Counted from the first letter of the stretch, positions 1-64,000 are shown. The stretch is 64,000 nt of DNA from an archaeon (GCA_020053355.1 JAGVNI010000006.1:34451-98450), one strand, 5' to 3'. Notes: generated from the sequence alone by a model not told the origin. Made by a program: numbers and translations.

Positions 1-35
1 GTCACATCTTTCGAGTTTCGTAAACATCCCCGCGA

Positions 36-779
36 CTAATCCGTCTCGATTCTCGGGGCGAGGAAATACACGACTTTGGCGCCCTCGATGTCGTATTCAA
101 GCTTCAGCGGCCGGTCTGTCTCCAGGTTGATTGTGATGTTGGATTGGGCGCTCGTCGCCTTCACCATGTCCTCAAGGTACTGCAGCGGGAACGTCGCTTT
201 GGCGCCGCTGACGACCGTCAGTTCGGGCAGCTCCGCGCTTCCCTTGTCGAATTCGGCCTTGACATCGCCGTTCTCGCCCCGCACATCCACGACGAACTGC
301 GTGTCGCTGAGCTGCAGGCGGACGTGCGAACTTATGAGTTTCGCGTCTTTAAGGGTCTCCTTGAATGCATCCGCCTTTATCCGGACGGTGTTCTGGAACT
401 CGATTTTAGGCTCCCTCTGCACCCGGTCGCCGGTCTCGATAAGCGGGACCTTGAACGTCCTCTTGTGCTTGTCCCCGAAAAAGCGCACGACAAGGCGGCC
501 TTCTTCTACAGAAAGCTCGGCCTTCTCGCCTTTTTTGCCTCGCGCCAGCACGTTCGAGAGCTGGCCGATGTCCGTCCCGATTTTCATCTCTTCCGGGACG
601 TTGTATTCGACGAATGCCTCTTTCGGCATGGTGAACGACACCATGGAAATCTGCGACGGGTCCATGGCTTTAAGGTGCAGGCCGTCGGCCTTGACCTCGA
701 ACTGGCCTTCCTCGACCAGGCAGACGATTGAATCGATTGCCGCTTTCAGCGCTGGAGCTTCCTGTATGACTAGCCTCAT
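36..779 (-). CDS. pcn: DNA polymerase sliding clamp (PCNA)
   Basis: Archaeal/eukaryotic PCNA of 247 residues, the usual length. It forms the ring that tethers replicative polymerase, ligase and FEN1 to DNA. Visible family features are the N-terminal domain with 'HLKAMDPSQISMV', the interdomain region near residues 115-130, and a C-terminal 'YFLAPRIE' like the PCNA tail. A 'gggagg' Shine-Dalgarno lies about 9 bases before the ATG, so this gene looks leadered, unlike most neighbours. It is divergent from the next gene across 259 bases. Function is well supported by family resemblance. Confidence 0.97.
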   Translation of the reverse strand: MRLVIQEAPALKAAIDSIVCLVEEGQFEVKADGLHLKAMDPSQISMVSFTMPKEAFVEYNVPEEMKIGTDIGQLSNVLARGKKGEKAELSVEEGRLVVRFFGDKHKRTFKVPLIETGDRVQREPKIEFQNTVRIKADAFKETLKDAKLISSHVRLQLSDTQFVVDVRGENGDVKAEFDKGSAELPELTVVSGAKATFPLQYLEDMVKATSAQSNITINLETDRPLKLEYDIEGAKVVYFLAPRIETD

Positions 780-1038
780 GATAATAACCTCCCGAATCTG
801 ATTAGGGTAATAAGACTAATAAGGATTGCGCTACCCCACCTGGTTGTCCTTATACGGGGCGGCCTTAAACCATAAGCGGCAACTCGGTAGCTACTCTTGT
901 CATCACGAATCAGTCTGGGACGGTCTCGTCATCGTTGCCATATGATACTCCCAGGCCTGGTTTTTAACCCATCTGTCTGGTTATGGTCGTAATCTCTTGC
1001 CGCGCATGTTTATAAACAATTCCCAACAAATTCCCACC
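780..1038. other. divergent intergenic region
   Basis: The 259 bases between pcn and the next gene are one of the longest non-coding stretches in the window. They hold the pcn ribosome binding site and, at the right end, a TATA box for the rightward gene. A 7-base inverted repeat (ataagga/tccttat, 819-825 and 847-853) is visible. I found no tRNA, convincing small RNA or conserved ORF. Confidence 0.5.
1008..1017 (+). promoter_or_regulatory. palindromic TATA box for the 1039 gene
   Basis: 'gtttataaac' is a perfect 10-base palindrome whose centre lies about 26 bases before the ATG at 1039, the spacing of a leaderless archaeal promoter. This decides the start: the track's TTG start at 997 would lie upstream of the TATA box. 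Confidence 0.65.
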
Positions 1039-2610
1039 ATGTGTCGCCCACTGGCAGCCAAACCCAAGGATTACGGGCAGATCGCACAAGGGGCTTCCAC
1101 GGCCATCCGGGCCAAGCTTGTGACACTTTCGATGGAAGAGGGCATCGTAGGCGGGGGGAAATCGCTTCTTGAGGGCGCAGCCCTTCTTGTGGCATTCGAG
1201 ACGCGAAAGATTGGGCGCGGCGAAGAGCCCGAGGTTCATGAGGATGCGGTGCGGGTGCTCCGCACCCTGGAAGAATCGCCTCCTCTTGGGACATATCTCT
1301 CCCTCATCCGGGACGGCATTTGCCAGCCTGAATCCGTAAAAGACTTCGTAGCCCTCTGCTTCGAACTGTCAAGCCTGGCCAAAACCCATGTCGCGCTCAA
1401 AGCGGAATCGCTGAAGCTGCGCGTGCCTTCATTGCCAGCATCCTTCAGGGAGCACGTGGTGGATGCCTTGCTGTCCGATGCCTATGCCTCCCCCCAGGAG
1501 CGCTTCGAGGCCGCAGTCCTTTCAGCATACCTCTATGCGTTATCCCCTGGCGAAGCGGGGCAATACTCGGATATCCTGAAGATGAGCGGCGTATGCGACT
1601 TCTCCGGCCTGTTCGCAAAAGTCATCGACATCCCTTCCGAAACCGTAAGGGACCCCCGCGGGTTGATTGGAAAAATACGTTCATTCCTGAATCTGCAACT
1701 GGCAATCCTGGGCTTCGATTCGCATGAAGAGCCCGATAACCCCGGACCGGACGACCCCGTCCCTCCAGCCGAAGAGGAGGAAGAGCCCGCGCCCATCACC
1801 AAGCCCAGCATCGTCCCCTGCGCCAAAGTGGACCTGTTCAGGCCGGTTCCGGAAGGCAGCGTCTCGGTGTTCCCTGCCCCGGAAGAACCCCCCGCCATTT
1901 CGTCCGAGGGCTCAAACATCGCATCATTCATCCAATCCGGCACCACCCCGGCATTTCCGGCAATATTCACAGACGACCAGATAATCAATGACGCCCTGCT
2001 CGCACTCGAAGGCCTGGAGTCGAAATCTCTTGAAGACCTGGATGTGCTCGAACCCGGCCTGTATCAATTGATAATCGCCCGGAACCTGCAGGCGAGGTTC
2101 GCATCAGCCTTGAATAATGATATGGGAGAGCCCGGAAGCATGGACCAGACAAAGAGGCTAGATTGCGGCACAAAGCCGTCCAATCCGCCAATCCCGGCAA
2201 GCTCCAATGCGGAATCCCTCCGCCAAATGGACCTCCGCGGCAGGTCGATGGATGACGGGACCATGTGCCGGCTCATATGCCTCGAATGTTTCAAACTGGG
2301 GACGGCAAAACCCATTATCGGAGGCCAATACGCTCCCATCAGCGTCCTTCGGTCGAATCTCCAATGGAGGCTAAAAGGCGATTTGGAATTGAACAGGCAG
2401 TTCGCCAGGGTTTGGAAGGCCATGGACCGCGCAGGGGCAATCGCCCATAAAAGAGATGCGGCATCCTTGCAGCCAAATGCTGATTTCACCGACCCAATCG
2501 TGAAAGATGCAGTTGCCTGGGCCACCCGCCACCACCGCCAAATCAGGAATCCCCCACAGACAGACCCAAGCGCCAATCATTCCAGTGGCGGGCATGACGA
2601 GCGCAAATAG
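1039..2610 (+). CDS. hypothetical protein, mostly helical with acidic proline-rich linker
   Basis: I do not recognise this family. From the TATA-supported ATG it is 523 residues. Residues 1 to about 230 look helical and soluble. Residues about 235-300 form a low-complexity acidic/proline linker (runs of PDNP, PPAEEEEE). The C-terminal part is again helical and ends in a His/Arg-rich tail. There is no signal peptide or membrane segment, so it is probably cytoplasmic. It converges on the membrane glycosyltransferase gene 4 bases away. Composition is like its neighbours. Confidence 0.75.
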   Translation: MCRPLAAKPKDYGQIAQGASTAIRAKLVTLSMEEGIVGGGKSLLEGAALLVAFETRKIGRGEEPEVHEDAVRVLRTLEESPPLGTYLSLIRDGICQPESVKDFVALCFELSSLAKTHVALKAESLKLRVPSLPASFREHVVDALLSDAYASPQERFEAAVLSAYLYALSPGEAGQYSDILKMSGVCDFSGLFAKVIDIPSETVRDPRGLIGKIRSFLNLQLAILGFDSHEEPDNPGPDDPVPPAEEEEEPAPITKPSIVPCAKVDLFRPVPEGSVSVFPAPEEPPAISSEGSNIASFIQSGTTPAFPAIFTDDQIINDALLALEGLESKSLEDLDVLEPGLYQLIIARNLQARFASALNNDMGEPGSMDQTKRLDCGTKPSNPPIPASSNAESLRQMDLRGRSMDDGTMCRLICLECFKLGTAKPIIGGQYAPISVLRSNLQWRLKGDLELNRQFARVWKAMDRAGAIAHKRDAASLQPNADFTDPIVKDAVAWATRHHRQIRNPPQTDPSANHSSGGHDERK

Positions 2611-2614
2611 CCCA

Positions 2615-3985
2615 TCATTCCCGGTTCGGATTCATCTCGCGCCTGTCAAACTCGCCAGCACGCAAGACCGTGAACCTGCCGAAACGTGCCACTACGGGCA
2701 GCCCCTCTGTCCCGATTGGGTTTGCCCGCACGGTCATATCGCATGCCCCGCCGTACCAGGGATTCTCCTCCTTCATGCCTCCGTCGCATACGAGAAGGTA
2801 TCCCCCCTCCCCCATGTCATCCCGGACCTCGAATCCGGCAGCCGCCACCCACTGGCCGGTTCCGCCGGACATCCCGGTGAATACGATATCCGGCCGCTCG
2901 GAATGGAGCTTGAGGAGCCCGTCCCATTCCTCCTGGTATATTATAGGCGAGATATCCAGCCCGGAACGGACAAACCCGGCAAGGGTGAGGATGCCGACAA
3001 GGAGGCATGCCCCGATGAACGCGCGCTGGTCCGTCCTGAAGTATCCCAGTCCAATCCCAGTGAGGATGGCTACCGGCACATATGCGTCCCAGGCGAAACG
3101 CATCTGGAAATCGGGCCGTGTGATTAGGGGCTGCGAAAGAAGGACGCCCATGAAAAGCCAAGGGAGGAAGAGCATCGCGTGCTTGCGCCCCAGCCTGGTC
3201 ATGCCGAGCAGCGCCGGTAGCAGGAATAACGCATACTCCGTGAAGAAGACCGGATTCAGCCCCACAGTTTCGCCCTGTCCTATTACGCCGATGCTCCCTT
3301 CCCCTATCATCCCCTTTGCAAGGACAATCACGATTCCCCCGGACATCAGCACGGCGAGCATGGAAATGCAGAACCACGACTCGGCCGATATCCGCGACTT
3401 ATCCAGCCATTCCAATGCCGGAACGAGCAGCAGGAAAGGGATAGCGGATAGGACCGTGAAGGCGCCCGATGAGAAATGGCTGCCCAGCATAAGGATGGCG
3501 AAGAGGGCTGAAGCCGCGGCGTCGGCGAAGGAGAATTTTTCCGACGCTTTCAGCATATAATACAGGAACCATGCCCCGAAAAAAAGCCCCACGGCGTTCT
3601 TCAGCAAATCTCCGGTCATCAGCATGTTTGTCGGAGAGAATGCTGCGAAGAAGGCGGCAAGCAATGCGGCATCCCGCCCCCCGCCAAGGCGTTCTGCCAG
3701 TTTGAATGCCGGGAAGGCTATCGCCGCCGAAGCGAGGGCAATCGCTATCTTGAAGCCCAGCATTATGCCGAATACGGCTGCGAACGTCCCCGCATAATAG
3801 AACGCCAGCGGGGGGTCGGAAACGTCCGGGTACCCCTGCGTCAGAACCTCCCGGATGTGCTCCACATAATACCCGGCGTCGTTGTTGTAGACGAGCGGCT
3901 CGCCAGCCAGGAAAAAGAGCTTGAGGGCTAATGATGCGAGGAAAATCAGCGCAAGGACGGCGGCATGCGCTCTGCGGCTCTCCAT
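2615..3985 (-). CDS. GT-C type membrane glycosyltransferase
   Basis: 456 residues with an N-terminal membrane segment and about ten hydrophobic helices to about residue 350, then a soluble C-terminal domain. The first outward loop has 'YNNDAGYYVEHI', resembling the acidic catalytic loop of GT-C enzymes (PMT/ArnT/GT39-like) that use lipid-linked sugars. A role in transferring sugar to proteins or lipids outside the membrane is an inference. A TATA box ('gttaaatat') lies about 25 bases upstream of the ATG. The acceptor is unknown; it could be a glycan-modifying enzyme rather than a protein glycosylase. Confidence 0.7.
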   Translation of the reverse strand: MESRRAHAAVLALIFLASLALKLFFLAGEPLVYNNDAGYYVEHIREVLTQGYPDVSDPPLAFYYAGTFAAVFGIMLGFKIAIALASAAIAFPAFKLAERLGGGRDAALLAAFFAAFSPTNMLMTGDLLKNAVGLFFGAWFLYYMLKASEKFSFADAAASALFAILMLGSHFSSGAFTVLSAIPFLLLVPALEWLDKSRISAESWFCISMLAVLMSGGIVIVLAKGMIGEGSIGVIGQGETVGLNPVFFTEYALFLLPALLGMTRLGRKHAMLFLPWLFMGVLLSQPLITRPDFQMRFAWDAYVPVAILTGIGLGYFRTDQRAFIGACLLVGILTLAGFVRSGLDISPIIYQEEWDGLLKLHSERPDIVFTGMSGGTGQWVAAAGFEVRDDMGEGGYLLVCDGGMKEENPWYGGACDMTVRANPIGTEGLPVVARFGRFTVLRAGEFDRREMNPNRE

Positions 3986-4043
3986 GCCCTATCCCTGTCT
4001 TTTTCCATATTTAACCATGACTGCCACCCTAAGGGGGGACAGC

Positions 4044-4382
4044 TTAGCGGTAGCTCGACTGGTCAGCCTTCGTCATCTTCGCCGGCGGCTGGGGCGCAGG
4101 CGGCCTTGCCACGACCTGTATCTTCGGCAGCTGCCTGCTCGAGAACGCAAGGAGCGCAATCGCTATCGCGCAAAGGCCGAGGCCCACGATGATTTCCCCG
4201 CTCCCCTTTATCCTGAGGAAGTCAGTTATGAACATGGCTGCGCCCAGCAGGATGAAAAGCAGCCCGAAAACCAGTATCAAGTCCCCGGTCATGGTAAGGG
4301 CGGCCGCCCTCATGAATGGCGGCATCTGCCGGGCCTGCATCTGCGGGGGCGCCATCGCTTCTTCCTCTTCATCCATAATCAT
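4044..4382 (-). CDS. small two-helix membrane protein
   Basis: 112 residues: an acidic, Met/Pro/Gln-rich N-terminus, two hydrophobic helices (about residues 32-52 and 60-80), and a Pro/Ala-rich basic C-terminus. No family recognised. Its ATG overlaps the stop of the upstream kinase-deaminase gene as ATGA, so the two are translationally coupled, although a functional link to nucleotide metabolism is not evident. Confidence 0.7.
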   Translation of the reverse strand: MIMDEEEEAMAPPQMQARQMPPFMRAAALTMTGDLILVFGLLFILLGAAMFITDFLRIKGSGEIIVGLGLCAIAIALLAFSSRQLPKIQVVARPPAPQPPAKMTKADQSSYR

Positions 4383-5389
4383 CCCTCAATCCGATTCTGC
4401 CTTACCTTGACCCCGGCATCTCGGAGCAGCCTCATCGGCGTCTCTCCCATCGGGTAATCGACGTTGTAGACGACCTCCTTGATGCCGGCGTTTATTATCA
4501 TCTTGGTGCAGAGCAGGCACGGGGAGAACGTGGTGTATATCGTCGAGTCCTTGATGCTTATCCCATGGTAGGACGCCTGGACGATGGCATTCTCCTCCCC
4601 GTGGCTGCAGAGGCATTCCTCAAGGTTCTTGCCTGACTCTGTGAAGCTGTTGCACCTGGGGCATCCGCCTTCGGCGCAGTTTCTCGTCCCGCGCGGCGTC
4701 CCGTTATAGCCGGTAGATATGATGCGCTTGTCTTTCACGATGACCGCGGCCACCTTGCGTTTCACGCAGTTGCTCCTGGATGCGACCACCTTCGCTATGC
4801 TCATGAAATAGTCGTCCCATGACGGCCTGGAAATCTTGAACTTGTCCGATACTGCGGCGAGATTCTTGTCGACCTCGTCATGGAGCTCGTTCAAATCCCC
4901 CCCGTTCACGATGCGCTTGTCGGCGAGGGCGAACGTCCCGAGAAGGTTCTGCTTCGTTTTTTCAGCGTTCTCCATCTCCAGTTTCTCGATTTCCAAAAAA
5001 GCCTCGAACGTGCGGGGGTCCTCCTCGCGGTCCCTCGAGCGGATGCGTTCAAAGCGCACTTCGGCCGGAGCGGTGACGTAGAACAGGAAGAACCGGCCGA
5101 GTTTCCGGAGTTCCTCCACCTCAGCCGGGTTCCGGATGGAGTCTATGACGTAGTTCTTGTCATTCTGGATTTTCTGGGCGAGTTTCGCACCGAGAATCCC
5201 GGGCCCAAAGCGCTCGCGGAGCTCGTTGCCCTTCCGGATCAGGTTCTCGCGCGTGACCGCCTTGCCCTCAGCCTTCACTTCCTCGCGTATTATGTCGGAG
5301 AGCGAGTAGAAATAGAACCCCTTCTTCATCAGGTAATCCGCTATCGTGCTCTTCCCCGCGCAGTTCTCTCCCGTCAGTCCTATAATCAT
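4379..5389 (-). CDS. P-loop nucleotide kinase fused to dCMP deaminase
   Basis: 336 residues with two domains. Residues 1 to about 180 begin 'MIIGLTGENCAGKST', a Walker A motif of the dephospho-CoA/adenylate kinase-like fold, and carry an Arg-rich lid ('RIRSRDREEDPR'). Residues about 185-336 are a zinc-dependent dCMP deaminase: 'HGEENAI' gives the zinc His and catalytic Glu and 'PCLLC' the two zinc Cys. An extra 'CAEGGCPRC' cluster suggests a second zinc site. The deaminase half would make dUMP for thymidylate synthesis. The kinase half may phosphorylate or sense a nucleotide; its substrate is unknown. Coupled to the downstream membrane protein by ATGA. Confidence 0.88.
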   Translation of the reverse strand: MIIGLTGENCAGKSTIADYLMKKGFYFYSLSDIIREEVKAEGKAVTRENLIRKGNELRERFGPGILGAKLAQKIQNDKNYVIDSIRNPAEVEELRKLGRFFLFYVTAPAEVRFERIRSRDREEDPRTFEAFLEIEKLEMENAEKTKQNLLGTFALADKRIVNGGDLNELHDEVDKNLAAVSDKFKISRPSWDDYFMSIAKVVASRSNCVKRKVAAVIVKDKRIISTGYNGTPRGTRNCAEGGCPRCNSFTESGKNLEECLCSHGEENAIVQASYHGISIKDSTIYTTFSPCLLCTKMIINAGIKEVVYNVDYPMGETPMRLLRDAGVKVRQNRIEG

Positions 5390-5518
5390 CCAACCACCAG
5401 AAATCGCAAGCAGTACTCTCCTTTCCGGATTAAATACGTTGTTGTTGCGGGAAAGGCATCAGGAAGGCGGATGGCGAATACCATCCCCTTTAAACATTTT
5501 TTACCATATACTTTTTAT

Positions 5519-6187
5519 ATGGCCGCCCAACCCCAGCCCCAAGCGCAAACCTGGCATCAAACCATTACGAGAAGCATCCTAGTGGAGGTCGGGCACGGCC
5601 AGTTCCCCATATGGCGGACATTGCGGAAGCTTCCGCTCGTTGACCAGGCTTACATCGGGCTGGACATCGACGCAAAGAGCTGGCCGAACGAGAAATCGCC
5701 GTATTACGACCTTGAAAAGGGCAGGCGGAAAATACTCGACCGGGCGGCGCAGGGGCATGACTGCAGGTTCATGAGAATCGGCTTTGACGGCACCCTGCCG
5801 CTTCCGGGTTCTGCTGCATCGGAGGTCTATCTCTCCCTGGTCGCGAACGACCCCAGGATACCAATGCATGTGGTCGAGCGCCTGCTCCACGAATCATGCC
5901 GCGTCCTGGCACCCGGAGGCCATCTGGTCATAGACAACGGCGCGGTAATGGCAATCGACTGCGGCGATATCATCGTGAGGGGCGAGCCGCCAAGAATCAT
6001 ATTTACGGCAAGCCCTGGCGGCCAACTCGGGGAGGAGGACTATACGAATCCCGTAACGCTCTTCCTCAACGAGGCGTTCGTTCCGATGGAGTTCGGCTTC
6101 TACAGCCAGTTCCTCCGGGGGCGGGGCCTTCCTGCGCATTATCCGGAGGAGCCGGGCGCCTTGTTCTCGATAATGATGAAGAAATGA
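5519..6187 (+). CDS. putative class I SAM-dependent methyltransferase
   Basis: The long track ORF is mostly antisense to the kinase-deaminase gene. The real gene probably starts at the ATG at 5519, about 30 bases after 'tttaaaca' and giving 222 residues. The pattern is methyltransferase-like: 'VEVGHGQFPI' (degenerate motif I), 'YIGLDID' (acidic residue after beta 2), and 'CRVLAPGGHLVID' (motif after beta 4-5). Substrate unknown. Its 3' end overlaps the convergent membrane-protein gene by 122 bases. An alternative start is ATG 5471. Confidence 0.7.
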   Translation: MAAQPQPQAQTWHQTITRSILVEVGHGQFPIWRTLRKLPLVDQAYIGLDIDAKSWPNEKSPYYDLEKGRRKILDRAAQGHDCRFMRIGFDGTLPLPGSAASEVYLSLVANDPRIPMHVVERLLHESCRVLAPGGHLVIDNGAVMAIDCGDIIVRGEPPRIIFTASPGGQLGEEDYTNPVTLFLNEAFVPMEFGFYSQFLRGRGLPAHYPEEPGALFSIMMKK

Positions 6188-6725
6188 GCGTATGGCATGC
6201 CGCGGCCACCGCCCCGAAAAGGATTAACCTCAGGAATTCCGGCAAGATGGGAAGGAAACTGTCCTCCCACCTGGCAATGGCGCAAGACGGGCCGAACCAT
6301 GACGAGAATCCGAATATGTGCCCGATGCCTAGCGAGTAGAACACGACGAGCGAGAGGTATTGCGAAAGCGGTGGTTTGAGCGACTTATTGATGATTAGCA
6401 CCAGAAGCGACCATAACGAAATCCACAGCACGCTCGCGACAACGGGCCCGAGGAATCCGGTTTCGACGAAGATGAAGCGCGCAAGGGGATTCCCCTCGTT
6501 CGTAGGCGCATTGTATGTCCCCTTCGCCGTCACGGTGATGTCCAGCGTCCCGAACGCAATCCACAAAATTATCGGGATGGCGTATTGCGCGAGGCCGACC
6601 TTCTGCCCCTTGTAAATGAAAACCCAGAGCGCGATGCCGGATGCTATGGAAGCGACGGTGAGCAGCTGTATCGCGAGCGCGCCATCGCTCCCGAAAAACA
6701 TCGAGAAATCGCTATAGCGGCACAT
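6066..6725 (-). CDS. multi-pass membrane protein
   Basis: 219 residues with about five hydrophobic helices, including 'IPIILWIAFGTLDITVTAKG' and 'YLSLVVFYSLGIGHIFG'. A conserved-looking 'NEGNPLARF' loop resembles polytopic DUF5658-like proteins, but I cannot assign the family. It starts 1 base after the aIF5B stop, so it is co-transcribed. The last 40 residues are Pro/Arg/Ser-rich and lie opposite the methyltransferase 3' end; either the overlap is real or a frameshift removed an earlier stop. Confidence 0.7.
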   Translation of the reverse strand: MCRYSDFSMFFGSDGALAIQLLTVASIASGIALWVFIYKGQKVGLAQYAIPIILWIAFGTLDITVTAKGTYNAPTNEGNPLARFIFVETGFLGPVVASVLWISLWSLLVLIINKSLKPPLSQYLSLVVFYSLGIGHIFGFSSWFGPSCAIARWEDSFLPILPEFLRLILFGAVAAACHTLISSSLSRTRRPAPPDNAQEGPAPGGTGCRSRTPSERTPR

Positions 6726-6726
6726 G

Positions 6727-8472
6727 TCAGAAATACTTCCGGAGCATCTTCCGTATCTCCTCGTAGACGGGCTTCTCGCTGCCTGAGAGCATCGACACCT
6801 GGCTGTCCCACTTGGCTATCTCGTCGGATGTCATATACGTATACAGGACGTCCCCTTCGTTGACGTTCTTGCCCATTATGATGCCGTCGCATGAAATGGC
6901 GAGCTGGTCCCCTTCGCCGGCCTCATCGACCTTCTCCTTCTCTTTCTGGATTTCGCGTATCTCGCCGACAACCTGCCCCGCGCGGTCCATCAGCCTATAC
7001 TCCTTCTTCACGCGCCCGCCAAGCACTTGCACCCCGAAGATAGCCGGTTTCGAGGCCCGGAACACGTAGCCTTCCAGCACCTTGAGCTTCCCGGGCCAGA
7101 TGAACTTCTCAAGCGCCTGCCTCTTTATGCGCTCCTTCTCCTCCTTGACCCACTGCGAATACGCCTCCACCAGGCGGTAAATGACGTCGCTGTAAAGCAC
7201 CGGGACTCCTGAATTCTTGCTCTCCTCCCACGCTTCGTCCAGGACCTTCACATTGAACCCAAGGACCGCAGAAAGCACCGGGAACTCATCCCTGCCGACC
7301 GAAGCCGACAGCACGTCCTTGCGCGTGATGTTCCCGACAGCCGCATCCTTGACCGGTATCTCGGCGTCTTTCAGGAGGCTGAGGAGCGCCTCGACCGAAC
7401 CGAGGCTGTCGGCGCGCAGGACGACCCCCGCTTCGTTGCTGTTCTGGAAAATCACGCTTTTGAATTGCGCCTCTATGGCGCCTTTCTCGCTCTCGAAATC
7501 ATGCACGACTTCGACCGGAGAGCCTGGGATGGCGCCGTCCAAATCCGGGGCATTGATTTTCACCCCCGCCGCCGCGGCAATCTCATCGAGCGCGGTGAAC
7601 CTGTCCTTCCCGGAAAGGTTCGGCTCCAGGAGGCTCCGGATTTTCGTCCTCCTAACGCCATCCGAGCTCATGAACGCGATTTCATCGTTCTTCCTCATCA
7701 CGCCGTCATAGATGATGACGTCTATCGTGGTGCCGAGCCCCTTCTCCTCGTTCACCTCGATGATGCTGCCCTTCCCGCGCCCGCCCTCGTCAATCTCAAG
7801 GCGGTCGCCGAGGAACCTCTGGCTGAGGCCGCCTATCAGGACGAGCAATTCGCTCAGGCCTTCCTTGGTCTTCGCGCTAATCGGCACCATGGCTATCTGC
7901 TTGCTGAAATCCTGGATGCGGTCGAACCGTTCGCTGTCGAAACCATGCTCTGAAATCTTGCCCATCAGGCCGTACATCTTCTCGTCGAACCTCTCCCGGA
8001 TGTGCTCCGGCTGCAGGGCGAGGGATTCCATGAACGATGATGTCTTGTGGCTCTTCCAGCCCATAATCGTGTCAATCTTGTTCGCGGCAATCACGAACGG
8101 CGTCTTGTACTGCTTGAGTATCCTGATGCTTTCGATTGTCTGGGGCTGGAACCCCTGGTTGATGTCGACTACGAGGATTGCCAAATCCGCGAGGCTGCCG
8201 CCCCGGTCGCGGAGGTTCGTGAACGCCTCATGGCCCGGCGTGTCTATGAAGAGGAGGCCGGGAATGGTCAGGCTGAATTTCATCTTATTCGCAAGGGAGC
8301 CTGCCACCGCGTCTATGTCCTTTTTGGCGACGTAGCTCGCCCCTATCATCTGCGTGATGCCGCCGGCCTCCTTCTTGGCCACCGCGGTACCGCGGATGGA
8401 GTCAAGGAGCGTCGTCTTTCCGTGGTCCACATGGCCGAGGATGCAAATTATCGGTGAGCGTTTGAATGACAT
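6727..8472 (-). CDS. infB: translation initiation factor aIF5B (IF-2 family)
   Basis: GTPase for ribosomal subunit joining. G1 'GHVDHGKTT', G3 'DTPGHE' and G4 'NKID' are intact. The protein ends in the beta-barrel and C-terminal helix region expected for aIF5B. The track start at 8607 adds 45 residues of atypical sequence. Met at 8472 ('[19 protein letters not shown]') matches the usual start, gives 581 residues, and lies about 22 bases after an 'attaaaataaat' box. The gene is followed 1 base later by a membrane protein. No intein is present, although archaeal infB genes often carry one. Confidence 0.96.
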
Positions 8473-8488
8473 AGAACCTGCCTCTGGA

Positions 8489-8500
8489 TTTATTTTAATG
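8489..8500 (-). promoter_or_regulatory. TATA box for infB
   Basis: On the minus strand 'attaaaataaat' lies about 22 bases upstream of the Met at 8472. It supports that internal start over the longer track ORF. Confidence 0.5.
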
Positions 8501-8646
8501 CCCACAATTCTAATAACCATTTGGGCGCGGCCGCCGTCAGGGTGCCTGAAGCGGGCTATCCTTTGCCGCTGCCAATTAACCCTCATTTTACATAAATACA
8601 CACACATTTAAAAACACTATTATGCACAATACGTTTGGCGACTATT

Positions 8647-10254
8647 ATGGCTCAAGACATCAGAACGCTCACTGGAGAGACCGCAGACGTTGCGGAGAAA
8701 AGGCGCGGCTTTCATCCGTTTGCCGCGATGGCAGAAAGCATCAGGAACGCCAGGGCACGGCGCTCGACTATCGAGCTTTTCGAGGCGGCGATGCGCTTTG
8801 GAGAGCGGGAAAACATCGACGAAGCCCTCGCTTCCTATATTGCACTCCCTCAAAAACCGAAGGAGCAATCGCTGCTCCACCTGCAGGAAGCCCTAAAAAG
8901 ATGCTCGTCCCTCCCATTCGAGGACGCTGCCAAGACGCAGCGCGTCACAGTAATCGCGGAATTGTTCGCAGGCGCGGCCAGGATGCTGCCTGTGGATTCA
9001 GAAGGCGAACGCATCACCGCGCCTTATCGGGATGCAATCAAGGCATTTCGGGATATCGTCGAGCATGATGATTTGCGACTCAGCGGGAAAGAGGAGCATT
9101 CGGGGGCCATCCTCGCATGCGTGGCCGCCCTTTGGGAGCTTGAATACGGAAGCTTCAAATTCTGGGATGCGCGCGCGCATGATTCGGCAACCCAGGATTA
9201 TACAATTACTAAGCTGCTTGAGATGCCGGGTTCGCCCGATACGGATGAGCACGGCTGGTCCCTTCTCCGGAAGGATTTGGCAGAGCTTGGCATCGCGATA
9301 GCCGGAAACCCATCCCCGAAAACAGAGGCGTTCTTCAGGAGCATGCTATTTGACGGAGACAAGGACGTAGCCAAGGCCGCGCTAAAAGGCGCGCTTTACT
9401 TCGGCCGCATACCGGAGGAATTCTTCGACATCGCAGGCGATTTGACGAAAGTTTCGGGCCTGGAATCCGCGGCGCAGAATTTCATCGCAGCCGGCCATCT
9501 CAAGATGCTGCTTGAAGTGGAAGGCGAGAACAAGATGATGGCATTGCGGCAGCTCGCATCTATGTATTCCCGGGGCATGGGGCACCTCGCCCCGATGCTG
9601 AAGCAGACCGGCCGCGAAATCACGGAGTCCGCCCTAGCAGCGGATGATAATCTGGAAAACCGGCGCAGACAGCTGGATGCGCTCGTGTACCTCGCATCTG
9701 CCGGGATAATGCCCTACGATGGCGAAACGCTCAAAAGGCTGCTAACGCCGCTTCTCGGTTCGCAGGGGGCGGCAGGCGCATTCTACAACCTGACCGGAAT
9801 CATCCTGATGAAGTGCGAGGATGCAGGCCTCCACAAGGCCGTCACGCAGATGGAATCCGACCGCGTGAACGCTTGCATTGCCAGTCTCGAATGCGCGGAC
9901 GGGAAGCAATTCGAATCATCGATGGAGCTTGTCAGGCTGCTTGCGACCGGGCGGGATTACCTGCTGAAAAACGGGATTATCGCGCATGTCATGAGCGAGA
10001 TGGTGGATGTCGTTTCCGAGCCAGCCGGTGCAAGCGAGGAGGAGCAGAATGAGCAAAGGCGCAAGGCTGTAGGGGTGCTATCCGAGCTGGGAAAGCTCGG
10101 GATAAGCGTGACCCTGACGACCTCTTCTCCCGATGGAGTTTTCACCGAGGCGGAGACGCGCAAGGCGCACGAGCTCCAGGAACTATTCGATAAATTCTCG
10201 CCAAAAGCGCAAGGCGCGCCGGCAGGACCAACGGAAGGACCAACGGAAGGGTGA
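8647..10254 (+). CDS. hypothetical helical repeat-like protein
   Basis: 535 residues from the ATG at 8647, about 35 bases after 'tttaaaaa'; the track's TTG start is 4 codons earlier. The sequence is almost entirely amphipathic helix, such as 'TIELFEAAMRFGERENIDEA' and 'DVAKAALKGALYFGRIPEEF', suggesting an alpha-solenoid (TPR/HEAT-like) scaffold. No catalytic motif, signal peptide or membrane segment is visible. The next gene, a short HEAT-like protein, follows after 4 bases, so the pair probably works together. No family recognised. Confidence 0.75.
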   Translation: MAQDIRTLTGETADVAEKRRGFHPFAAMAESIRNARARRSTIELFEAAMRFGERENIDEALASYIALPQKPKEQSLLHLQEALKRCSSLPFEDAAKTQRVTVIAELFAGAARMLPVDSEGERITAPYRDAIKAFRDIVEHDDLRLSGKEEHSGAILACVAALWELEYGSFKFWDARAHDSATQDYTITKLLEMPGSPDTDEHGWSLLRKDLAELGIAIAGNPSPKTEAFFRSMLFDGDKDVAKAALKGALYFGRIPEEFFDIAGDLTKVSGLESAAQNFIAAGHLKMLLEVEGENKMMALRQLASMYSRGMGHLAPMLKQTGREITESALAADDNLENRRRQLDALVYLASAGIMPYDGETLKRLLTPLLGSQGAAGAFYNLTGIILMKCEDAGLHKAVTQMESDRVNACIASLECADGKQFESSMELVRLLATGRDYLLKNGIIAHVMSEMVDVVSEPAGASEEEQNEQRRKAVGVLSELGKLGISVTLTTSSPDGVFTEAETRKAHELQELFDKFSPKAQGAPAGPTEGPTEG

Positions 10255-10258
10255 TTCT

Positions 10259-10516
10259 ATGGAAGATTGCATCTCAACGATTCTGGAAAAGCTCTCAAGC
10301 AAGAGCGTTCTTGAGAGGAAGGCTGCGATAAGGGAGCTCAAGGCCCATATCGGTCACGGGGACGGCTACATGGCCAGGCTCTCCCTGCATTATGTGGCCG
10401 AGCATGACCCCTCATATACGGTCCGCAACATCGCGAGGCAGGCTTTCTATAAAATCCGGGAACCGCCGCCCTCGGCCGGGAACTGGGAACGGGCATATTT
10501 ATTCCATAAGGAATAA
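10259..10516 (+). CDS. small HEAT-repeat-like protein
   Basis: 85 residues. 'SVLERKAAIRELKAHI' followed by 'DPSYTVRNIARQAFYKI' looks like one and a half HEAT-like helix pairs. The ATG follows the upstream stop by 4 bases, with 'ggaaggg' as a possible ribosome site. The longer track ORF reads back into the preceding gene and is not supported. It is probably a partner of the upstream solenoid protein. The 3' end contains 'gggaactgggaacggg', similar to a motif found in other genes here. Confidence 0.65.
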   Translation: MEDCISTILEKLSSKSVLERKAAIRELKAHIGHGDGYMARLSLHYVAEHDPSYTVRNIARQAFYKIREPPPSAGNWERAYLFHKE

Positions 10517-10529
10517 TCCTTTCAGAGCC

Positions 10530-10538
10530 TTTTAAATT
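10530..10538 (+). promoter_or_regulatory. TATA box for metK
   Basis: 'ttttaaatt' lies about 38 bases before the metK ATG, implying a short leader of roughly 10-15 bases. It shows metK has its own promoter and is not in the upstream operon. Confidence 0.5.
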
Positions 10539-10571
10539 CTTCAAGGCAAGAAGGTACATCGGTGCTTTCTT

Positions 10572-11732
10572 ATGTCTTCGAAGAACTACTGTTTTTCATC
10601 AGAATCGGTCACGGAAGGCCATCCCGATAAAATCTGCGACCAGGTGTCGGATGCGGTGCTGGACGAGCTTCTCCGGCAGGATAGGAAATCCCGCGTCGCG
10701 GTCGAAACCGCCACGACGGCCGGCCTCGTCATCGTGATGGGGGAGATAACCACCAATGGTTATGTTGAGTTCCAAAAAGTCGTTCGGGACGTGATTCGGG
10801 ATATCGGCTACACGAAGCCGGAATACCTCTTCGATTACCGGACGTGCGGCGTCCTTGCCTCGATTCATGAGCAGTCCCCCGACATAGCCCAGGGCGTCGA
10901 CAATTCCAAGGAGCACGAGCAGGGGGCCGGGGACCAGGGGATAATGTTCGGCTTTGCGACCAACGAGACGCCGGAACTGATGCCGCTTCCGATTACCCTT
11001 GCCCATAAGCTCTCGAAGCGGCTGGCCGATGTCCGCAAGGACGGCACGCTCCCGTACCTTCGGCCTGATGGCAAGACGCAGGTGACCCTTGAATACCAGG
11101 ACCATAAGCCGAAAAGGGCGCATACAGTCGTGATTGCCGCGCAGCACGACGAGAACGTATCGCTGGATAAGGTGAAGAAGGACATACTGGATGAAGTCGT
11201 GAAACCGGTCTGCGGGAATTTTTTCGACTCCGGCACAATCGTCCATGTAAATGGCACGGGCAAATTCGTCCTCGGCGGCCCGGCAGCCGACACCGGCGTC
11301 ACCGGCAGGAAGATAATCATTGACACGTACGGCGGGCGCGGCCACCATGGCGGCGGATGCTTCTCAGGGAAAGACCCCTCGAAGGTCGACCGCTCCGGGG
11401 CGTATATGGCCCGCTATGTCGCCAAGAATATCGTGGCTGCAGGACTTGCCGACCAATGCGAGGTGCAGATTTCATATGTCATCGGCGTCGCCAAGCCGCT
11501 TTCCATCTTCATAGAGACGCGAGGCACCGCGAAGGTGCCAATCGAGAAAATCGAGAAACTCGTGGCGGACCACTTCTCATTCAAGCCGGTGGACATGATA
11601 AAGAGGCTCGACCTTCTCCGCCCGATTTACCGGAAGACCGCCTCCTATGGGCATTTCGGAAGGGAGGACCCGGATTTCACCTGGGAGAAGACAGACCTGG
11701 CAAAAAAACTGAGGTCTGAAGCCGGCCTGTGA
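10572..11732 (+). CDS. metK: S-adenosylmethionine synthetase, bacterial type
   Basis: 386 residues, the length of bacterial/eukaryotic MetK. It makes SAM from methionine and ATP. Signatures are '[17 protein letters not shown]' at the N-terminus, '[12 protein letters not shown]' near residue 120, and the phosphate-binding '[19 protein letters not shown]' (usual motif GGGAFSGKDPTKVDRS). Most archaea instead use the divergent archaeal MAT (COG1812), so this gene is probably an ancient acquisition from bacteria, though the local codon pattern does not stand out by eye. Confidence 0.97.
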
Positions 11733-11805
11733 ATCCGCAATGCCCGCGGATGCCGGGGGAAAGCTACACTATTTATAAATTTTTATCACCCAGGCATGAT
11801 GCAGA

Positions 11806-12327
11806 GTGACCAGGATGCAAGCACAAACCGCCCACGCTCTGCGCAAGCCGATTACCACCCAGCCGCTGCGGCTTCGCTCCGTCCCGCTTGAGGACCGGGC
11901 GACATCGCAGAAGCTGCAGGGGAAATCCGTCTGCATCGTTATCGACGATGCTGATTATGCCGCCGGGATGAAGGAGCTCGTGCAGACCATGCTCGGCCCG
12001 ATATCGGATTCCGCCAGCGTAAGCATAGTCAACTGGTCGACATTCCTCGCAATACTTCCCGAGATGCGGGCCGACCTTGTCGTGGCGCTAAGCCCGCGTG
12101 ATTTGAAGATGCGGCTTCCAGACCTTGAGAGCGGCTTGCTGGGCTTCCGCAAGGCTAATGCCGGCGCGGTGGTGCTCATGAACAACCTCCACAGCCCCGC
12201 TGCATCAGCATCCGAGGGGCTTGGGCGCCTGCTGAAGGACTCCCTTCTCGACCATGTCGAGCACGGATACACGTTCTTCCCGATTCTCGTGCACCAGGGC
12301 GCGCAGGCGCTGGAAGCCAAGGTATAA
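11806..12327 (+). CDS. hypothetical protein with receiver-like fold pattern
   Basis: 173 residues from GTG 11806; ATG 11815 is an alternative start. 'GKSVCIVIDDADYAAGMKEL' followed by 'VSIVNWSTFLAILP' and 'ADLVVALSP' has the beta-alpha pattern and acidic pocket of response-regulator receivers, but the phospho-acceptor Asp is not clear, so the domain assignment is weak. It is probably cytoplasmic. A strong TATA box ('atttataaat', 11771-11780) lies upstream. No histidine kinase is nearby. The tRNA-Val gene follows 54 bases later. Confidence 0.6.
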   Translation: MTRMQAQTAHALRKPITTQPLRLRSVPLEDRATSQKLQGKSVCIVIDDADYAAGMKELVQTMLGPISDSASVSIVNWSTFLAILPEMRADLVVALSPRDLKMRLPDLESGLLGFRKANAGAVVLMNNLHSPAASASEGLGRLLKDSLLDHVEHGYTFFPILVHQGAQALEAKV

Positions 12328-12381
12328 AAAAAGTTGTTGGTTTAGTCATCCCTGCGCAATACCGCATCCGCTCTGATTTTA

Positions 12382-12454
12382 GGGCCCATAGTCGATCGGT
12401 TAAGACGCCTGCTTGACATGCAGGAGATGCGCGGTTCGATTCCGCGTGGGCCCA
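12382..12454 (+). tRNA. tRNA-Val (GAC)
   Basis: The full cloverleaf can be read by hand. The acceptor gggccca pairs with tgggccc, the D arm is gtc/gac, and the anticodon stem cctgc/gcagg carries loop ttgacat. That gives anticodon GAC, which reads GUC valine. The T arm is cgcgg-ttcgatt-ccgcg and the discriminator is A. CCA is not fully encoded and there is no intron. A short T run follows. Confidence 0.95.
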
Positions 12455-12472
12455 TTTTTGCATTTGCTCCCA

Positions 12473-12577
12473 GTTTCGGGTCTTGTGTTCTGCCTCAGGC
12501 AAAAATGGGAAGAAGTGAAATTTCAGCAGAAATTTCACGACAGCCCAATTTTTCCTTATGATTTCCGGTTTCGGGTC
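12473..12577. repeat. hairpin element flanked by 10-base direct repeats
   Basis: Between tRNA-Val and the pyrG 3' end lies a perfect 10-base-pair hairpin, gtgaaatttc-agca-gaaatttcac (12515-12538). It is bracketed by imperfect outer arms (aaaaatggg/cccaattttt) and by direct repeats gtttcgggtc at 12473-12482 and 12568-12577. It may be a bidirectional terminator for convergent genes, or a small mobile remnant next to a tRNA. Confidence 0.55.
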
Positions 12578-12595
12578 CATCCCGTCATTACCGAA

Positions 12596-14239
12596 TCAGT
12601 CGCCCTGATCCGCGCCGGCAGATTTCGAGGGCTTCTCGCGGTAGGATTTGGCCGCCTTCATGAACTCGACGAAAATCGGGGCGGGCTCTTCCAGCCTGCT
12701 CTTCAACTCGATGTGCGGCTGTGTTGCCACTCCGAAACTCTCCTTCCATTCGGCAATCTCGACCACTCCGGATTCATGGCGCCCGGAGATGATGAGCCCG
12801 CGGGCCTCCAGTTCCGGCACGAACGCCGGGTTCACTTCGTAGCGGTGCCTGTGCCGCTCGGAAATCTTTTCGGCCTTGTAAGCCTTGTGCGCGACGGTCT
12901 CTTTTTTGAGGATGCATTCATACGCGCCGAGCCTCATGGTGGCGCCCATCTTCGTGATTTTCTGCTGCTCCGGGAGCATGTCAATTACCGGGAAAGCGGT
13001 CTTCTTGTCGAACTCGGTCGAATTCGCGCCTTTCATCCCGCAGACGTTGCGGGCATACTCCACGACCATGAGCTGCACGCCCAGGCACAATCCCAGATAC
13101 GGGATTTTGTTTTCCCGCGAATAACCTATAGCCTTAATCTTGCCCTCGATGCCCCTATCGCCGAACCCGCCCGGCACCAGTATGCCATGATACGGGGAGA
13201 GGACCTCGGCGACATCATAGACCTTCTCCAAATCGCTCGCTTCAATCCATGATATCTCAAGGCCGGCATTCACTGCGGCCGCGCTGTGCACGAGCGCCTC
13301 CTTCACGCTGACATACGCGTCCTTGACTGCCGTGTATTTCCCGACAATGGCGATTTTCAGGGGCGCGTCTTTCGGCGATATTATGCGGCCGACTTTGGTG
13401 TGCCATTCTTTCAAGTCAGCCTCCCTGTTCTCCGGAAGGCCGAGCCTCTTTGCGAGCTGTTTGTACATGCCCTGCTTTTCAAGGACCAGGGGCAATTCAT
13501 AGACCGTATGCAGGAGCGGGTCGTCGAACACGGCCTCCTCCGGCACATTGCAGTACAGGCTCAGTTTCTTCCTCGAATCCTCGCTCAGCTTCTCATGCTC
13601 CCTCGCGATTATGATGTCCGGCTGGATGCCCAGGCTCTGGAGGAGCCTTGTCGCATGCTGGGTTGGCTTGGTCTTCTGCTCGCCAGGGCTCATGCTCGGC
13701 ACATATGTGAGCTGCACGAACGCCATGTTGTTGTGCTCGAAATGCAGCTGCCTCATGGCCTCGATGAAATACCCGTTCTCGAGGTCGCCGACAGTCCCCC
13801 CGACCTCTATCATGACGACATCCGCGTTGTTGTCCCGCCCGACTTTCTGCACCCAATCCTTGATTTCGCCGGTCAGGTGCGGCACGAACTGGACGTCGCG
13901 GCCGAGATACTCGCCCTTCCTCTCCTTCTCGATTATCTTGGAAAAAAGCTTGCCGCCAGTAATCGAGCACATTCCCGGAAGCGACTTGTTCAGGAAGCGC
14001 TCATAGGTGCCGAAATCCATGTCCACTTCGGTGCCGTCATCGAGCACGAACACTTCGCCATGGCGGAACGGGTTCATGGTGCCGCAATCCACGTTCAGGT
14101 AGCCGTCGAACTTGATTGGCATCACACGGAATCCGCGCGCCTGCAGCAGCTTGGCAATAGAAGAAGAGACTATCCCCTTTCCCAGGCCCGACATGATGGA
14201 CCCGGTAATCACGATGAACTTGGTCTTTTTCTCTGGCAT
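12596..14239 (-). CDS. pyrG: CTP synthase
   Basis: 547 residues, full length. The N-terminal synthetase domain shows 'GSIMSGLGKGIVSSS' and 'MNPFRHGEVFVLDDGTE'; the C-terminal class I glutaminase domain has the nucleophile in 'LGLCLGVQL' and a late His/Glu region. It converts UTP, ATP and glutamine to CTP, feeding nucleic acid and CDP-sugar synthesis (the latter is used by the locus at 53-56 kb). The start is about 25 bases from an AT box shared with the divergent gene at 14291. Confidence 0.97.
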   Translation of the reverse strand: MPEKKTKFIVITGSIMSGLGKGIVSSSIAKLLQARGFRVMPIKFDGYLNVDCGTMNPFRHGEVFVLDDGTEVDMDFGTYERFLNKSLPGMCSITGGKLFSKIIEKERKGEYLGRDVQFVPHLTGEIKDWVQKVGRDNNADVVMIEVGGTVGDLENGYFIEAMRQLHFEHNNMAFVQLTYVPSMSPGEQKTKPTQHATRLLQSLGIQPDIIIAREHEKLSEDSRKKLSLYCNVPEEAVFDDPLLHTVYELPLVLEKQGMYKQLAKRLGLPENREADLKEWHTKVGRIISPKDAPLKIAIVGKYTAVKDAYVSVKEALVHSAAAVNAGLEISWIEASDLEKVYDVAEVLSPYHGILVPGGFGDRGIEGKIKAIGYSRENKIPYLGLCLGVQLMVVEYARNVCGMKGANSTEFDKKTAFPVIDMLPEQQKITKMGATMRLGAYECILKKETVAHKAYKAEKISERHRHRYEVNPAFVPELEARGLIISGRHESGVVEIAEWKESFGVATQPHIELKSRLEEPAPIFVEFMKAAKSYREKPSKSAGADQGD

Positions 14240-14259
14240 AGGGAGGATGTGGCGGGCAC

Positions 14260-14271
14260 ATTTTTTAAATC
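14260..14271. promoter_or_regulatory. bidirectional TATA element between pyrG and the 14291 gene
   Basis: 'attttttaaatc' reads as a TATA box on both strands and sits about 25 bases from the pyrG ATG (14239) and from the ATG at 14291. Only 51 bases separate the two starts, so one element probably serves both leaderless genes. Confidence 0.5.
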
Positions 14272-14290
14272 TAACAAGGATTTCTTGGCA

Positions 14291-14707
14291 ATGGACTTAG
14301 TGAAATGGGCCATCATCCTCTCGGTGTTCTTCCTCATCGTGCCGGTAATCTGCATAGCCATCTATGTCATGACACCGCTCCTGCTTTCCCTGCTTATGGG
14401 GGCAAACGGGGAGGATGTTTGCAGCTATTCCGGCACCGGCGCCACAGGCGGCTCTTCAAACCTCCAGGCATCGCTCTCCAACCTGTGCAACACCGCCAAG
14501 TCGTTCCTGGGCATCACGGCGATGCTCATGATTGTCCTGGCCTCGCCCCTGCTGTTCCTCTCCAACGCGATTGTCAGCTTCGAGATATTCTCATCCAAAT
14601 CGAAAGGGGACTCGAAGGTCATATGGCTCGCCATCTTATGGGCGCTTCCAGTTATCGGCGGCCTTACCTATCTATACAAGGGAAGGAAGAACTTCAAGCC
14701 GGCATGA
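14291..14707 (+). CDS. small membrane protein with outward Cys loop
   Basis: 138 residues from the TATA-supported ATG; the long track ORF upstream is antisense to pyrG. An N-terminal helix (about 5-35) is followed by a polar loop with two Cys ('DVCSYSG' and 'LCNTAK') that could form a disulfide outside the cell. Then come two more helices and a basic C-terminus. No family recognised. The next gene has a similar plan, so the two may be related. Confidence 0.68.
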   Translation: MDLVKWAIILSVFFLIVPVICIAIYVMTPLLLSLLMGANGEDVCSYSGTGATGGSSNLQASLSNLCNTAKSFLGITAMLMIVLASPLLFLSNAIVSFEIFSSKSKGDSKVIWLAILWALPVIGGLTYLYKGRKNFKPA

Positions 14708-14803
14708 TGCCAGAACCCCGGCCAGCACCAGTAGCGCCCAACAATTAGGCCTTTCCCTAACCAAATCCCCGCGGCTTTTATCTCCGGGCCGGGAAATCAT
14801 AAT

Positions 14804-15121
14804 ATGAACGCCACCGATTTCGTCGCCCCCCTGGTGGTGCTTGCGCTGCTGTCATTTGGATGTTATGTCCTGTTTCCCGTCGCCATCATATCCTTCTCCG
14901 ACCCCCAGCACGACGAAAACTTCTGCCCGGACATGCATCCTCCGGAATGCGTTTCTACTCCTGATGCATGCGTTGGTCGCACCGGCAGTTATATGTGCAC
15001 TCAGGTGAAGCACCTTTTCTCAGGAGTCGCGGCTATATGCCTGTTTCTTGCAGCCATCCTGGCCGCCCACAACCTCATGTCTAAAGGAAAAGGCCTCAAA
15101 TCCGGTTCAAGGCATCCTTGA
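14804..15121 (+). CDS. small two-helix membrane protein with four loop cysteines
   Basis: 105 residues: helix about 8-32, a loop with four Cys ('FCPDMHPPECVS', 'DACVG', 'YMCTQ'), helix about 68-90, and a basic tail. The loop is probably exported and disulfide-bonded or metal-binding. Its 3' end overlaps the convergent regulator gene by 26 bases. No family recognised; architecture resembles the upstream gene. Confidence 0.65.
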   Translation: MNATDFVAPLVVLALLSFGCYVLFPVAIISFSDPQHDENFCPDMHPPECVSTPDACVGRTGSYMCTQVKHLFSGVAAICLFLAAILAAHNLMSKGKGLKSGSRHP

Positions 15122-15785
15122 TTTTCTCAATCGACATGTTCGTTGCAATCATCGGGATGCGCTCGCGCTCGGAAATCTTGATTGCCAGGCGGTCCACCTT
15201 CGTCGGGTCGATGTTGTGGAGCACGATTGCCGAGGGCTTCGATGAGCTGACGCGGACGACCACCAGCGGGCTTCTCCCGGTGCTGACTCCTGTGAAGATG
15301 AACACGCGCTCGTTCACATTGCCATACAGGTTCTGGAAATACGAGAACGGCATGTCGAGGATGACTTTTATGGAATCGATAAGCGTGTAGCCGTAGATTT
15401 TCTTCGAGTCCAGGAGGTCTGCATTCGTGATAATCCGCCCCTCAATCAAATCCACGAAATCCTTCAGGGGAATCGAGCGGGCGAACTCGTGCACCTCAAA
15501 ATACTCGCTGACAGGCTTCTCCTTCTCGCGGAACTTCTGGGCAATCGTCCCGCCCTTTGCTATGTCGATGTCAAAAAGCGCGTTCACGAACCTCTTGACT
15601 ACGCCGGTTCCGGGCGACTTCCTCCGGTTGCCCTCGTAATCGCTTATGGTGGACACGGTGATGCCGAGATGCCGCGCCAGCTCGACTTGGGATATCCCGA
15701 AGATTTCGCGCCATTTGCGCATGGTCGCGCCTGGGTCTTCCGAGAGCGATATCTCGCCGGCGATCTCCATTTTGATTTTTTCCAT
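15096..15785 (-). CDS. archaeal XRE-family transcriptional regulator (COG1709-like)
   Basis: About 229 residues from the ATG at 15785, which follows 'aggtg' by 6 bases; GTG 15794 is an alternative. An N-terminal helix-turn-helix ('RKWREIFGISQVELARHLGITVSTISDYEG') identifies an XRE/Cro-type DNA-binding domain. The C-terminal part (about 120-229) matches the conserved archaeal COG1709 regulators, whose ligand is unknown to me. The gene is preceded by a nested palindrome and a duplicated copy of its own first codons, suggesting autoregulation. Convergent with a small membrane-protein gene. Confidence 0.88.
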   Translation of the reverse strand: MEKIKMEIAGEISLSEDPGATMRKWREIFGISQVELARHLGITVSTISDYEGNRRKSPGTGVVKRFVNALFDIDIAKGGTIAQKFREKEKPVSEYFEVHEFARSIPLKDFVDLIEGRIITNADLLDSKKIYGYTLIDSIKVILDMPFSYFQNLYGNVNERVFIFTGVSTGRSPLVVVRVSSSKPSAIVLHNIDPTKVDRLAIKISERERIPMIATNMSIEKIKDALNRI

Positions 15786-15852
15786 TAGCAGCACCTGAAA
15801 AATGGAGAGAATTGAACGGAGTTCAATGACATCTCCATTTTGATTTTTTCCA
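15763..15852. repeat. 22-base exact direct repeat
   Basis: 'atctccattttgattttttcca' occurs at 15763-15784, where it encodes the regulator's first residues on the minus strand, and again at 15831-15852, upstream of it. The copies are 68 bases apart and bracket the palindrome. This looks like a tandem duplication of the gene start. Confidence 0.8.
15801..15839. promoter_or_regulatory. nested palindrome, candidate operator of the XRE regulator
   Basis: Inner perfect inverted repeat attgaac-gga-gttcaat (15811-15827) lies inside outer arms aatggaga (15801-15808) and tctccatt (15832-15839). It begins 16 bases upstream of the regulator ATG, in the probable 5' leader. Two-fold symmetry suits binding of an XRE dimer; an RNA hairpin masking the ribosome site is the alternative. 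Confidence 0.6.
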
Positions 15853-16006
15853 AAACATCACCCGCTGTCTCATTCCCGCAGGCTGGGTATCCCTCCCAAA
15901 CTTTATATTGATTTCGTCAAACGTCAATCCCTACTTCGGCAGTTATACCCCCTCTGCGAACCTGTTTTAGTCCCTTTTTTAAATTCCATCTTGCCAAGTG
16001 AAACCC

Positions 16007-16486
16007 ATGGCAATCAACCTTCTCGGCGACTTCTTCAGCTTCATCAACATCCCCATGTTCGATACGATGACCGTCGTTCTCATCATCTCCTACATCATCT
16101 GGGAAGCCCCGCGCACGGTAAGGCTCCTCTCCGATGAGTACACGAAAGGCCTGTATCCTGACAACGGCCGCGTCATAGACGTAACGCTGTTCGTCATAGG
16201 GCTGGCATCGGTCGTATTCTTCATGCTGGACAACAACGCCGAGCGCGTCGTGACGTTCCTGAAGACGCCTGGCGTCACCGCCTTTTTCCTGGTCCTGATT
16301 CTCGCAATCCCGCTGATAGTGGCACTCGGCTTCTTCAAGAGGATGTTTGCCCGCTTCGACGAGCACAACTCTGTCACTGTCTTCCTGGCGCACACGTTCC
16401 TGGACCTGATGCACACGCTTTTCCACATCGCGCTTACTGTGCTCTTTTTGCCGATAGTGGGATTCCTTGCAATGGGCCCCAAGTGA
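16007..16486 (+). CDS. four-helix membrane protein
   Basis: 159 residues with about four hydrophobic segments. 'IISYIIWEAPRTVRLLSDEY' follows the first, and a His-containing segment ('AHTFLDLMHTLFHIALTVLF') forms the last. ATG 16007 lies about 30 bases after 'ttttttaaatt'; GTG 15998 is an alternative. No family recognised. The last helix is amphipathic with several His, which could bind metal, but this is speculative. Confidence 0.7.
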   Translation: MAINLLGDFFSFINIPMFDTMTVVLIISYIIWEAPRTVRLLSDEYTKGLYPDNGRVIDVTLFVIGLASVVFFMLDNNAERVVTFLKTPGVTAFFLVLILAIPLIVALGFFKRMFARFDEHNSVTVFLAHTFLDLMHTLFHIALTVLFLPIVGFLAMGPK

Positions 16487-16570
16487 CCGTATGCCGATAC
16501 GCCGATGCGCACCGGCCTAATCTCCTTTTTTTATAAATATTGCTCTCCATATCGAAAACCGGTGAAAGTT

Positions 16571-16819
16571 ATGCCTCCAAAGAAGAAAACGAAAAGCGTA
16601 CAGACGAAAGTTCCGAAGGGATGCACATGCGGCAGCAGCTGCCATGAAGACGACGCGCACCTGCCAGGGCTCCTGCTTGCGGCAATCGGGCTGCTTGCTC
16701 TCCCGATAAATTTCGGGCTGATTCCGGGCATGGAATGGGCGCTTGCATGGCCGCTCCTGATAGTCTTCATCGGCCTGGTGATTGTGCTCAGGGTCAACAT
16801 CTGCAGGACCCAGGACTGA
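16571..16819 (+). CDS. small Cys-motif membrane protein
   Basis: 82 residues from the ATG at 16571 ('ggtga' lies 5 bases upstream). A Lys-rich N-terminus precedes 'CTCGSSCHEDD', a possible metal site, then two hydrophobic helices (about 35-50 and 55-75). The basic N-terminus suggests that the Cys cluster is cytoplasmic. The track start at 16505 overlaps the TATA box and is unlikely. Family unknown. Confidence 0.68.
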   Translation: MPPKKKTKSVQTKVPKGCTCGSSCHEDDAHLPGLLLAAIGLLALPINFGLIPGMEWALAWPLLIVFIGLVIVLRVNICRTQD

Positions 16820-16856
16820 TTTTTTTTAAAACAAGGTTGCCGGAACCAACCGGCAA

Positions 16857-17633
16857 TCACAATCCTTTCTTTTCCATATACGCAACCGCATTCTTGAACG
16901 GTTTCAGGCCGAGGGGCTCTCTTACGGTCCCCTTCACCCAGTACGGGCAATTCTCGACGATATTGAAAGCTTCCGGGTGCGGCATCATCCCGAATATCCG
17001 CCCTGTCTTGTCGCATATGCCAGCCACATTCTCGACCGAGCCGTTCGGGTTGTACGGGAACCCGGCCAGCTTGCCAGCCTCATCAACATACTGGAACACT
17101 ATCTGGTTCCCCTGCTTCAATTCGTCCATCACGCGCCCGTCTTTCGGGATGAACTTCCCTTCCCCGTGCCGGACGGGGACGAGGATGTAGTCGATTCCCT
17201 TCGTGAATACGCACGGCGAATTGGGGTTTCCCTTGAGTATGACCCACCGATCCTCGTAATGGCCGGAGTCGTTCGTGGTGAGGCTGACGCGCTGATGGAA
17301 ATCCGGCTCCGGAAGGAGGCCCATCTTCACCATCACCTGGAAGCCGTTGCAAATGCCGAGGATGAGCTTGTCGGCCTTGGTGAAATCAGCGAGCCCATCA
17401 CGCAGGCGGAATTTCATCTTGTTCCCGAAGACTTTCCCCGAGCCCAAATCATCCCCGAAAGAGAATCCGCCCGGAATCATGAGCATGTTGTAGTTTTCGA
17501 GGACCAACGGGTTGTCCAGCACCGCATTCAGGTGGAGGATGTCGGCCTTGCCGCCGCTTTTTTCTATGGCGTATTTGCTTTCGTTCTCGCAGTTGATGCC
17601 ATAGCCGTAAAGCACGAGGGCCTTGAGTGCCAT
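16857..17633 (-). CDS. purQ: phosphoribosylformylglycinamidine synthase, glutaminase subunit
   Basis: 258 residues from Met at 17633 ('MALKALVLYGYG'); the track's longer form crosses the promoter. It is a class I glutaminase: oxyanion region 'PGGFSFGDD', nucleophile Cys in 'LGICNGFQVMVKMG', and His-Glu in 'MMPHPEAF'. It supplies ammonia to PurL for purine synthesis. PurL and PurS are not in the window. PurP at 26.5 kb serves the same pathway. Its start is 48 bases from a divergent small gene, across a shared AT box. Confidence 0.95.
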   Translation of the reverse strand: MALKALVLYGYGINCENESKYAIEKSGGKADILHLNAVLDNPLVLENYNMLMIPGGFSFGDDLGSGKVFGNKMKFRLRDGLADFTKADKLILGICNGFQVMVKMGLLPEPDFHQRVSLTTNDSGHYEDRWVILKGNPNSPCVFTKGIDYILVPVRHGEGKFIPKDGRVMDELKQGNQIVFQYVDEAGKLAGFPYNPNGSVENVAGICDKTGRIFGMMPHPEAFNIVENCPYWVKGTVREPLGLKPFKNAVAYMEKKGL

Positions 17634-17650
17634 GACCCACTTGTGGAGGC

Positions 17651-17668
17651 AAAATAAGTTAAATGTAT
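17651..17668. promoter_or_regulatory. shared AT-rich promoter between purQ and the 17682 gene
   Basis: 'aaaataagttaaatgta' lies between divergent starts 48 bases apart and offers TATA-like boxes in both directions at leaderless spacing. Confidence 0.4.
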
Positions 17669-17681
17669 CCGGAGAAGTGCC

Positions 17682-17879
17682 ATGCGTAATCCTATGGATG
17701 CGCAAAAAGACAAGAGGAAACTTCCGAACCTTCGCCGCGTCATAGACCAGGCGCCGCCGATTGAAAAAGCGACGCTGCGCGCCCTGGCGAGGCAGCTTAA
17801 GGTGGAGCAGCTGCTCCCCATCGACGCGACGCTTGGAAGGCTTATGGGCGGCAAAAAAACCGGCGAAAACCGGGGCTGA
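17682..17879 (+). CDS. small basic hypothetical protein
   Basis: 65 residues, rich in Lys, Arg and Leu, predicted as two or three amphipathic helices ('IEKATLRALARQLKVEQLLP'). It could be a nucleic-acid-binding or regulatory peptide. The ATG sits about 25 bases after an AT box, supporting expression. The stop abuts the convergent vapC stop with no gap. No family recognised. Confidence 0.55.
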   Translation: MRNPMDAQKDKRKLPNLRRVIDQAPPIEKATLRALARQLKVEQLLPIDATLGRLMGGKKTGENRG

Positions 17880-18254
17880 CTACACCTTCTTGAGCCCCTT
17901 GATTTTCGCGTACCTGGTGGGCGATTTCATATAAATCAGGGCGTCATTCGCTATGCACACGCCCGCGGTCAGCAGGCTGTCAGTGATTTGCACGCTTTCG
18001 CCGTGCTCCCGTAATTCGTTCATGAGCTTGGTTGTCACCTGGGCGGCTTTCTTGTCAAATGGAAGGATTGTCACATTCGCTGCGAATGCACCGACGGCGT
18101 CCTGCCGGCTCACCGTCTCGTAGAGGTGCATGAGCGTCATGCTAGTGATGCATATGTCCTCCCTGTCCGCGTAATACATGAGCTTCTCGATTGTTCCAGG
18201 GTCCCCCCTAAGGAAGTCCAGCGCGGCCTCGAAGTCCAGACATATTTTTTCCAT
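17880..18254 (-). CDS. vapC: VapC-type PIN-domain toxin
   Basis: 124 residues, typical PIN toxin length. Expected acidic residues are Asp in 'CLDFEAALDFL', Glu in 'HLYETVSR', and Asp in 'QITDSLLTAG' plus 'ANDALIY'. The C-terminal 'YAKIKGLK' matches the usual PIN ending. It should be a magnesium-dependent ribonuclease held inactive by VapB. It starts 4 bases after the vapB stop. Confidence 0.88.
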   Translation of the reverse strand: MEKICLDFEAALDFLRGDPGTIEKLMYYADREDICITSMTLMHLYETVSRQDAVGAFAANVTILPFDKKAAQVTTKLMNELREHGESVQITDSLLTAGVCIANDALIYMKSPTRYAKIKGLKKV

Positions 18255-18258
18255 TCAA

Positions 18259-18477
18259 TCACCTGGTCAAAACCGCGTCGCGCTTGATTCTCTCTGCTGC
18301 GCGCGCATCGATGTCGATATCCCTGATGCTGCCGGCAAGGCGGATGATGTTCCCCGCCCCCTCCTTCTTCTCCTTGAGGAGATACCTGAAGACCTCGCTG
18401 AAACTCATGCCCTTGGCCTTCTTCAGCTTATACAAATCCGAGTAGACATCATCCATTATCGTTATGACTTTCACCAT
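18259..18477 (-). CDS. vapB: VapB-type antitoxin
   Basis: 72 residues from Met at 18477. 'VKVITIMDDVYSDLYKLKKA' followed by 'SFSEVFRYLLK' matches the archaeal VapB antitoxin family (PF02697). The C-terminus should wrap VapC. An 'aatttatg' box lies about 25 bases upstream, so the pair has its own leaderless promoter. The track ORF's first 31 residues lie upstream of this and are not supported. Confidence 0.88.
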   Translation of the reverse strand: MVKVITIMDDVYSDLYKLKKAKGMSFSEVFRYLLKEKKEGAGNIIRLAGSIRDIDIDARAAERIKRDAVLTR

Positions 18478-18742
18478 ACCCCTACACACCTGTCCACATA
18501 AATTACGTCCATCGCGACACCGTCCAACTACAATCGTCCGGAAGATGCTAAATACATGCATTAAATACATTTAAACTTTTCCCTCGAATTTCGTAACTTT
18601 GTTTTACTCCATGCACGATAGTGGTCTATTTTCTCCGGCGTGAAAACGAATCTATATAAAGCGCCGAACGCTCCTTCTATTACTCTCATCAGAGAGAAAA
18701 ACAATAGATTAGGTAAGGCGACCAAAAAAATAAGGTGAAAAC
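18478..18742. other. vapBC-ftsZ divergent intergenic region
   Basis: 265 bases without a gene. The left part holds the vapB promoter and two direct copies of 'taaatacat' (18549-18557 and 18562-18570). The right part holds the ftsZ promoter and leader. I see no conserved ORF or RNA gene. Confidence 0.5.
18652..18660 (+). promoter_or_regulatory. TATA box for ftsZ
   Basis: 'ctatataaa' is the best TATA box in this region. It predicts a transcript start near 18685 and a leader of about 60 bases, with 'ggtga' 6 bases before the ftsZ ATG. ftsZ is therefore leadered, unlike most genes here. Confidence 0.6.
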
Positions 18743-19825
18743 ATGGAAGACTTGGTAAGATCTGTGGTAGGGGAAAACGCTCCGCAGGCTGAAAAACAGT
18801 CCTCGGACGCTTTGAGCTCGGAGAGCATCAAAATCGTCACCGTCGGTGTCGGTGGCGCCGGAAACAACACGATTAACCGCCTGATAAAGAGCGGCGTGAA
18901 GGGAACGGAACTTGTCGCAATCAACACGGACAAGCAGCACCTCAACATCGTCCATGAGAGGGCGAAGAAAGTGCTTATAGGCAAGTCCGTCACAAAAGGC
19001 CTCGGTGCCGGCGGATACCCGGACATCGGCGCAAAATCGTGCGAAGTGGACAGGCCGCTCGTCGAGAGGGAACTCGAGAACGCGCACCTCGTCTTCGTTT
19101 GCGCAGGCATGGGCGGCGGAACCGGCGGCGGCGCAGCCCCGATTGTAGCCCAGATTGCGAAAGAGCAGGGCGCTATCGTCGTGGCCATGGTCACGTACCC
19201 ATTCGCCTTGGAAAGGGCGAGGAAGAAGAGGGCCGACGAGGGCATCAAGCTCCTCAAGAAGCACTGCGACTCGGTCATCATCCTGGACAACAACAGGCTT
19301 GTCCAATTGGTCCCGAACCTGCCGATGGCAGAAGCGTTCGCGGTTGCAGATGAAATCCTCTCGAGGGCAATCAGCGGCCTGGTCTGGACAATCACCCAGC
19401 CGTCCCTGATTAACATCGACTTTGCCGATGTCCGCGCAATCATGGAAGGCGGAGGCGTCGGGTTTATCGCGGTCGGCGAAGGCAAGGGCAACGACAAGGT
19501 GAAGGCTGCGGCAGATGGCGTTATAAAGAACAGGCTTCTGGACGTGGACTTCGAAGGCGCAAAGGGCGCGCTCATCCACATCACGGGCGGCTCGGACCTA
19601 ACACTCGGCGACGCAATCAAGGCAGGCGAAACAGTCACTGAGAAAATGGATGCCGAAGCCAACGTCAAGTGGGGTGCCAGGATAATGCAGAACTACGAGG
19701 GCAAGCTCGAAATCGTCGCCATAGTCACGGGTGTGAAAGGCGCATCGATTGCCGGCAGCTCTGTCTCCGAAGAGGAAGTCTCCTCGGTATCTGCATACGG
19801 CTCTGACCTTGAAGTCCTTGGTTAA
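18743..19825 (+). CDS. ftsZ: cell division protein FtsZ
   Basis: 360 residues. The tubulin-like GTPase polymerises at mid-cell. Visible are 'GVGGAGNNTINRL', the tubulin signature 'AGMGGGTGGGAAP', and the catalytic T7 loop 'NIDFADVRAIM'. The signature has Gly where [ST] is usual (GGGTGTG). After the core, a short acidic/Ser-rich tail ends in 'SDLEVLG', a possible docking peptide for SepF-type anchors. No other division gene is adjacent. A T-rich tract follows as terminator. Confidence 0.97.
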   Translation: MEDLVRSVVGENAPQAEKQSSDALSSESIKIVTVGVGGAGNNTINRLIKSGVKGTELVAINTDKQHLNIVHERAKKVLIGKSVTKGLGAGGYPDIGAKSCEVDRPLVERELENAHLVFVCAGMGGGTGGGAAPIVAQIAKEQGAIVVAMVTYPFALERARKKRADEGIKLLKKHCDSVIILDNNRLVQLVPNLPMAEAFAVADEILSRAISGLVWTITQPSLINIDFADVRAIMEGGGVGFIAVGEGKGNDKVKAAADGVIKNRLLDVDFEGAKGALIHITGGSDLTLGDAIKAGETVTEKMDAEANVKWGARIMQNYEGKLEIVAIVTGVKGASIAGSSVSEEEVSSVSAYGSDLEVLG

Positions 19826-19836
19826 GGGCATAATCA

Positions 19837-19870
19837 ATTTTTTCTTTTTCTTTATTTTCATCTTTTTCTC
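19837..19870 (+). terminator. T-rich terminator of ftsZ
   Basis: A 34-base pyrimidine tract with repeated T4-T6 runs begins just after the ftsZ stop. This is the usual form of archaeal intrinsic terminators, with no hairpin. Confidence 0.6.
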
Positions 19871-19950
19871 CTGAACATCCTGATGCTCCCGCTTTTCTAA
19901 AAAAACGCCAAGCGACATTTAATAAATTGTGTTATACCGAATATATTTTC

Positions 19951-20358
19951 ATGTACTCAGGTGGGGCCAGGTTCCAGGAGTTCTCCGGGGTAGCCACATT
20001 CAGGGAATCCACTTACCGCGTCAGCGTCATTGCCAAGGGGGACCTTTGGAAAAGCGAAGTGGTAAAGGCAATCAACAGGGCGGGCGGACACAATGTCAGC
20101 GTCGATGAAGGCAAGCCCGTAACAGATCCCCACGCCTATGCCAATACGTTCGCGGCATCCCGCATATCCTACGAGGTCACATTCACCCCGGACAATGCCC
20201 TGACGGAAGGCGGGGTGCGCAAGCCTTCGGTGACCAAGCTCCTGCGGTGCGACTATTCAATCATCAACGACGGCGAGCTCCAGAAGTCCTATGGCAAGTT
20301 CAAGCAGGCCGTCGCTTCGGGCTCGCGCACTGGCGCAATCGCGCGCACGAAGCCCTAA
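19951..20358 (+). CDS. hypothetical protein
   Basis: 135 residues from ATG 19951, about 27 bases after 'atttaataaatt'. It seems soluble with mixed alpha/beta character: 'STYRVSVIAKGDLWKSEV', 'ASRISYEVTFTPD', 'LLRCDYSII'. No signal peptide, no membrane segment and no family recognised. It precedes NAD kinase by 82 bases but has its own promoter. Confidence 0.65.
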   Translation: MYSGGARFQEFSGVATFRESTYRVSVIAKGDLWKSEVVKAINRAGGHNVSVDEGKPVTDPHAYANTFAASRISYEVTFTPDNALTEGGVRKPSVTKLLRCDYSIINDGELQKSYGKFKQAVASGSRTGAIARTKP

Positions 20359-20440
20359 TTCGGCAAGAAATACGGCTACTATCTTTGCTTGCCAGAAACT
20401 AGGTATTCCGATTTTAATCCATCGCAGCGAATTGGTTTTC

Positions 20441-21148
20441 ATGAAGTTCAAAATCATCCCGAACCCGAAAAAACCCTGGGCCAAGGAACTCGCCGCGGAA
20501 CTGAAGGCGTTCCTTTTTCCAACCCATTCGTTCGTGAAAAAGGGTGCGGACGCGACCATATGCATCGGAGGGGACGGTACCATCCTCTACGCCCACTACA
20601 AGGGCAAGCTCGAAGGGCCGGTTCTCGGAATCGGCGGAGACAAGAGCTACATCTGCCAGCTAAGGAAAGACAACTGGAAGGAAGGCATCCAGGGCGTCAT
20701 CGGCAACCCGAAACGCGAGAGCATCTCCACGCTAGTCTGCTCGCTAGGCGCACGCTATTATGCTGCATTGAACGATGCCGTCATCCATGCAACGCATTAC
20801 CGCGTCGCCGAGATGGACGTCACCATAGACGGAAAAACCACCTCTTTCGAAGGCGACGGCATGATTATTTCGACGGCGCTCGGTTCGGCCGCATACGCAT
20901 TTTCTGCAGGTGGTGCGAAACTCGCCCCAACAGAAAGCAAATTAAGCCTTGTGCCCATATGTCCATACAAGCGCGCATTCTCCCCAAAGGTCCTCCCTGA
21001 GGACAGCAACGTTGAGGTAACAGTCGGAAACGACTGTGCATTCATAGTGGACGGCATCTTCGTCCGCCGCCTCCGGAAAGGGGAGACGGTCGCGATACAT
21101 AAAGGCCCCGGCATCCCGTTCTTCGGGGGCGTCGGGAGATACTATTGA
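20441..21148 (+). CDS. nadK: NAD kinase
   Basis: 235 residues from ATG 20441, about 30 bases after 'attttaat'; the longer track ORF would overlap the previous gene. 'CIGGDGTILYA' is the GGDGT motif, and 'GDGMIISTALGSAAYAFSAGG' is the second conserved block, of NAD kinases. It phosphorylates NAD to NADP. The protein is short, as in other archaea. A downstream gene with a strong ribosome site follows after 17 bases. Confidence 0.9.
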   Translation: MKFKIIPNPKKPWAKELAAELKAFLFPTHSFVKKGADATICIGGDGTILYAHYKGKLEGPVLGIGGDKSYICQLRKDNWKEGIQGVIGNPKRESISTLVCSLGARYYAALNDAVIHATHYRVAEMDVTIDGKTTSFEGDGMIISTALGSAAYAFSAGGAKLAPTESKLSLVPICPYKRAFSPKVLPEDSNVEVTVGNDCAFIVDGIFVRRLRKGETVAIHKGPGIPFFGGVGRYY

Positions 21149-21165
21149 CATAAGGAGGGAAAACA

Positions 21166-21501
21166 ATGATTGGCAAAGATGAGATACTCCGGAGAGGCTA
21201 CGTGGACGTCAAGGTCTACGTGACAGGCCTGCGCCAGAGCCACCGGCTCGAAGTCGTGAAGGAGAAGACGAGCGTGGGCATGGTCCCGTTCCTCGTCTGC
21301 AAGCACTATATCCCGACCGCGGAACTCGTGCGCCTTGCCGAGCAGCTGCAACTGCCCGTCAAGCACAAGGAGGTCGTGGTCTTCCCGAGGGGCAAGATGG
21401 CAAGCCATTTCGCGGACAAGACCGAGAAGACGACCAAGGGCGTCCATGCCATCGTCGAAGCGGAGACCGTGGAAGCCGAAGTAGAGGAAGAAGAGTCCTG
21501 A
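21166..21501 (+). CDS. hypothetical protein co-transcribed with nadK
   Basis: 111 residues. It has a perfect 'aaggagg' Shine-Dalgarno (21152-21158), 7 bases before the ATG, the strongest in the window. 'RRGYVDVKVYVTGLRQSHRL' suggests a small beta-rich fold, and the C-terminus is acidic ('EAETVEAEVEEEES'). No membrane segment. I do not recognise it. Its position suggests joint expression with NAD kinase. Confidence 0.7.
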   Translation: MIGKDEILRRGYVDVKVYVTGLRQSHRLEVVKEKTSVGMVPFLVCKHYIPTAELVRLAEQLQLPVKHKEVVVFPRGKMASHFADKTEKTTKGVHAIVEAETVEAEVEEEES

Positions 21502-21505
21502 TTTT

Positions 21506-22234
21506 TCAGACGACAAACAGCGACGCCAGTCCGAATGCCGCCGCAGCACCTGCCGCGAAAGCGATCGCCCCGGCGCGCTCATAGCCCTTCTTCAGCGCAT
21601 CCGGAAGCAGTTCGACAAGGACGACATATGCCATCGCGCCGGCGGAGAATGCCAGCGAAAGCGGCACGAATCCGGTAAACGAGCTTAGGAACATGTACCC
21701 GATTATCGCAGCCGCTGCCTCGACGACTCCGGAGAGGATGCCGTAGAATACCGCCATCCTTTTTCCGAGCCCGTAGCAGGCGAGCGGCGCGGCTATCAGG
21801 GTGCCTTCAGGGACATCCTGGATTGCCATGGTCGTCGTCACGAACCATCCGAGGGGATTCGAGGCTGCGAATGCGGCGGCTATCGCGAAGCCCTCCGGGA
21901 TGTTGTGGATGGCTATCGCCCCGCCAATCATCAATGCCTTCTTTTTCGAATGCTTGATTTCTTCCCTGGTTATGTGCATGTGTATGTGCGGGAGGGCTTT
22001 CTCCACGAACATCAGGCAAATCAACCCGAGCGCGAGGCCGCCAACCACGGCGACGTCCCCGGATGCCTGGTGCGCCTGCGCCAGCATCTCCACAGCTGAA
22101 TACGCCATCACGCCAGCGGCGAAAGCGAGCATCATGCTGTTCTTCCGCTCATCCATGCATCCGTAGAATAGCACGATGGCCGCCCCTGCCGATGTCGCGA
22201 GGAGGACCGTTAGCGCGCCGAGAAAAATCTCCAT
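21506..22234 (-). CDS. ZIP-family metal transporter (GufA-like)
   Basis: 242 residues with about eight membrane helices. The metal site motifs 'HNIPEGFAIA' (helix 4) and 'QDVPEGTLIA' (helix 5) define a ZIP transporter; Gln instead of His in helix 5 matches the GufA branch. A His-rich cytoplasmic loop ('PHIHMHITREEIKHSKKK') could bind incoming metal. It probably imports zinc or another divalent metal. It lies 9 bases downstream of serA on the same strand. Confidence 0.9.
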   Translation of the reverse strand: MEIFLGALTVLLATSAGAAIVLFYGCMDERKNSMMLAFAAGVMAYSAVEMLAQAHQASGDVAVVGGLALGLICLMFVEKALPHIHMHITREEIKHSKKKALMIGGAIAIHNIPEGFAIAAAFAASNPLGWFVTTTMAIQDVPEGTLIAAPLACYGLGKRMAVFYGILSGVVEAAAAIIGYMFLSSFTGFVPLSLAFSAGAMAYVVLVELLPDALKKGYERAGAIAFAAGAAAAFGLASLFVV

Positions 22235-22243
22235 AAACCTGTC

Positions 22244-23137
22244 TCAACCCTTCTTCCCAAGCTCTTCATTAAGGAGCCTGACAAGTTCCGCGCCAATCTT
22301 GTCCTGGGCCTCCTTTGTGCTGGCTCCGATATGCGGCGTAAGATATACGTTCTCCAGCTCCAGAAGCTTCCCGTTGTACGGCTCGGACCGGTAAACGTCG
22401 AGCGCTGCCCCTGCCACCTTGCCGCTTTTCACAGCGTCATAGAGCGCGTCCTCGTCGATGATTTCCCCCCGCGATGTGTTTATGATGATTACGCCATTTT
22501 TCATCTTCGCGATGTTTGCCGCGCTTACGAGGTTTATCGTCTGGGGGGTGGCGGGAACATGGATGGAAACCACGTCTGCCATGCCAAGGAACGAATCCAA
22601 ATCATCCACGAATTTGACGATGCCATCCTCCTGCCTCGGCGGGGGGTTGAATGAGATGACCTTCATGCCGAGAGCATCGGCCTTCTTCCCAAGAAGCGCC
22701 CCGATGCGCCCGTAACCGATTATGCCGAGCGTCTTTCCCTCGATTTCATTGCCTGTCAGCGTTTTCTTTTCCCATTTCCCGCCTTTCATCTGGTGGTGGG
22801 CCTTCTGGATGTTCCGGAACGCCCCCAGGATTAGGCCGAGCGCAAGCTCCGCAACCGCGTTCGATGAGGCTCCCGGCGTGTTGATGACCTTTATGCCCTT
22901 CGCCTTGCATGCCGCCTGGTCCACATTGTCGAGCCCAACCCCGGCCCTGGCGACGACCTTCAGTCCCGGCGCATCGGCTATCAGTTCTTTAGTGACTTTC
23001 GTGGCGCTCCTCACTATGAGCGCATCAGCATCCTGCAGAGCTGCCTTCACGTCCTGGGGCTTGTACACGACCTGGCCGAGCGCACCTATGCCTTTCACGA
23101 CCTCCTCTTCCATCTGGTCTGCAATGACGATTCGCAT
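22244..23137 (-). CDS. serA: D-3-phosphoglycerate dehydrogenase, ACT-less short form
   Basis: 297 residues. The NAD-binding 'LGIIGYGRIGALLGKKA' and the catalytic Arg ('NTSRGEIIDEDAL'), Glu and His ('TPHIGAST') regions mark a 2-hydroxyacid dehydrogenase of the PGDH type. The regulatory ASB/ACT domains of long SerA proteins are absent. A separate double-ACT protein lies just across the divergent promoter, which could supply serine control in trans. Glyoxylate reductase activity is an alternative. Confidence 0.88.
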   Translation of the reverse strand: MRIVIADQMEEEVVKGIGALGQVVYKPQDVKAALQDADALIVRSATKVTKELIADAPGLKVVARAGVGLDNVDQAACKAKGIKVINTPGASSNAVAELALGLILGAFRNIQKAHHQMKGGKWEKKTLTGNEIEGKTLGIIGYGRIGALLGKKADALGMKVISFNPPPRQEDGIVKFVDDLDSFLGMADVVSIHVPATPQTINLVSAANIAKMKNGVIIINTSRGEIIDEDALYDAVKSGKVAGAALDVYRSEPYNGKLLELENVYLTPHIGASTKEAQDKIGAELVRLLNEELGKKG

Positions 23138-23330
23138 GCCCTTCCATCGACGACAAACTATTAATCGCTTGCGTCCATATCCTATTCGTGAAAATCTGTT
23201 CGTTCTTAACAGTGTAACAGAAATTTCGTGTTATTTAGCACTAAGTATATAAATAAAGAGATTACTTTTACACAAATAATCGCGAAACATATATATAACT
23301 GTTCAGCCATATATCATACTGGGTGGGGGG

Positions 23331-23633
23331 ATGGTTATGTTTGAATCACATGAGAAGCAATCGAAAACCAAAAAAAAGGTGATGGGGCTGACGTCTGCCT
23401 TGGAGATGGCATACGTTGACCCGACGCGGTATTCAGTCGTCGTCGACGCCGCGTCGCAGCTCTGCAGCCTTCTCAAGGATGAGGACGTATCCCTCACAAT
23501 GGGCGAGAAGGTCAGGGTTGTCAAATCCGTTGCCAAGGCCAAAGTCAGGGCCTTCATGGGGGGCACGGCCGACGACTATAGAACATTCAAGACGCTGGAT
23601 GCAATCAGCACAGATCTGGTCCAGCTATTATAA
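23331..23633 (+). CDS. small hypothetical protein upstream of ACT gene
   Basis: 100 residues; ATG 23337 is an alternative start. It is helical and soluble: 'SVVVDAASQLCSLLKDEDV', 'KVRVVKSVAKAKVRAF'. No family recognised. A 'catatatataac' box is about 40 bases upstream. The double-ACT gene follows after 13 bases, so the two form an operon divergent from serA. It may be a partner of the ACT protein, which is inference. Confidence 0.65.
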   Translation: MVMFESHEKQSKTKKKVMGLTSALEMAYVDPTRYSVVVDAASQLCSLLKDEDVSLTMGEKVRVVKSVAKAKVRAFMGGTADDYRTFKTLDAISTDLVQLL

Positions 23634-23646
23634 TCCGGTGGTGGAT

Positions 23647-24057
23647 ATGAAGTCAGTTACCATAGTGTCAGAGGACAGGGTAGGCCTTTTGGCCGATATA
23701 TCCTACATACTCGGCAAGTCCAACGTCAATATAGACGGGTTGTCCGTGGATGTCCTAGGAGGGAAGGCAGTGATAGCTCTGGAGGTCAAGGACCCCAGGA
23801 AGGCGCAGGACATACTGTCAAGGAACGGTTTTTCCACAGCGCATCCTGAAGCCATAGTCATCAAGGTCTCGAACGATTCGATGGAGAAGATAACCGAGAT
23901 GCTCGAGACCGAGAAGATAAGCGTGACGGAGCTGTCCATGCTGTCATCGGACAGGGTGGACGGGATATTCGCGCTGAATGTCGACAAGCCGCGCAAGGCG
24001 CACAAGATGCTTACGCCCTTCATTCTCGGGCGCTCGCCTGGCCACGACCTCTATTGA
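23647..24057 (+). CDS. tandem ACT-domain protein
   Basis: 136 residues with two ACT domains. The first begins 'SVTIVSEDRVGLLADISYIL' (residues about 3-70); the second is near 75-130 ('SMEKITEMLETEKISVTEL'). ACT domains bind amino acids and control metabolic enzymes. No catalytic part is present. GTG codons at 23638 and 23641 are alternative starts. Its place beside ACT-less serA suggests it could be that enzyme's separate regulatory subunit; it may instead act alone as an amino-acid sensor. Confidence 0.8.
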   Translation: MKSVTIVSEDRVGLLADISYILGKSNVNIDGLSVDVLGGKAVIALEVKDPRKAQDILSRNGFSTAHPEAIVIKVSNDSMEKITEMLETEKISVTELSMLSSDRVDGIFALNVDKPRKAHKMLTPFILGRSPGHDLY

Positions 24058-24096
24058 TTTTTTCCTGATTCTTCAGGTTTCACTTCTTTCGGTTTT

Positions 24097-24396
24097 TCAT
24101 TTCCCTTCAGGCTTAGCTCCAGCTACCGCCCCCGGAGCCAAAATATCGTATGCCCTGGTCAGGATGTCTGATACTGGCGTGGAAATCCCATCCCCCAGCA
24201 TATCCAGACGTTCGAATGAGCCTCGGGATTCCTTGTATCCCTCAGTCGCCGTTTCCGTGGAAATCCCGAAAAAACGTAGATGATTCCGGGCATCATCCGC
24301 CGGCTTCCTTTTCCTCGGCGAGAACGGCCTTCCTGCCTTCAGCGCATCGCGGATTTCAGTCCGCCTCCTCTCGTCGAACAGCGTCCGGAGCATCAT
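24097..24396 (-). CDS. LFDE-x-RR family protein 6
   Basis: 99 residues; last gene of a six-gene minus-strand cassette. It begins 'MMLRTLFDERRRTEIRDALK' and continues into a basic 'RPFSPRKRKP', the shared N-terminal module (about 31 residues). The remaining 68 residues are unlike the other members, helical ('TPVSDILTRAYDILAPGA') and end in a Gly/Ala/Lys tail. ATGA overlap with member 5. Convergent with the double-ACT gene. No signal peptide or membrane segment; function unknown. Confidence 0.78.
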   Translation of the reverse strand: MMLRTLFDERRRTEIRDALKAGRPFSPRKRKPADDARNHLRFFGISTETATEGYKESRGSFERLDMLGDGISTPVSDILTRAYDILAPGAVAGAKPEGK

Positions 24397-24758
24397 CCCC
24401 TGCCACCCCGGTTGTTCCTTGGAATGAATAAATCGTCGCCAACACCGGCAATCCCAGGAGGCTTGGAAGATATCGCGATATCGTCATATGAAACCGGGCG
24501 GCCTTTCGGGTAATCACCATACAGGAATTTCACCAAATCCTCGAATGTCGCAGATTCTACCGGCTTTCCCATCGCTTTTTGGAACGCCTCCTTGCCGTCT
24601 TCGCCTATTGTTGAAATCAAGCCCTGGATCGGATTCCCAGGCGCAGAGGGCTCCAGGGACGGGACCCTGCGCCTGAATGCGATCGGATTCCCGGACCTGA
24701 TGGCGTGGCGTATATCGTCCCGCCTCTTCTCATCGAAAAGCGCGCGCAGGATGCCCAT
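24393..24758 (-). CDS. LFDE-x-RR family protein 5
   Basis: 121 residues from Met at 24758; the track ORF adds 66 residues that belong antisense to member 4. It starts 'MGILRALFDEKRRDDIRHAI' and has 'PIAFRRRVP', the shared module. The C-terminal part is unique: 'GEDGKEAFQKAMGKPVESAT', then a Tyr/Pro/Gly-rich region ending 'NNRGGRG'. One base separates it from the stop of member 4. Function unknown. Confidence 0.78.
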   Translation of the reverse strand: MGILRALFDEKRRDDIRHAIRSGNPIAFRRRVPSLEPSAPGNPIQGLISTIGEDGKEAFQKAMGKPVESATFEDLVKFLYGDYPKGRPVSYDDIAISSKPPGIAGVGDDLFIPRNNRGGRG

Positions 24759-24759
24759 A

Positions 24760-25119
24760 CTAATCACTCCCTTCCCTGCCTTCAACACTAATCGTGCAGA
24801 TATTCCCGGTAGATATTTTCGATGGCGTAATCGTGATTTTCTTGCCGTCCGGCAGAGTGATTCTGCTCTCCTTTTCCATGGGGTATCCTCCGCGCACGAC
24901 GCTTTCCCCTCCCTGTGTGATGTCGATGATGGCGCACCCGTCCGGCCGAATCCCATCGAACCTGAAATTCAATCCGCCTGAGTGCATCGGGCCGTTGTTC
25001 TCCCCCATAATCATCTCTGCCCGGGGATTCTTTCTCCTGAATGGGAGCGGCTCGCCCTTCTCTATTGCATGGCGTAAATCCCGCCTCCTTCCCTCATCAA
25101 AAAGCGTCTGTAGTGCCAA
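24760..25119 (-). CDS. LFDE-x-RR family protein 4, beta-domain subtype
   Basis: 119 residues, starting at TTG 25119. The shared module 'LQTLFDEGRRRDLRHAIEKG' and 'PLPFRRKNP' is followed by a beta-rich domain ('GLNFRFDGIRPDGCAIIDI', 'RITLPDGKKITITP') related in pattern to the C-terminal domains of members 2 and 3. No membrane segment or signal peptide. The tight 1-base spacing on both sides shows cassette organisation. Confidence 0.78.
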   Translation of the reverse strand: MALQTLFDEGRRRDLRHAIEKGEPLPFRRKNPRAEMIMGENNGPMHSGGLNFRFDGIRPDGCAIIDITQGGESVVRGGYPMEKESRITLPDGKKITITPSKISTGNICTISVEGREGSD

Positions 25120-25120
25120 A

Positions 25121-25534
25121 TCAATCCCTCGATTCCTGCCTGACCGTGACGGTCACGACATCCTGCCCCGACACGTCGCGGGCCTCTTTCGCTTCCAAAG
25201 TGAAATATGCGGGGCTGGTCGCATCCGGATTGAAGTCTTTCATTTCTTTTCGCCCGATTTTCACATGCACCTTTCTCGCCTTGCCATCATTCCCGTTCCC
25301 CTTTTCGACCATGACAATCGCGTTTTTTCCATCTACGCCAATATACCTGAAACCGAACCCCCCGATTTTAACCTGCAGCCCAAGCGTAAGTTGGTCGCGC
25401 CTGAGCGCCCGGCGTTCATCCATCGAATCAGGGGCCGGCTTCCTGTGCTTAATTAGCGCGATGACATCCCCTTTTTTGAGGGCTTCCCGTACCCTATCCC
25501 TCCTGTTTTTATCGAAAAGCGCTTGGACTGCCAT
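25121..25534 (-). CDS. LFDE-x-RR family protein 3, beta-domain subtype
   Basis: 137 residues. N-terminal 'MAVQALFDKNRRDRVREALK' is the most diverged copy of the shared module (Val-Ile-Ala replaces the Pro-x-x-Phe part). The rest is a predicted beta sandwich: 'LQVKIGGFGFRYIGVDGKNA', 'RKVHVKIGRKEM', 'DVVTVTV'. The ATG follows the stop of member 2 directly (TAA-ATG). Function unknown; the domain pattern recalls small beta domains of archaeal surface proteins, but no signal peptide is present. Confidence 0.78.
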   Translation of the reverse strand: MAVQALFDKNRRDRVREALKKGDVIALIKHRKPAPDSMDERRALRRDQLTLGLQVKIGGFGFRYIGVDGKNAIVMVEKGNGNDGKARKVHVKIGRKEMKDFNPDATSPAYFTLEAKEARDVSGQDVVTVTVRQESRD

Positions 25535-25948
25535 TTAATCGCTCTCCGCGTACATCGATTCCACCACGATGGCGGCCTGCATCTGGGATTTTTCGCAAAC
25601 CTGCGGCGCAATCCTCACCCTCGTCCCGTCCGCCGGATAATCGATTACCGTTTCCCTGCCAATCGGCAGCGTTTTCGTCTCTGTCAGGCCATCCCCGCAC
25701 TTGATGCCCATTGCAATGTTGTTTCCTGCCACAGGCCCGTTGTATATGAAATAAAATCCGCCTATCTTGTAGCTTTCACCGATGGAAAGCCTGCCATCGT
25801 ATGCGCCCTTGGCGGCTTGGGAAGAACTCAACTCCGGTTCCGTGCTGTCTATTTTCGGCTCCCTGCTCCGGAAAACGATGGGCTTGCCGCTATGAACGGC
25901 TCCCCGGATTTCCTGCCTCCTTGTCTCATCGAACAGTGCGCGAATCAT
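25535..25948 (-). CDS. LFDE-x-RR family protein 2, beta-domain subtype
   Basis: 137 residues. 'MIRALFDETRRQEIRGAVHS' and 'PIVFRSREP' form the shared module. A linker leads to a beta-rich domain: 'LSIGESYKIGGFYFIYNGP', 'NNIAMGIKCGDG', 'LPIGRETVIDYPADGTRVRI'. It aligns by eye with member 3 over 'KIGGF-x-F-x-Y'. ATGA overlap with member 1. Two Cys are present. Function unknown. Confidence 0.78.
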   Translation of the reverse strand: MIRALFDETRRQEIRGAVHSGKPIVFRSREPKIDSTEPELSSSQAAKGAYDGRLSIGESYKIGGFYFIYNGPVAGNNIAMGIKCGDGLTETKTLPIGRETVIDYPADGTRVRIAPQVCEKSQMQAAIVVESMYAESD

Positions 25949-26409
25949 GGGCCCACCTTGCCTTTGGTTCCGAGCGTTGCGCGAATGGCGTCTTCTGCTT
26001 GCACCCGTTCTAGAAGTTGAAATATTAGCGCATATAGCTCTAATTGGGCGAGCATCATCTCCTCAGCCGGGGTGTATGTTACACTGATGCCATGCTTCGC
26101 ATCAAAGAATTTATACCCGACAGCGACTTCCAGATGCTCGATTTCTTCGCTTCCATGCTCTGCGGCAATCTCTCCCATTTTTTTCTCGTTATATTCCGTT
26201 GCACGGTCAAGCCGGTCCTTTGTTGCATCCCCCGATTCACGGATGCTTCGTATGAACGCGCGAATCTCGCAAGCGGCAGCGTTTTCGTTCCGGGCAGGTT
26301 CTGACAACCCCGGATTTTTCATGCGCTGGAATGGCAGGGGCTCGCCCTTCTCTAACGCCTTCTGGATATCGGTTCTCCTGCCTTTGTCGAATAGTGTCTT
26401 GAGTGTCAT
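25945..26409 (-). CDS. LFDE-x-RR family protein 1, helical subtype
   Basis: 154 residues from ATG 26409 (GTG 26412 is one codon earlier). First gene of the cassette, directly after its promoter. Shared module: 'MTLKTLFDKGRRTDIQKALE' and 'PLPFQRMKNP'. The C-terminal part is long and helical, possibly coiled coil ('RAFIRSIRESGDATKDRLDR', 'EEMMLAQLELYALIFQLLER'). It overlaps member 2 by ATGA. Function unknown. Confidence 0.78.
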   Translation of the reverse strand: MTLKTLFDKGRRTDIQKALEKGEPLPFQRMKNPGLSEPARNENAAACEIRAFIRSIRESGDATKDRLDRATEYNEKKMGEIAAEHGSEEIEHLEVAVGYKFFDAKHGISVTYTPAEEMMLAQLELYALIFQLLERVQAEDAIRATLGTKGKVGP

Positions 26410-26445
26410 CACTGGCCTCTGGTGGATAATCTGTGCACCAAAGGC

Positions 26446-26455
26446 CTTTTAAAAC
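26446..26455 (-). promoter_or_regulatory. TATA box of the LFDE-x-RR operon
   Basis: On the minus strand 'gttttaaaag' lies about 40 bases upstream of the first cassette gene. No equally good box is seen inside the cassette, so all six genes are probably one transcript. Confidence 0.5.
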
Positions 26456-26506
26456 CTATTTTTACGCCATTTACCACACTAAAACAATAAAACAAGGCTA
26501 AGCGGC

Positions 26507-27607
26507 TTAAGTGGTGATTCTGTCCACCATCTTCTTCTTTTCGGCGTCCTTGACTTCCATGGCGATGCGCCTGCCGAAGGAAACGCTTTCGCGGAAAAGG
26601 TAGCCTGAATACGGCGTGAAGCGGGTTCCTGGGGAGCCGGGCATCCTAAGCGAGATGTCGAAGCACGTGAACTTCTCCCCGTTATCCTCGATGAACGCGC
26701 CCTGGAGGGCGAATGGGCCGATGATGCCGTCCTTGTACTCCTTTTGCACTGCGCGGACGAACTTCTCGCCGATTTCAAAGCACTGGTCAAGGAGCGATTC
26801 GCGCATTGTGCAGGCGATATGCCCGACTTCTATGGTCGAAGGCTGCTGCATCTTCAGGAGTTCCAGTTGCACATCCGCAGGCATCCGGAGATAGCCGTCG
26901 ATATTCGTCTGCCTCCTCGTATCGAGCCCCAGAAGCTCCAGTTCCTCATGGACAGGAGAATAGAAAAAGTTCAGGTTGAAGTGCGAGCCCACGATATATT
27001 CCTCGACTGTGGCTTTCGAGAGCTGCTCCTCAGTAGTCTTTCCGCTTTTCACAAGGGCTTCCGAGCGCTCTTTGTATTCCTCATAGCTCCGTGCCAGGAA
27101 GAACGCCCGTTCATACGTCCTTTTCGCCTCGCTCACTTTCACGATGCAGAGCCTGTCGATGTCTTTCGGGGACTTGAACTTCTTAGGTGTGCGCATCCCG
27201 GCCTTCTCCATAAGGTAATACTGGTTCTTCGGCGCATCGCGCTCCTCGGCTCGGAGCAGGTACTTGTTCCCAAAGACCGGAATCGTGAACTGCTTCTCGA
27301 TTGCCTCGTAGCCCACATACACGGCGAACGAGCGGTTCGGGACGAAGATGGCGTTGCGCTTGTTGAGGAAATCGATGTTCTGAGGCAGGACCATCTCGCT
27401 GAACTTGTTGACAAGAAGAAGCTCGTCCACCACGCCGATTTCTTTGGTTACGCCTCCGGTCTCCCGTTTCCGGGTCTTGTACGGCCCCAGATACGTCTTC
27501 TCCCTGCCCCTCTGCGCAACTACAAGAGTATTGAAGCCCTCCTGCTTCGCGCCTTCGCTGACATCCAAAGCCGAGTGGCTACCTAATGTAGAAATAGTGT
27601 GCTTCAT
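26507..27607 (-). CDS. purP: formate-dependent AICAR formyltransferase (FAICAR synthetase)
   Basis: 366 residues, matching archaeal PurP, an ATP-grasp enzyme that formylates AICAR with formate and ATP instead of folate. Family traits are 'STLGSHSALDVSEGAKQEGF' at the N-terminus and 'GPFALQGAF', 'FDISLRMPGSPG' and 'ARIAMEV'-like blocks near the C-terminus. An 'aatattaacc' box lies about 25 bases upstream. With purQ it shows de novo purine synthesis. A loop (about residues 44-52, 'KTRKRETGG') is encoded by a 'cccggaaacggg' motif shared with other genes. Confidence 0.95.
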   Translation of the reverse strand: MKHTISTLGSHSALDVSEGAKQEGFNTLVVAQRGREKTYLGPYKTRKRETGGVTKEIGVVDELLLVNKFSEMVLPQNIDFLNKRNAIFVPNRSFAVYVGYEAIEKQFTIPVFGNKYLLRAEERDAPKNQYYLMEKAGMRTPKKFKSPKDIDRLCIVKVSEAKRTYERAFFLARSYEEYKERSEALVKSGKTTEEQLSKATVEEYIVGSHFNLNFFYSPVHEELELLGLDTRRQTNIDGYLRMPADVQLELLKMQQPSTIEVGHIACTMRESLLDQCFEIGEKFVRAVQKEYKDGIIGPFALQGAFIEDNGEKFTCFDISLRMPGSPGTRFTPYSGYLFRESVSFGRRIAMEVKDAEKKKMVDRITT

Positions 27608-27629
27608 GACGCCATTTTGACCATGAAGG

Positions 27630-30434
27630 TTAATATTCCCGTTTCTTCGGCTTCCAATCCGGGTCGCAGTCGTACGGGGTGGAAAGGAGGCTATCGAGCT
27701 GTTTCACAGTCACCCTGTAGTCCTCCCTGTATTCATCAATATAAGTGTTGCTGAAAAAATCGCTCTGGCCTGCAGCCTGCCTCCAGCCGCCCATCCATGG
27801 CGAACCATCCGCCCATTCCGAGAGGCCTTTTTCATAAGCGGTTCTGGCCTTGCAGTCATTGTCTTTGGTGATGACTCCTCGTTCGACCCACAGGAGGTTC
27901 GTCGGGTTGGCCGAGGCGCTTTTCATCCATACCTGCCAGCTGATTCTGGAAACGAACGGCGCTTCCCATCCGCTGTCCAATCCCCTTGCCGCAAGCTCCT
28001 TCCTCACCGCTCCGATGACCTGCGGGAAAGTGCCAATCAAGGTATATCGCAGCATGTTATACGCCATGTACGCCCTGCACACCTCCGCCCCGTTCCCGCG
28101 CATTCTCATATCCAATCCATTAGGCAGGTTGCGGACCAGCTGGTAGCGTTCGTTATATCCCATCCGGGCGAACTGTTCCCTTGCCTTCGGATTGGTTTTT
28201 TCGGTGAGCAGGAGCGGTATCAGCATATATGGGACCATCTTCACGGAATTGAAAAACATGTCCTCGCCCATTCCCCCCAAAGCGAGCATGTGAGTTCCGC
28301 CGGATTGCCAGCTCAGGTTTCGGGCGCGGAGCGCTTCGGCCCACTCGAAATGCTTTTTCCAGAATTCCGCTCCCCGCCTTTCGTCAAGGTACCAGAGCGA
28401 TAACGCCATCCTGCCGCCCTCTTCCGCGGTTTTCCTCCTCTCATCCGCCGAATCGGCCGCATGAGGCTTTCCGAGCTCCCTCAGCTTCAGCGCTAGATAG
28501 CCGTTCATTTCGGCAATCATGCCGTAAAGCTCGGCGCGGCCGTAATCAGTCAACTCTTTCCTGCCTGTCAATTTCGATAAGTCATCCACCGCTTCCGCGA
28601 CAAGCTGGACATTCTCCAATTCCTTGCTTTCGGGTTTTCCCCCCGCATCCCGGGTTTCCTCTACCTCAACCGGAATATCCTCTGCCTGCTTTTGCTCCGC
28701 CTTCTCCCTGGACCCGCAGTCAAGGATTGCCTTATCATCCGCATAGGCCCAGGAATACCCATCCCAATTGTATCCCCTGGAAGCGAAACGAAGCCCCCTG
28801 GCGGCTTTCTGGCTGATTATCCCAGAAACATTCCTGGTGCCGTATACTTCCTGCATGATGCGGTCCTCTGGATTCCAGTATTCGCCCGAAGCCTGCTGGG
28901 TCTGGATGCGCGGCAGGGCGGCTTGCGCCTTTAAGGGCATATGCGGTGGAAAACCCAGCCCTAAGATGACCAAGCTTAATGCAACCGAATCAGCAATCAT
29001 CTTGACGCTCAGGTCCACCTCCGACATGTCTATCGGGGTGTTCCGGTATCTGCCGATTCCCCTTATCCAGAACGGAAACATCATTCCCGGAAACCTGTCT
29101 TTGCACAGCGGATAATCAAACCCGCCCCCGTGAACCAAGTATCTTGCGATGAGGCTCTCCGCGGAGAACGCCTTGCCTCCCGGACATCTCTCCATGCCGG
29201 TGACCAGGTCCCTCATGGCAAAGCGGTTGAAAATGACCGGGGCGAGGTGTGTCGAATATGAGACGAGCATCACATCCTTCTCCCCTGCGTCATAGGCCAA
29301 TGCCGCCACGAGCTGAGAGAGCGCCTCGCAGTTGCCGCCTCCTGCAAACAGGGCATCGGAGAGCGTGCGCTTGCTGAGCCGGTATCGCATCCTGCCTAGC
29401 GCTTCCGGAACTGCTCTGGGAAGGCTTGACCCCCCGTCAATCCCGTTGCGGAGGGAATCAAGGAGGGCATCATAACTGGCCATCGCCTTTTCCGCATCAA
29501 ATGTGCGGCCATGCTCTTCTGCATCGATGCGGTTCGCGTTTATCAGGAATTCCCCCAGCCGGAACGTCCCCTTCTCAATATCGCGGAATGCCCTTTGCCG
29601 AAGCCCAATCCTTTCATGCGACATATCCCGTTTGTCAAGCGTATCTTCCTCGCGCTTTTTCGAGGGCACGGCCGCCGATGCGATTCCTAAAAGGCCAAGC
29701 GCCAGCGGGAAAGCCCATCTCGAATCGAATCCTTCCCTTGGCTCTATTCCATGCCTCGCTGCATACTCCCTGATGATGTCCTCGGGCTTCCCTTCATGCG
29801 CTTCCGGGGCCTTTTCACCGCTGACAAGGTCGAACTTATCGCCATCGCTCCTGTATATGGCCCTTGCATCCCCCGAATTGCCCCCCTGGTAGGACAGCCA
29901 TGCATCGTCGCTCCCGGCCGCGCCTGAATCATGGATGATGGAAAACAGCAGCAGCGCTTTCTGGCCCTGCGAGCCGACAGAATCAAGCAGCGCATCGCTC
30001 ATTCTCGCATCGCTTGAGCGCACGAGGGGCATCTTCAGCCCGGCGGTTGCAGCCGCTTTCAGGACGTCGTTCCCTTCCGCAAGCGACGAATCGAACTTAT
30101 CTATGTATCCCGAATATGCATCCAGGGTGCGGATGGGGTAAGCCGGTTTCCCCTCTGCCAGGGAATCGATGCATTCGGAACTTATGAGAAAACGGCCGGC
30201 TTCGAATTCCCCGTCGCTGCTTTTTTTCAGGGCGTCCGAAACCAGGGCCTCCCGGGCTGATTGGGCGCTTCTTTTTTCAGGCATCCTGGACAATGCCCCG
30301 TCTGCAGTTTTGCCGCTGCAGGTTTCAAGCAGCAGGCTCGCTTCATGCCCAAGGGGGTGCCTCAAAGCCGCCGCGCTGATTCCAGCGGCATGCAGCAATG
30401 CGGCTGATGCCAGGTACCTGTGAAGCCTGTTCAC
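27630..30434 (-). CDS. large exported protein with duplicated transglutaminase-like domain
   Basis: 934 residues, starting at GTG 30434, about 27 bases after 'tttaaaaaa'. Residues 1-23 look like a signal peptide or anchor; a second hydrophobic helix is near 243-259. Two related domains lie on either side: copy 1 about 74-225, copy 2 about 285-440. Copy 2 has 'GGGNCEALSQLVAALAYDAG' and a His in 'YSTHLAPVIF', like the Cys-His of transglutaminase/papain-like enzymes. Copy 1 aligns ('SDALLDSVGSQGQKALLLFS') but lacks the Cys. The C-terminal half is helical with many Trp and Tyr. Probably a surface hydrolase or cross-linker; function inferred. Confidence 0.7.
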   Translation of the reverse strand: MNRLHRYLASAALLHAAGISAAALRHPLGHEASLLLETCSGKTADGALSRMPEKRSAQSAREALVSDALKKSSDGEFEAGRFLISSECIDSLAEGKPAYPIRTLDAYSGYIDKFDSSLAEGNDVLKAAATAGLKMPLVRSSDARMSDALLDSVGSQGQKALLLFSIIHDSGAAGSDDAWLSYQGGNSGDARAIYRSDGDKFDLVSGEKAPEAHEGKPEDIIREYAARHGIEPREGFDSRWAFPLALGLLGIASAAVPSKKREEDTLDKRDMSHERIGLRQRAFRDIEKGTFRLGEFLINANRIDAEEHGRTFDAEKAMASYDALLDSLRNGIDGGSSLPRAVPEALGRMRYRLSKRTLSDALFAGGGNCEALSQLVAALAYDAGEKDVMLVSYSTHLAPVIFNRFAMRDLVTGMERCPGGKAFSAESLIARYLVHGGGFDYPLCKDRFPGMMFPFWIRGIGRYRNTPIDMSEVDLSVKMIADSVALSLVILGLGFPPHMPLKAQAALPRIQTQQASGEYWNPEDRIMQEVYGTRNVSGIISQKAARGLRFASRGYNWDGYSWAYADDKAILDCGSREKAEQKQAEDIPVEVEETRDAGGKPESKELENVQLVAEAVDDLSKLTGRKELTDYGRAELYGMIAEMNGYLALKLRELGKPHAADSADERRKTAEEGGRMALSLWYLDERRGAEFWKKHFEWAEALRARNLSWQSGGTHMLALGGMGEDMFFNSVKMVPYMLIPLLLTEKTNPKAREQFARMGYNERYQLVRNLPNGLDMRMRGNGAEVCRAYMAYNMLRYTLIGTFPQVIGAVRKELAARGLDSGWEAPFVSRISWQVWMKSASANPTNLLWVERGVITKDNDCKARTAYEKGLSEWADGSPWMGGWRQAAGQSDFFSNTYIDEYREDYRVTVKQLDSLLSTPYDCDPDWKPKKREY

Positions 30435-30560
30435 AGGGATGACTTTGCCGGGAACGTTTTTTAAATGTTGTTAAATTAGTAATTTTATGTTAATACTGCG
30501 GCAATACGCGCCTCCCGGGCCTCCTCATGATTTATATAGATTAACGGAGAGGACAAACCT

Positions 30561-31388
30561 ATGAGGAAAGCGCTTATCCTGCTGCTCGTCCTAGCCGCAT
30601 CCATCCATGCCGACTTCCTCATCGAACGGGTGGATGTAGTAATCAGCGACATCAATGCTGATGGCAGTGCGAAGGTGCACGAGAGCATCAAGTTCGTCAT
30701 GTTCGGCAACTACTCCAGCTCCCTATACGACAGCGGCATATCGAATACTGAACTGTCCTTCTGGTCCACGAACACGGGCCTAAAAGACGTCAAATTCCAC
30801 GTGAATCCGGCCATAGTCGACATCCGCGATTTGCGCCTCCGGCCGCAGCCCCGGACGAAATGCAATCCCATCCAGGGGATATGCCACGGCGAACTGATAC
30901 TGGATTACTGGGCGTTCCCCACCTACATGGACAACCAGACGTTCGATATGGAGCCCGGCACCGGCCTTTTCACCATAGAAAAATACAAGCCAAGGACCAG
31001 GCGCTATACCATCAACCCGGCTGCGTTGTCCTTCACGACCACCCCGGAAGGGAACATCATCCTGGATGACAATGTCTACCTCACAATCAACCCGCCTGAT
31101 GCGGCCAAGGTCCTGGACATCAACCCCCAGCCGACGGATTCGAGCATCCAGCTGCCCTCTTCAATCGCATCCCTGACATGGACCGACATCGTCCTGGTCA
31201 AGTTCTCGCTCGTTTTCGACGAGGAGGACAGCATAGACAAGGAAGTCACGGATTTCTTCGGCGGGATATTCCTAGGGACAAGCAGGCTGCTTGGCGGCCC
31301 CCAGGGCCCGGCGGTCATCGCGCTTGCCGCTGTCATTATAGGCTCTTTCCTTTACATTACGATGGCTAAACGGCGAGGCGAGGAATAA
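30561..31388 (+). CDS. membrane-anchored exported protein
   Basis: 275 residues: signal peptide (1-17, ending 'IHA'), a beta-rich outer domain with a Cys pair ('TKCNPIQGICHG') and some N-glycosylation sequons, and a C-terminal membrane helix (about 248-267) with a 'KRR' stop. A TATA box ('atttatata') is 27 bases upstream. Its stop overlaps the pheS ATG (TAATG). The opening 'ERVDVVISDINADGSAKVHE' recalls archaeal surface domains of the DUF2207 sort, but the match is uncertain. Confidence 0.72.
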   Translation: MRKALILLLVLAASIHADFLIERVDVVISDINADGSAKVHESIKFVMFGNYSSSLYDSGISNTELSFWSTNTGLKDVKFHVNPAIVDIRDLRLRPQPRTKCNPIQGICHGELILDYWAFPTYMDNQTFDMEPGTGLFTIEKYKPRTRRYTINPAALSFTTTPEGNIILDDNVYLTINPPDAAKVLDINPQPTDSSIQLPSSIASLTWTDIVLVKFSLVFDEEDSIDKEVTDFFGGIFLGTSRLLGGPQGPAVIALAAVIIGSFLYITMAKRRGEE

Positions 31389-32746
31389 TGTACAAAGGGT
31401 CAGACAAGGTACTTCGGCTAATAATTTCGGCAAGGCGCACGACCGCGGAGATTGCGAAGGAGACCGGCCTCAACGAGGACAGCATAAGGAGGATAGCAGA
31501 AGCCCTTAAAGGCGATGGATATGCCACAATAGAGACAACCGAGTCGCTCCACGGAATCCCCACTGCCGAGCTGGAGCGCTATGCGGGGAGCGTCTTCCCT
31601 GAGGTTTCCGTCCACCGCAAAGCCCTCCGGGGCGCAATGGTTGCTGACCTGACCCCTGATGAGAAATCAATAGGGATACGGTGGGCACGCGTCAAGGGGT
31701 TCATCGCCATCGAAGGCGGGAAGCTTGTTCCGGAAAAGGACGAGTCCGAAGTCGGAGAGGTTGCGAAGCGGATGAGCGAGGCGTTCTCGCAGCTTGCAAG
31801 GAGCGGGCGGTGCGAGGATGCCGAGATTTTCGAAGAGCTTTTCGAGCGCCGCCTGCTCGAGCGCAAGCTGGTGAAGACGAACACGGTAATCTACAGCGGC
31901 AAGAAGGTGGACTGGTCGCTTTTCGAGGAGAAATTCGATGTCAACGTGCCTGGCCAGAACGCCCGCGTGGGCAAGAACCATCCGGTCACCAAGCTTACGA
32001 ACCACCTGCGGACGATAATGTCCGAACTCGGCTTCCAGGAGATGGAAGGCGACATCATCGAGAGCTCGTTCTGGAACTTCGACGCGCTTTTCCAGCCCCA
32101 GGACCACCCGGCCCGCGAATTGGCTGACACGTTCTACATCAAGGGGGACTCCCCGCTTCCTGAGGATGAGGAGCTCGTTTCGCGCGTCAAAAAGGCGCAT
32201 GAGGAAGGCTGGAAATACCAATGGGACCCGAAAGAGGCGTCGAAGACAGTGCTGAGGACGCACACGACCGCGGTCTCGGCCCGATACGTGGCCGCAATCA
32301 AGGACAAGCGGCCCCGCAAATATTTCGCCATAGGGCGGGTTTTCCGCAACGAGGCCACGGATTACAAGCACCTGGCCGAATTCCACCAAATCGAGGGCAT
32401 CATCGCATGGGAGGGGGCGACATTCACAGACCTCCTAGGAGTCCTCAAGGAGATTTACGGCAAACTGGGCTTCGAGAAGATACGCTTCCGGCCGAGCTTC
32501 TTCCCATATACCGAGCCGAGCCTTGAGATAGAGGTTTACTTCGAAGAACGCAAGCAATGGATGGAGCTTGGCGGCGCCGGCATCTTCAGGCCCGAAGTGA
32601 GCATCCCGCTTGCCGGGGTGTATCCGGTGCTTGCCTGGGGGCTTTCGCTCGAGCGTCCGCTCATGCTTAAACTGGAGCTGGATGATATCCGCGACCTTTA
32701 CCGGAACGACGTCGATTTCCTGACATCCGCAAGGCTGGACCTATGA
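31388..32746 (+). CDS. pheS: phenylalanyl-tRNA synthetase alpha subunit
   Basis: 452 residues with the archaeal/eukaryotic arrangement. An N-terminal winged-helix tRNA-binding region (1 to about 150) is followed by the class II core, including 'HPVTKLTNHLRTIMSELGF', motif 2 'IGRVFRNEATDYKHLAEFHQ' and motif 3 'GGAGIFRPEV'/'WGLSLERPLML'. It charges tRNA-Phe with PheT, which is not in the window. Flanked in one operon by three exported or membrane proteins, an unusual setting. Confidence 0.96.
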   Translation: MYKGSDKVLRLIISARRTTAEIAKETGLNEDSIRRIAEALKGDGYATIETTESLHGIPTAELERYAGSVFPEVSVHRKALRGAMVADLTPDEKSIGIRWARVKGFIAIEGGKLVPEKDESEVGEVAKRMSEAFSQLARSGRCEDAEIFEELFERRLLERKLVKTNTVIYSGKKVDWSLFEEKFDVNVPGQNARVGKNHPVTKLTNHLRTIMSELGFQEMEGDIIESSFWNFDALFQPQDHPARELADTFYIKGDSPLPEDEELVSRVKKAHEEGWKYQWDPKEASKTVLRTHTTAVSARYVAAIKDKRPRKYFAIGRVFRNEATDYKHLAEFHQIEGIIAWEGATFTDLLGVLKEIYGKLGFEKIRFRPSFFPYTEPSLEIEVYFEERKQWMELGGAGIFRPEVSIPLAGVYPVLAWGLSLERPLMLKLELDDIRDLYRNDVDFLTSARLDL

Positions 32747-34647
32747 AACTGCGCACGATATTTATCGGGCTAATAGTTATCCTCCTGCTGGTCATGGCGG
32801 GGATAGTGGTATTCCTGCTTTCCGAGACCGTTGTCGGCGGGGAACAACAGACATCGCCCACGTCGTTTTCGGTCCTGGAGACCGGGGCGGCATCGGATTT
32901 CGCCTACGGCGTGTACAATTACCGCGGCGACGGCAACCTGACAGTCCTCAGCTACGACCGGGAGCCGAAGCATAAAATCGTGATAATCAACGACAGCCAG
33001 GCCGTCCAGGCGACGCGCCTTCCTGAGCTTGTGGAAAGCATCCGCACCCTCGAGCGCTACGGCTTCGACGTGAAGGTAAGCGACGAGCCGAAAATCGGCG
33101 ATGCCATATACGTCATCCCGACCGGGGCAATCCCGTCTTATGCGCTTTTCAACCTCCAGCAGAACTCATCGAACGCAACCATCGTCTTCATCGGCGGCAA
33201 GGATTTGCTTCTCAGCAGCGGCATCAAGAGGCTCAACTGGTACGATTCGCTGTCATCGGCGCAAAAGGCAAGGGTGGTCCAATACAACGGCACGCTCGAC
33301 GATTTCCTGGAAGGCAACGTGTCGCTTGCACAGGAAATCCTGCGCTCAAATTGGATGGTGAGGAACTCCACGACCTACTCCATATTCGGGGACGGCGTAC
33401 GGAGCGTCGTTGTGCCCTTCAACCGCACCGGCTACATGCGAATCATCTACGAGTTCCGGGACATCTACGGAATCTACGACTCGTCGCGGCTGCAGTCGCT
33501 GGGCCAGCCGCTCCGCCCTAACCCGCCCGTCATCTTCCCATGGGAAAAATCCTCGCTGCAGTACGTCCTCAACAAGACGAACGGCACCGCATTCCTCTCA
33601 GTGAGGAAGGACGGCAAGGTGATTGAGCATGAGCAGCTCCGGAGGGTCACTGACGAGAACGTATTCCTGAAAAAGTTCGAGTACTCCGAGCCCGGCGAAT
33701 ACGTCCTCCTCGTGGACGACAATACCGGCATCATCGCAAGCGGCCTCCTGCATGTCAAGGACACGCAAATCCAGCTAATCGAAAAGCGCGGCTATACGTG
33801 CGTCTTCTCTGTCATGGTGGACGGGAAGCCCCTGGATAACGCGGAAGCGAACGTATCATTGGGAAATTCGTCAAAGCGCAAATACTTCATTTCTGACGGC
33901 CAGATGGTCGTGAGCGCCAAATTGAGCCAGGGCGAGAACATCTTCAACATAGAAATCGGCGGCGCGACAATCCCGGTGAAATTCGAGAACAAGGAAGACC
34001 CGCTGATTGAGTTCTACCTGAAATACGGCGTCCCCGCTTTCGCCATCGTGGCCGCGGTCTATTTCGGCGCCCGCATATCCCGGAGGCCGACATACCGGCT
34101 CCGCTTCGGCGACAGCGCGGACTACGTCCGGCAGGAGATGACGCTCCCGACTGACCGCGCCCTCGAAAGCTTCGCCATGATAAGGAAGGAGATGAAACTC
34201 GGCAAGTCCCCGATAACCCCGCACGAGTTCTCCGTCTCATTGAAGCGCTATCTCACGAACGGCGCGGACGTGACCGAGGGCAACGTGGAGGAAATCCTCA
34301 AGAAGCTTGTCCAGGCCGGTCATTTGGAGAACCACCGCGACTACTACCAGATGAAAGGGGAGGGCGATGTCATGCGGAATGTTTTGCGCCGCATGGTCCG
34401 CGAGAAACTGATTGAAAGCGGCACCCCGTTCCGGGAGGACGGGGACAAGTTCGTCACGAAAGACTTCGAAATCGGCTTTTTCGGCGAGCGCTTTGCCGGG
34501 AAAGGCGTTATTGTCGTCGACGACAAGATGGAGGAGAAACGCATCCTGGAAGGCATGTCCGAGTCCGAGCGCGCAAGGTTCAGGATACAGCAGTCCAACG
34601 GGATGATATCGTTCGTGCCGATAGACAGGCTGAGCGATGTCCTATGA
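32743..34647 (+). CDS. membrane protein with exported and cytoplasmic domains
   Basis: 634 residues. Signal anchor at 5-28, an outer region to about 425 with several Asn-X-Ser/Thr sequons and beta-rich repeats, a membrane helix at about 437-455, then a cytoplasmic part of about 180 residues with winged-helix-like segments ('TPHEFSVSLKRYLTNGAD'). It overlaps pheS (ATGA-type, 4 bases). This layout could pass an outside signal to an inside domain. No family recognised. Confidence 0.72.
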   Translation: MKLRTIFIGLIVILLLVMAGIVVFLLSETVVGGEQQTSPTSFSVLETGAASDFAYGVYNYRGDGNLTVLSYDREPKHKIVIINDSQAVQATRLPELVESIRTLERYGFDVKVSDEPKIGDAIYVIPTGAIPSYALFNLQQNSSNATIVFIGGKDLLLSSGIKRLNWYDSLSSAQKARVVQYNGTLDDFLEGNVSLAQEILRSNWMVRNSTTYSIFGDGVRSVVVPFNRTGYMRIIYEFRDIYGIYDSSRLQSLGQPLRPNPPVIFPWEKSSLQYVLNKTNGTAFLSVRKDGKVIEHEQLRRVTDENVFLKKFEYSEPGEYVLLVDDNTGIIASGLLHVKDTQIQLIEKRGYTCVFSVMVDGKPLDNAEANVSLGNSSKRKYFISDGQMVVSAKLSQGENIFNIEIGGATIPVKFENKEDPLIEFYLKYGVPAFAIVAAVYFGARISRRPTYRLRFGDSADYVRQEMTLPTDRALESFAMIRKEMKLGKSPITPHEFSVSLKRYLTNGADVTEGNVEEILKKLVQAGHLENHRDYYQMKGEGDVMRNVLRRMVREKLIESGTPFREDGDKFVTKDFEIGFFGERFAGKGVIVVDDKMEEKRILEGMSESERARFRIQQSNGMISFVPIDRLSDVL

Positions 34648-35918
34648 GGCTCGTATTCCTTCTTTTATTGGCTGGCATGGCGTATGCGCAGTATGCGGAG
34701 CCGCCTCTAGCCCAGGTCATGGCGAACAACACCCAGGCGGCGCAGGCGCTCGACGGTTATTACAACGAATCATACGCGCAGAACGGCACGATAACGCTTC
34801 GTTTCGACGATTACACCCAGTCGCCGAACATCTCCGCATCGGTGATAATCGTCGGCCTCACCCCTCAAGTCGACAATGTCTCCTGCATGACGGAGGACAT
34901 GGCGCTCGTATCCGCCCGCGGGCATGACGATGGGCCACTCGTATCCATCCCATATCCTGGATACCCTGATTTCAGCTGTGACAAGGCCTGGCACGATTCA
35001 ATCCCCCCGCCGTCCATGCCCCTGCGTTGCGATTTCGATGGCGATGACTGCTCGGAATTCGTGAACCGGACAATCGTGGCCTATAATCTGAATGCCACAT
35101 TCATTTTCAGGAACGATTCCCTATCCGTGCCTTTGTCTTCGACCAGCCTTGAAGTCCCGCCCGATATGCTATCCCTCCTTGAGAACGCATCAGGAGCGGA
35201 AAACCTCACAGTCAATATCAGCGGCAATGTGACATTCATCTACGAAGTCAACGACCAGTTCATCGACGGAATGGACTGCTTCAGCAACTACACCAATTTC
35301 ACATCATCCGTTCCGATAAACGTGAGCCGAGCATTCACGGTAGGCGGCAGGCAGAAGCTCTTCTTCCTGGTCGCCCCCATCCTGCGCGAGCAGTGGTTCC
35401 GGGACAACCGCTTCGATGTAGTCATTCTTTCGCAGTGCCCGCTATACCGGGCCGAGATATCCATGAACAACGCATCCGCGCGGAACATAACAATCCGCAC
35501 GTTCAATATCACGCGGGACTTTTTCGGATTCGCCTCGATGGTTTCAAATAAAAGCAGTCCGGCCGGTTGGTCGGAAAATTCCGGGGAACCAGTCACGCCC
35601 ACGCCGCTCGAGGCATTCAGCAACCCGTTCGCGTTCGTCTACCGCTTCAACCACAGCTATTCTGGCCTGGGGGAGAACAACCTGTCGCTCATTGTGCGCG
35701 ATGCGGCCCTCTCCAATGCGCAATACAACGAGACCCTGCTGAGCAGGATGCTGTCATTCGGCGGCACCACAACCGAGACCGGCCAAGCCATATCAGCGGT
35801 CCCTTCCAGGCCGAGCGCCAGCTTCCAGACCGGTTCGCTGACTCACCTTGAAATCGGCCTAGGCCTTGTGGGGCTGGTCCTGATACTGGCGTTCCTGAAC
35901 TTCTGGGTTCCGCGCTAG
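34644..35918 (+). CDS. heavily glycosylatable surface protein
   Basis: 424 residues: signal peptide (1-15, 'LLLLAGMAYA'), an outer domain with more than fifteen Asn-X-Ser/Thr sequons and several Cys, and a C-terminal membrane helix (about 400-420) ending 'NFWVPR'. It overlaps the previous gene by ATGA. It looks like an S-layer-type or surface receptor protein and a plausible target of the glycan made by the 45-63 kb locus. No family recognised. Confidence 0.72.
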   Translation: MRLVFLLLLAGMAYAQYAEPPLAQVMANNTQAAQALDGYYNESYAQNGTITLRFDDYTQSPNISASVIIVGLTPQVDNVSCMTEDMALVSARGHDDGPLVSIPYPGYPDFSCDKAWHDSIPPPSMPLRCDFDGDDCSEFVNRTIVAYNLNATFIFRNDSLSVPLSSTSLEVPPDMLSLLENASGAENLTVNISGNVTFIYEVNDQFIDGMDCFSNYTNFTSSVPINVSRAFTVGGRQKLFFLVAPILREQWFRDNRFDVVILSQCPLYRAEISMNNASARNITIRTFNITRDFFGFASMVSNKSSPAGWSENSGEPVTPTPLEAFSNPFAFVYRFNHSYSGLGENNLSLIVRDAALSNAQYNETLLSRMLSFGGTTTETGQAISAVPSRPSASFQTGSLTHLEIGLGLVGLVLILAFLNFWVPR

Positions 35919-35934
35919 AAAACGGCCAACAGAA

Positions 35935-36219
35935 TTATCCGCTGGGCCCGTCATGCTCCCCTTCGGTCTCCTCTACCATCTCCGCCGCGGTCTCCTTCTC
36001 CCTCGCGGGGCCGACCTTCTCGCCTGTTGCAAAAGTGCGCTTCACATCGGTGATTTTCACCGAGCACCGCTCGCCCCTCCGGGCCCCTTTCACAAAAACG
36101 ACGAAGCTCTCAATCTTAGCTATGCCATCCCCCTGGCCGCCCTGCCCTTCTATTAGGACATCCACGGTGTCGCCCACCGAGACCGGCTTGGGGATTCCGA
36201 ACTTTTTCTCCTCCCCCAT
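35935..36219 (-). CDS. TRAM-domain RNA-binding protein
   Basis: 94 residues. 'PVSVGDTVDVLIEGQGGQGD' to 'VKGARRGERCSVKITDVKRT' is a complete TRAM beta-barrel, as in the single-TRAM archaeal proteins proposed to act as RNA chaperones. The C-terminus is an acidic extension ('EKETAAEMVEETEGEHDGPSG') that may be disordered. 'ggag' precedes the ATG. A possible small ORF lies 4 bases upstream on the same strand. Confidence 0.9.
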   Translation of the reverse strand: MGEEKKFGIPKPVSVGDTVDVLIEGQGGQGDGIAKIESFVVFVKGARRGERCSVKITDVKRTFATGEKVGPAREKETAAEMVEETEGEHDGPSG

Positions 36220-36223
36220 GAAA

Positions 36224-36316
36224 TCACTTCTCCAACTGGCCCCTTGCGATGATTTCGCCCGATATCTCAGGCACCAGCGCGGGGTCGAATAAGGATTCGT
36301 CCTTCTCCATGGACAT
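36224..36316 (-). CDS. possible 30-residue small protein upstream of TRAM
   Basis: Begins 'MSMEKDESLFDPALVPEISG' and ends 'RGQLEK'. It sits about 21 bases from a TATA-like box and its stop is 4 bases before the TRAM ATG, whose ribosome site overlaps its end. It is too short for the track on its own. It may instead be a leader peptide or untranslated leader. Confidence 0.35.
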   Translation of the reverse strand: MSMEKDESLFDPALVPEISGEIIARGQLEK

Positions 36317-36330
36317 GATTTGCCGTCCTA

Positions 36331-36341
36331 TCATTAAAAAC
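36331..36341. promoter_or_regulatory. bidirectional TATA element
   Basis: 'tcattaaaaac' lies between divergent starts at 36316 and 36362, 45 bases apart, at leaderless distance from both. Confidence 0.4.
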
Positions 36342-36361
36342 CTAGCGGGGATTGAATAATC

Positions 36362-36964
36362 ATGGGATACCGGCTCGTCATTTTCGATTTTGACGATACC
36401 CTCCTGCACCTGGATGTCGATTGGATTGCGGTCAAGGCGGACATCGTCGCCCTGGCGCATGATCGGGGGGTGGAAATCGACCCCAGGCAGAACATCGTCC
36501 CCCTGGGGAACCGCCTCTCCGTCCATCATGGGCTGAAATGCGAGGTGGATTCCATCTACCGCAAGCACGAGATTGTTTGCGCAGAACGCCGCTCATACAC
36601 GCCTTTTACCAGGATGTTCGCCATCGCAAGGGAACTGAAAGCGAAAGGGTTGAAGATTGGCATCGCAAGCGGGAACCATTCTGATTCGATTAAGCGCATC
36701 CTCTCGGATTTGGGCATGCTGGATCTATTCGATGTGATTTGCGGAAGGGACGCGACAGCAAGGAGCAAGCCCGCCCCGGACGCGCTGCAATACATTATGG
36801 AAAAGGCCGGTGCGGCCCGGAGGGAAGTCCTTTTCGTTGGCGATTCGACGCATGATGTGCTCTCGGCCAAGGCAGCGGGTATCTTCCTTTTCCTGATACG
36901 CCCCAATTCAACCTTCGATGCCAAAAGGCTGCGGCATGAACTTGGACTTCCCAAGTCAGATTAG
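36362..36964 (+). CDS. HAD-superfamily hydrolase
   Basis: 200 residues. Motif I 'VIFDFDDTLL' carries the nucleophile Asp and the acid-base Asp; motif II is Ser in 'GIASGNHSD'; motif III Lys in 'ARSKPAPDAL'; motif IV 'FVGDSTHDVLSA'. The cap is small and helical (subtype I). It resembles phosphoglycolate phosphatase/beta-phosphoglucomutase-like enzymes, but the substrate cannot be read from sequence. Confidence 0.92.
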   Translation: MGYRLVIFDFDDTLLHLDVDWIAVKADIVALAHDRGVEIDPRQNIVPLGNRLSVHHGLKCEVDSIYRKHEIVCAERRSYTPFTRMFAIARELKAKGLKIGIASGNHSDSIKRILSDLGMLDLFDVICGRDATARSKPAPDALQYIMEKAGAARREVLFVGDSTHDVLSAKAAGIFLFLIRPNSTFDAKRLRHELGLPKSD

Positions 36965-37005
36965 GCACGTCGTCCATCGAAAGTCCCTTAAAAAATTTAT
37001 CTCCT

Positions 37006-37015
37006 ATTTATAAAC
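37006..37015 (+). promoter_or_regulatory. TATA box for the 37038 lipoprotein
   Basis: 'atttataaac' lies about 27 bases before the ATG, nearly identical to the box at 1008-1017. A second AT run ('cttaaaaaattta') is just upstream. Confidence 0.55.
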
Positions 37016-37037
37016 ATTAACACCCACTTTTATTCAC

Positions 37038-38297
37038 ATGTTATCGTGCAAAAGAGGCGCACCGGCCAGTGATGCCCACAAGGAGCCTGAGCAGAAGGCC
37101 TCGGCATTCAGAAGGGCGGCAGCGGTCTTTTCAGCCGCGGCAGTGTCAATCTCGCTAGCATCAGGCTGCGGAGGCCCCCTTGCCAACGCCAGCGCACAAA
37201 GCCCCGCGCTTATCCGCCCAAGGTCTCATGCCCGTTTGCTCGACTGGCCGCGGATACCGGAGGCCTCGGACGAAACGCTCGAAGCGCTCGAACTTAACCT
37301 TAATAGCGGAAATCCGCAATTGAGGGGGGACGCCGTCCACGACCTATCCTTTTTGTACGTTAGTGCGAGCGGCAATGCGGACCTCAGAGGACGGGTTTTC
37401 GAACTGCTGCTCCGGACCGCCAAGACAGACCCTGACTCCTACGTTGCCACCCGAGCCCTCTGCTCCGCAGGCCGCATCGGATTGCTGAATCGTGATCTCA
37501 GATACGCGCAGCGCGAGCAACTCCAAGGGCTTGTGATTTCCGCCTTGGGCTCGGAGGACCCGATGATTAGACGGATGGCCCCGGACGCGATCCCTCCCAT
37601 AAATCACGATATCGCGGCATCGCTGACCCGGAAAGAAGTTGATGGCCTCATCGATATGCTTAGCGTCATCCAATCTTACGAAGTTTCCACCCAGATAATC
37701 GTGGCCGACAGGCTCGGGAACATATCCGGGAACCCATGGCTGAGCAATAATCAGATTGACCGCATCTGCGAAATCCTCGAAGGACAGCTCGAATTCCGGT
37801 CTATCCCCGACGTCATCTTCCGTGTCTTCGATGCATTCACTACGCTGGCCGCGAATCCAAGCACCACACCTCTGCAAGCCCGGCGGGTGGCACTGCGCAT
37901 GGAGGAGTTCTCGAACGATTCCAACTCCATAATACGACGCTCGGCGCGCTTTCATCTAGCGTACCTGGCTCTCAGCGACAAATCCGCCAGTGAACTCGAT
38001 GTGGCGGAAAGTATCGGGTTCCTCCTCAAGGACGGCATACACGGTCTCAGCGCCACACCCTATGGGTTCTCTGTTCCGATACGCCTGCTGACAATAGCAG
38101 AGATTAGGAGCAATCCGCCCCACCTTCGGAGGAACGCATACCTGGCGGTCCGCATGTGCGTGGAATCCGGAAACATCCCCACGGACATTCCGCTCGCCCG
38201 CCTGCTCGAGCGCGTCCGCTCTGACTTGATACTGGAACGCGACCACTCGGTCCGGGCAGAAGCCAAGGAACTGCTGTCCGTCATCCCGCAGCCTTAA
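37038..38297 (+). CDS. putative lipoprotein with HEAT-like repeats
   Basis: 419 residues. A basic N-terminus and hydrophobic stretch lead to 'SISLASGCGG', a lipobox with the acylated Cys near residue 44. The rest is helical with HEAT/armadillo-like spacing ('LEALELNLNSGNPQLRGDAV', 'SEDPMIRRMAPDAI', 'DSNSIIRRSARFHLAYLAL'). It is probably anchored outside the membrane as a binding scaffold. Overlaps the convergent dtdA stop by 4 bases. No named family. Confidence 0.7.
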   Translation: MLSCKRGAPASDAHKEPEQKASAFRRAAAVFSAAAVSISLASGCGGPLANASAQSPALIRPRSHARLLDWPRIPEASDETLEALELNLNSGNPQLRGDAVHDLSFLYVSASGNADLRGRVFELLLRTAKTDPDSYVATRALCSAGRIGLLNRDLRYAQREQLQGLVISALGSEDPMIRRMAPDAIPPINHDIAASLTRKEVDGLIDMLSVIQSYEVSTQIIVADRLGNISGNPWLSNNQIDRICEILEGQLEFRSIPDVIFRVFDAFTTLAANPSTTPLQARRVALRMEEFSNDSNSIIRRSARFHLAYLALSDKSASELDVAESIGFLLKDGIHGLSATPYGFSVPIRLLTIAEIRSNPPHLRRNAYLAVRMCVESGNIPTDIPLARLLERVRSDLILERDHSVRAEAKELLSVIPQP

Positions 38298-39121
38298 ACC
38301 ATCTCGAGCGCGATGCCAGCAGCCTCTGCGAATTTCCTGATTTTTTCCTTCTGCGCCAGGTTCGTCTCGTCCTTGAGTATGAGGACGCGCCGGACCTCCC
38401 CTGCGTTCTTGAGGATTGCCTGCGCGAACATTTCCTCGTCCATGGAATCAATCGCATATTTTGGGGCCATGTGCCCGACTGTCATATCGGATTCAAGGAG
38501 CAGCTTCGTGAACGCCCGCTGGTAATGGCCGCCGCCCACGCCGAAGACGGTTTCGGGTTCCCGGTCTTCAGTTTTGCCGAACACGGCGTCGGCTACGGCC
38601 TCGGCGACCACGCGCGCCGCCAGATTGTCCGCCCACTGCTCTTCCCCGTTTCCTATTTCCACGAACAGGATGGGGATTTCGCACGTGGGCCCGTGGTGGT
38701 CTGATTCAAGCGACACCGGCCAGCCAAGATTGTGCTTCCGATTAGCCCTATCAAGCGCGCGGATTAGCCTTTTCAGCATCAGTCCGTGCGCGATATTCAG
38801 GGTTTTCGGCTCTCCCCCCATTTCAGCCTTGTCCCAGTTCCCAGGCACATGCGCAGTAAGCATCTTCCCGGGTGTCTTGCTCTTGTGCGTGCTGAGCACG
38901 ATGATGCAGTCGGTGTCGAAATCCGTTGGCACGTCCAGGACGGAGGGGGCATTGGTGTCGATTAATTGCACCCCTTCGCGCTCCCATGTTTCCATGACCG
39001 CTTCGCCGAGGGTTGTTTCAGAAGACTTGGTCGAATCTGTTTTCGCAAAACCGTGGCTGCCAACCAGCTCTCGCGCGATATTCGCGCTTGCAGTGTTGTT
39101 CTTCGTGAAAAGGATAATCAT
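38294..39121 (-). CDS. dtdA: D-aminoacyl-tRNA deacylase (DTD2)
   Basis: 275 residues from Met at 39121 ('MIILFTKNNTASANIA'). This is the archaeal/plant DTD2 family that removes D-amino acids, and aldehyde adducts, from tRNA. Conserved features are 'LESDHHGPT' and 'GVGGGHYQRAFT', which carry likely metal-site His residues. First 12 residues of the track ORF belong to the upstream overlap. ATGA overlap with the upstream kinase-like gene. A local 'TEDREPETV' loop is encoded by a dispersed 'ggtttcgggttcccgg' motif. Confidence 0.93.
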   Translation of the reverse strand: MIILFTKNNTASANIARELVGSHGFAKTDSTKSSETTLGEAVMETWEREGVQLIDTNAPSVLDVPTDFDTDCIIVLSTHKSKTPGKMLTAHVPGNWDKAEMGGEPKTLNIAHGLMLKRLIRALDRANRKHNLGWPVSLESDHHGPTCEIPILFVEIGNGEEQWADNLAARVVAEAVADAVFGKTEDREPETVFGVGGGHYQRAFTKLLLESDMTVGHMAPKYAIDSMDEEMFAQAILKNAGEVRRVLILKDETNLAQKEKIRKFAEAAGIALEMV

Positions 39122-39681
39122 GGCGATGCACCGAAGATAAGGAAGAAAGCCGCGCATGCGGCGGGTATCATGAGGTTGTCGTCCACGCGGGGGATGCTTT
39201 CAGCGATGGCGGCAACCAGGGCAAGCGGGATTGCCGCATAGCCGACGAACAGGAACGCGCCAAGCGAGGCGAAAAACATCGCAAGCGTCCCCTCCAATGT
39301 CTTTTTGCCATTATGCTGGAGCCTGATGTTCCCGCGGGTCCCTATTATCGTCGAGACGCCGTCGCCTATCCCAAGGACGAATATCACCGCAGCTATCTGG
39401 CTGATATCCTGGAGGAAAGCGAGTGTTAGGAGGACGCCGGTCGCATAGCAAGCCGAGCCCCAGCCCGGGAGCGGCGCATCCTCCCTCTCGAATCGCTCCT
39501 CGAACCACGTCACGATGAACACCTTCCTGCCTTGCAGCCTGGCGTTCATGAGCAGCGTGCCGATGATTATCGTGAAGAAAAGCGCGGCGAGCAGAAATCC
39601 CCGGCCGAAAATGAGCAGCGCCGCAAGTGCGGTCAGGCCAATCCCCATGTGGAAAAGCTGGCGCGCATCCTCCCTATGCAT
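39118..39681 (-). CDS. dolichol kinase/phosphatidate cytidylyltransferase-like membrane protein
   Basis: 187 residues with about five membrane helices. 'LGIGDGVSTIIGTRGNIRLQ' followed by 'NGKKTLEGTLAMF' is the conserved cytosolic signature of the CTP-dependent dolichol kinase/diacylglycerol kinase group (COG0170). In archaea it may phosphorylate an isoprenoid lipid carrier for glycan assembly. The PAP2 phosphatase gene directly upstream overlaps it by 8 bases, suggesting joint handling of lipid phosphates. Confidence 0.82.
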   Translation of the reverse strand: MHREDARQLFHMGIGLTALAALLIFGRGFLLAALFFTIIIGTLLMNARLQGRKVFIVTWFEERFEREDAPLPGWGSACYATGVLLTLAFLQDISQIAAVIFVLGIGDGVSTIIGTRGNIRLQHNGKKTLEGTLAMFFASLGAFLFVGYAAIPLALVAAIAESIPRVDDNLMIPAACAAFFLIFGASP

Positions 39682-40141
39682 CCTTCTCCCTCCATATTAT
39701 GTCGGTCAGGTAATACGATATCAGGGCAATCGGGAGCGCGCCTGCGATGTCGAGGAACACATGCACCCCGAGATTCAGCCTCGTGAATGAAACGAAAAGC
39801 GCGAACGCCAGATACGCCGCGTAGCTCTTCTTGTTCAGGAAACCGGTCATCAGCGTGAACGCTATCGCGGCATGCAGGCTCGGGAACGAATTGTCATCCG
39901 GGCACCACGTCTCGCCAAGGCACGGCCGGTCGTGGTCCATGGTGTATTTCAGGACGGTGCCCAACACGAGGGCGAGGGCAAGGGAAGCGACGATTTTCTT
40001 CCTTTTTTCATTCCTTGCCTCGCCAAGGAGCATCAGTGCAAGGATGAGGATGGCGTAGATGGCCGAGCTGTCGAGGGCCATTCCGGCCATCGTAAGCAGG
40101 GGATTGTGGATGCCGGCGGCAATGGCCGTGATACTGTCCAT
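39674..40141 (-). CDS. PAP2-family lipid phosphatase
   Basis: 155 residues with about five helices. All three PAP2 motifs are visible: 'KYTMDHDRP', 'PSLHAA' and 'TRLNLGVHVFLD'. It should remove phosphate from lipid phosphates such as polyprenyl diphosphate outside the membrane. It probably recycles the lipid carrier for the surface glycan. It overlaps the dolichol-kinase-like gene by 8 bases. Confidence 0.92.
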   Translation of the reverse strand: MDSITAIAAGIHNPLLTMAGMALDSSAIYAILILALMLLGEARNEKRKKIVASLALALVLGTVLKYTMDHDRPCLGETWCPDDNSFPSLHAAIAFTLMTGFLNKKSYAAYLAFALFVSFTRLNLGVHVFLDIAGALPIALISYYLTDIIWREKDA

Positions 40142-40157
40142 CGGTTTATCCTTGCTT

Positions 40158-41732
40158 TCAAAGGATTAAAAATTGGAATGCGGCGAGCCCAATCAGCGAG
40201 AGTGCCAGGGAATAGACCGCCAATGCGGATTTTTTCCCTTCCGAATCAGCTATGGCGAACCCTGCCATTGCGGCGTAGATTACGATATATGGCGGGATGA
40301 TGGCCCCGATGCCCGAATCTACCTGCGCGCCTGTCAAATTAGCCACGGTGCCGGAGAGGCCGAGGGCCATCTTGAAAACCACCGGCATGATTACGGCACC
40401 CATTATGAGGGTGTACTTCTGCATCGAGAACAGCTGGCTCCTCTCCCGTTGCCCCTGGGCGCTCCGAATCATGTCTTCGGCAAGGATGCCCAATTTCGAA
40501 AGCGTGCTGGTCTCAATCATATGCCTCATCATCGTGCACGTGCGCCGCACCATGCAGGTTGGGTTGCGCGATGAGAAATCATCCAAAACCTCGCCCACAT
40601 TCACGTTCATCTCAAGCTGCCTCCTGGATTTTCCGGCTTCCGTTGATAGGGCCCCGAACCCGCCTTCTTCGATAAGCCCGAAAATCCGCTCGGCCGAAGA
40701 TGAGCCTGGCATCCCGCTCACGGAGAAGAGGGCATCCGGAAGCGTTGCGTCAAGCTCCTCCACCCTCCGCTCCTGCATGAAGCAACCGTACGCGAGGAAC
40801 ACCCCCGTTATGATTCCGGCCGCTACGACCGCAAGCTGGAATGCGGGGAGCAGGACGAACCCGGCAAGCAGGATTGCGCCGGGGGCGAGCATCAGGGGGC
40901 TGATTCCCGCCTCATTTGCAAAGGAGGCCTTCGGCATCATCGCCTTTCCAAGAAGAAGGACGAGCGCGCTTACGGACGGAAAGACGACAAGAATCATGAG
41001 CGCCATCCGGCCCCGCTCGATGCCGCCGCTTCCGAATGCGAGCGGGCCTGCAACGGAATATATCAGGAAGAACGTGGGCGCGACAGCGCTGAAGAGGACG
41101 AACAGCAGGCCGAACATGGCGCTTCTCGCCCCGTGCTCCTTCAATCTGTGCATGTCGAGCGCGAGCATCTCATCCCCGATGCGTATCATCTCCGCGCCCG
41201 TTGCCCCGGTGTCGTAAGCCATGCCCATCTGGGAGGCCGCCCTCTTGATAATCATCGAATCGAATGCCGCAAGATGGGCGAGCGCCCTGTGGAACCCGCC
41301 CCCCTCGTCCATCGTCCTCAGCGCGAGGGCGATTTCCCCTTCCAAAGCCCCGCTCCGCTCCGATGCGATTTCCATTGCCCTGCGCCAGGGAATCCCCATC
41401 TGGAGGAGCATCCCCAGGCCGCGCAGGAAAAACGGCATCCCAGCCTCGATTTCCTGCGCCTTTCTCCGGACCTCGACTGCGGGCATCGCAAGCAGGAAGG
41501 CGAATGCAAGTGCGAAAGCGAGAAGGGCGTCCGGAATGGCGCCCAGGATGGCGAACGGGAAGGCGAGCGAAGCAGCAAGCGCAAGAACCCCAATGGCTCC
41601 TGAGAGCGCGAGCGCCATCCCCACATACCGTGCCGGGTCCGCGCCCAGCAGTTTCAGCTGCTTAACGCATCCGCACCTGATATGGACTGCAGGAAAATGC
41701 GCGGAAATGCCAATCAGGGCTCCCATCAGCAA
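40158..41732 (-). CDS. type IV pilus/secretion membrane protein (TadC/FlaJ-like)
   Basis: 524 residues with two T2SSF-type regions ('EAGMPFFLRGLGMLLQMGIP', 'DFSSRNPTCMVRRTCTMMRH') between clusters of membrane helices, the usual double arrangement of archaeal TadC/FlaJ proteins. It forms the membrane platform for pilus or archaellum assembly. It overlaps the ATPase gene by 7 bases. No prepilin or prepilin peptidase gene is adjacent, so the filament subunit must lie elsewhere. Confidence 0.86.
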   Translation of the reverse strand: MLMGALIGISAHFPAVHIRCGCVKQLKLLGADPARYVGMALALSGAIGVLALAASLAFPFAILGAIPDALLAFALAFAFLLAMPAVEVRRKAQEIEAGMPFFLRGLGMLLQMGIPWRRAMEIASERSGALEGEIALALRTMDEGGGFHRALAHLAAFDSMIIKRAASQMGMAYDTGATGAEMIRIGDEMLALDMHRLKEHGARSAMFGLLFVLFSAVAPTFFLIYSVAGPLAFGSGGIERGRMALMILVVFPSVSALVLLLGKAMMPKASFANEAGISPLMLAPGAILLAGFVLLPAFQLAVVAAGIITGVFLAYGCFMQERRVEELDATLPDALFSVSGMPGSSSAERIFGLIEEGGFGALSTEAGKSRRQLEMNVNVGEVLDDFSSRNPTCMVRRTCTMMRHMIETSTLSKLGILAEDMIRSAQGQRERSQLFSMQKYTLIMGAVIMPVVFKMALGLSGTVANLTGAQVDSGIGAIIPPYIVIYAAMAGFAIADSEGKKSALAVYSLALSLIGLAAFQFLIL

Positions 41733-43090
41733 CCGCCCGCCCCTGTGGGTTTCTTTCCGCCTTTAATCCCGGAGCAAAAGAGCCTATCCTGCGCTTCCTT
41801 GAAGAATCCCTCGAAATCCGGCCCGGCGCGCTCAATCAGCTTCTTCCTCGCCGCAAGCTCGGCCTCCATCTCCTTTTTGCTGATGTTGAAGGATTGCATG
41901 GCGGATTCCAGCAGGCATCCGCTCCTGATTTTCGCGCCCGGCCGATATACCGTCTCTCCGGACCCGACATCCAGGATTTCGGTGACCATCCGCTTCTCCC
42001 CGGCCTGGCGCTTTTTTATGTCATAAACCAGCATCCTGCGCAGGACGACTATGCAGTCGATGCACTTGCGGTCCTCTTCGCGTATGCCGAACGAGCGGAG
42101 CCGGATGAGCGCCTCATCCGCGCTTTGGGCATGGAACGTGGCATAGCTTCCCCTCGCCTGCCCGGCAAGCAGGACGTCGAAAAGCGCCTCGGTCTCGTCC
42201 TTGTTGCGCACCTCTCCGACAATCATCCGGTCAGGGCGCATCCTTAGCGAATCATACACAAGGTCTCTCAGTGTTATCCCCATCTCCCGGTTCGCGACCA
42301 GCCTTAATTGGTGCGCGTGCGGGATGCTGATTTCCGGGGTCTCCTCGGTGATGATTATGCGCTCGTTCGCCGGGACGAAGGAGAATAGCGCATTCAGCGC
42401 GGTCGTCTTGCCGCTTGCGGTATTGCCTGCGATCATCAAGGAAAAATCACACTGCATGATTATCGAAAGAAAGGCCATGGCCGATATGTCCATCGTGCCG
42501 TTTTGCACGAGTTCGGCAGGCGAGAAAGGCCTTTCGCGGAAGCGCCGTATCGTGATTTCGCCGCATGATATCGGCGCGAGCGAGGCATGGAGGCGCGAGC
42601 CGTCAGGAAGCATCGCATCCAGCCTGGGATTCTGCATCGTGATGTGCCTCCCAAGGTTGCGCGACATCCTATTCACCATGTCCGCTATCGCCTTTTCATC
42701 GTCAAAGCAGGCGTTCACCGCCTTCCAGCCCTGCTTCCGGATATAAACCCGGACAGGCAATCCCGGCCCGATGACGCTGATTTCCTCGACATCCGGGTCC
42801 GCGAGCAATTCGTCCATGAACGCGAATCCGCATATGTGCGCAGACGCAACCGCCCCGAGATATTCCTGCTGGCGCCGCTCGAGATAGACGCCGCTTTCCG
42901 CTGCGGCTTTTTGCAGCATGCGGCAGGCCAGCTCCCTCCCCCCGCCATCAGCGCCGCCCAATGCGTCGCGGAATCGTGCGCCCTCCCTGAAGCGCTCCTG
43001 GGCTGCGATAATCAGGCCTTCTTCCTCAGGGCTAAGAATTGGCAAATCGAGGCGGTATTGGCCCCCCTCTAGTATCCTCCAGCCGAGCAT
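41726..43090 (-). CDS. type II/IV secretion ATPase (TadA/FlaI/VirB11-like)
   Basis: 454 residues. Walker A 'AGNTASGKTTALNALF', Asp box 'IITEETPEI', Walker B 'DRMIVGEVRNKDETEALFD', and a His box ('SYATFHAQSADEALIRL') are present. The N-terminal region (about 90-200) is the usual ATPase N-domain. It powers pilus assembly with the TadC-like partner directly downstream. The C-terminus carries two Cys but no zinc motif. Confidence 0.93.
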   Translation of the reverse strand: MLGWRILEGGQYRLDLPILSPEEEGLIIAAQERFREGARFRDALGGADGGGRELACRMLQKAAAESGVYLERRQQEYLGAVASAHICGFAFMDELLADPDVEEISVIGPGLPVRVYIRKQGWKAVNACFDDEKAIADMVNRMSRNLGRHITMQNPRLDAMLPDGSRLHASLAPISCGEITIRRFRERPFSPAELVQNGTMDISAMAFLSIIMQCDFSLMIAGNTASGKTTALNALFSFVPANERIIITEETPEISIPHAHQLRLVANREMGITLRDLVYDSLRMRPDRMIVGEVRNKDETEALFDVLLAGQARGSYATFHAQSADEALIRLRSFGIREEDRKCIDCIVVLRRMLVYDIKKRQAGEKRMVTEILDVGSGETVYRPGAKIRSGCLLESAMQSFNISKKEMEAELAARKKLIERAGPDFEGFFKEAQDRLFCSGIKGGKKPTGAGGC

Positions 43091-43185
43091 GCCTAAGCCG
43101 GCGCGAAATGGGCAATATTAACCTTCTTAGGATGCCGGTGTGGATTCTCACATAAATAATGGCGAGCGGCTTGAATGATGGAAAC

Positions 43186-43380
43186 TCATAGCCCTTCTAC
43201 AGAGGTAAAATTAGATTTTTTCTTTTTGATGTCCTTTTTTGCTCCGTTGACCAGTTCCCGCTCCCTTCTTGCCAATTTGTCATCAAGCGCATGCGCGTCA
43301 AGAATACGATTAATCTTGGCCTCCAGCTTCTTGAACTCCTCTATCGATACATACGCGTTTCCCATCGTCATATTTACCAC
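43186..43380 (-). CDS. RelB-like antitoxin candidate
   Basis: 64 residues, acidic/basic and helical: 'NAYVSIEEFKKLEAKINRIL' resembles archaeal antitoxins of RelE toxins, with a Lys-rich C-terminus. It starts 5 bases after the RelE-like stop. The order is toxin first, opposite to classical relBE but as in higBA. No DNA-binding HTH is obvious. Confidence 0.65.
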   Translation of the reverse strand: MVNMTMGNAYVSIEEFKKLEAKINRILDAHALDDKLARRERELVNGAKKDIKKKKSNFTSVEGL

Positions 43381-43385
43381 ATTTT

Positions 43386-43631
43386 TTACTTATAAACCTT
43401 CCCTCGTGTGTCAAAATCCACGATGAAGACAGTGCCCCCGTCTATTATGAACAATATCCGGTATTTCCCAATCCGCGACCTGTATGTGTTTTCTTCTCCC
43501 TTGATTTTTATCGTATCCAGGCTGAAGGGGTTGGATAAAAGTCCGAAAGCGTCTTTCAGCCTTTCCTTGAGTTCTGCATCACAAAGCCTTTGGAATTTCT
43601 TTTGCGCTCTTTTGTGGATCAGAACCTGCAT
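43386..43631 (-). CDS. relE: RelE/ParE-type toxin
   Basis: 81 residues from Met at 43631 (the track gives Met at 43652, 88 residues). 'QVLIHKRAQKKFQRL' at the start and 'YRSRIGKYRILFIIDGG' to 'DTRGKVYK' at the end match the RelE fold, with basic catalytic residues. It should cleave mRNA in the ribosome or inhibit gyrase. Followed by its antitoxin candidate. Confidence 0.82.
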   Translation of the reverse strand: MQVLIHKRAQKKFQRLCDAELKERLKDAFGLLSNPFSLDTIKIKGEENTYRSRIGKYRILFIIDGGTVFIVDFDTRGKVYK

Positions 43632-43731
43632 GCCCTGATTGATTATGGCCATATAAAAAGCGAAAACATGGCTTATTTCCGCGGAAGGCCCACCTAAGTA
43701 CTTAAAATATCATCTATATACACTATATACC

Positions 43732-44535
43732 ATGAAACTCAGGCAGGCGGAGCATCTGCAGAAGCCTTCACGGATAAAGTTCAGGCTGATGGAGCCGCTG
43801 CTTGCCGTCTCAATCGCAATTCCCCTCCTTCTTGGCTGCAAGGACCAGAATGGCACAGCCGAGCAATCAAGCACCCCTGCGCAGTCAGCAGAATTCATGC
43901 CTGAACCTGAAATCCCGCATTTCATCCCATCCGGCCCGGCATACAAAACCTTGCCTTCACAGGTCACCCCGAATGCCGCACTGCCGGCTCCTGCACTATC
44001 CCCACCCGCATTGTCCGCGCCGCCTCCCGCATCGTCCGAGTCTTATTCAGCCCTTAATGACATCATCGCCCGGCGCGTTGCCCAAAGCAAAACCAAGATG
44101 AAACTGACCCCGGATGAAGGGAGGCTCGCGGAGGGGTATTTGCGTTCGGACCTGCCACTTATGCCAACGGCATCCGCCCTCGCAGGCCGGATGCCCAAAA
44201 CGACAATCGAAATAATCCGGGCTATGCACGAGCGCAATGTCACTCGCGAAGACGCCGAAGGGATGGCCTCCTATCTCCTCCGGATGCTCGATTCGATGCG
44301 CCTTAGCAAGCTGGAAACGTTCGACGATTGCTGCTCCCATGTTTTGGGCCGGCAGTGGAACCAGATAGACTATTCAGGGGAGAAAATCGACTGGCAATCC
44401 CAGCAAAGGCACTACGCCTCGCGCGGCGTGCCGGACCTGCTTACAGCAGAACACGTCCGGAAGTATTTCGCAGTAGAGTCTGGAATGCCCTATTTCAGGA
44501 GGATTTTCAACCCGCAGGGCCCGCTTCCGGAATAG
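43732..44535 (+). CDS. putative lipoprotein, unknown function
   Basis: 267 residues. The basic N-terminus and hydrophobic stretch end in a lipobox 'IPLLLGCKD' (Cys near residue 36). A Pro/Ser/Ala-rich linker follows (about 40-105) and then a helical domain with two adjacent Cys ('FDDCCSHVLG'). It is probably exposed on the surface. A 'cttaaaatat' box lies about 27 bases upstream. No family recognised. Confidence 0.7.
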   Translation: MKLRQAEHLQKPSRIKFRLMEPLLAVSIAIPLLLGCKDQNGTAEQSSTPAQSAEFMPEPEIPHFIPSGPAYKTLPSQVTPNAALPAPALSPPALSAPPPASSESYSALNDIIARRVAQSKTKMKLTPDEGRLAEGYLRSDLPLMPTASALAGRMPKTTIEIIRAMHERNVTREDAEGMASYLLRMLDSMRLSKLETFDDCCSHVLGRQWNQIDYSGEKIDWQSQQRHYASRGVPDLLTAEHVRKYFAVESGMPYFRRIFNPQGPLPE

Positions 44536-44568
44536 CCGGAGCCGCAGCCCGTCAATGCTTTTCAATCC

Positions 44569-45831
44569 TCAATCCAGCCCATAGCGCTCGGTATTCGGAT
44601 GGAGGAGCATATTCATCGGAAGGATGATTGCCACGATAAAAACCGCAAAAAGCGGCATAAGTGCGGCAAACAATAACAGCTTGGCTGCATGGATTCGCGG
44701 ATTCGAATTGTCCGAGAGGGGAAGGAATCCGCCATTTGCTGTCCTGAAATACGCCTTCTTGGAGAAAATGGCGGCGAATGCCACGGCAATGCCGGACCTG
44801 CTGGAATCTATGGCCATGTTCTTTCTGAACGTGTCCCGCAATACCCCAAAGGGCATTCGCAGATAGCCCAAATCAAACCTCAGCGGCGACGAATAATTCA
44901 CATGGTCGAAATTCTCCGGTATCCCTTCCACTATACAGTCCCTGAATCCGGATGACAGCCTGTCCGATGCTGCTTTTCCGTATATGTGGCCGAGCAGGCA
45001 GGACAACAGGGCTGAAGCCGCCCGCCTTCCGTATGGCGGGAAGAATATGAGGTGAACCGGCAAGGAAAGCGCCAAGGTCGCCGAAATGATGAACCATGAC
45101 TCGGCGCCCGTTTTCCGGGATATCGCCAGGCTGTTCACCTGGTACTTCATGGATTTGTCAATGTTGTCATAAGACAACAAAGCAACCCAGGGGTGCTGGC
45201 ACTGGCTCCGGATGATGTGCGGCCTGGTTTTTATCCTGATTCCATACTCGCTGTCCTCGGCTCCCCAGTATAGCGGGAGATAATAAAGCCCGTATCTCAT
45301 GGCTGTCTCCGTGGTCAGGAGGCCATACCACGGTATGACCCATCCGGGGATGAGTTGGATTAATTCGCCTTTCTCCATCACCCTTGCAGTCGGCTTGACG
45401 AATCCCTTGTCCCGGTTAGAGACAAGCGTCTCCACCAGGTCCGCGCTGACAGGCATGCAGTCGATATCGGCGAAAATCATCTGCCTATAACCGTTTTCAA
45501 GCGCGTATCGCTGGCCTGTGAAAAAGCCCCCTGCCGAGCCGGTGTCCTCCTTCCTTTTAGCGACTATCACCCCGAAATCCGGCTTCTTTTTTTCTATCGC
45601 TTCATATACCTTCGCCTCTTCCGAGACCTTGTTGAGGATGAGTATCGCGTCGAAATCCCGGAACGTCTGCCTGGAAAGGGCATCGAGATGCTCCGCAAGC
45701 CAGCCATACTCGGTATAAATCGGGATTATGATAAGCGTGTCCGAGCTTCGTCTGTTGAATTCCTTCGTGGAAGATACCAGCTCAGCAAATCTCATGTCGA
45801 ACCCTTGCCTGGGCATGCGCGCATCCATCAT
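44569..45831 (-). CDS. GT2 glycosyltransferase with C-terminal membrane helices
   Basis: 420 residues; the start is uncertain, with Met codons at residues 1, 2, 6 and 13. 'LIIIPIYTEYGWLAEHLDAL' opens a GT-A fold. 'AGGFFTGQRYALENGYRQMI' followed by 'FADIDCMP' places the metal-binding acidic residues. The region resembles galactofuranosyltransferase-like GT2 enzymes. Hydrophobic helices near residues 255-275 and 390-410 anchor it. It is probably part of the surface glycan locus. Confidence 0.82.
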   Translation of the reverse strand: MMDARMPRQGFDMRFAELVSSTKEFNRRSSDTLIIIPIYTEYGWLAEHLDALSRQTFRDFDAILILNKVSEEAKVYEAIEKKKPDFGVIVAKRKEDTGSAGGFFTGQRYALENGYRQMIFADIDCMPVSADLVETLVSNRDKGFVKPTARVMEKGELIQLIPGWVIPWYGLLTTETAMRYGLYYLPLYWGAEDSEYGIRIKTRPHIIRSQCQHPWVALLSYDNIDKSMKYQVNSLAISRKTGAESWFIISATLALSLPVHLIFFPPYGRRAASALLSCLLGHIYGKAASDRLSSGFRDCIVEGIPENFDHVNYSSPLRFDLGYLRMPFGVLRDTFRKNMAIDSSRSGIAVAFAAIFSKKAYFRTANGGFLPLSDNSNPRIHAAKLLLFAALMPLFAVFIVAIILPMNMLLHPNTERYGLD

Positions 45832-45999
45832 CTAACCTTCCGGCCTATCAGGATGCCAACGCCGCGTAGTCCTGGCAATTGTATCCCATCAATACATTAA
45901 ATTATGGAACATCCCAGGTTTTCGCCCTGTTTGTATGGGGAAATCCGCATCACGGCCATTAATAAAAGGAAACCGCGAAAAGCGTATGAGGGGGTCTAT

Positions 46000-46875
46000 T
46001 TGAAGTGCCTGGTAATCGGCGCTAGCGGACTTGTCGGCAGGGAACTGGCGAGCAGGCTTGCTGCTAATGATGAAACTGCCGTCACGTTCCTCAGCAATCC
46101 AATCGAAATCAAAGGCGCGGAAGCGCACCGGCTTGACCTGGCAAATCCCGGGTCCGCAACGGAATTAATCGGCTCATTCAAACCCGAAATCGTCTTCCAT
46201 CTGGCAGCGAATCCCAGCGTGGACTGGCACGAGAGGGAGCAGGCCGCGGCATATGCCGTGAATGTCGCTTGCGCAATTGCCATTTCCAGGAAAACCCGCG
46301 AAATAGGCGCAAAGCTTGCATACCTCTCGTCCGCGTTCGTCTTTCCGGGATTCGGGAAATTCTATTCAGAGGAAGACATCCCCGCCCCCGTCAACTTCTA
46401 TGGCGCTACAAAGGCCGCAGCCGAATCCGCGGTCCGTGCGAATCCGAACCACGTCATCGTCCGGACAGACCAAATCTACGGTCCGCACAAAGCGGGCCAG
46501 AAAAAATCCTTCGTCGTCTCGACGCTCGAAAAACTCTCGCAGGGCAAGAAAGCGGAAGTGTGCAGGGACTGGATGAACTGCCCCACCTATTACGGTGATT
46601 TGGCAGCGGTTCTCATGCACCTGGCATCCTCAGAAAAAACAGGCACATACCACGCGGCCGGGCCGGATTTCATCGACAGGTACGACTGGGCGCTCCGCAT
46701 CGCTGCCGCATTCGGCAAGGACGCATCGCTTGTCGCGGGCATAGAGTCCGCCACCCTGGACCTTCCTGCAAAGCGGCCGAATGTCCGGCTTTCGTGCGGC
46801 AAGCTCATGCAAGAGACAGGAATCCGGATGAAAGGCGTGGACGAAGGCCTGGTGGAGATGATGCGCCATGTCTGA
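46000..46875 (+). CDS. RmlD-like NDP-sugar reductase/epimerase (SDR)
   Basis: 291 residues from TTG 46000, supported by an 'attaataaaa' box about 35 bases upstream; the track start at 45904 lies before that box. 'CLVIGASGLVGRELASRL' is the Rossmann motif and 'YGATK' the catalytic Tyr-Lys. It resembles dTDP-4-dehydrorhamnose reductase. The rmlC-like gene overlaps it by 8 bases. No RmlA or RmlB is in the window, so the true nucleotide sugar may be CDP-linked. Confidence 0.8.
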   Translation: MKCLVIGASGLVGRELASRLAANDETAVTFLSNPIEIKGAEAHRLDLANPGSATELIGSFKPEIVFHLAANPSVDWHEREQAAAYAVNVACAIAISRKTREIGAKLAYLSSAFVFPGFGKFYSEEDIPAPVNFYGATKAAAESAVRANPNHVIVRTDQIYGPHKAGQKKSFVVSTLEKLSQGKKAEVCRDWMNCPTYYGDLAAVLMHLASSEKTGTYHAAGPDFIDRYDWALRIAAAFGKDASLVAGIESATLDLPAKRPNVRLSCGKLMQETGIRMKGVDEGLVEMMRHV

Positions 46876-47422
46876 GATGGAAACGCTTGATTTGCCGATT
46901 TTCGGGGCCTTCATGATACGCCCCAAGGTTTTCAGCGATGGCCGGGGCTCGCTTCTCAAGATGTACAACCGCCCCATACTCGAAGGCCGGGGCATCGAGC
47001 CCGCATTCGTCGAGGATTATTTCACGGTCTCAAAAAGGGGCGTCTTGCGGGGCCTCCACTACCAGGTTGCTCCGTTTAGCCAGGCAAAACTTGTGCGCTG
47101 CATGCGGGGGGAGATATTCGATGTGATGGTGGACATGCGCAAGACATCCCCGACATTCGGCAAATGGTTCGGGAAAATGCTCCGTGAACCAGAGCCGGTG
47201 AGCCTCTATCTGCCCCGCGGCTGCGCGCACGGCGTGCTATCGATGACTGACGGGAGCCTGCTCTCCTACCAGGCCGACAACGATTATTCGCCGCCCCACG
47301 AGCGCTCGCTGCTATGGAACGACCCGGACCTTGGAATCGCATGGCCGAAATTGGATGGCTATACGGTGTCGGAGAAGGATTCGGCCGCGAAAAGGTTCGC
47401 CCATGCCGAGAAGCTCCGCTAA
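46868..47422 (+). CDS. RmlC-like NDP-4-keto-sugar 3,5-epimerase
   Basis: 184 residues, typical cupin epimerase length. 'GVLRGLHYQVAP' holds the catalytic His, 'FGKWFG' and 'YLPRGCAHGVLSMTDGS' the substrate pocket. In the dTDP-rhamnose pathway this enzyme epimerises C3 and C5. Here the cluster makes a CDP-4-keto sugar, so it may act on that substrate or at one carbon only. Overlaps the RmlD-like gene by 8 bases. Confidence 0.86.
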   Translation: MSEMETLDLPIFGAFMIRPKVFSDGRGSLLKMYNRPILEGRGIEPAFVEDYFTVSKRGVLRGLHYQVAPFSQAKLVRCMRGEIFDVMVDMRKTSPTFGKWFGKMLREPEPVSLYLPRGCAHGVLSMTDGSLLSYQADNDYSPPHERSLLWNDPDLGIAWPKLDGYTVSEKDSAAKRFAHAEKLR

Positions 47423-47519
47423 GGGCTAATGATTTTTTCCCTTGGGCCGGCCGCCGCCATGCGGCAAATCCGATGCGGCAGATTCTTTTTTATGGATGGC
47501 GTCTTAGGTATTGGTCGAT

Positions 47520-48446
47520 ATGGGAATCCTGAAAACGCACCTGCACATCCTTGCGATGGAGCATAAGAACCACCCAATCCGCGGCAAAGTGCTCGTCATA
47601 AGCCAGCAGGCGGTATACGCGACGCTGGATGAAACGGCTTCGATATACAAGCGGCACGGCGTCCCCGCAAAATCGCTGCCGGAGGGCTTTGATGCGAAAA
47701 ACAAGATTCCAATCTGGAAGGGGACCACCCGTGACAATTTCACCAACTGCAAGACGCTGATGACTCTCCTTGGCGCGGAAGAAGTCCAGGTCTGCGACGT
47801 CTCGGAATACGAGGGCCCGGATTTCCTCCTCAACCTCAATCGGCCGGTCAATCCGCGCCACCACCACATGTTCGACGCGATAATCTGCTTTGCCACCCTT
47901 GAGCATACATTCGACGTCCCCCAGGCCCTTGAAAACCTGAACCTGATGCTGAAAAAAGGCGGGGTGCTGGCCTGCATGACGCCGGTCGCGATGATGAACC
48001 ACGGGTTCTATTCAATACACCCCACACTTTACCTGGATTATTTCAAGGCAAACGGGTTCAAGGACTTCAGCTTTTACCTGATGAATGACAACGGGGGCAA
48101 CTGCAGGGGGCCCCACGACGTATTCCGGCTGAACGAAAAAATGGCCGGCACCGCCTTATGCCACCTGGCAAAGGCTTCTGAAGTGGTATTCTTTGCGAGA
48201 AAGCCCCATGATTACGTGTTTTCGAATAACCGCGACATCGTCCAATCGGAATACACATCGGATTCAGGCTGGGCCTCAGGCGGGAAAGAGGAAAGCGGCA
48301 CGAAAAGCAACTCGAGGATGAAAAAGATGTTCTGGAGCCTGCCTCCGTCGGTAAGGAACCGCATCCCATACGACTCCGCAGCCGAATTGTACGCGAAATT
48401 GAAGCATCCCGGCCTGGCCAGGCCAATCCGTATCGGGCGCTTTTAG
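47520..48446 (+). CDS. class I methyltransferase in sugar locus
   Basis: 308 residues from ATG 47520, about 25 bases after a 'tttttat' box; the track TTG start is 3 codons earlier. 'FDAIICFATLEHTFDVPQAL' and 'LMLKKGGVLACMTPV' are late methyltransferase motifs, while the glycine-rich motif I is weak. It probably methylates a sugar of the surface glycan; sugar O- or C-methylation is inferred from the setting. 'TSDSGWASGGKEESGTK' is a low-complexity linker near residue 255. Confidence 0.68.
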   Translation: MGILKTHLHILAMEHKNHPIRGKVLVISQQAVYATLDETASIYKRHGVPAKSLPEGFDAKNKIPIWKGTTRDNFTNCKTLMTLLGAEEVQVCDVSEYEGPDFLLNLNRPVNPRHHHMFDAIICFATLEHTFDVPQALENLNLMLKKGGVLACMTPVAMMNHGFYSIHPTLYLDYFKANGFKDFSFYLMNDNGGNCRGPHDVFRLNEKMAGTALCHLAKASEVVFFARKPHDYVFSNNRDIVQSEYTSDSGWASGGKEESGTKSNSRMKKMFWSLPPSVRNRIPYDSAAELYAKLKHPGLARPIRIGRF

Positions 48447-48499
48447 CGCAGTCATCGCCGCAAGGTGGGCTTAAAAGAAGAAAGCAACCTCTATCCTGC

Positions 48500-49408
48500 A
48501 TGAAGGTCGCGGTAACCGGCGGGGCGGGGTTCATAGGTTCGCACCTCGTGGATTCTCTTGTGATGGACGGCCATGAGGTCTACGTCATCGACAACCTGGC
48601 GACAGGCCGGGAGGAAAACGTGAATAAGAAGGCCATCTTCATGAAGCGGGACATCCGCCATGATCTATCCAACGAACTTGAGGGGATGGACGCGTTGTTC
48701 CACCTAGCGGCCGACCCGGATGTGCGGACAAGCGCCCAGGACCCCCAGAAAAGCCTGGATGTGAATGTCTTGGGCACATTCTCGCTCCTCGAATCCTGCC
48801 GGAAGGCCAATTTGATGCGTGTCGTGCTCGCTTCCACATCGACAGTTTACGGGGAGACGGACGTCATTCCCACCCCGGAAACCCACCCCTGCAAGCCTAT
48901 CAGCAATTACGGCGCGAGCAAGCTCGCCTGCGAAGCCTACCTCTCCTCATACTGCTCCACGTACGGCATGAAGGGGACGGCATTGCGCTTTGCCAACATC
49001 TTCGGCGAACGGAGCGCCCACGGCATCATGTTCGATTTCTACCATAAGCTCATGCATGACGGCAAGAGGATGGAAATCCTCGGGGACGGAAAGCAGGACA
49101 AGTCCTATCTCTATGTCTCGGACTGTGTTTCCGCCATGATGATTGCATGGAAGAAGCAGGATGCCCAGTATGATGTTTTCAACGTCGGTTCGAATAAGAC
49201 GGTCCAGGTGAACGAGATTGCCCGGCTTGTCAGCAGGGAGCTGAATCTCTCCCCGGAATTCCATTACACGGGGACCCCGAGGGGCTGGGCGGGGGATGTC
49301 AAGCTGATGCTGCTTGATAACTCTAAAATCGAAAAGCTTGGCTGGGCGCAAAAAGTCAGTTTTGTTGAAGGCGTCAGGAATTACGTGAAGTGGCTCTCTA
49401 TATCCTAG
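48500..49408 (+). CDS. NAD-dependent sugar epimerase (GalE-like SDR)
   Basis: 302 residues. 'VAVTGGAGFIGSHLVDSL' binds NAD, 'STSTVYGE' holds the catalytic Ser/Thr and 'NYGASKLACE' the Tyr-Lys. This fits UDP-glucose (or GlcNAc) 4-epimerases and related dehydratases. A 'cttaaaag' box lies about 27 bases upstream. Its 3' end overlaps the convergent glycosyltransferase by 11 bases. Substrate not determined. Confidence 0.86.
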   Translation: MKVAVTGGAGFIGSHLVDSLVMDGHEVYVIDNLATGREENVNKKAIFMKRDIRHDLSNELEGMDALFHLAADPDVRTSAQDPQKSLDVNVLGTFSLLESCRKANLMRVVLASTSTVYGETDVIPTPETHPCKPISNYGASKLACEAYLSSYCSTYGMKGTALRFANIFGERSAHGIMFDFYHKLMHDGKRMEILGDGKQDKSYLYVSDCVSAMMIAWKKQDAQYDVFNVGSNKTVQVNEIARLVSRELNLSPEFHYTGTPRGWAGDVKLMLLDNSKIEKLGWAQKVSFVEGVRNYVKWLSIS

Positions 49409-50432
49409 TTACGAGATTCCCGAATTTAGCCTTGAAGTCCGCAATGCGCTCGTCCATCCCGAAAGGCCTTGCCGCATCCTTGAATTTCCTCGAATACGCC
49501 GCTTTTTCCGCTTCCGTTGAATCCAGGTATTTCCCCACCCTGCTTACGCACTCGTCGATGTCGAAATCAAGGACGAACGACTTGTCGACGCTCCCGACGA
49601 CCTCCTTGGTCCCTGTCCAATTGGAGACGAAAGTCGGAATGCCGCCCAGCATGGTCTCAAGGGTGGCTATCGGGAACGTGTCGTACCTTCCGAAATGGAG
49701 GGCCGCGACGCTGGCTCCGACTTCGGCGCAATAACCTGCATCGGTCGGTATCGGCCCGACCGTTATCCTGTCCCTGTGCTTCACGGTTTCGAGGTATTTC
49801 CCGTCCAATTCCTTTGCCACAATCCTCAGCTTCAGTTTATCATCCGTTCCAGCGAGCTTGTCGAAAACCTTTATCGCCACGTCCGTGCCTTTGTAGTCGA
49901 CAGGTCCCCCGACGCATACCAGCGTTTTCGATTGCGGGTTGAACGCGTTCTTTTCCAGCGGGCCGTATTTCTCATCCTTGATGTACGGATAGACGACCTC
50001 TGCCGGCTTTTCGACGCCGTTCTTTATTAGGAAATCTGCGCACATTTTGGACACCGGAAGGAATCCGTCCACCTCTTTTATCAGGCTTTTCATCAGTGCC
50101 GCCGAGAACGCGTCGGTCTCGTTGTTGAAGACCTTGAATATCTTGGGGGATGCGAACAATTCCACGATTTTCAGTTTTTTATTGTACAGCCGCTTATGCA
50201 AGGCGGCGTACTCGTAGATGGATTCCGTTATGACGATGTCCCCGGTGTAATGCTCCTTTTTCCTCGAATAGGAGAGCAGGTGGGCTCCCCGGCGAAGGAG
50301 ATAAAGCCGGTCGCGCGTCACGGGGAGGTCGATTTTCGTTATCTCGTCGCATACGGCATTGAAGAAGCCTATATGGGCGAAACTGCTATGGTCGCTGAAC
50401 CGGATCCCGTGAATGCTCTTTCCATTTATCAT
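49398..50432 (-). CDS. GT4-family glycosyltransferase
   Basis: 344 residues with a GT-B fold pattern. 'LVCVGGPVDYKGTDVAIKVF' is the beta-strand/loop that opens the nucleotide domain. 'FGRYDTFPIATLETMLGGIP' replaces the usual E-x7-E donor-binding motif. It is the last gene of the rfbFGH-led operon. No membrane helices are seen. Donor and acceptor unknown. Confidence 0.82.
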   Translation of the reverse strand: MINGKSIHGIRFSDHSSFAHIGFFNAVCDEITKIDLPVTRDRLYLLRRGAHLLSYSRKKEHYTGDIVITESIYEYAALHKRLYNKKLKIVELFASPKIFKVFNNETDAFSAALMKSLIKEVDGFLPVSKMCADFLIKNGVEKPAEVVYPYIKDEKYGPLEKNAFNPQSKTLVCVGGPVDYKGTDVAIKVFDKLAGTDDKLKLRIVAKELDGKYLETVKHRDRITVGPIPTDAGYCAEVGASVAALHFGRYDTFPIATLETMLGGIPTFVSNWTGTKEVVGSVDKSFVLDFDIDECVSRVGKYLDSTEAEKAAYSRKFKDAARPFGMDERIADFKAKFGNLVTRI

Positions 50433-50450
50433 GTTTGCCGCACCCTTCCA

Positions 50451-51461
50451 TCACTGCATATACCCTATGCGGCGGTCGGCTGTGATGCCCGAAGCCGCCC
50501 TGCCCAAGCCTGCATATGCCGCCAAAAAGAAAAATACCGATACCCATAGCCTGAGGAGCAGGTTTATGTCGAGCAGGCTCACGAATGCCCTCCTCCAGGA
50601 GAGCGACCTCCTTAGCAGTTTTTTCGCCTCATCCACGTCCCCGCGCCTCAATTTCTTTACCGCCTGGGACGTATAGTCCCATCTTTTGAACGCCTCGAAG
50701 CGGTCCAAATCCGATTTGACAAGCAGGTCCGGGTGCTTCTTGATGTACTTCTCATAAGCAGGGTACACCTCGTTCTGGTCCCAGTCGGCATTCCCAAGGC
50801 CGAGGCCCCCCTGGCCCGTGTGCCTCCGATAACCCATAAGCCCCTCCTTGATGACCGCGATGTTCATGATTTCAGCCATCTTCAGGTACATGTCGATGTC
50901 GAAGACGAACCGGTAGCTCTTTCCGTCGTACGGGAGGGTTTTTTCATACAGGCTCCTCCTTGCCATGGCGCTCGGGCAGGCCATCGGGTTGTAATTGTTC
51001 CGGACAAGCTGGACAAGGAGGTCCTTGAAGGTTATGACATCCAGTTTCCTCATATCCTTCGGCAGCCCGAAATAGCCGATTTGCTTGTCGTTCTCGTCAA
51101 TCATGACTGCCTCGCTGAACACCACGCCGACATCGGGCCGGTTATCCAACACCCTTGCCTCCTCCTCCACAATCCGCGGATTGTATAAGTCATCAGCATG
51201 GAACAGGGCGATATACTCCCCCCTTGCCAGCCCGACGCTCCGGTTCCAGTTCTCAGCGGCCGAAATCGTCGAATCGTTCCTCACGCACCTGATTCTCTCG
51301 TCCTTGAATCCCGAAATAATCTTCGGCGTGCCATCAGTGGACGCATTGTCGACAATAAGTATCTCCATGTCCTTGTATGTCTGGGACAGGACGCTGCTTA
51401 TCGTCTTTGCAAGGAATTTTTCCCCGTTATATACAGGAATGCAGACACTGACCTTGGCCAT
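50451..51461 (-). CDS. GT2-family glycosyltransferase
   Basis: 336 residues from Met at 51461. 'VSVCIPVYNGEKFLAKTISS' and 'MEILIVDNASTDGTP' open the GT-A domain; 'ALFHADDLYNPRIVEEEARV' contains the DxD-like motif. A C-terminal hydrophobic helix (about 310-330) may anchor it. It lies between another GT2 and the GT4 in the same operon, so it adds one sugar of the repeat unit. Confidence 0.9.
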   Translation of the reverse strand: MAKVSVCIPVYNGEKFLAKTISSVLSQTYKDMEILIVDNASTDGTPKIISGFKDERIRCVRNDSTISAAENWNRSVGLARGEYIALFHADDLYNPRIVEEEARVLDNRPDVGVVFSEAVMIDENDKQIGYFGLPKDMRKLDVITFKDLLVQLVRNNYNPMACPSAMARRSLYEKTLPYDGKSYRFVFDIDMYLKMAEIMNIAVIKEGLMGYRRHTGQGGLGLGNADWDQNEVYPAYEKYIKKHPDLLVKSDLDRFEAFKRWDYTSQAVKKLRRGDVDEAKKLLRRSLSWRRAFVSLLDINLLLRLWVSVFFFLAAYAGLGRAASGITADRRIGYMQ

Positions 51462-51491
51462 AACTTTCCTCCGTATTGGATTATCCCGCAA

Positions 51492-52601
51492 TCATGGGCT
51501 TGTCAATTTCTTCGTGCTCTGTAATGCATATTCTATATTGCTTACCAGAACCGCATGGTTGTCAGGAACATCGTCAAAAGGCATGTTGGCCACGCGCTTC
51601 ATCACGAGGAATGCCGCCACCAGTATGCTCCTGACTCCGGGGACTTTCCGGATTGCGGCATATGCGCCGAGGACGCCGGCCTCGAACCCCTTCCCTTCGA
51701 TTTCCATGACCTTTGAGACGACCTGGTAATACGCCTGGAAAATCGGTTCCAAATCCGGCCTCGCGGCGGCGATGGAGCCGTCGATGAATGTCCTTCCGAT
51801 GATGCGGGCCCGCGAATCCAGCGTCAGTTCGGCTTCCTTGAACCAGGGGTAATGCAATTTTATCTCCAGTATGTACTTTGCCAGTATCAGTTCCAGGTAA
51901 AGCTTCTTTTTATACGATACCCGGCTTCCGTCGGCCAGTATCACCACCCCGTAATCCGGGGCGACGCCGACGGTTTTCGAAACCCTGAGGCATTCGATGA
52001 ATATGTAGCTGTGGGCAAAATCATGCAGGACGAAATCCGAATATGGGACCTTGAACAGCCTGCCATCCACGATTTTTATCTTTGATATCGCTTCCAGCGC
52101 GTTTTCCCTGCGCACGCATAAGGAACCCATGAAGCTGACATTGGGCTTGATTGGCAGGGAATCCTTATCCAATGCCACAAAACCATGCCAGGCGTTCTTT
52201 GTCACCCACTTTTTCCTTAGAAGCGCATTGACATACACGGCTCCCATCGCCTCGGACCCGTGTTTTTGCAGGTCGGTGGCGAGACTTTTGACCGCCCCCC
52301 CGGTCACCGCGTCGTCGTCGCCCATGAACCAGATGTAATCTGCCGCAGCAAGTCGCGTCACTGCAAGGATATTTCTGTCGTAGCCTAGATTAGCCTCGTT
52401 CCTGGCGCGGACGAGCGGGACCCTCTTCTCCCATCTTTTGAGGACTTCCTGCGTGGCGTCCGTGGAGCAATTGTCTGAAATGCAAATCTCGACTGAGCCT
52501 TCCAAGCCCCTGACCTCGCGCTCCAATCCAGCGAGTGTCCTTTCAAGGGCCCCGGCCCTGTTGTATGTAGGTATGCAAATGGCGAGCGTCTTATTTGCCA
52601 T
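51492..52601 (-). CDS. GT2-family glycosyltransferase
   Basis: 369 residues. 'LAICIPTYNRAGALERTLAG' and 'ISDNCSTDATQEVLKRW' open the fold; 'YIWFMGDDDAVTGGAV' holds the metal-binding Asp triad. It starts 4 bases after the rfbH stop, so it is coupled to dideoxysugar synthesis and may transfer that sugar, like the abequosyl/paratosyl transferases; this is inference from position. Confidence 0.9.
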   Translation of the reverse strand: MANKTLAICIPTYNRAGALERTLAGLEREVRGLEGSVEICISDNCSTDATQEVLKRWEKRVPLVRARNEANLGYDRNILAVTRLAAADYIWFMGDDDAVTGGAVKSLATDLQKHGSEAMGAVYVNALLRKKWVTKNAWHGFVALDKDSLPIKPNVSFMGSLCVRRENALEAISKIKIVDGRLFKVPYSDFVLHDFAHSYIFIECLRVSKTVGVAPDYGVVILADGSRVSYKKKLYLELILAKYILEIKLHYPWFKEAELTLDSRARIIGRTFIDGSIAAARPDLEPIFQAYYQVVSKVMEIEGKGFEAGVLGAYAAIRKVPGVRSILVAAFLVMKRVANMPFDDVPDNHAVLVSNIEYALQSTKKLTSP

Positions 52602-52605
52602 CCTT

Positions 52606-53922
52606 TCACTTCTTCCTGCCCTTTATGAACGAATCCATTTCAGCAGAGATGTACCCGAGCATCCCGTCTGTCAGGCCGGGGTAGACGCCCAGCCAGAACG
52701 TATCCCTCATGACGGTGTCCGCGTTCTCGAGCGTGCCTAAAACGTCGTATTTCTGGCCAATATATGCAGGGTGCCGGATGAGGTTGCCCGCAAAAAGCAT
52801 GCGCGTCGCAATGCCTTTCGATTCCAGGTGCTCCACAATCTCATTCTTGCCAAAAGGAGCGCCTTTCCGGACTGTGAGGGGGAAACCGAACGGGCTCGGC
52901 TCGGCTTTCGGGTGCATCTTTGGCAGGATGAAGAACTCTTCGTGCTCCTTCGCGGCTTTCAGGAGGATTTCGAAATTCTCCTTCCGTTTCCTGATGAACC
53001 CCGGGAGCTTTTTCAATTGCGCAACCCCGATTGCGGCCTGCATGTCAGTGACTTTCAGGTTGTATCCGATATTCGAGTAGACGTACTTGTGGTCATAGCC
53101 ATACGGAAGTTCGCCGAGCTTCCAGCCGAACCTCCTCGTGCACGTGTTGTCATGGCCTGGCGGGCACCAGCAGTCCCGCCCCCAGTCCCGGAACGATTCG
53201 ATGAGTTTCTTGTAAATGGGATTCGATGTCATCACAGCCCCGCCCTCGCCCATCGTCATGTGGTGGGCGGGGTAGAAACTGACCGTTGCGACATGGCCGA
53301 ATGTGCCGACGGGCTTGCCGTCGAACTTCGCCCCCAGCGCGTCGCAGCAGTCCTCGATGACATAAAGCCCGTGCTTCTTTGCCGCCTTCATTACGACATC
53401 GAGGTCGAACGGGTTGCCCAAAGTGTGGGCGAGCATGATTGCCCGGACTCCTTCCTTTTCTGCAGCTTCTTCTATTGCTTCGGGTTTCGCGTTATAAGTT
53501 CCGAGTTCTGCATCGACGAAAACGGGAATCATCCCGTTCTGGAAAATGGGGTTGAGCGTGGTCGGGAATCCGGTTGCGCAGGTTATCACCTTGTCGCCGG
53601 GCTTCAGCTTTTTCTCCCCCAGCATGTTCCCGGTGAGGGAGGAGAGGGCGAGAAGGTTAGCCGATGAGCCGGAATTCGTGAGCGCGCAATATTTCGTCCC
53701 GAAGGATTTCGCGAAGCTTTCCTCGAATTCAGCGGCATACCTTCCCGTTGTCAGCCAGAAATCGAGCGAGCTGTCGACCAGGGCCTCCAATTCGTCCCCG
53801 TCGTAAATCCTTCCAGCATACGGGATTTTGGATTTTCCCGGGACGAACGGCTGTGGCTTGCGGAGCGCGGCCAGCTTGCGTGTAAGCGCAATAATCTCCT
53901 TGCGGAGTCCGGACTCATCCAT
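52606..53922 (-). CDS. rfbH: CDP-4-keto-6-deoxyglucose 3-dehydrase (E1)
   Basis: 438 residues from Met at 53922, overlapping rfbG by 8 bases; the longer track ORF is antisense noise. A PMP/[2Fe-2S] enzyme that removes the C3 oxygen of CDP-4-keto-6-deoxyglucose. 'SFYPAHHMTMGEGGAV' has His where ordinary DegT aminotransferases have the PLP Lys, the hallmark of E1. The iron-sulfur cysteines fit C-X57-C-X-C-X7-C exactly (from 'EDCC' to 'DCWC' and 'DNTC'). It needs an electron-donating reductase (E3 type), which I do not see in the window. Confidence 0.95.
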   Translation of the reverse strand: MDESGLRKEIIALTRKLAALRKPQPFVPGKSKIPYAGRIYDGDELEALVDSSLDFWLTTGRYAAEFEESFAKSFGTKYCALTNSGSSANLLALSSLTGNMLGEKKLKPGDKVITCATGFPTTLNPIFQNGMIPVFVDAELGTYNAKPEAIEEAAEKEGVRAIMLAHTLGNPFDLDVVMKAAKKHGLYVIEDCCDALGAKFDGKPVGTFGHVATVSFYPAHHMTMGEGGAVMTSNPIYKKLIESFRDWGRDCWCPPGHDNTCTRRFGWKLGELPYGYDHKYVYSNIGYNLKVTDMQAAIGVAQLKKLPGFIRKRKENFEILLKAAKEHEEFFILPKMHPKAEPSPFGFPLTVRKGAPFGKNEIVEHLESKGIATRMLFAGNLIRHPAYIGQKYDVLGTLENADTVMRDTFWLGVYPGLTDGMLGYISAEMDSFIKGRKK

Positions 53923-55096
53923 AGAACGACTCCACATAGCGCCCAATCTGCGCGTTCGTGATGTTCGAGACGTCGTCGCCCTTGTAATAGGACTTGTACC
54001 ATTCAAGCGTCCATTCCAGCGATTCGTCGATGCCCAGGTGCGGCATCCATCCTAGCTCCTTCTTGGCTTTCGAGGCGTCGAGTTTCAGGACGGCGGTCTC
54101 GTGCTTGCCCACCATTGGCTTGATGTCATAGCTTCCCTTGCCGATAAGCCGGATTGACTTGTCGACCAGCTTCTGCGCTGTTATGAAACTCTCCTTCTCG
54201 GGCGCGAAATTCCATGCGCTCATGAACCTGCGTTCCCCGTCATAGAGCCTCTTCCCGAGGGCGAGATATCCGAAAAGCGGGTCGAGGACGTGTTGCCACG
54301 GCCGGATCGATGCCGGGTTCCTTAGCGCGACCGGCTCGTTCTTCTCCAGCAATGAGCGGATGATGTCAGGGACAAGCCTGTCCTTGGACCAGTCGCCCCC
54401 GCCAATCACGTTCCCTGCCCGGGCCGATGCGACAAGGGGTGATGCGGCCGGTGCGGCAATCACCGCCGGCATGCTGCCTCCCGATGCGGGTAACGTGTTT
54501 TGGGTTCCCGGTTTCGTGTTTTGGGCTCCGGGTGCTGCGTTCCGGTTCCCGGCCGGATTATCCGGGTTGAAGAACGAGCGCATGTAGCTTTTCGTCACGT
54601 ATTCGGCGCAGACTTTCGATGAGCTGTACGGGTCGTATCCGCCAAGCTCGTCGCCTTCCTTGTGCGGCAGGATGCCCTTGTTCTCATACACCTTGTCGGT
54701 TGTGACGACCACCGCCGCCTTCACCCCGGGCGCGTGCCTTATGCATTCCAGAACGTTCACGGTTCCCATAACATTCGTCGAGAACGTGTAGATTGGGTCG
54801 TCGTAGCTGTCGCGGACAAGCGGCTGGGCGGCGAGATGGAACACGATTTCCGGATTCTCCTTGGCAAATGCCGCGGACAGGGCCTTGTAGTCCCGTATGT
54901 CTGTGATGTGGCTCCCCGTGATTCTCTTATCCAGCCCGAGGGCCGTATACAGATTCGGCTGGCTGTTCGGCGCGAGCGAATAACCCGAAACCAAGGCGCC
55001 CATCCGGATGAGGGTTTGGGCGAGCCATGCCCCTTTGAAGCCGGTGTGGCCGGTTATCAGGATTCTCTTCCCTGCGTAAAATCCGCCCAGGCTCAT
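53915..55096 (-). CDS. rfbG: CDP-glucose 4,6-dehydratase
   Basis: 393 residues from Met at 55096, overlapping rfbF by ATGA. 'KRILITGHTGFKGAWLAQTL' binds NAD and 'YDPYSSSKVCAEYV' holds the catalytic Tyr-Lys; 'SARAGNVIGGGDWSKDRLVPD'-type block is the family signature. It makes CDP-4-keto-6-deoxyglucose for RfbH. A low-complexity insert of roughly 35 residues (Asn/Pro/Ala/Gly-rich, with tandem PGAQNTK/PGTQNTL) interrupts the region just before that signature and is not expected in the family. It should sit on a surface loop if the enzyme works. Confidence 0.94.
   Translation of the reverse strand: MSLGGFYAGKRILITGHTGFKGAWLAQTLIRMGALVSGYSLAPNSQPNLYTALGLDKRITGSHITDIRDYKALSAAFAKENPEIVFHLAAQPLVRDSYDDPIYTFSTNVMGTVNVLECIRHAPGVKAAVVVTTDKVYENKGILPHKEGDELGGYDPYSSSKVCAEYVTKSYMRSFFNPDNPAGNRNAAPGAQNTKPGTQNTLPASGGSMPAVIAAPAASPLVASARAGNVIGGGDWSKDRLVPDIIRSLLEKNEPVALRNPASIRPWQHVLDPLFGYLALGKRLYDGERRFMSAWNFAPEKESFITAQKLVDKSIRLIGKGSYDIKPMVGKHETAVLKLDASKAKKELGWMPHLGIDESLEWTLEWYKSYYKGDDVSNITNAQIGRYVESFYG
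54494..54535. repeat. 21-base tandem repeat in rfbG
   Basis: Two adjacent 21-base units begin 'cgtgttttgggttcccggtt' and 'cgtgttttgggctccgggtg' (17 of 21 identical), and a third partial unit follows. They encode the PGAQNTK/PGTQNTL insert on the minus strand. The motif resembles GGTTTCGGGTT-like tracts in other genes of the window. Confidence 0.75.
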
Positions 55097-55884
55097 TTCC
55101 ATACCTTCCACGGGACATTGCCAGAATCCCAGATTTTGTTCAAGTCCAGATAGTCCTTGTAGGTGTCCATGGCGTGGAAGAAGCCCTTGTGCTTGTACAT
55201 TGAGAGCTGCCTCTCCTTCGCGAGGGTGGATAGCGGCTTCGTTTCCAGGACGCACGACTCGTCGTTTTCCAGGTAATCGAACAGCTTCCTGTTGAAGACG
55301 TAGAATCCGCCGTTGATGAAGTCATTGAACATCACCGGCTTTTCCACGAACTCCGTGATGACTCCCTTGTCGTCGGTTTTGACCATGCCGAACCGGGACT
55401 GCGGATTCGCCCCGGTCAGCGTGCCGACCGTCCCGCATTTCCTGTGGAATTTCAGGACCTCGCCAACATCCACGTCCGCAAGGCCGTCGCCGTATGTGAG
55501 CATGAACTCTTCGCCTTCGATGTACCTCTCGATCCTCTTCACCCTCGCCCCGGTCATGGCGTTCGCCCCGGTTTCGGCAAGCGTGATGTTCCAGTCCTCG
55601 ATTCCCCCGATGCCGTCATGGACTATCTTCTTTCCCCCCTTGAGGCTGATTGTGAAGTCCCGGCTCATCAGTTCCTGGTTCAGGAAAAACTGCTTTATCA
55701 TGTCCCCCCGATACCCAAGGCACAGCACGAAGTCCCGTACCCCGTAATGAGAATACATCTTCATGATATGCCAGAGAATCGGCATCCCTCCGATTGGGAC
55801 CATCGGCTTGGGCTTGAACTCAGTCTCTTCCCTCAGGCGCGTTCCCTGCCCTCCGCAGAGGATTACCGCCTTCATCTCCACCAT
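55093..55884 (-). CDS. rfbF: glucose-1-phosphate cytidylyltransferase
   Basis: 263 residues, the typical length. 'KAVILCGGQGTRLREETEFK' is the nucleotide-binding loop and 'KPMVPIGGMPILWHIMKMYS' the following conserved block; 'YGDGLADVDVG' provides the metal-binding Asp. It makes CDP-glucose, first step to CDP-3,6-dideoxyhexoses. First gene of the rfbFGH-GT2-GT2-GT4 operon. Met at 55875 is an alternative start. Divergent from an SDR gene across 39 bases. Confidence 0.96.
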   Translation of the reverse strand: MVEMKAVILCGGQGTRLREETEFKPKPMVPIGGMPILWHIMKMYSHYGVRDFVLCLGYRGDMIKQFFLNQELMSRDFTISLKGGKKIVHDGIGGIEDWNITLAETGANAMTGARVKRIERYIEGEEFMLTYGDGLADVDVGEVLKFHRKCGTVGTLTGANPQSRFGMVKTDDKGVITEFVEKPVMFNDFINGGFYVFNRKLFDYLENDESCVLETKPLSTLAKERQLSMYKHKGFFHAMDTYKDYLDLNKIWDSGNVPWKVWK

Positions 55885-55893
55885 TAGAACACC

Positions 55894-55923
55894 CTTTAAA
55901 TCTCAGTATGCGATTATTTTTAT
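55894..55923. promoter_or_regulatory. crossed divergent promoters of rfbF and the 55924 SDR gene
   Basis: The 39-base gap holds 'ctttaaatc' (near 55894), about 27 bases before the rightward ATG 55924, and minus-strand 'ataaaaataa' (near 55913-55923), about 30 bases before rfbF. The boxes overlap in a crossed arrangement, so the two operons may compete for or share regulation. Confidence 0.5.
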
Positions 55924-56871
55924 ATGCATTCTAAAAAAATCCTTGTCACCGGTGCGAGCGGTTTCATAGGCTCCTGCCTTGCCAGGCACCTCCTGGAAAA
56001 AGGCGACGAAGTGCACCTTTTCCTGCGCGAGGGCTCAAACACGTGGCGCCTGCAGGATGTCCTGCCCCGCTTCCAAGTGCATAAGGTGGACCTTGCAAAC
56101 CGTGAATCCGTTTTTTCAGCGGTGTCCGGAATCCGGCCGGATGTCATCTATCACCTGGCCACCTACGGCGCTTATGCCCAGCAGAAAGACCCGCAACTAA
56201 GCGTGTCCACGAATGTCCTCGGCACGATGAACCTGGCGGATTCATGCAGGGAATTCGGGGGCGCGATGGTCAATGTCAGCACCTCGTCCGAGTACGGCAT
56301 CAAGAATCATCCGATGCGCGAGGATGATGTGCTCGAGCCGAACAGCCTCTATGGGGTCACGAAATCCGCGGCCACCCTTTACTGCTCCCACCTGTCGCGC
56401 GACTTCGGCGTGCCGATAACGACATTCCGGATATTCGCGGCCTATGGGTACTACGAGGAGCCGATGAGGCTCATCCCCTCGCTAATCGTATCATACCTGA
56501 AAAACGCCCCGCCGCGCCTCGCCAGCCCGGATTCTGTCCGGGATTTCATTTTCATCGAAGACATCCTCAGCGCTTTTGAGAAAGCCCCGGATACGCCGGC
56601 GGCAAAAGGCCAAATCCTGAATTTGGCCTGCGGAAAGCAGCACACGATATCCGAGCTTGCAACTGTCGTGAAAAAACTTACCGGTTCCAGCCTTGACCCG
56701 GTTTGGGGCTCAACCCAGAAGAAGCAGTCCGAACCCCCCATGTGGGTTGCCGACATGTCGAAAACAAGGAAGGCGCTGGGTTGGGAGCCCTCCAATTCCC
56801 TTGATGCGGGCCTGGAAAAAAGCGTAGCGTGGTACCGGAAAAACCTCAGCCTCTATTCGTCGATTATTTGA
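55924..56871 (+). CDS. SDR reductase/epimerase, candidate CDP-paratose or abequose synthase type
   Basis: 315 residues. 'KILVTGASGFIGSCLARHLL' binds NAD(P); 'STSSEYG' and 'SLYGVTKSAATLYCSHLSRD' hold Ser and Tyr-Lys. 'HLATYGAYAQQKDPQLSVST' is a trait of SDRs found in deoxysugar and O-antigen loci. Divergent from rfbF, it is the best candidate in the window for reducing the C4 ketone of the CDP-3,6-dideoxy intermediate, but sequence alone cannot separate this from a 2-epimerase or dehydratase. Confidence 0.75.
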   Translation: MHSKKILVTGASGFIGSCLARHLLEKGDEVHLFLREGSNTWRLQDVLPRFQVHKVDLANRESVFSAVSGIRPDVIYHLATYGAYAQQKDPQLSVSTNVLGTMNLADSCREFGGAMVNVSTSSEYGIKNHPMREDDVLEPNSLYGVTKSAATLYCSHLSRDFGVPITTFRIFAAYGYYEEPMRLIPSLIVSYLKNAPPRLASPDSVRDFIFIEDILSAFEKAPDTPAAKGQILNLACGKQHTISELATVVKKLTGSSLDPVWGSTQKKQSEPPMWVADMSKTRKALGWEPSNSLDAGLEKSVAWYRKNLSLYSSII

Positions 56872-56893
56872 ATTGGATGCACCAATCACAACA

Positions 56894-57703
56894 ATGCGTG
56901 GTATAATGGATCTCCAACCGACTGCCCGGGAAATCCGCAAGAAGATAGTGCGGATGGCGACATCCGGCAAATCATCCCATATCGGCACCGCTTTATCTAC
57001 GGTAGAAATCCTGGCATCGCTATACTTCAAGACGATGAGAATCAACCCGTTAGAGCCGCAAGACCCTTCCAGGGACCGCTTCATCATGAGCAAGGGGCAC
57101 GGGTGCCTGGCACTCTATGCGGCATTGGCCGAGCGGGGGTTTTTCCCGGCCGATAAGCTGTCAGCATTTTACCTTGACGGGGGCATCCCTGGCCATGCCA
57201 CCAGGGATTGCCTGCCTGGCGTCGAGGCGTCCACCGGCTCCCTCGGGCACGGGCTTCCCATCGGGGTGGGGATGGCCCTTGCTGCAAAAATGGACAGCCG
57301 GCATTACCGCACCTTCGTCCTTTTGGGTGACGGGGAATGCGACGAGGGGAGCGTTTGGGAAGCCGCCATGCTGGCAGGCCATAAGAAACTGGACAACCTG
57401 ATCGCGATTATCGATTACAACAAGCTGCAGAGTTTCGGCTATACGAAAGAGGTCATGGACCTGGAGCCGCTGTCGGCGAAATGGGAATCCTTCGGGTGGG
57501 CCGCAAGTGAGGTCGACGGCCACGACCTTGAGGCATTGGACGGGCTATTTGGCAAATTGCCTTTTTCACCGGGAAAGCCAAGCGTAGTCATCGCCCATAC
57601 CGTCAAAGGGAAAGGAGTATCCTTCATGGAAAACCGCATCGAATGGCATTACAAAAGCCCCAATGCGGAGCAGGAAAAAATGGCGCTGGAGGAGTTGAAA
57701 TGA
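56894..57703 (+). CDS. transketolase-like protein, N-terminal (TPP-binding) subunit
   Basis: 269 residues from ATG 56894; TTG 56873 and ATG 56906 are alternatives. 'KGHGCLALYAALAERGFFP' and 'GSLGHGLPIGVGMALAAK' are transketolase motifs; 'LGDGECDEGSVWEAAMLAGH' to 'IDYNKLQ' is the TPP-magnesium site. The C-terminal half is a separate gene that overlaps by ATGA. Such split pairs in archaea usually serve pentose synthesis, but this one follows an SDR gene in the dideoxysugar locus and may move a two-carbon unit onto a keto sugar. Confidence 0.88.
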   Translation: MRGIMDLQPTAREIRKKIVRMATSGKSSHIGTALSTVEILASLYFKTMRINPLEPQDPSRDRFIMSKGHGCLALYAALAERGFFPADKLSAFYLDGGIPGHATRDCLPGVEASTGSLGHGLPIGVGMALAAKMDSRHYRTFVLLGDGECDEGSVWEAAMLAGHKKLDNLIAIIDYNKLQSFGYTKEVMDLEPLSAKWESFGWAASEVDGHDLEALDGLFGKLPFSPGKPSVVIAHTVKGKGVSFMENRIEWHYKSPNAEQEKMALEELK

Positions 57704-58623
57704 GGTCCTCGTTCATCCGTTCCCTTACCGAAATAGCGAGAAAAGATGCGCGCGTCATAGTCGTGACTCCGGACATGGGATTCTCGGTCCTTGAGAAATT
57801 CCGGGATGAATTCCCGGGCCGCCTTATCAATGCTGGGATTGCCGAGCAAAACTCCGTGGGCTTAGCTGCCGGGCTGGCATTATGCGGAAAAATCGTCTAC
57901 GTCTATTCGATTGTGCCGTTTGTGACGATGAGGCCTTTCGAGCAGGTGCGGGTCGACGTGTGCTATCAGAACCTTCCTGTCAAGCTGGTTGGTTCTGGGG
58001 GCGGGCTCACCTACGGTTCGCTCGGGCCAACGCACCATTCCATCGAAGACATCGGTCTGATGAGGGGGCTCCCGAATATGACCGTTTATTGCCCGGGAGA
58101 CCCGATTGAAGCCGAACTCTGCACCCAGTCCTCGCACGCGATTCCCGGGCCGGCCTATATCCGCCTGGCAAAAGGAAGCGGGGACCCGATAGTCCACAAG
58201 TCCAAACCCGATTTCAGATTGGGCAAGGCGATACAACTCAGAAGCGGCCCGGACGGCGCCATCCTGGTCACCGGGAACCTTCTCGGCAACGCGGTTGCCG
58301 CTACGGAGGAGCTGTCGAAGGAAGGCGTTTCCTGCTCGGTCTTCAGCCTCCCCTCGGTCAAGCCCATCGATTCCGAACTGGTCCTGAAACTGGCGCAGAT
58401 GGGGATGCCTTTCGTCACGCTCGAGGAGCACAGCGTTATCGGTGGCATAGGAAGCGCCGCGTCCGAAATCCTCGCGGAATCCGGGTTCAAGACAAAATTC
58501 CGGAGAATCGGGCTGCCGGACCGGTTCGCCAAGGAGGCCGGCTCGCAGGACTATCTGAGAAAAAAGTTCGGGCTGGATGCGTCATCACTGGCAAAAACGC
58601 TGCAGTCTCATTTCAAGAAATAG
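57700..58623 (+). CDS. transketolase-like protein, C-terminal subunit
   Basis: 307 residues from Met at 57700. 'LINAGIAEQNSVGLAAGLAL' carries the Glu that activates TPP; 'PFVTMRPFEQVRVDVCYQNL' and 'GLTYGSLGPTHHSIEDI' belong to the pyrimidine-binding domain, and the C-terminal third is the usual transketolase C-domain. Forms the active site with the N-subunit. Overlaps the convergent uxs gene by 11 bases. Confidence 0.9.
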   Translation: MRSSFIRSLTEIARKDARVIVVTPDMGFSVLEKFRDEFPGRLINAGIAEQNSVGLAAGLALCGKIVYVYSIVPFVTMRPFEQVRVDVCYQNLPVKLVGSGGGLTYGSLGPTHHSIEDIGLMRGLPNMTVYCPGDPIEAELCTQSSHAIPGPAYIRLAKGSGDPIVHKSKPDFRLGKAIQLRSGPDGAILVTGNLLGNAVAATEELSKEGVSCSVFSLPSVKPIDSELVLKLAQMGMPFVTLEEHSVIGGIGSAASEILAESGFKTKFRRIGLPDRFAKEAGSQDYLRKKFGLDASSLAKTLQSHFKK

Positions 58624-59569
58624 CCGGTGCGCTTGCGCCTATTTTGCGGAAATAATCCGCAGTCTTCTTCAATCCGTCTTCGAGGCCAATCTTCGCGACC
58701 CAGCCCAGCTCCTTCTTCGCAAGGGAGCAGTCCGGCTTCCTCTGCTTCGGGTCGTCCTCCAGGGCAAGGGCGAAGTTGCGCTCAACCTTCTTCCCAAGGG
58801 CCGATTCAAGCGTGCCAAGAAGCTCAAGCAACGCGCATTCGTTATCGTTCCCGAGGTTCACCGGCCCGGTGAAATCCGCCCGGCTTCTTTCCAGCCGGAC
58901 GAAACCCTCTATCATGTCGTCCACATAGCAGAATGAGCGCGTCTGCAAGCCGTTCCCATAGATGGTCACAGGCTCATCGCGCAGCGCTTTCAGGACGAAC
59001 TCGCTCACCACCCGCCCGTCCCCGGGGTCCATGTGCGGGCCGTACGTATTGAATATGCGGGCAATCTTTACCGGATGCCCGGTTTTCCGATGAAAATCCA
59101 TGAGGAGGGTCTCGGCCGCACGTTTTCCCTCGTCATAACAAGAGCGCGGGCCAATCGGGTTCACGTTCCCAAGGTAGCCCTCAGACTGCGGGTGGACGAG
59201 CGGGTCGCCATAGACTTCGGAGGTCGATGCCTGGAATACCGGTGTTTTCGAAACGGAAGCGAACTGCAGCACATTCCACACGCCCCATGCCGATGTCCGG
59301 AACGTCTGCATGGGATTCTTCTGGTATTTCGAAGGGCTGGCAGGGCAGGCAAGGTTGTAGATGAAATCGAACCGCCCGAGTTCAGGCAAAGGCGAAACTA
59401 TATCGTGCTGTACCAGCTTGAAGCCCGGCTTGCCTGAGAGGGCTGACACATTTCCTGAATAAGATGTAGAAAGGTCATCGACCGCCACGACCTCATGCCC
59501 ATCATCAAGCAGCCTGAGGCAGAGGTTCGTTCCAAGAAACCCCGCGCCCCCTGTGACAAGGTATCTCAT
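58613..59569 (-). CDS. uxs: UDP-glucuronate decarboxylase (UDP-xylose synthase)
   Basis: 318 residues. 'YLVTGGAGFLGTNLCLRLLD' binds NAD. 'LACPASPSKYQKNPMQTFRT', 'ASTSEVYGDPLVHPQSEGY', and 'NVNPIGPRSCYDEGKRAAET' are close to the UXS consensus, including the Tyr-x3-Lys and the Arg that binds the carboxylate. It converts UDP-glucuronate to UDP-xylose. It follows ugd with an ATGA overlap, so both steps are coupled. Confidence 0.95.
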   Translation of the reverse strand: MRYLVTGGAGFLGTNLCLRLLDDGHEVVAVDDLSTSYSGNVSALSGKPGFKLVQHDIVSPLPELGRFDFIYNLACPASPSKYQKNPMQTFRTSAWGVWNVLQFASVSKTPVFQASTSEVYGDPLVHPQSEGYLGNVNPIGPRSCYDEGKRAAETLLMDFHRKTGHPVKIARIFNTYGPHMDPGDGRVVSEFVLKALRDEPVTIYGNGLQTRSFCYVDDMIEGFVRLERSRADFTGPVNLGNDNECALLELLGTLESALGKKVERNFALALEDDPKQRKPDCSLAKKELGWVAKIGLEDGLKKTADYFRKIGASAPAIS

Positions 59570-60858
59570 GGCGCTCCCCGCCCTATCGCATGGTATGCGA
59601 GATTGGCTTCGGCGGCCGCATTCGGGGGAAGAATCCTCCTCGAATCAAGGAGCGGCGCAGCACCCAGCGCTTCCTTGTATTCGGCCGCGCTTTTTTGGAA
59701 TTCCGGCCAGGCCGTTACGAGCAATGCCGCGTCGCATCCGGAAAGGCATTCCTCCCAATCGTTCGCATATTCCACGTTCGGAAATACGTCGCGCATGCTG
59801 CCCATCGCCTCGGGGTCAAAGGCCCGGACATGGGCCCCCTCCTCAAGCAGCTTGGGTATCAGCGAAAGCGCCGGGCTTTCCCGGATGTCATCAGTCCCTG
59901 CCTTGAACGAAAGGCCGAGTATTGCGATTTTTTTCCCCTTCAGGTGCATCATCCTGCCGAGCATGTGGAAAAGCCTGAGCTTCTGTTTCTGGTTGGATTC
60001 GTGGATTGCGTGCAGCAAAGGCGCATCCTCGCCCACCTCCTGCGCATGCCGGGCAAGCGCGGAGACATCCTTGGGCAGGCAGCTCCCGCCGAACCCGGAA
60101 CCCGGAACCAGGAAATGCGGCCCGAGGCGCGCATCCATCCCGACGGCTTTCAGCACCTCGTCCGCGTCCACTCCGGCCTTCTGGCAGATGTTCGCGGTCT
60201 CATTTGTCAGGGCGATGCGGGAAGCTAGGAACGCGTTCGACGCGTACTTAATCATCTCCGCGGTCCGGATATCTACAAACAGCTTCGGGCAATCGAACGA
60301 GCCATAAAGCCCTTCCATCACCGTTTTCGTCTTATCGTCGGAGCACCCGACGACAATCCTGTCCGGTTTGTCGAAATCGGACAATGCGCTCCCCTCTCGC
60401 AGGAATTCCGGGACCATCGCAAGGCCGAAGCGCACCCCTGATTTCTCAATCGCCGGCCCGACCACCTTCTCGGTCGTCCCTGGCAGCACGGTCGAGCGGA
60501 CAGCAACCACCGCGAACTTATCGCTCCTTTTAAGTTCATCCGCAACCGCTGCGCATGCCGCGCGCACATGGGACAGGTCGGCCGAGCCATCCGGCAAAGA
60601 CGGCGTCCCGACCGCCAGAATCACGATATCCGCGCCCTGGATGGCGGAATAATCCGTTCCCGCTTCCAGCCGCCCGGCATTTTGCACCCCGCGGAGCCTT
60701 TCCCCCAGCCCTGCCTCGAAAAAGGGGGGGAGGCCCTTCGTTATCTTGGAAATCTTTCCTGCATCCTTATCGATGCATGCGACATCATGGCCGCGCCCTG
60801 CGAAGCCGACGGCAGATACAAGCCCGGCATATCCGGCGCCAATAACGCAAATCTTCAT
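59566..60858 (-). CDS. ugd: UDP-glucose 6-dehydrogenase
   Basis: 430 residues from Met at 60858 ('MKICVIGAGYAGLVSAVGFA'); the track start at 60867 is 3 codons earlier. 'GSGFGGSCLPKDVSALA' holds the catalytic Cys, 'VPEFLREGSALSDFDKPDRI' the substrate loop. It oxidises UDP-glucose to UDP-glucuronate, the substrate of Uxs downstream. GDP-mannose dehydrogenase is less likely given the uxs partner. The DNA for 'LVPGSGFGG' contains 'gaacccggaacccggaacc', another copy of the dispersed motif. Confidence 0.94.
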   Translation of the reverse strand: MKICVIGAGYAGLVSAVGFAGRGHDVACIDKDAGKISKITKGLPPFFEAGLGERLRGVQNAGRLEAGTDYSAIQGADIVILAVGTPSLPDGSADLSHVRAACAAVADELKRSDKFAVVAVRSTVLPGTTEKVVGPAIEKSGVRFGLAMVPEFLREGSALSDFDKPDRIVVGCSDDKTKTVMEGLYGSFDCPKLFVDIRTAEMIKYASNAFLASRIALTNETANICQKAGVDADEVLKAVGMDARLGPHFLVPGSGFGGSCLPKDVSALARHAQEVGEDAPLLHAIHESNQKQKLRLFHMLGRMMHLKGKKIAILGLSFKAGTDDIRESPALSLIPKLLEEGAHVRAFDPEAMGSMRDVFPNVEYANDWEECLSGCDAALLVTAWPEFQKSAAEYKEALGAAPLLDSRRILPPNAAAEANLAYHAIGRGAP

Positions 60859-61036
60859 CAATCCCATCGTTGGCGCGTTGTTGTTAAATTACTAACTGGG
60901 CTGGCGCGCATCCTGCGGCCGATTCGCATGGGCAAGGAAGCGAGCGAGGCCCGGGCGGAACCCTGACGGAATCCAGGCGCCATGGCACGCCCACGGCTCA
61001 AATACAATTAAATTCTGTTCGCAATCTTAAGAAATC

Positions 61037-62206
61037 ATGGAACTTATTCTCATAGATGACCTATTCAACAAGGAGAAATTCCAGGGCCTGAAAGCATCCG
61101 GCCACCTGATAGACATTGACAAAAACGATGATTTGGGGCAATCCGGCAAGCCCGCAGGGGCGCTGCCATCAGCCTCGTTCTGGAAGGAGAGGCGCGTGCT
61201 TGTGACCGGCTCTGCCGGCATGGTCGGCAGCACCATCATCGACCTGATGATAGGCATGGGCGCGGAAGTGGCAGGCACCGTGAAGCGCCACGCACTGCCT
61301 GATTACCCGAATGTCCAGCACAACGTGGACTCCGGAAAGCTAAGGCTTTACGAAGTGGACATGACCGATTACAACCGGGTCGCGTCGCTCATCAAGGAAT
61401 TCGAGCCGGAATATATATTCCACCAGGCCGCGGAATCCTTCGTCCCGACCAGCCTGCAGCAGCCGAGCCATGTCGTCCTGAACAACTGCGTGAGCACGAC
61501 CAACCTTCTCGAAGCGGCGACCAAGGAGGACAAGAGCATCAAGGGGATACAGCTTGCCTGCTCATCCGAGCAGTACGGCTTCGTCAAAGACATGAACGAG
61601 CTACCGGTCAAGGAGACGAACGAATTGCGGCCGACATCCACGTACGCATCCACCAAGGTTTTCACGGAATTCATCGGGAAGTCGTTTTTCTACACGTACG
61701 GCACGCCTTCGGTCATAACAAGGACGTTCAACCAGGAAGGCCCCCGCCGCGGCCCCCAGTTCTTCACGGCGAGGATTGGCCACCAGATAAAGGACATCCT
61801 ATCAGGCAAGTCGGACAAAATCGTGATGGGCAACCCCAATTCCGTCCGCGATTTCACGCACATATACGATTCGGTCTGCGCCCAAATCATGGCGCAGGAG
61901 AAGTGCGACCGCGGCGTCGCATACAACATCTGCTCCGGAAAGGGCATAACGACAGGCGATTACGCCAGGCTTGCGGCAAGGACCTGGGGCGTGAAGGCGG
62001 ACATTTACATCGACAAGAAGCTCCTGCGGCCCTATGAGCGGGGCGAAGCCCTTTTCGACGGCTTCATCGGCGACAACCGCAAGTTCGTGGAGAAGACAGG
62101 ATGGACGCCGAACCGGACCGTGGTTGACATAATACGGGACGGGGTGAAATTCTACCAGGACCCCCGCGGATTCCCTGTTTTTGGGGGGCTGAATATCAGG
62201 GGCTAA
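61037..62206 (+). CDS. GDP-mannose 4,6-dehydratase-like SDR
   Basis: 389 residues. About 50 extra N-terminal residues ('LIDDLFNKEKFQGLKASGHL') precede the Rossmann motif 'RVLVTGSAGMVGSTIIDLMI'. 'AAESFVPTSLQQP' and 'CSSEQYG' resemble GMD; 'STYASTKVFTEFI' has the Tyr-Lys. The extension is not usual for GMD. It probably makes a 4-keto-6-deoxy or epimerised sugar for the glycan. 'acaattaaatt' lies about 27 bases upstream. Confidence 0.82.
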   Translation: MELILIDDLFNKEKFQGLKASGHLIDIDKNDDLGQSGKPAGALPSASFWKERRVLVTGSAGMVGSTIIDLMIGMGAEVAGTVKRHALPDYPNVQHNVDSGKLRLYEVDMTDYNRVASLIKEFEPEYIFHQAAESFVPTSLQQPSHVVLNNCVSTTNLLEAATKEDKSIKGIQLACSSEQYGFVKDMNELPVKETNELRPTSTYASTKVFTEFIGKSFFYTYGTPSVITRTFNQEGPRRGPQFFTARIGHQIKDILSGKSDKIVMGNPNSVRDFTHIYDSVCAQIMAQEKCDRGVAYNICSGKGITTGDYARLAARTWGVKADIYIDKKLLRPYERGEALFDGFIGDNRKFVEKTGWTPNRTVVDIIRDGVKFYQDPRGFPVFGGLNIRG

Positions 62207-62233
62207 TATAAATCTCCTGCGGATATGACCCTT

Positions 62234-63418
62234 ATGCGCCTCATCGTCACAACTCCATTTTTGGAGACGCGCGGGGGCATGGAACGCGTCGTCCTCAAGA
62301 TTGCCCAGCACTTCAAGGCGAAAATCCACTGCATCAATTACGATGCCGAGAACTCGTTCCAGGATTTCATCAACATGGACATCGAGACCGTGAAGCCGGG
62401 CTGGCTGCGGAGCATGCCGGTTGGCAGGCGCGTCTCCACGGCAATCGAGGCCGGTTGGCACTTCTACAACGCGAAGCTGGACGACTACGATGTCATCAAC
62501 GCGCACCAGACCCCATCTGAATGGATAAGGCACAGGAACTCTCCCGTTATCTGGTTCTGCTACAGCCCGAACCGCGAGGCGTTCGACCTCTACGAATGGA
62601 GGATGAAGCGGAGGAACCCGATTTCAAAAGCGATGTACTGGTCGTCCATCGAGGCCTTCAAGTTCTTCGAATACCGCACAGTCCCCAAAGTCGAGCACAT
62701 ATTCACAAGCTGCAAGAACACCCAGGCACGGATTACGAAATACCTCAGGCGCAGTTCGGAGGTCCTTTACCCGGCGGTGGAGGTGGAAAAATTCACCTCG
62801 AAACCGTCCGAGCGGTATTTCCTCTACCCTTCAAGAATCGCTCCTGAAAAGGAGCTTGAATACGCCATCGAGGCATTCAAGCTTTTTGCCAACCGGAAGA
62901 ACCCGAAACCCGGCGCCGCAAAAACGGACGGGCAGAACTGGAAACTGGTTATAGCAGGGGCGCTTTCCAAGCGCCCGGAGCACCATGCGTACCTGAAGAA
63001 GATGCGCTCAATCTGCACGCCTGATGTTGAAATCAAGACGAATGTCGGCGACTGGGAGCTGCGCGATTTGTATTCCAGGTGCACGGCGGTGCTCTATACG
63101 CCCGTAAACGAGGATTACGGCCTCGTCCCGCTTGAAGCTATGGCATCCGGGAAACCGTGCATCGCACGGAACGAAGGCGGCCCGAAAGAGACAATACACG
63201 AAGGCAGGGACGGATACCTGGTGAACAGCATCTGGGAAATGGCCGGGAAGATGGAATTGCTCGCAAACGACCCCCAGCACTGCGTGGAAATGGGCAAGGA
63301 AGGCCGGGCGAAAGTGGAGCGGGATTTCACGTGGGAAAAGTTCCTTAAACGGTTCGGCGAGAAGGCCGAGGAGCTCGTCCGGGCAAAGGCCGAAGGCCGC
63401 CAGTCCCATTCCTCTTAA
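62234..63418 (+). CDS. GT4-family glycosyltransferase
   Basis: 394 residues from Met at 62234, about 25 bases after 'taatataaat'; the track start at 62225 is too close to that box. 'TPFLETRGGMERVVLKIAQH' opens the acceptor domain and 'NEDYGLVPLEAMASGKPCIA' is the E-x7-E donor motif. An Asn/Lys/Pro insert ('NRKNPKPGAAKTDGQNWK') near residue 225 is encoded by another 'acccgaaacccgg' copy. Its last 74 bases overlap the convergent membrane gene. Confidence 0.88.
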   Translation: MRLIVTTPFLETRGGMERVVLKIAQHFKAKIHCINYDAENSFQDFINMDIETVKPGWLRSMPVGRRVSTAIEAGWHFYNAKLDDYDVINAHQTPSEWIRHRNSPVIWFCYSPNREAFDLYEWRMKRRNPISKAMYWSSIEAFKFFEYRTVPKVEHIFTSCKNTQARITKYLRRSSEVLYPAVEVEKFTSKPSERYFLYPSRIAPEKELEYAIEAFKLFANRKNPKPGAAKTDGQNWKLVIAGALSKRPEHHAYLKKMRSICTPDVEIKTNVGDWELRDLYSRCTAVLYTPVNEDYGLVPLEAMASGKPCIARNEGGPKETIHEGRDGYLVNSIWEMAGKMELLANDPQHCVEMGKEGRAKVERDFTWEKFLKRFGEKAEELVRAKAEGRQSHSS

Positions 63419-64000
63419 TCTCTTCCTCCACCATTTTCGCAAGCTTTTCCACACCCGAATCATCAGCCCGCTCATCCTTACCCTTATCATCGAGGCCGAT
63501 AAGCCGGATTAGAAGCTGGATGATTTTTGTCAGCAGGATTATCGCGATAAGAAGCAGGATGCCTGCCACAACCGTCGCAAAGTCGGGCGGGACGTTGGCA
63601 TACACTATCGTCATAACCACATAGACCGTGACGTTTATCGGCGGGGCGGAGAAGAGGAAAAACGCGGCGCGCTTGGGCATCAGGTGGAAATAGGTGATGA
63701 ACATCAGCATGAGGCTGGCCGATGCCAGTGCTATCGATAGCGTCAGGTATAATTCGTTAGAAAAAATGCCGCCCCAGGAGCCGCCCTGCCCGTACATCTC
63801 CTTGATGAGGCTGATTGCCACGAAAAGGAAAACCATCGTGTTGCCGAATGCCGTGTTCCACCCCAGTTCCTCCCTCCTGTTTCGCCCGAAATAAAGCGTG
63901 ATGAAAAGCGTTGCTATGGCGAGCGGCACTGCCGCCCAGAGCATGTTCTGGTTCTGCAGGGGGGCGAGGGCGAGGTCGAGGAACCGGGAATATAGGACCT
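63345..64000 (-). CDS. archaeal multi-pass membrane protein (5' end outside window)
   Basis: The track ORF starts at Met 63944, but the frame stays open to the window edge and reads like coding sequence ('DLALAPLQNQNMLWAAVPLA'), so the gene is probably cut off. About five helices are followed by a polar tail ('GVEKLAKMVEEEIKRNG') and a Pro/Arg-rich end. 'YFGRNRREELGWNTAFGN' recalls a conserved membrane family of DPANN archaea; I do not know its function. Confidence 0.75.
   Translation of the reverse strand, partial: VLYSRFLDLALAPLQNQNMLWAAVPLAIATLFITLYFGRNRREELGWNTAFGNTMVFLFVAISLIKEMYGQGGSWGGIFSNELYLTLSIALASASLMLMFITYFHLMPKRAAFFLFSAPPINVTVYVVMTIVYANVPPDFATVVAGILLLIAIILLTKIIQLLIRLIGLDDKGKDERADDSGVEKLAKMVEEEIKRNGTGGLRPLPGRAPRPSRRTV

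What the first reader, a model, noticed from the sequence alone, without database searches (positions are those of the whole stretch)
24097..26412. Six-gene cassette with a shared N-terminal 'LFDE-x-RR' module and divergent C-terminal parts
All six tandem minus-strand genes begin with the same ~30-residue module: about 4-6 residues, then LFD(E/K)-x-RR-x2-(I/V/L)-(R/Q)-x-A-(I/L/V)-x2-G-x-P-x2-F-(R/Q)-(R/x)-x-x-P. The remaining sequences differ: one long helical, three beta-rich, two unique. Starts and stops overlap or nearly touch, so the genes are co-translated. A constant N-terminus with variable C-termini is the layout of a targeting, docking or loading tag: effectors handed to a common partner, subunits assembled on one scaffold, or cargo of a delivery device. 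I know of no described family with this tag; archaeal origin and DPANN host association make an effector or interaction role possible.
Basis: seen in the sequence. Interest (0 to 1): 0.9.

Follow-up and report, generated by a model that had tools for sequence, protein, structure and literature searches.

The report
N-terminal tag of MoxR-vWA client proteins
Six neighbouring genes of a tiny archaeon share one short front-end tag on unrelated back ends; the same tag sits elsewhere in the genome on proteins encoded beside a MoxR ATPase and a vWA/protease-like partner, so it is probably the address label that hands variable sensor or effector proteins to that machine.

Summary
Six overlapping minus-strand genes (24097-26412) share a ~30-aa N-terminal module (mean pairwise score 71.9 against 18.7±1.1 shuffled) in front of mostly unrelated C-terminal parts. 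It is not a local oddity. This genome (Micrarchaeota) has 23 copies on five contigs, and one congener has 11. Most others are fused to ankyrin repeats, or to a domain with a hypervariable end. Eleven lie in an operon with a MoxR-type AAA+ ATPase and a vWA protein carrying HExGHWE. Among 301 Micrarchaeota genomes this module or its diverged 'LID' form occurs in four, all among the ten with that vWA protein. In one of them, and in five Pace-/Woese-/Nanoarchaeal MoxR-vWA loci, N-terminally tagged proteins are targets of diversity-generating retroelements: changes fall almost only on template adenines. Tags within a locus are near-identical in DNA on proteins that then diverge. Best reading: an N-terminal docking tag for clients of a DPANN MoxR-vWA machine, analogous to bacterial 'ternary conflict systems' but without their third component and without a tag copy on the core. 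The window cassette is a detached, lineage-specific batch of clients. Physical docking and an immune role are inferred, not shown. No family library knows the tag.

The parts
25945..26412 (-). g1, 154-155 aa: LFDKGRR tag plus helical C-terminal part
   Evidence: no Pfam family (EncFtn-like 0.092 is chance level)
25535..25948 (-). g2, 137 aa: tag plus beta-rich part related to g3 (C-part score 76)
25121..25534 (-). g3, 137 aa: tag plus beta-rich domain; AlphaFold2 pLDDT 70, tag helix 9-20; orthologue in G015 (37% identity)
   Evidence: no convincing fold match
24760..25119 (-). g4, 119 aa (TTG start): tag plus beta-rich part, related to G015 L061:8211-8549 (32%)
24393..24758 (-). g5, 121 aa: tag plus unique part; orthologue in G015 (50%)
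24097..24396 (-). g6, 99 aa: tag plus unique part; diverged counterpart in G015 (47%)
26314..26409 (-). tag of g1 (MTLKTLFDKGRRTDIQKALEKGEPLPFQRMKN)
25856..25948 (-). tag of g2
25436..25534 (-). tag of g3
25024..25119 (-). tag of g4
24660..24758 (-). tag of g5
24301..24396 (-). tag of g6
26507..27607 (-). upstream flank, DUF1246/DUF1297 (PurP-like) gene; marks the insertion site
   Evidence: adjacent to the ACT gene in congeners without the cassette
23647..24057 (+). downstream flank, ACT-domain-like gene, convergent
   Evidence: ACT assignment by eye, not by Pfam

Best explanation
The LFDExRR module is an N-terminal docking tag, a short helix at the very start of each protein. It marks a repertoire of variable client proteins (ankyrin-repeat, hypervariable DGR-target-like, beta-rich and helical parts) for one machine: a MoxR-type AAA+ ATPase working with a vWA protein that has a MIDAS site and a metallopeptidase-like HExGHWE motif. 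The window cassette is a detached batch of clients inserted between two housekeeping genes in the lineage of this species and its congener G015. By analogy with bacterial MoxR-vWA conflict systems, the clients would be sensors or effectors whose assembly, release or cleavage the machine controls. SHOWN: the shared tag and variable ends; purifying selection on the tag; the same tag inside the MoxR-vWA operon; co-occurrence across Micrarchaeota; tagged, DGR-diversified proteins in related DPANN MoxR-vWA loci; near-identity of tag DNA within loci. INFERRED: physical docking to vWA/MoxR, the effect of ATP hydrolysis or peptidase activity, and the role in self/non-self or host/virus sensing.
For: 23 copies of the module in this genome and 11 in G015, E down to 5e-16. 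Eleven are in one cluster with MoxR and vWA genes, with overlapping genes; the same arrangement occurs in G015. Within the genus (17 genomes) only these two have the close MoxR and vWA orthologues, 75-77% identical. vWA protein in 10 of 301 Micrarchaeota genomes; LFD tag in 2 and LID tag in 2, all four inside the ten. The LID tag of G097 and G035 aligns gaplessly with LFD (probability 78%, P 2e-5) and also heads ankyrin and hypervariable proteins in MoxR-vWA loci. The hypervariable domain families of the two genomes are related (P 6e-7). A LID-tagged protein is a DGR target: changes at 11/21 template adenines against 3/57 other bases. In five Pace-/Woese-/Nanoarchaeal MoxR-vWA loci most N-terminally tagged proteins are DGR targets too (e.g. 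A 26/37, other 2/73; A 16/21, other 0/50). Tags within a locus are 92-100% identical at DNA level over 75-90 nt, after which identity drops in several pairs. vWA: MIDAS residues and HExxH invariant in 14 sequences; the vWA region matches a neighbour protein (P 3e-16) that itself hits Pfam VWA_2 weakly (E 0.0016).
Against: The window cassette is not beside the MoxR-vWA genes; the link is same tag, same genome. The tag is not found on MoxR or vWA, so there is no homotypic partner. The LFD tag is known from only two related species, so co-occurrence is few independent events. Similarity of the LFD tag to the Pace/Woese tags is not significant (probability 7%, P 0.005). No RT or template repeat was found in this genome, which is 90% complete. 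The six C-terminal parts have no recognisable effector or sensor domain. Pfam does not recognise the vWA protein directly. A second MoxR-vWA locus in G000 itself (C13) shows no tag family.
Confidence: 0.62

Rival explanations
1. The module is a self-association or scaffold domain: tagged proteins bind one another through it and form a mixed assembly, independently of MoxR-vWA or with it only as an assembly chaperone.
For: A constant small helical module on many proteins in tandem operons is what bacterial effector-associated domains look like, and these are thought to act homotypically (PMC7159879). The MoxR and vWA proteins carry no copy, which a homotypic scaffold among clients would not need.
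Against: About 30 residues with one predicted helix is small for a homotypic domain. Each DPANN locus has its own tag version kept near-uniform in DNA, which suggests matching to a locus-specific partner. Tag genomes are a subset of vWA genomes.
Confidence: 0.2
2. The module is a leader or recognition sequence for the HExGHWE metallopeptidase-like part of the vWA protein: tagged proteins are made inactive and released by N-terminal cleavage.
For: HExxH is invariant in 14 aligned vWA proteins. The tag is strictly N-terminal and usually followed by a Pro-rich variable linker. Protease-controlled release is proposed for bacterial MoxR-vWA systems (PMC7159879, PMC10907252).
Against: No conserved cleavage site follows the tag; homology of the HExxH region to a known peptidase was not established. 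Position and variable linker fit docking equally well.
Confidence: 0.1
3. The module is a targeting or secretion signal used in interaction with the archaeal host of this DPANN cell; the proteins are exported effectors.
For: DPANN archaea are often ectosymbionts; ankyrin proteins can be effectors in other symbionts (general knowledge). The window carries type II/IV-like secretion ATPase and membrane genes.
Against: No hydrophobic segment and no unusual amphipathicity. Tagged genes sit with an intracellular-type MoxR-vWA pair. One tagged protein appears to have its own membrane helices (L110).
Confidence: 0.06
4. The module is the degenerate N-terminal cap of an ancestral ankyrin protein that was duplicated, with C-terminal replacement and no separate function.
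For: Most tagged proteins outside the window have ankyrin or ankyrin-like repeats, and 'xxIRxAIxxG' superficially resembles ankyrin helix 1.
Against: It is kept on proteins with no ankyrin repeat, separated from ankyrin repeats by long linkers, under purifying selection, and shared at DNA level between unrelated C-terminal parts.
Confidence: 0.02

Closest known systems
MoxR-vWA ternary conflict systems of multicellular bacteria (Kaur et al. 2020, PMC7159879)
   Same: MoxR-type AAA+ plus vWA with MIDAS; variable client/effector repertoire; coupling to DGRs; small constant module linking variable proteins to the core
   Different: Found in DPANN archaea; no VMAP, iSTAND, FtsH or beta-propeller third component recognised; vWA carries an N-terminal HExGHWE region; variable parts are separate tagged proteins, not fused to vWA; tag absent from the core
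Effector-associated domains (EADs, bDLDs)
   Same: Small non-enzymatic module repeated on several proteins of one operon and elsewhere in the genome, correlated with the core system
   Different: EADs have one copy on a core component and are thought to act homotypically; here no core copy was found; about 30 aa only
DPANN diversity-generating retroelements (Paul et al. 2015, PMC4372165; discussed in Dore et al. 2024, PMC10907252)
   Same: RT, template repeat and adenine-specific changes in C-terminal variable regions of orphan target proteins
   Different: Targets here lie in MoxR-vWA operons and share locus-specific N-terminal tags. Dore et al. [quoted passage not shown] the clade of the RTs seen here was not determined
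RavA-ViaA and other MoxR-vWA chaperone pairs
   Same: ATPase plus vWA co-chaperone capturing a peptide of a client
   Different: Client repertoire is large and variable; profile similarity of the archaeal vWA to E. coli ViaA is weak (probability 5%, P 0.008)

Membership tests
MoxR-vWA ternary conflict system | MoxR-clade AAA+ ATPase | tested here: met
   AAA_5 over cut-off in L020 and L135, the latter with bpMoxR at 2.8e-4, below its cut-off; linked to the vWA gene
MoxR-vWA ternary conflict system | vWA co-chaperone with MIDAS residues | tested here: met
   Asp, Ser, Thr and Asp of the MIDAS pattern invariant in 14 sequences; profile match P 3e-16 to a protein that hits VWA_2 weakly; no direct Pfam hit
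MoxR-vWA ternary conflict system | Third component VMAP, iSTAND, FtsH or beta-propeller protein | tested here: not met
   No such Pfam hit among the operon proteins scanned; the system is therefore not filed as a member
MoxR-vWA ternary conflict system | Anti-invader activity | not testable with these tools
   Needs experiment; predicted only for the bacterial systems too
Effector-associated domain (EAD) | One copy fused to a core component | tested here: not met
   Tag profile finds no copy in MoxR or vWA of G000 or G015
Effector-associated domain (EAD) | Further copies on variable proteins, in the operon or elsewhere, correlated with the core system | tested here: met
Effector-associated domain (EAD) | Small, non-enzymatic, usually alpha-helical domain | tested here: inconclusive
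   Helix 9-20 predicted in the g3 model, but pLDDT in the tag is about 47-62
DGR target proteins | Adenine-specific differences between template and variable region, RT nearby | tested here: met
   Met for tagged proteins of G097 and of L128, L129, L130, L132, L134; PF00078 over cut-off in L129 and L145
DGR target proteins (this genome) | RT and template repeat in the window's own genome | tested here: not met
   No PF00078 match, no template found by DNA search; three tagged C15 proteins have a DGR-like hypervariable end; the six window proteins do not
Contractile injection system cargo / phage tail assembly | Structural genes (tube, sheath, baseplate) or viral context | tested here: inconclusive
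   Flanks of the C15 operon look like housekeeping genes by eye; no relative of the vWA protein in viral contigs; whole genome not searched for sheath genes

The most novel reading that the evidence does not exclude
DPANN archaea have their own MoxR-vWA-metallopeptidase machine that serves an open-ended, partly hypermutated repertoire of proteins. Each is addressed to the machine by a short N-terminal tag specific to the locus and kept uniform by gene conversion, so that new domains (such as the six in this window) become clients simply by acquiring the tag.
Probability: 0.42. Interest if true: 0.86.

Novelty: new variant of a known kind. Interest (0 to 1): 0.72.

Why it matters
[quoted passage not shown] Here such targets sit in MoxR-vWA operons and carry a shared N-terminal tag. 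If the tag is a docking address, the role of hypermutated proteins in these small, often symbiotic archaea becomes testable with one pull-down, and a simple rule for recruiting clients to an AAA+ machine (add a 30-residue N-terminal tag) would be established outside bacteria.

Tried and rejected
Pfam, NCBIfam, PADLOC and PHROGs gave no usable family; EncFtn-like for g1 (0.092) and phrog_19224 for g3 (0.0037) are too weak. A match of the tag to the C-terminus of A-type ATPase subunit E in G011 (E 0.007) was rejected as chance: one genome in about 100, wrong end of the protein. An HMM of the LFD tag alone does not reach the LID tags; profile-profile comparison does. AlphaFold2 of the hypervariable-domain family failed (pLDDT 36). 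Foldseek of g3 gave no match at or below E 0.001. Membrane targeting by an amphipathic helix is not supported. A viral origin of the vWA core is not supported; the same scan with the tag alignment could not run. No Rfam hit around the cassette. The Pace/Woese tags resemble the LFD tag in spacing (hydrophobic pair, D or G, then I/L at +7), but homology was not established. The hypervariable domain of Micrarchaeota and the DGR target of L129 could not be related by profile.

Full report
OBSERVATION. Six minus-strand ORFs between 24097 and 26412 overlap or abut and begin with the same ~30-residue module. The six modules score 71.9 on average pairwise, against 18.7±1.1 after shuffling. The C-terminal parts score 29.5 against 25.6±1.2, because g2, g3 and g4 are related to one another and the rest are not. 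N-termini of 56 other window ORFs score 15.7±4.8. Synonymous sites of the modules are near saturation (pS 0.73) while non-synonymous change is limited (pN 0.30), so the protein sequence is under selection and the copies are old.

GENOME-WIDE FAMILY. The window is part of contig C18 of a 1.59-Mb, 90% complete genome. A profile of the module finds 23 copies on five contigs: six in the window, eleven on C15, four on C3, one each on C2 and C13. Most of the others are followed by ankyrin or ankyrin-like repeats. Three C15 proteins carry a different domain whose last ~40 residues are hypervariable. On C15 the tagged genes form one overlapping run with a 533-aa AAA+ protein (Pfam AAA_5) and a 673-aa protein with IDSSGSM and HEIGHWE motifs.

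SECOND SPECIES AND EMPTY SITE. Of 98 relatives searched, only one congener, G015 (same contig and position as the named record Candidatus Micrarchaeota PMV_4.13), has the module: 11 copies, five in a cassette between the same two flanking genes and six in a MoxR-vWA cluster. Cassette orthologues are 32-50% identical, whereas the flanking PurP-like and SerA proteins are 95% and 83%, so the cassette evolves fast but keeps its frames and tags. In several congeners, for example G009 and G011, the PurP-like and ACT genes are adjacent with no cassette. The cassette is therefore a lineage-specific insertion.

THE LIKELY PARTNER. Within the genus only G000 and G015 have the close MoxR and vWA orthologues, 75-77% identical. 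In 301 Micrarchaeota genomes the vWA protein occurs in ten; the LFD tag in two and the LID tag in two others, all four among those ten. LFD alone is two of two, with few independent events. The LID tag was found by reading MoxR-vWA loci, but the search that followed covered all 301 genomes.

DIVERGED TAGS. In G097 and G035 ankyrin proteins at MoxR-vWA loci start with MxxxGxLIDxxKKxxVLxRIxxxKxP. Profile-profile comparison with the LFD tag aligns 25 columns without gaps (probability 78%, P 1.9e-5). G097 has at least 26 LID-tagged proteins, on ankyrin repeats, an apparent membrane protein, and a domain related to the C15 hypervariable one (P 6e-7). A second MoxR-vWA locus of G097 has at least a dozen genes sharing another module, DPIxxxxxxEGLFG, near the N-terminus, again with unrelated C-terminal parts.

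HYPERMUTATION. Beside one DPI-module protein of G097 lie a template repeat and a reverse transcriptase (PF00078). Template-to-variable differences fall on 13 of 23 adenines and 1 of 58 other bases; for a LID-tagged protein elsewhere in the genome, 11 of 21 and 3 of 57. Other LID-tagged members are more diverged from this template. So at least one LID-tagged protein is a DGR target. In this window's own genome no RT or template was found, and the six window proteins have no variable region of this kind.

OTHER DPANN. A scan of 11.3 million contigs with the vWA profile returned 15 loci, all archaeal and, where titled, DPANN: Micrarchaeota, Pacearchaeota, Woesearchaeota, Nanoarchaeia. In the Pace/Woese/Nano loci the order is typically MoxR, target protein, vWA, target protein, often followed by template and RT. 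The two or three target proteins of a locus usually share an N-terminal tag. In five loci (L128, L129, L130, L132, L134) the changes are strongly adenine-specific for nearly all targets, e.g. 26/37 against 2/73 and 16/21 against 0/50; L130:10400-11161 is an exception, and three further loci had no template where I looked. In L129 and L131 the DNA of the two tags is 93-98% identical over 60-75 nt and then drops; in L132 and L134 identity runs further. In G015 two cassette genes with unrelated C-terminal parts share 92% over 90 nt. This suggests that tags are homogenised or exchanged within a locus. Similarity of these tags to LFD is in spacing only (P 0.005).

CORE PROTEINS. In 14 vWA proteins H111, E112, H115 and the MIDAS residues D468, S470, T546, D570 are invariant. 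The C-terminal part matches (P 3e-16) a 264-aa neighbour in G097 that hits Pfam VWA_2 at 0.0016. Similarity to E. coli ViaA is weak. The peptidase-like reading of HExGHWE rests on the motif alone.

MECHANISM. In known MoxR-vWA pairs the vWA domain captures a client peptide and the ATPase remodels the client (PMC7159879). The simplest model is that the tag is that peptide, or a docking helix beside it. The conserved Asp of LFD/LID is a candidate MIDAS ligand (inference; Pace/Woese tags have Gly there). Clients with hypervariable or ankyrin parts would recognise something, and the machine would assemble, release or cut them. The window cassette would be additional clients of unknown activity. 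Confidence is 0.62 for docking to this machine and lower for an immune role.

COMPARISON. The closest known systems are the bacterial MoxR-vWA ternary conflict systems, their effector-associated domains and their DGR-diversified sensors (PMC7159879, PMC8195603, PMC10907252). Two defining features were tested and not met: a recognised third component, and a copy of the module on a core component. I therefore say that it works like such a system and do not file it as a member. Dore et al. [quoted passage not shown] the loci here are DPANN DGRs inside MoxR-vWA operons, although I did not place their RTs in a clade. Pfam misses the vWA protein, which may be why the link was overlooked. My literature check covered open-access papers only; Paul et al. 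2017 was not available.

LIMITS. These are metagenome-assembled genomes. The tag is short, so cross-phylum homology is unproven. No interaction, expression or phenotype is known. The cassette's own C-terminal parts remain unidentified.

Noticed in passing
L143:11126-14858 (G000 C15, ~161 kb): Five tandem paralogues of the hypervariable (DGR-target-like) domain without the LFD tag but with another shared N-terminus, M(A/T)LTQKxPGxERIRGPxLA; their ends are also hypervariable.
   Followed up: partly
L094:6253-19435 (G097 C26): At least a dozen genes around a second MoxR and vWA pair share a DPIxxxxxxEGLFGxxPGxVK module near the N-terminus, fused to membrane, ankyrin and helical parts.
   Followed up: partly
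L128-L135 (Pacearchaeota, Woesearchaeota, Nanoarchaeia): DGRs with adenine-specific variation (shown in five loci) embedded in MoxR-vWA(HExxH) operons; target proteins of one locus share a locus-specific N-terminal tag.
   Followed up: yes
L089:7178-7510: A 110-aa G097 protein carries the LID motif twice in tandem (LIDKKKKEKILKRIHNRETP and GARKKEEILKRIREGKAP), suggesting the motif is a repeatable unit.
   Followed up: no
window 27630-30434 (-): 934-aa protein without any Pfam family next to the PurP-like gene; conserved in G015 (78%), not found next to the PurP-like gene in the other congeners examined.
   Followed up: partly
L092:7240-11915 (G000 C13): A second, diverged MoxR / 355-aa / vWA operon in this genome (also in G009) without a tag family.
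   Followed up: partly
L088:8604-12329 (G035): A single 1241-aa ankyrin protein with an LID tag lies between MoxR and vWA, replacing the many small ankyrin genes of other loci.
   Followed up: no
L074:1969-2976 and L085 (G045): MoxR and vWA each adjoin a gene starting with the same ~55-residue N-terminus (KDKKRNIRRITLDTKFCGIPLKDWPDPKP) followed by repeats, another candidate tag.
   Followed up: no
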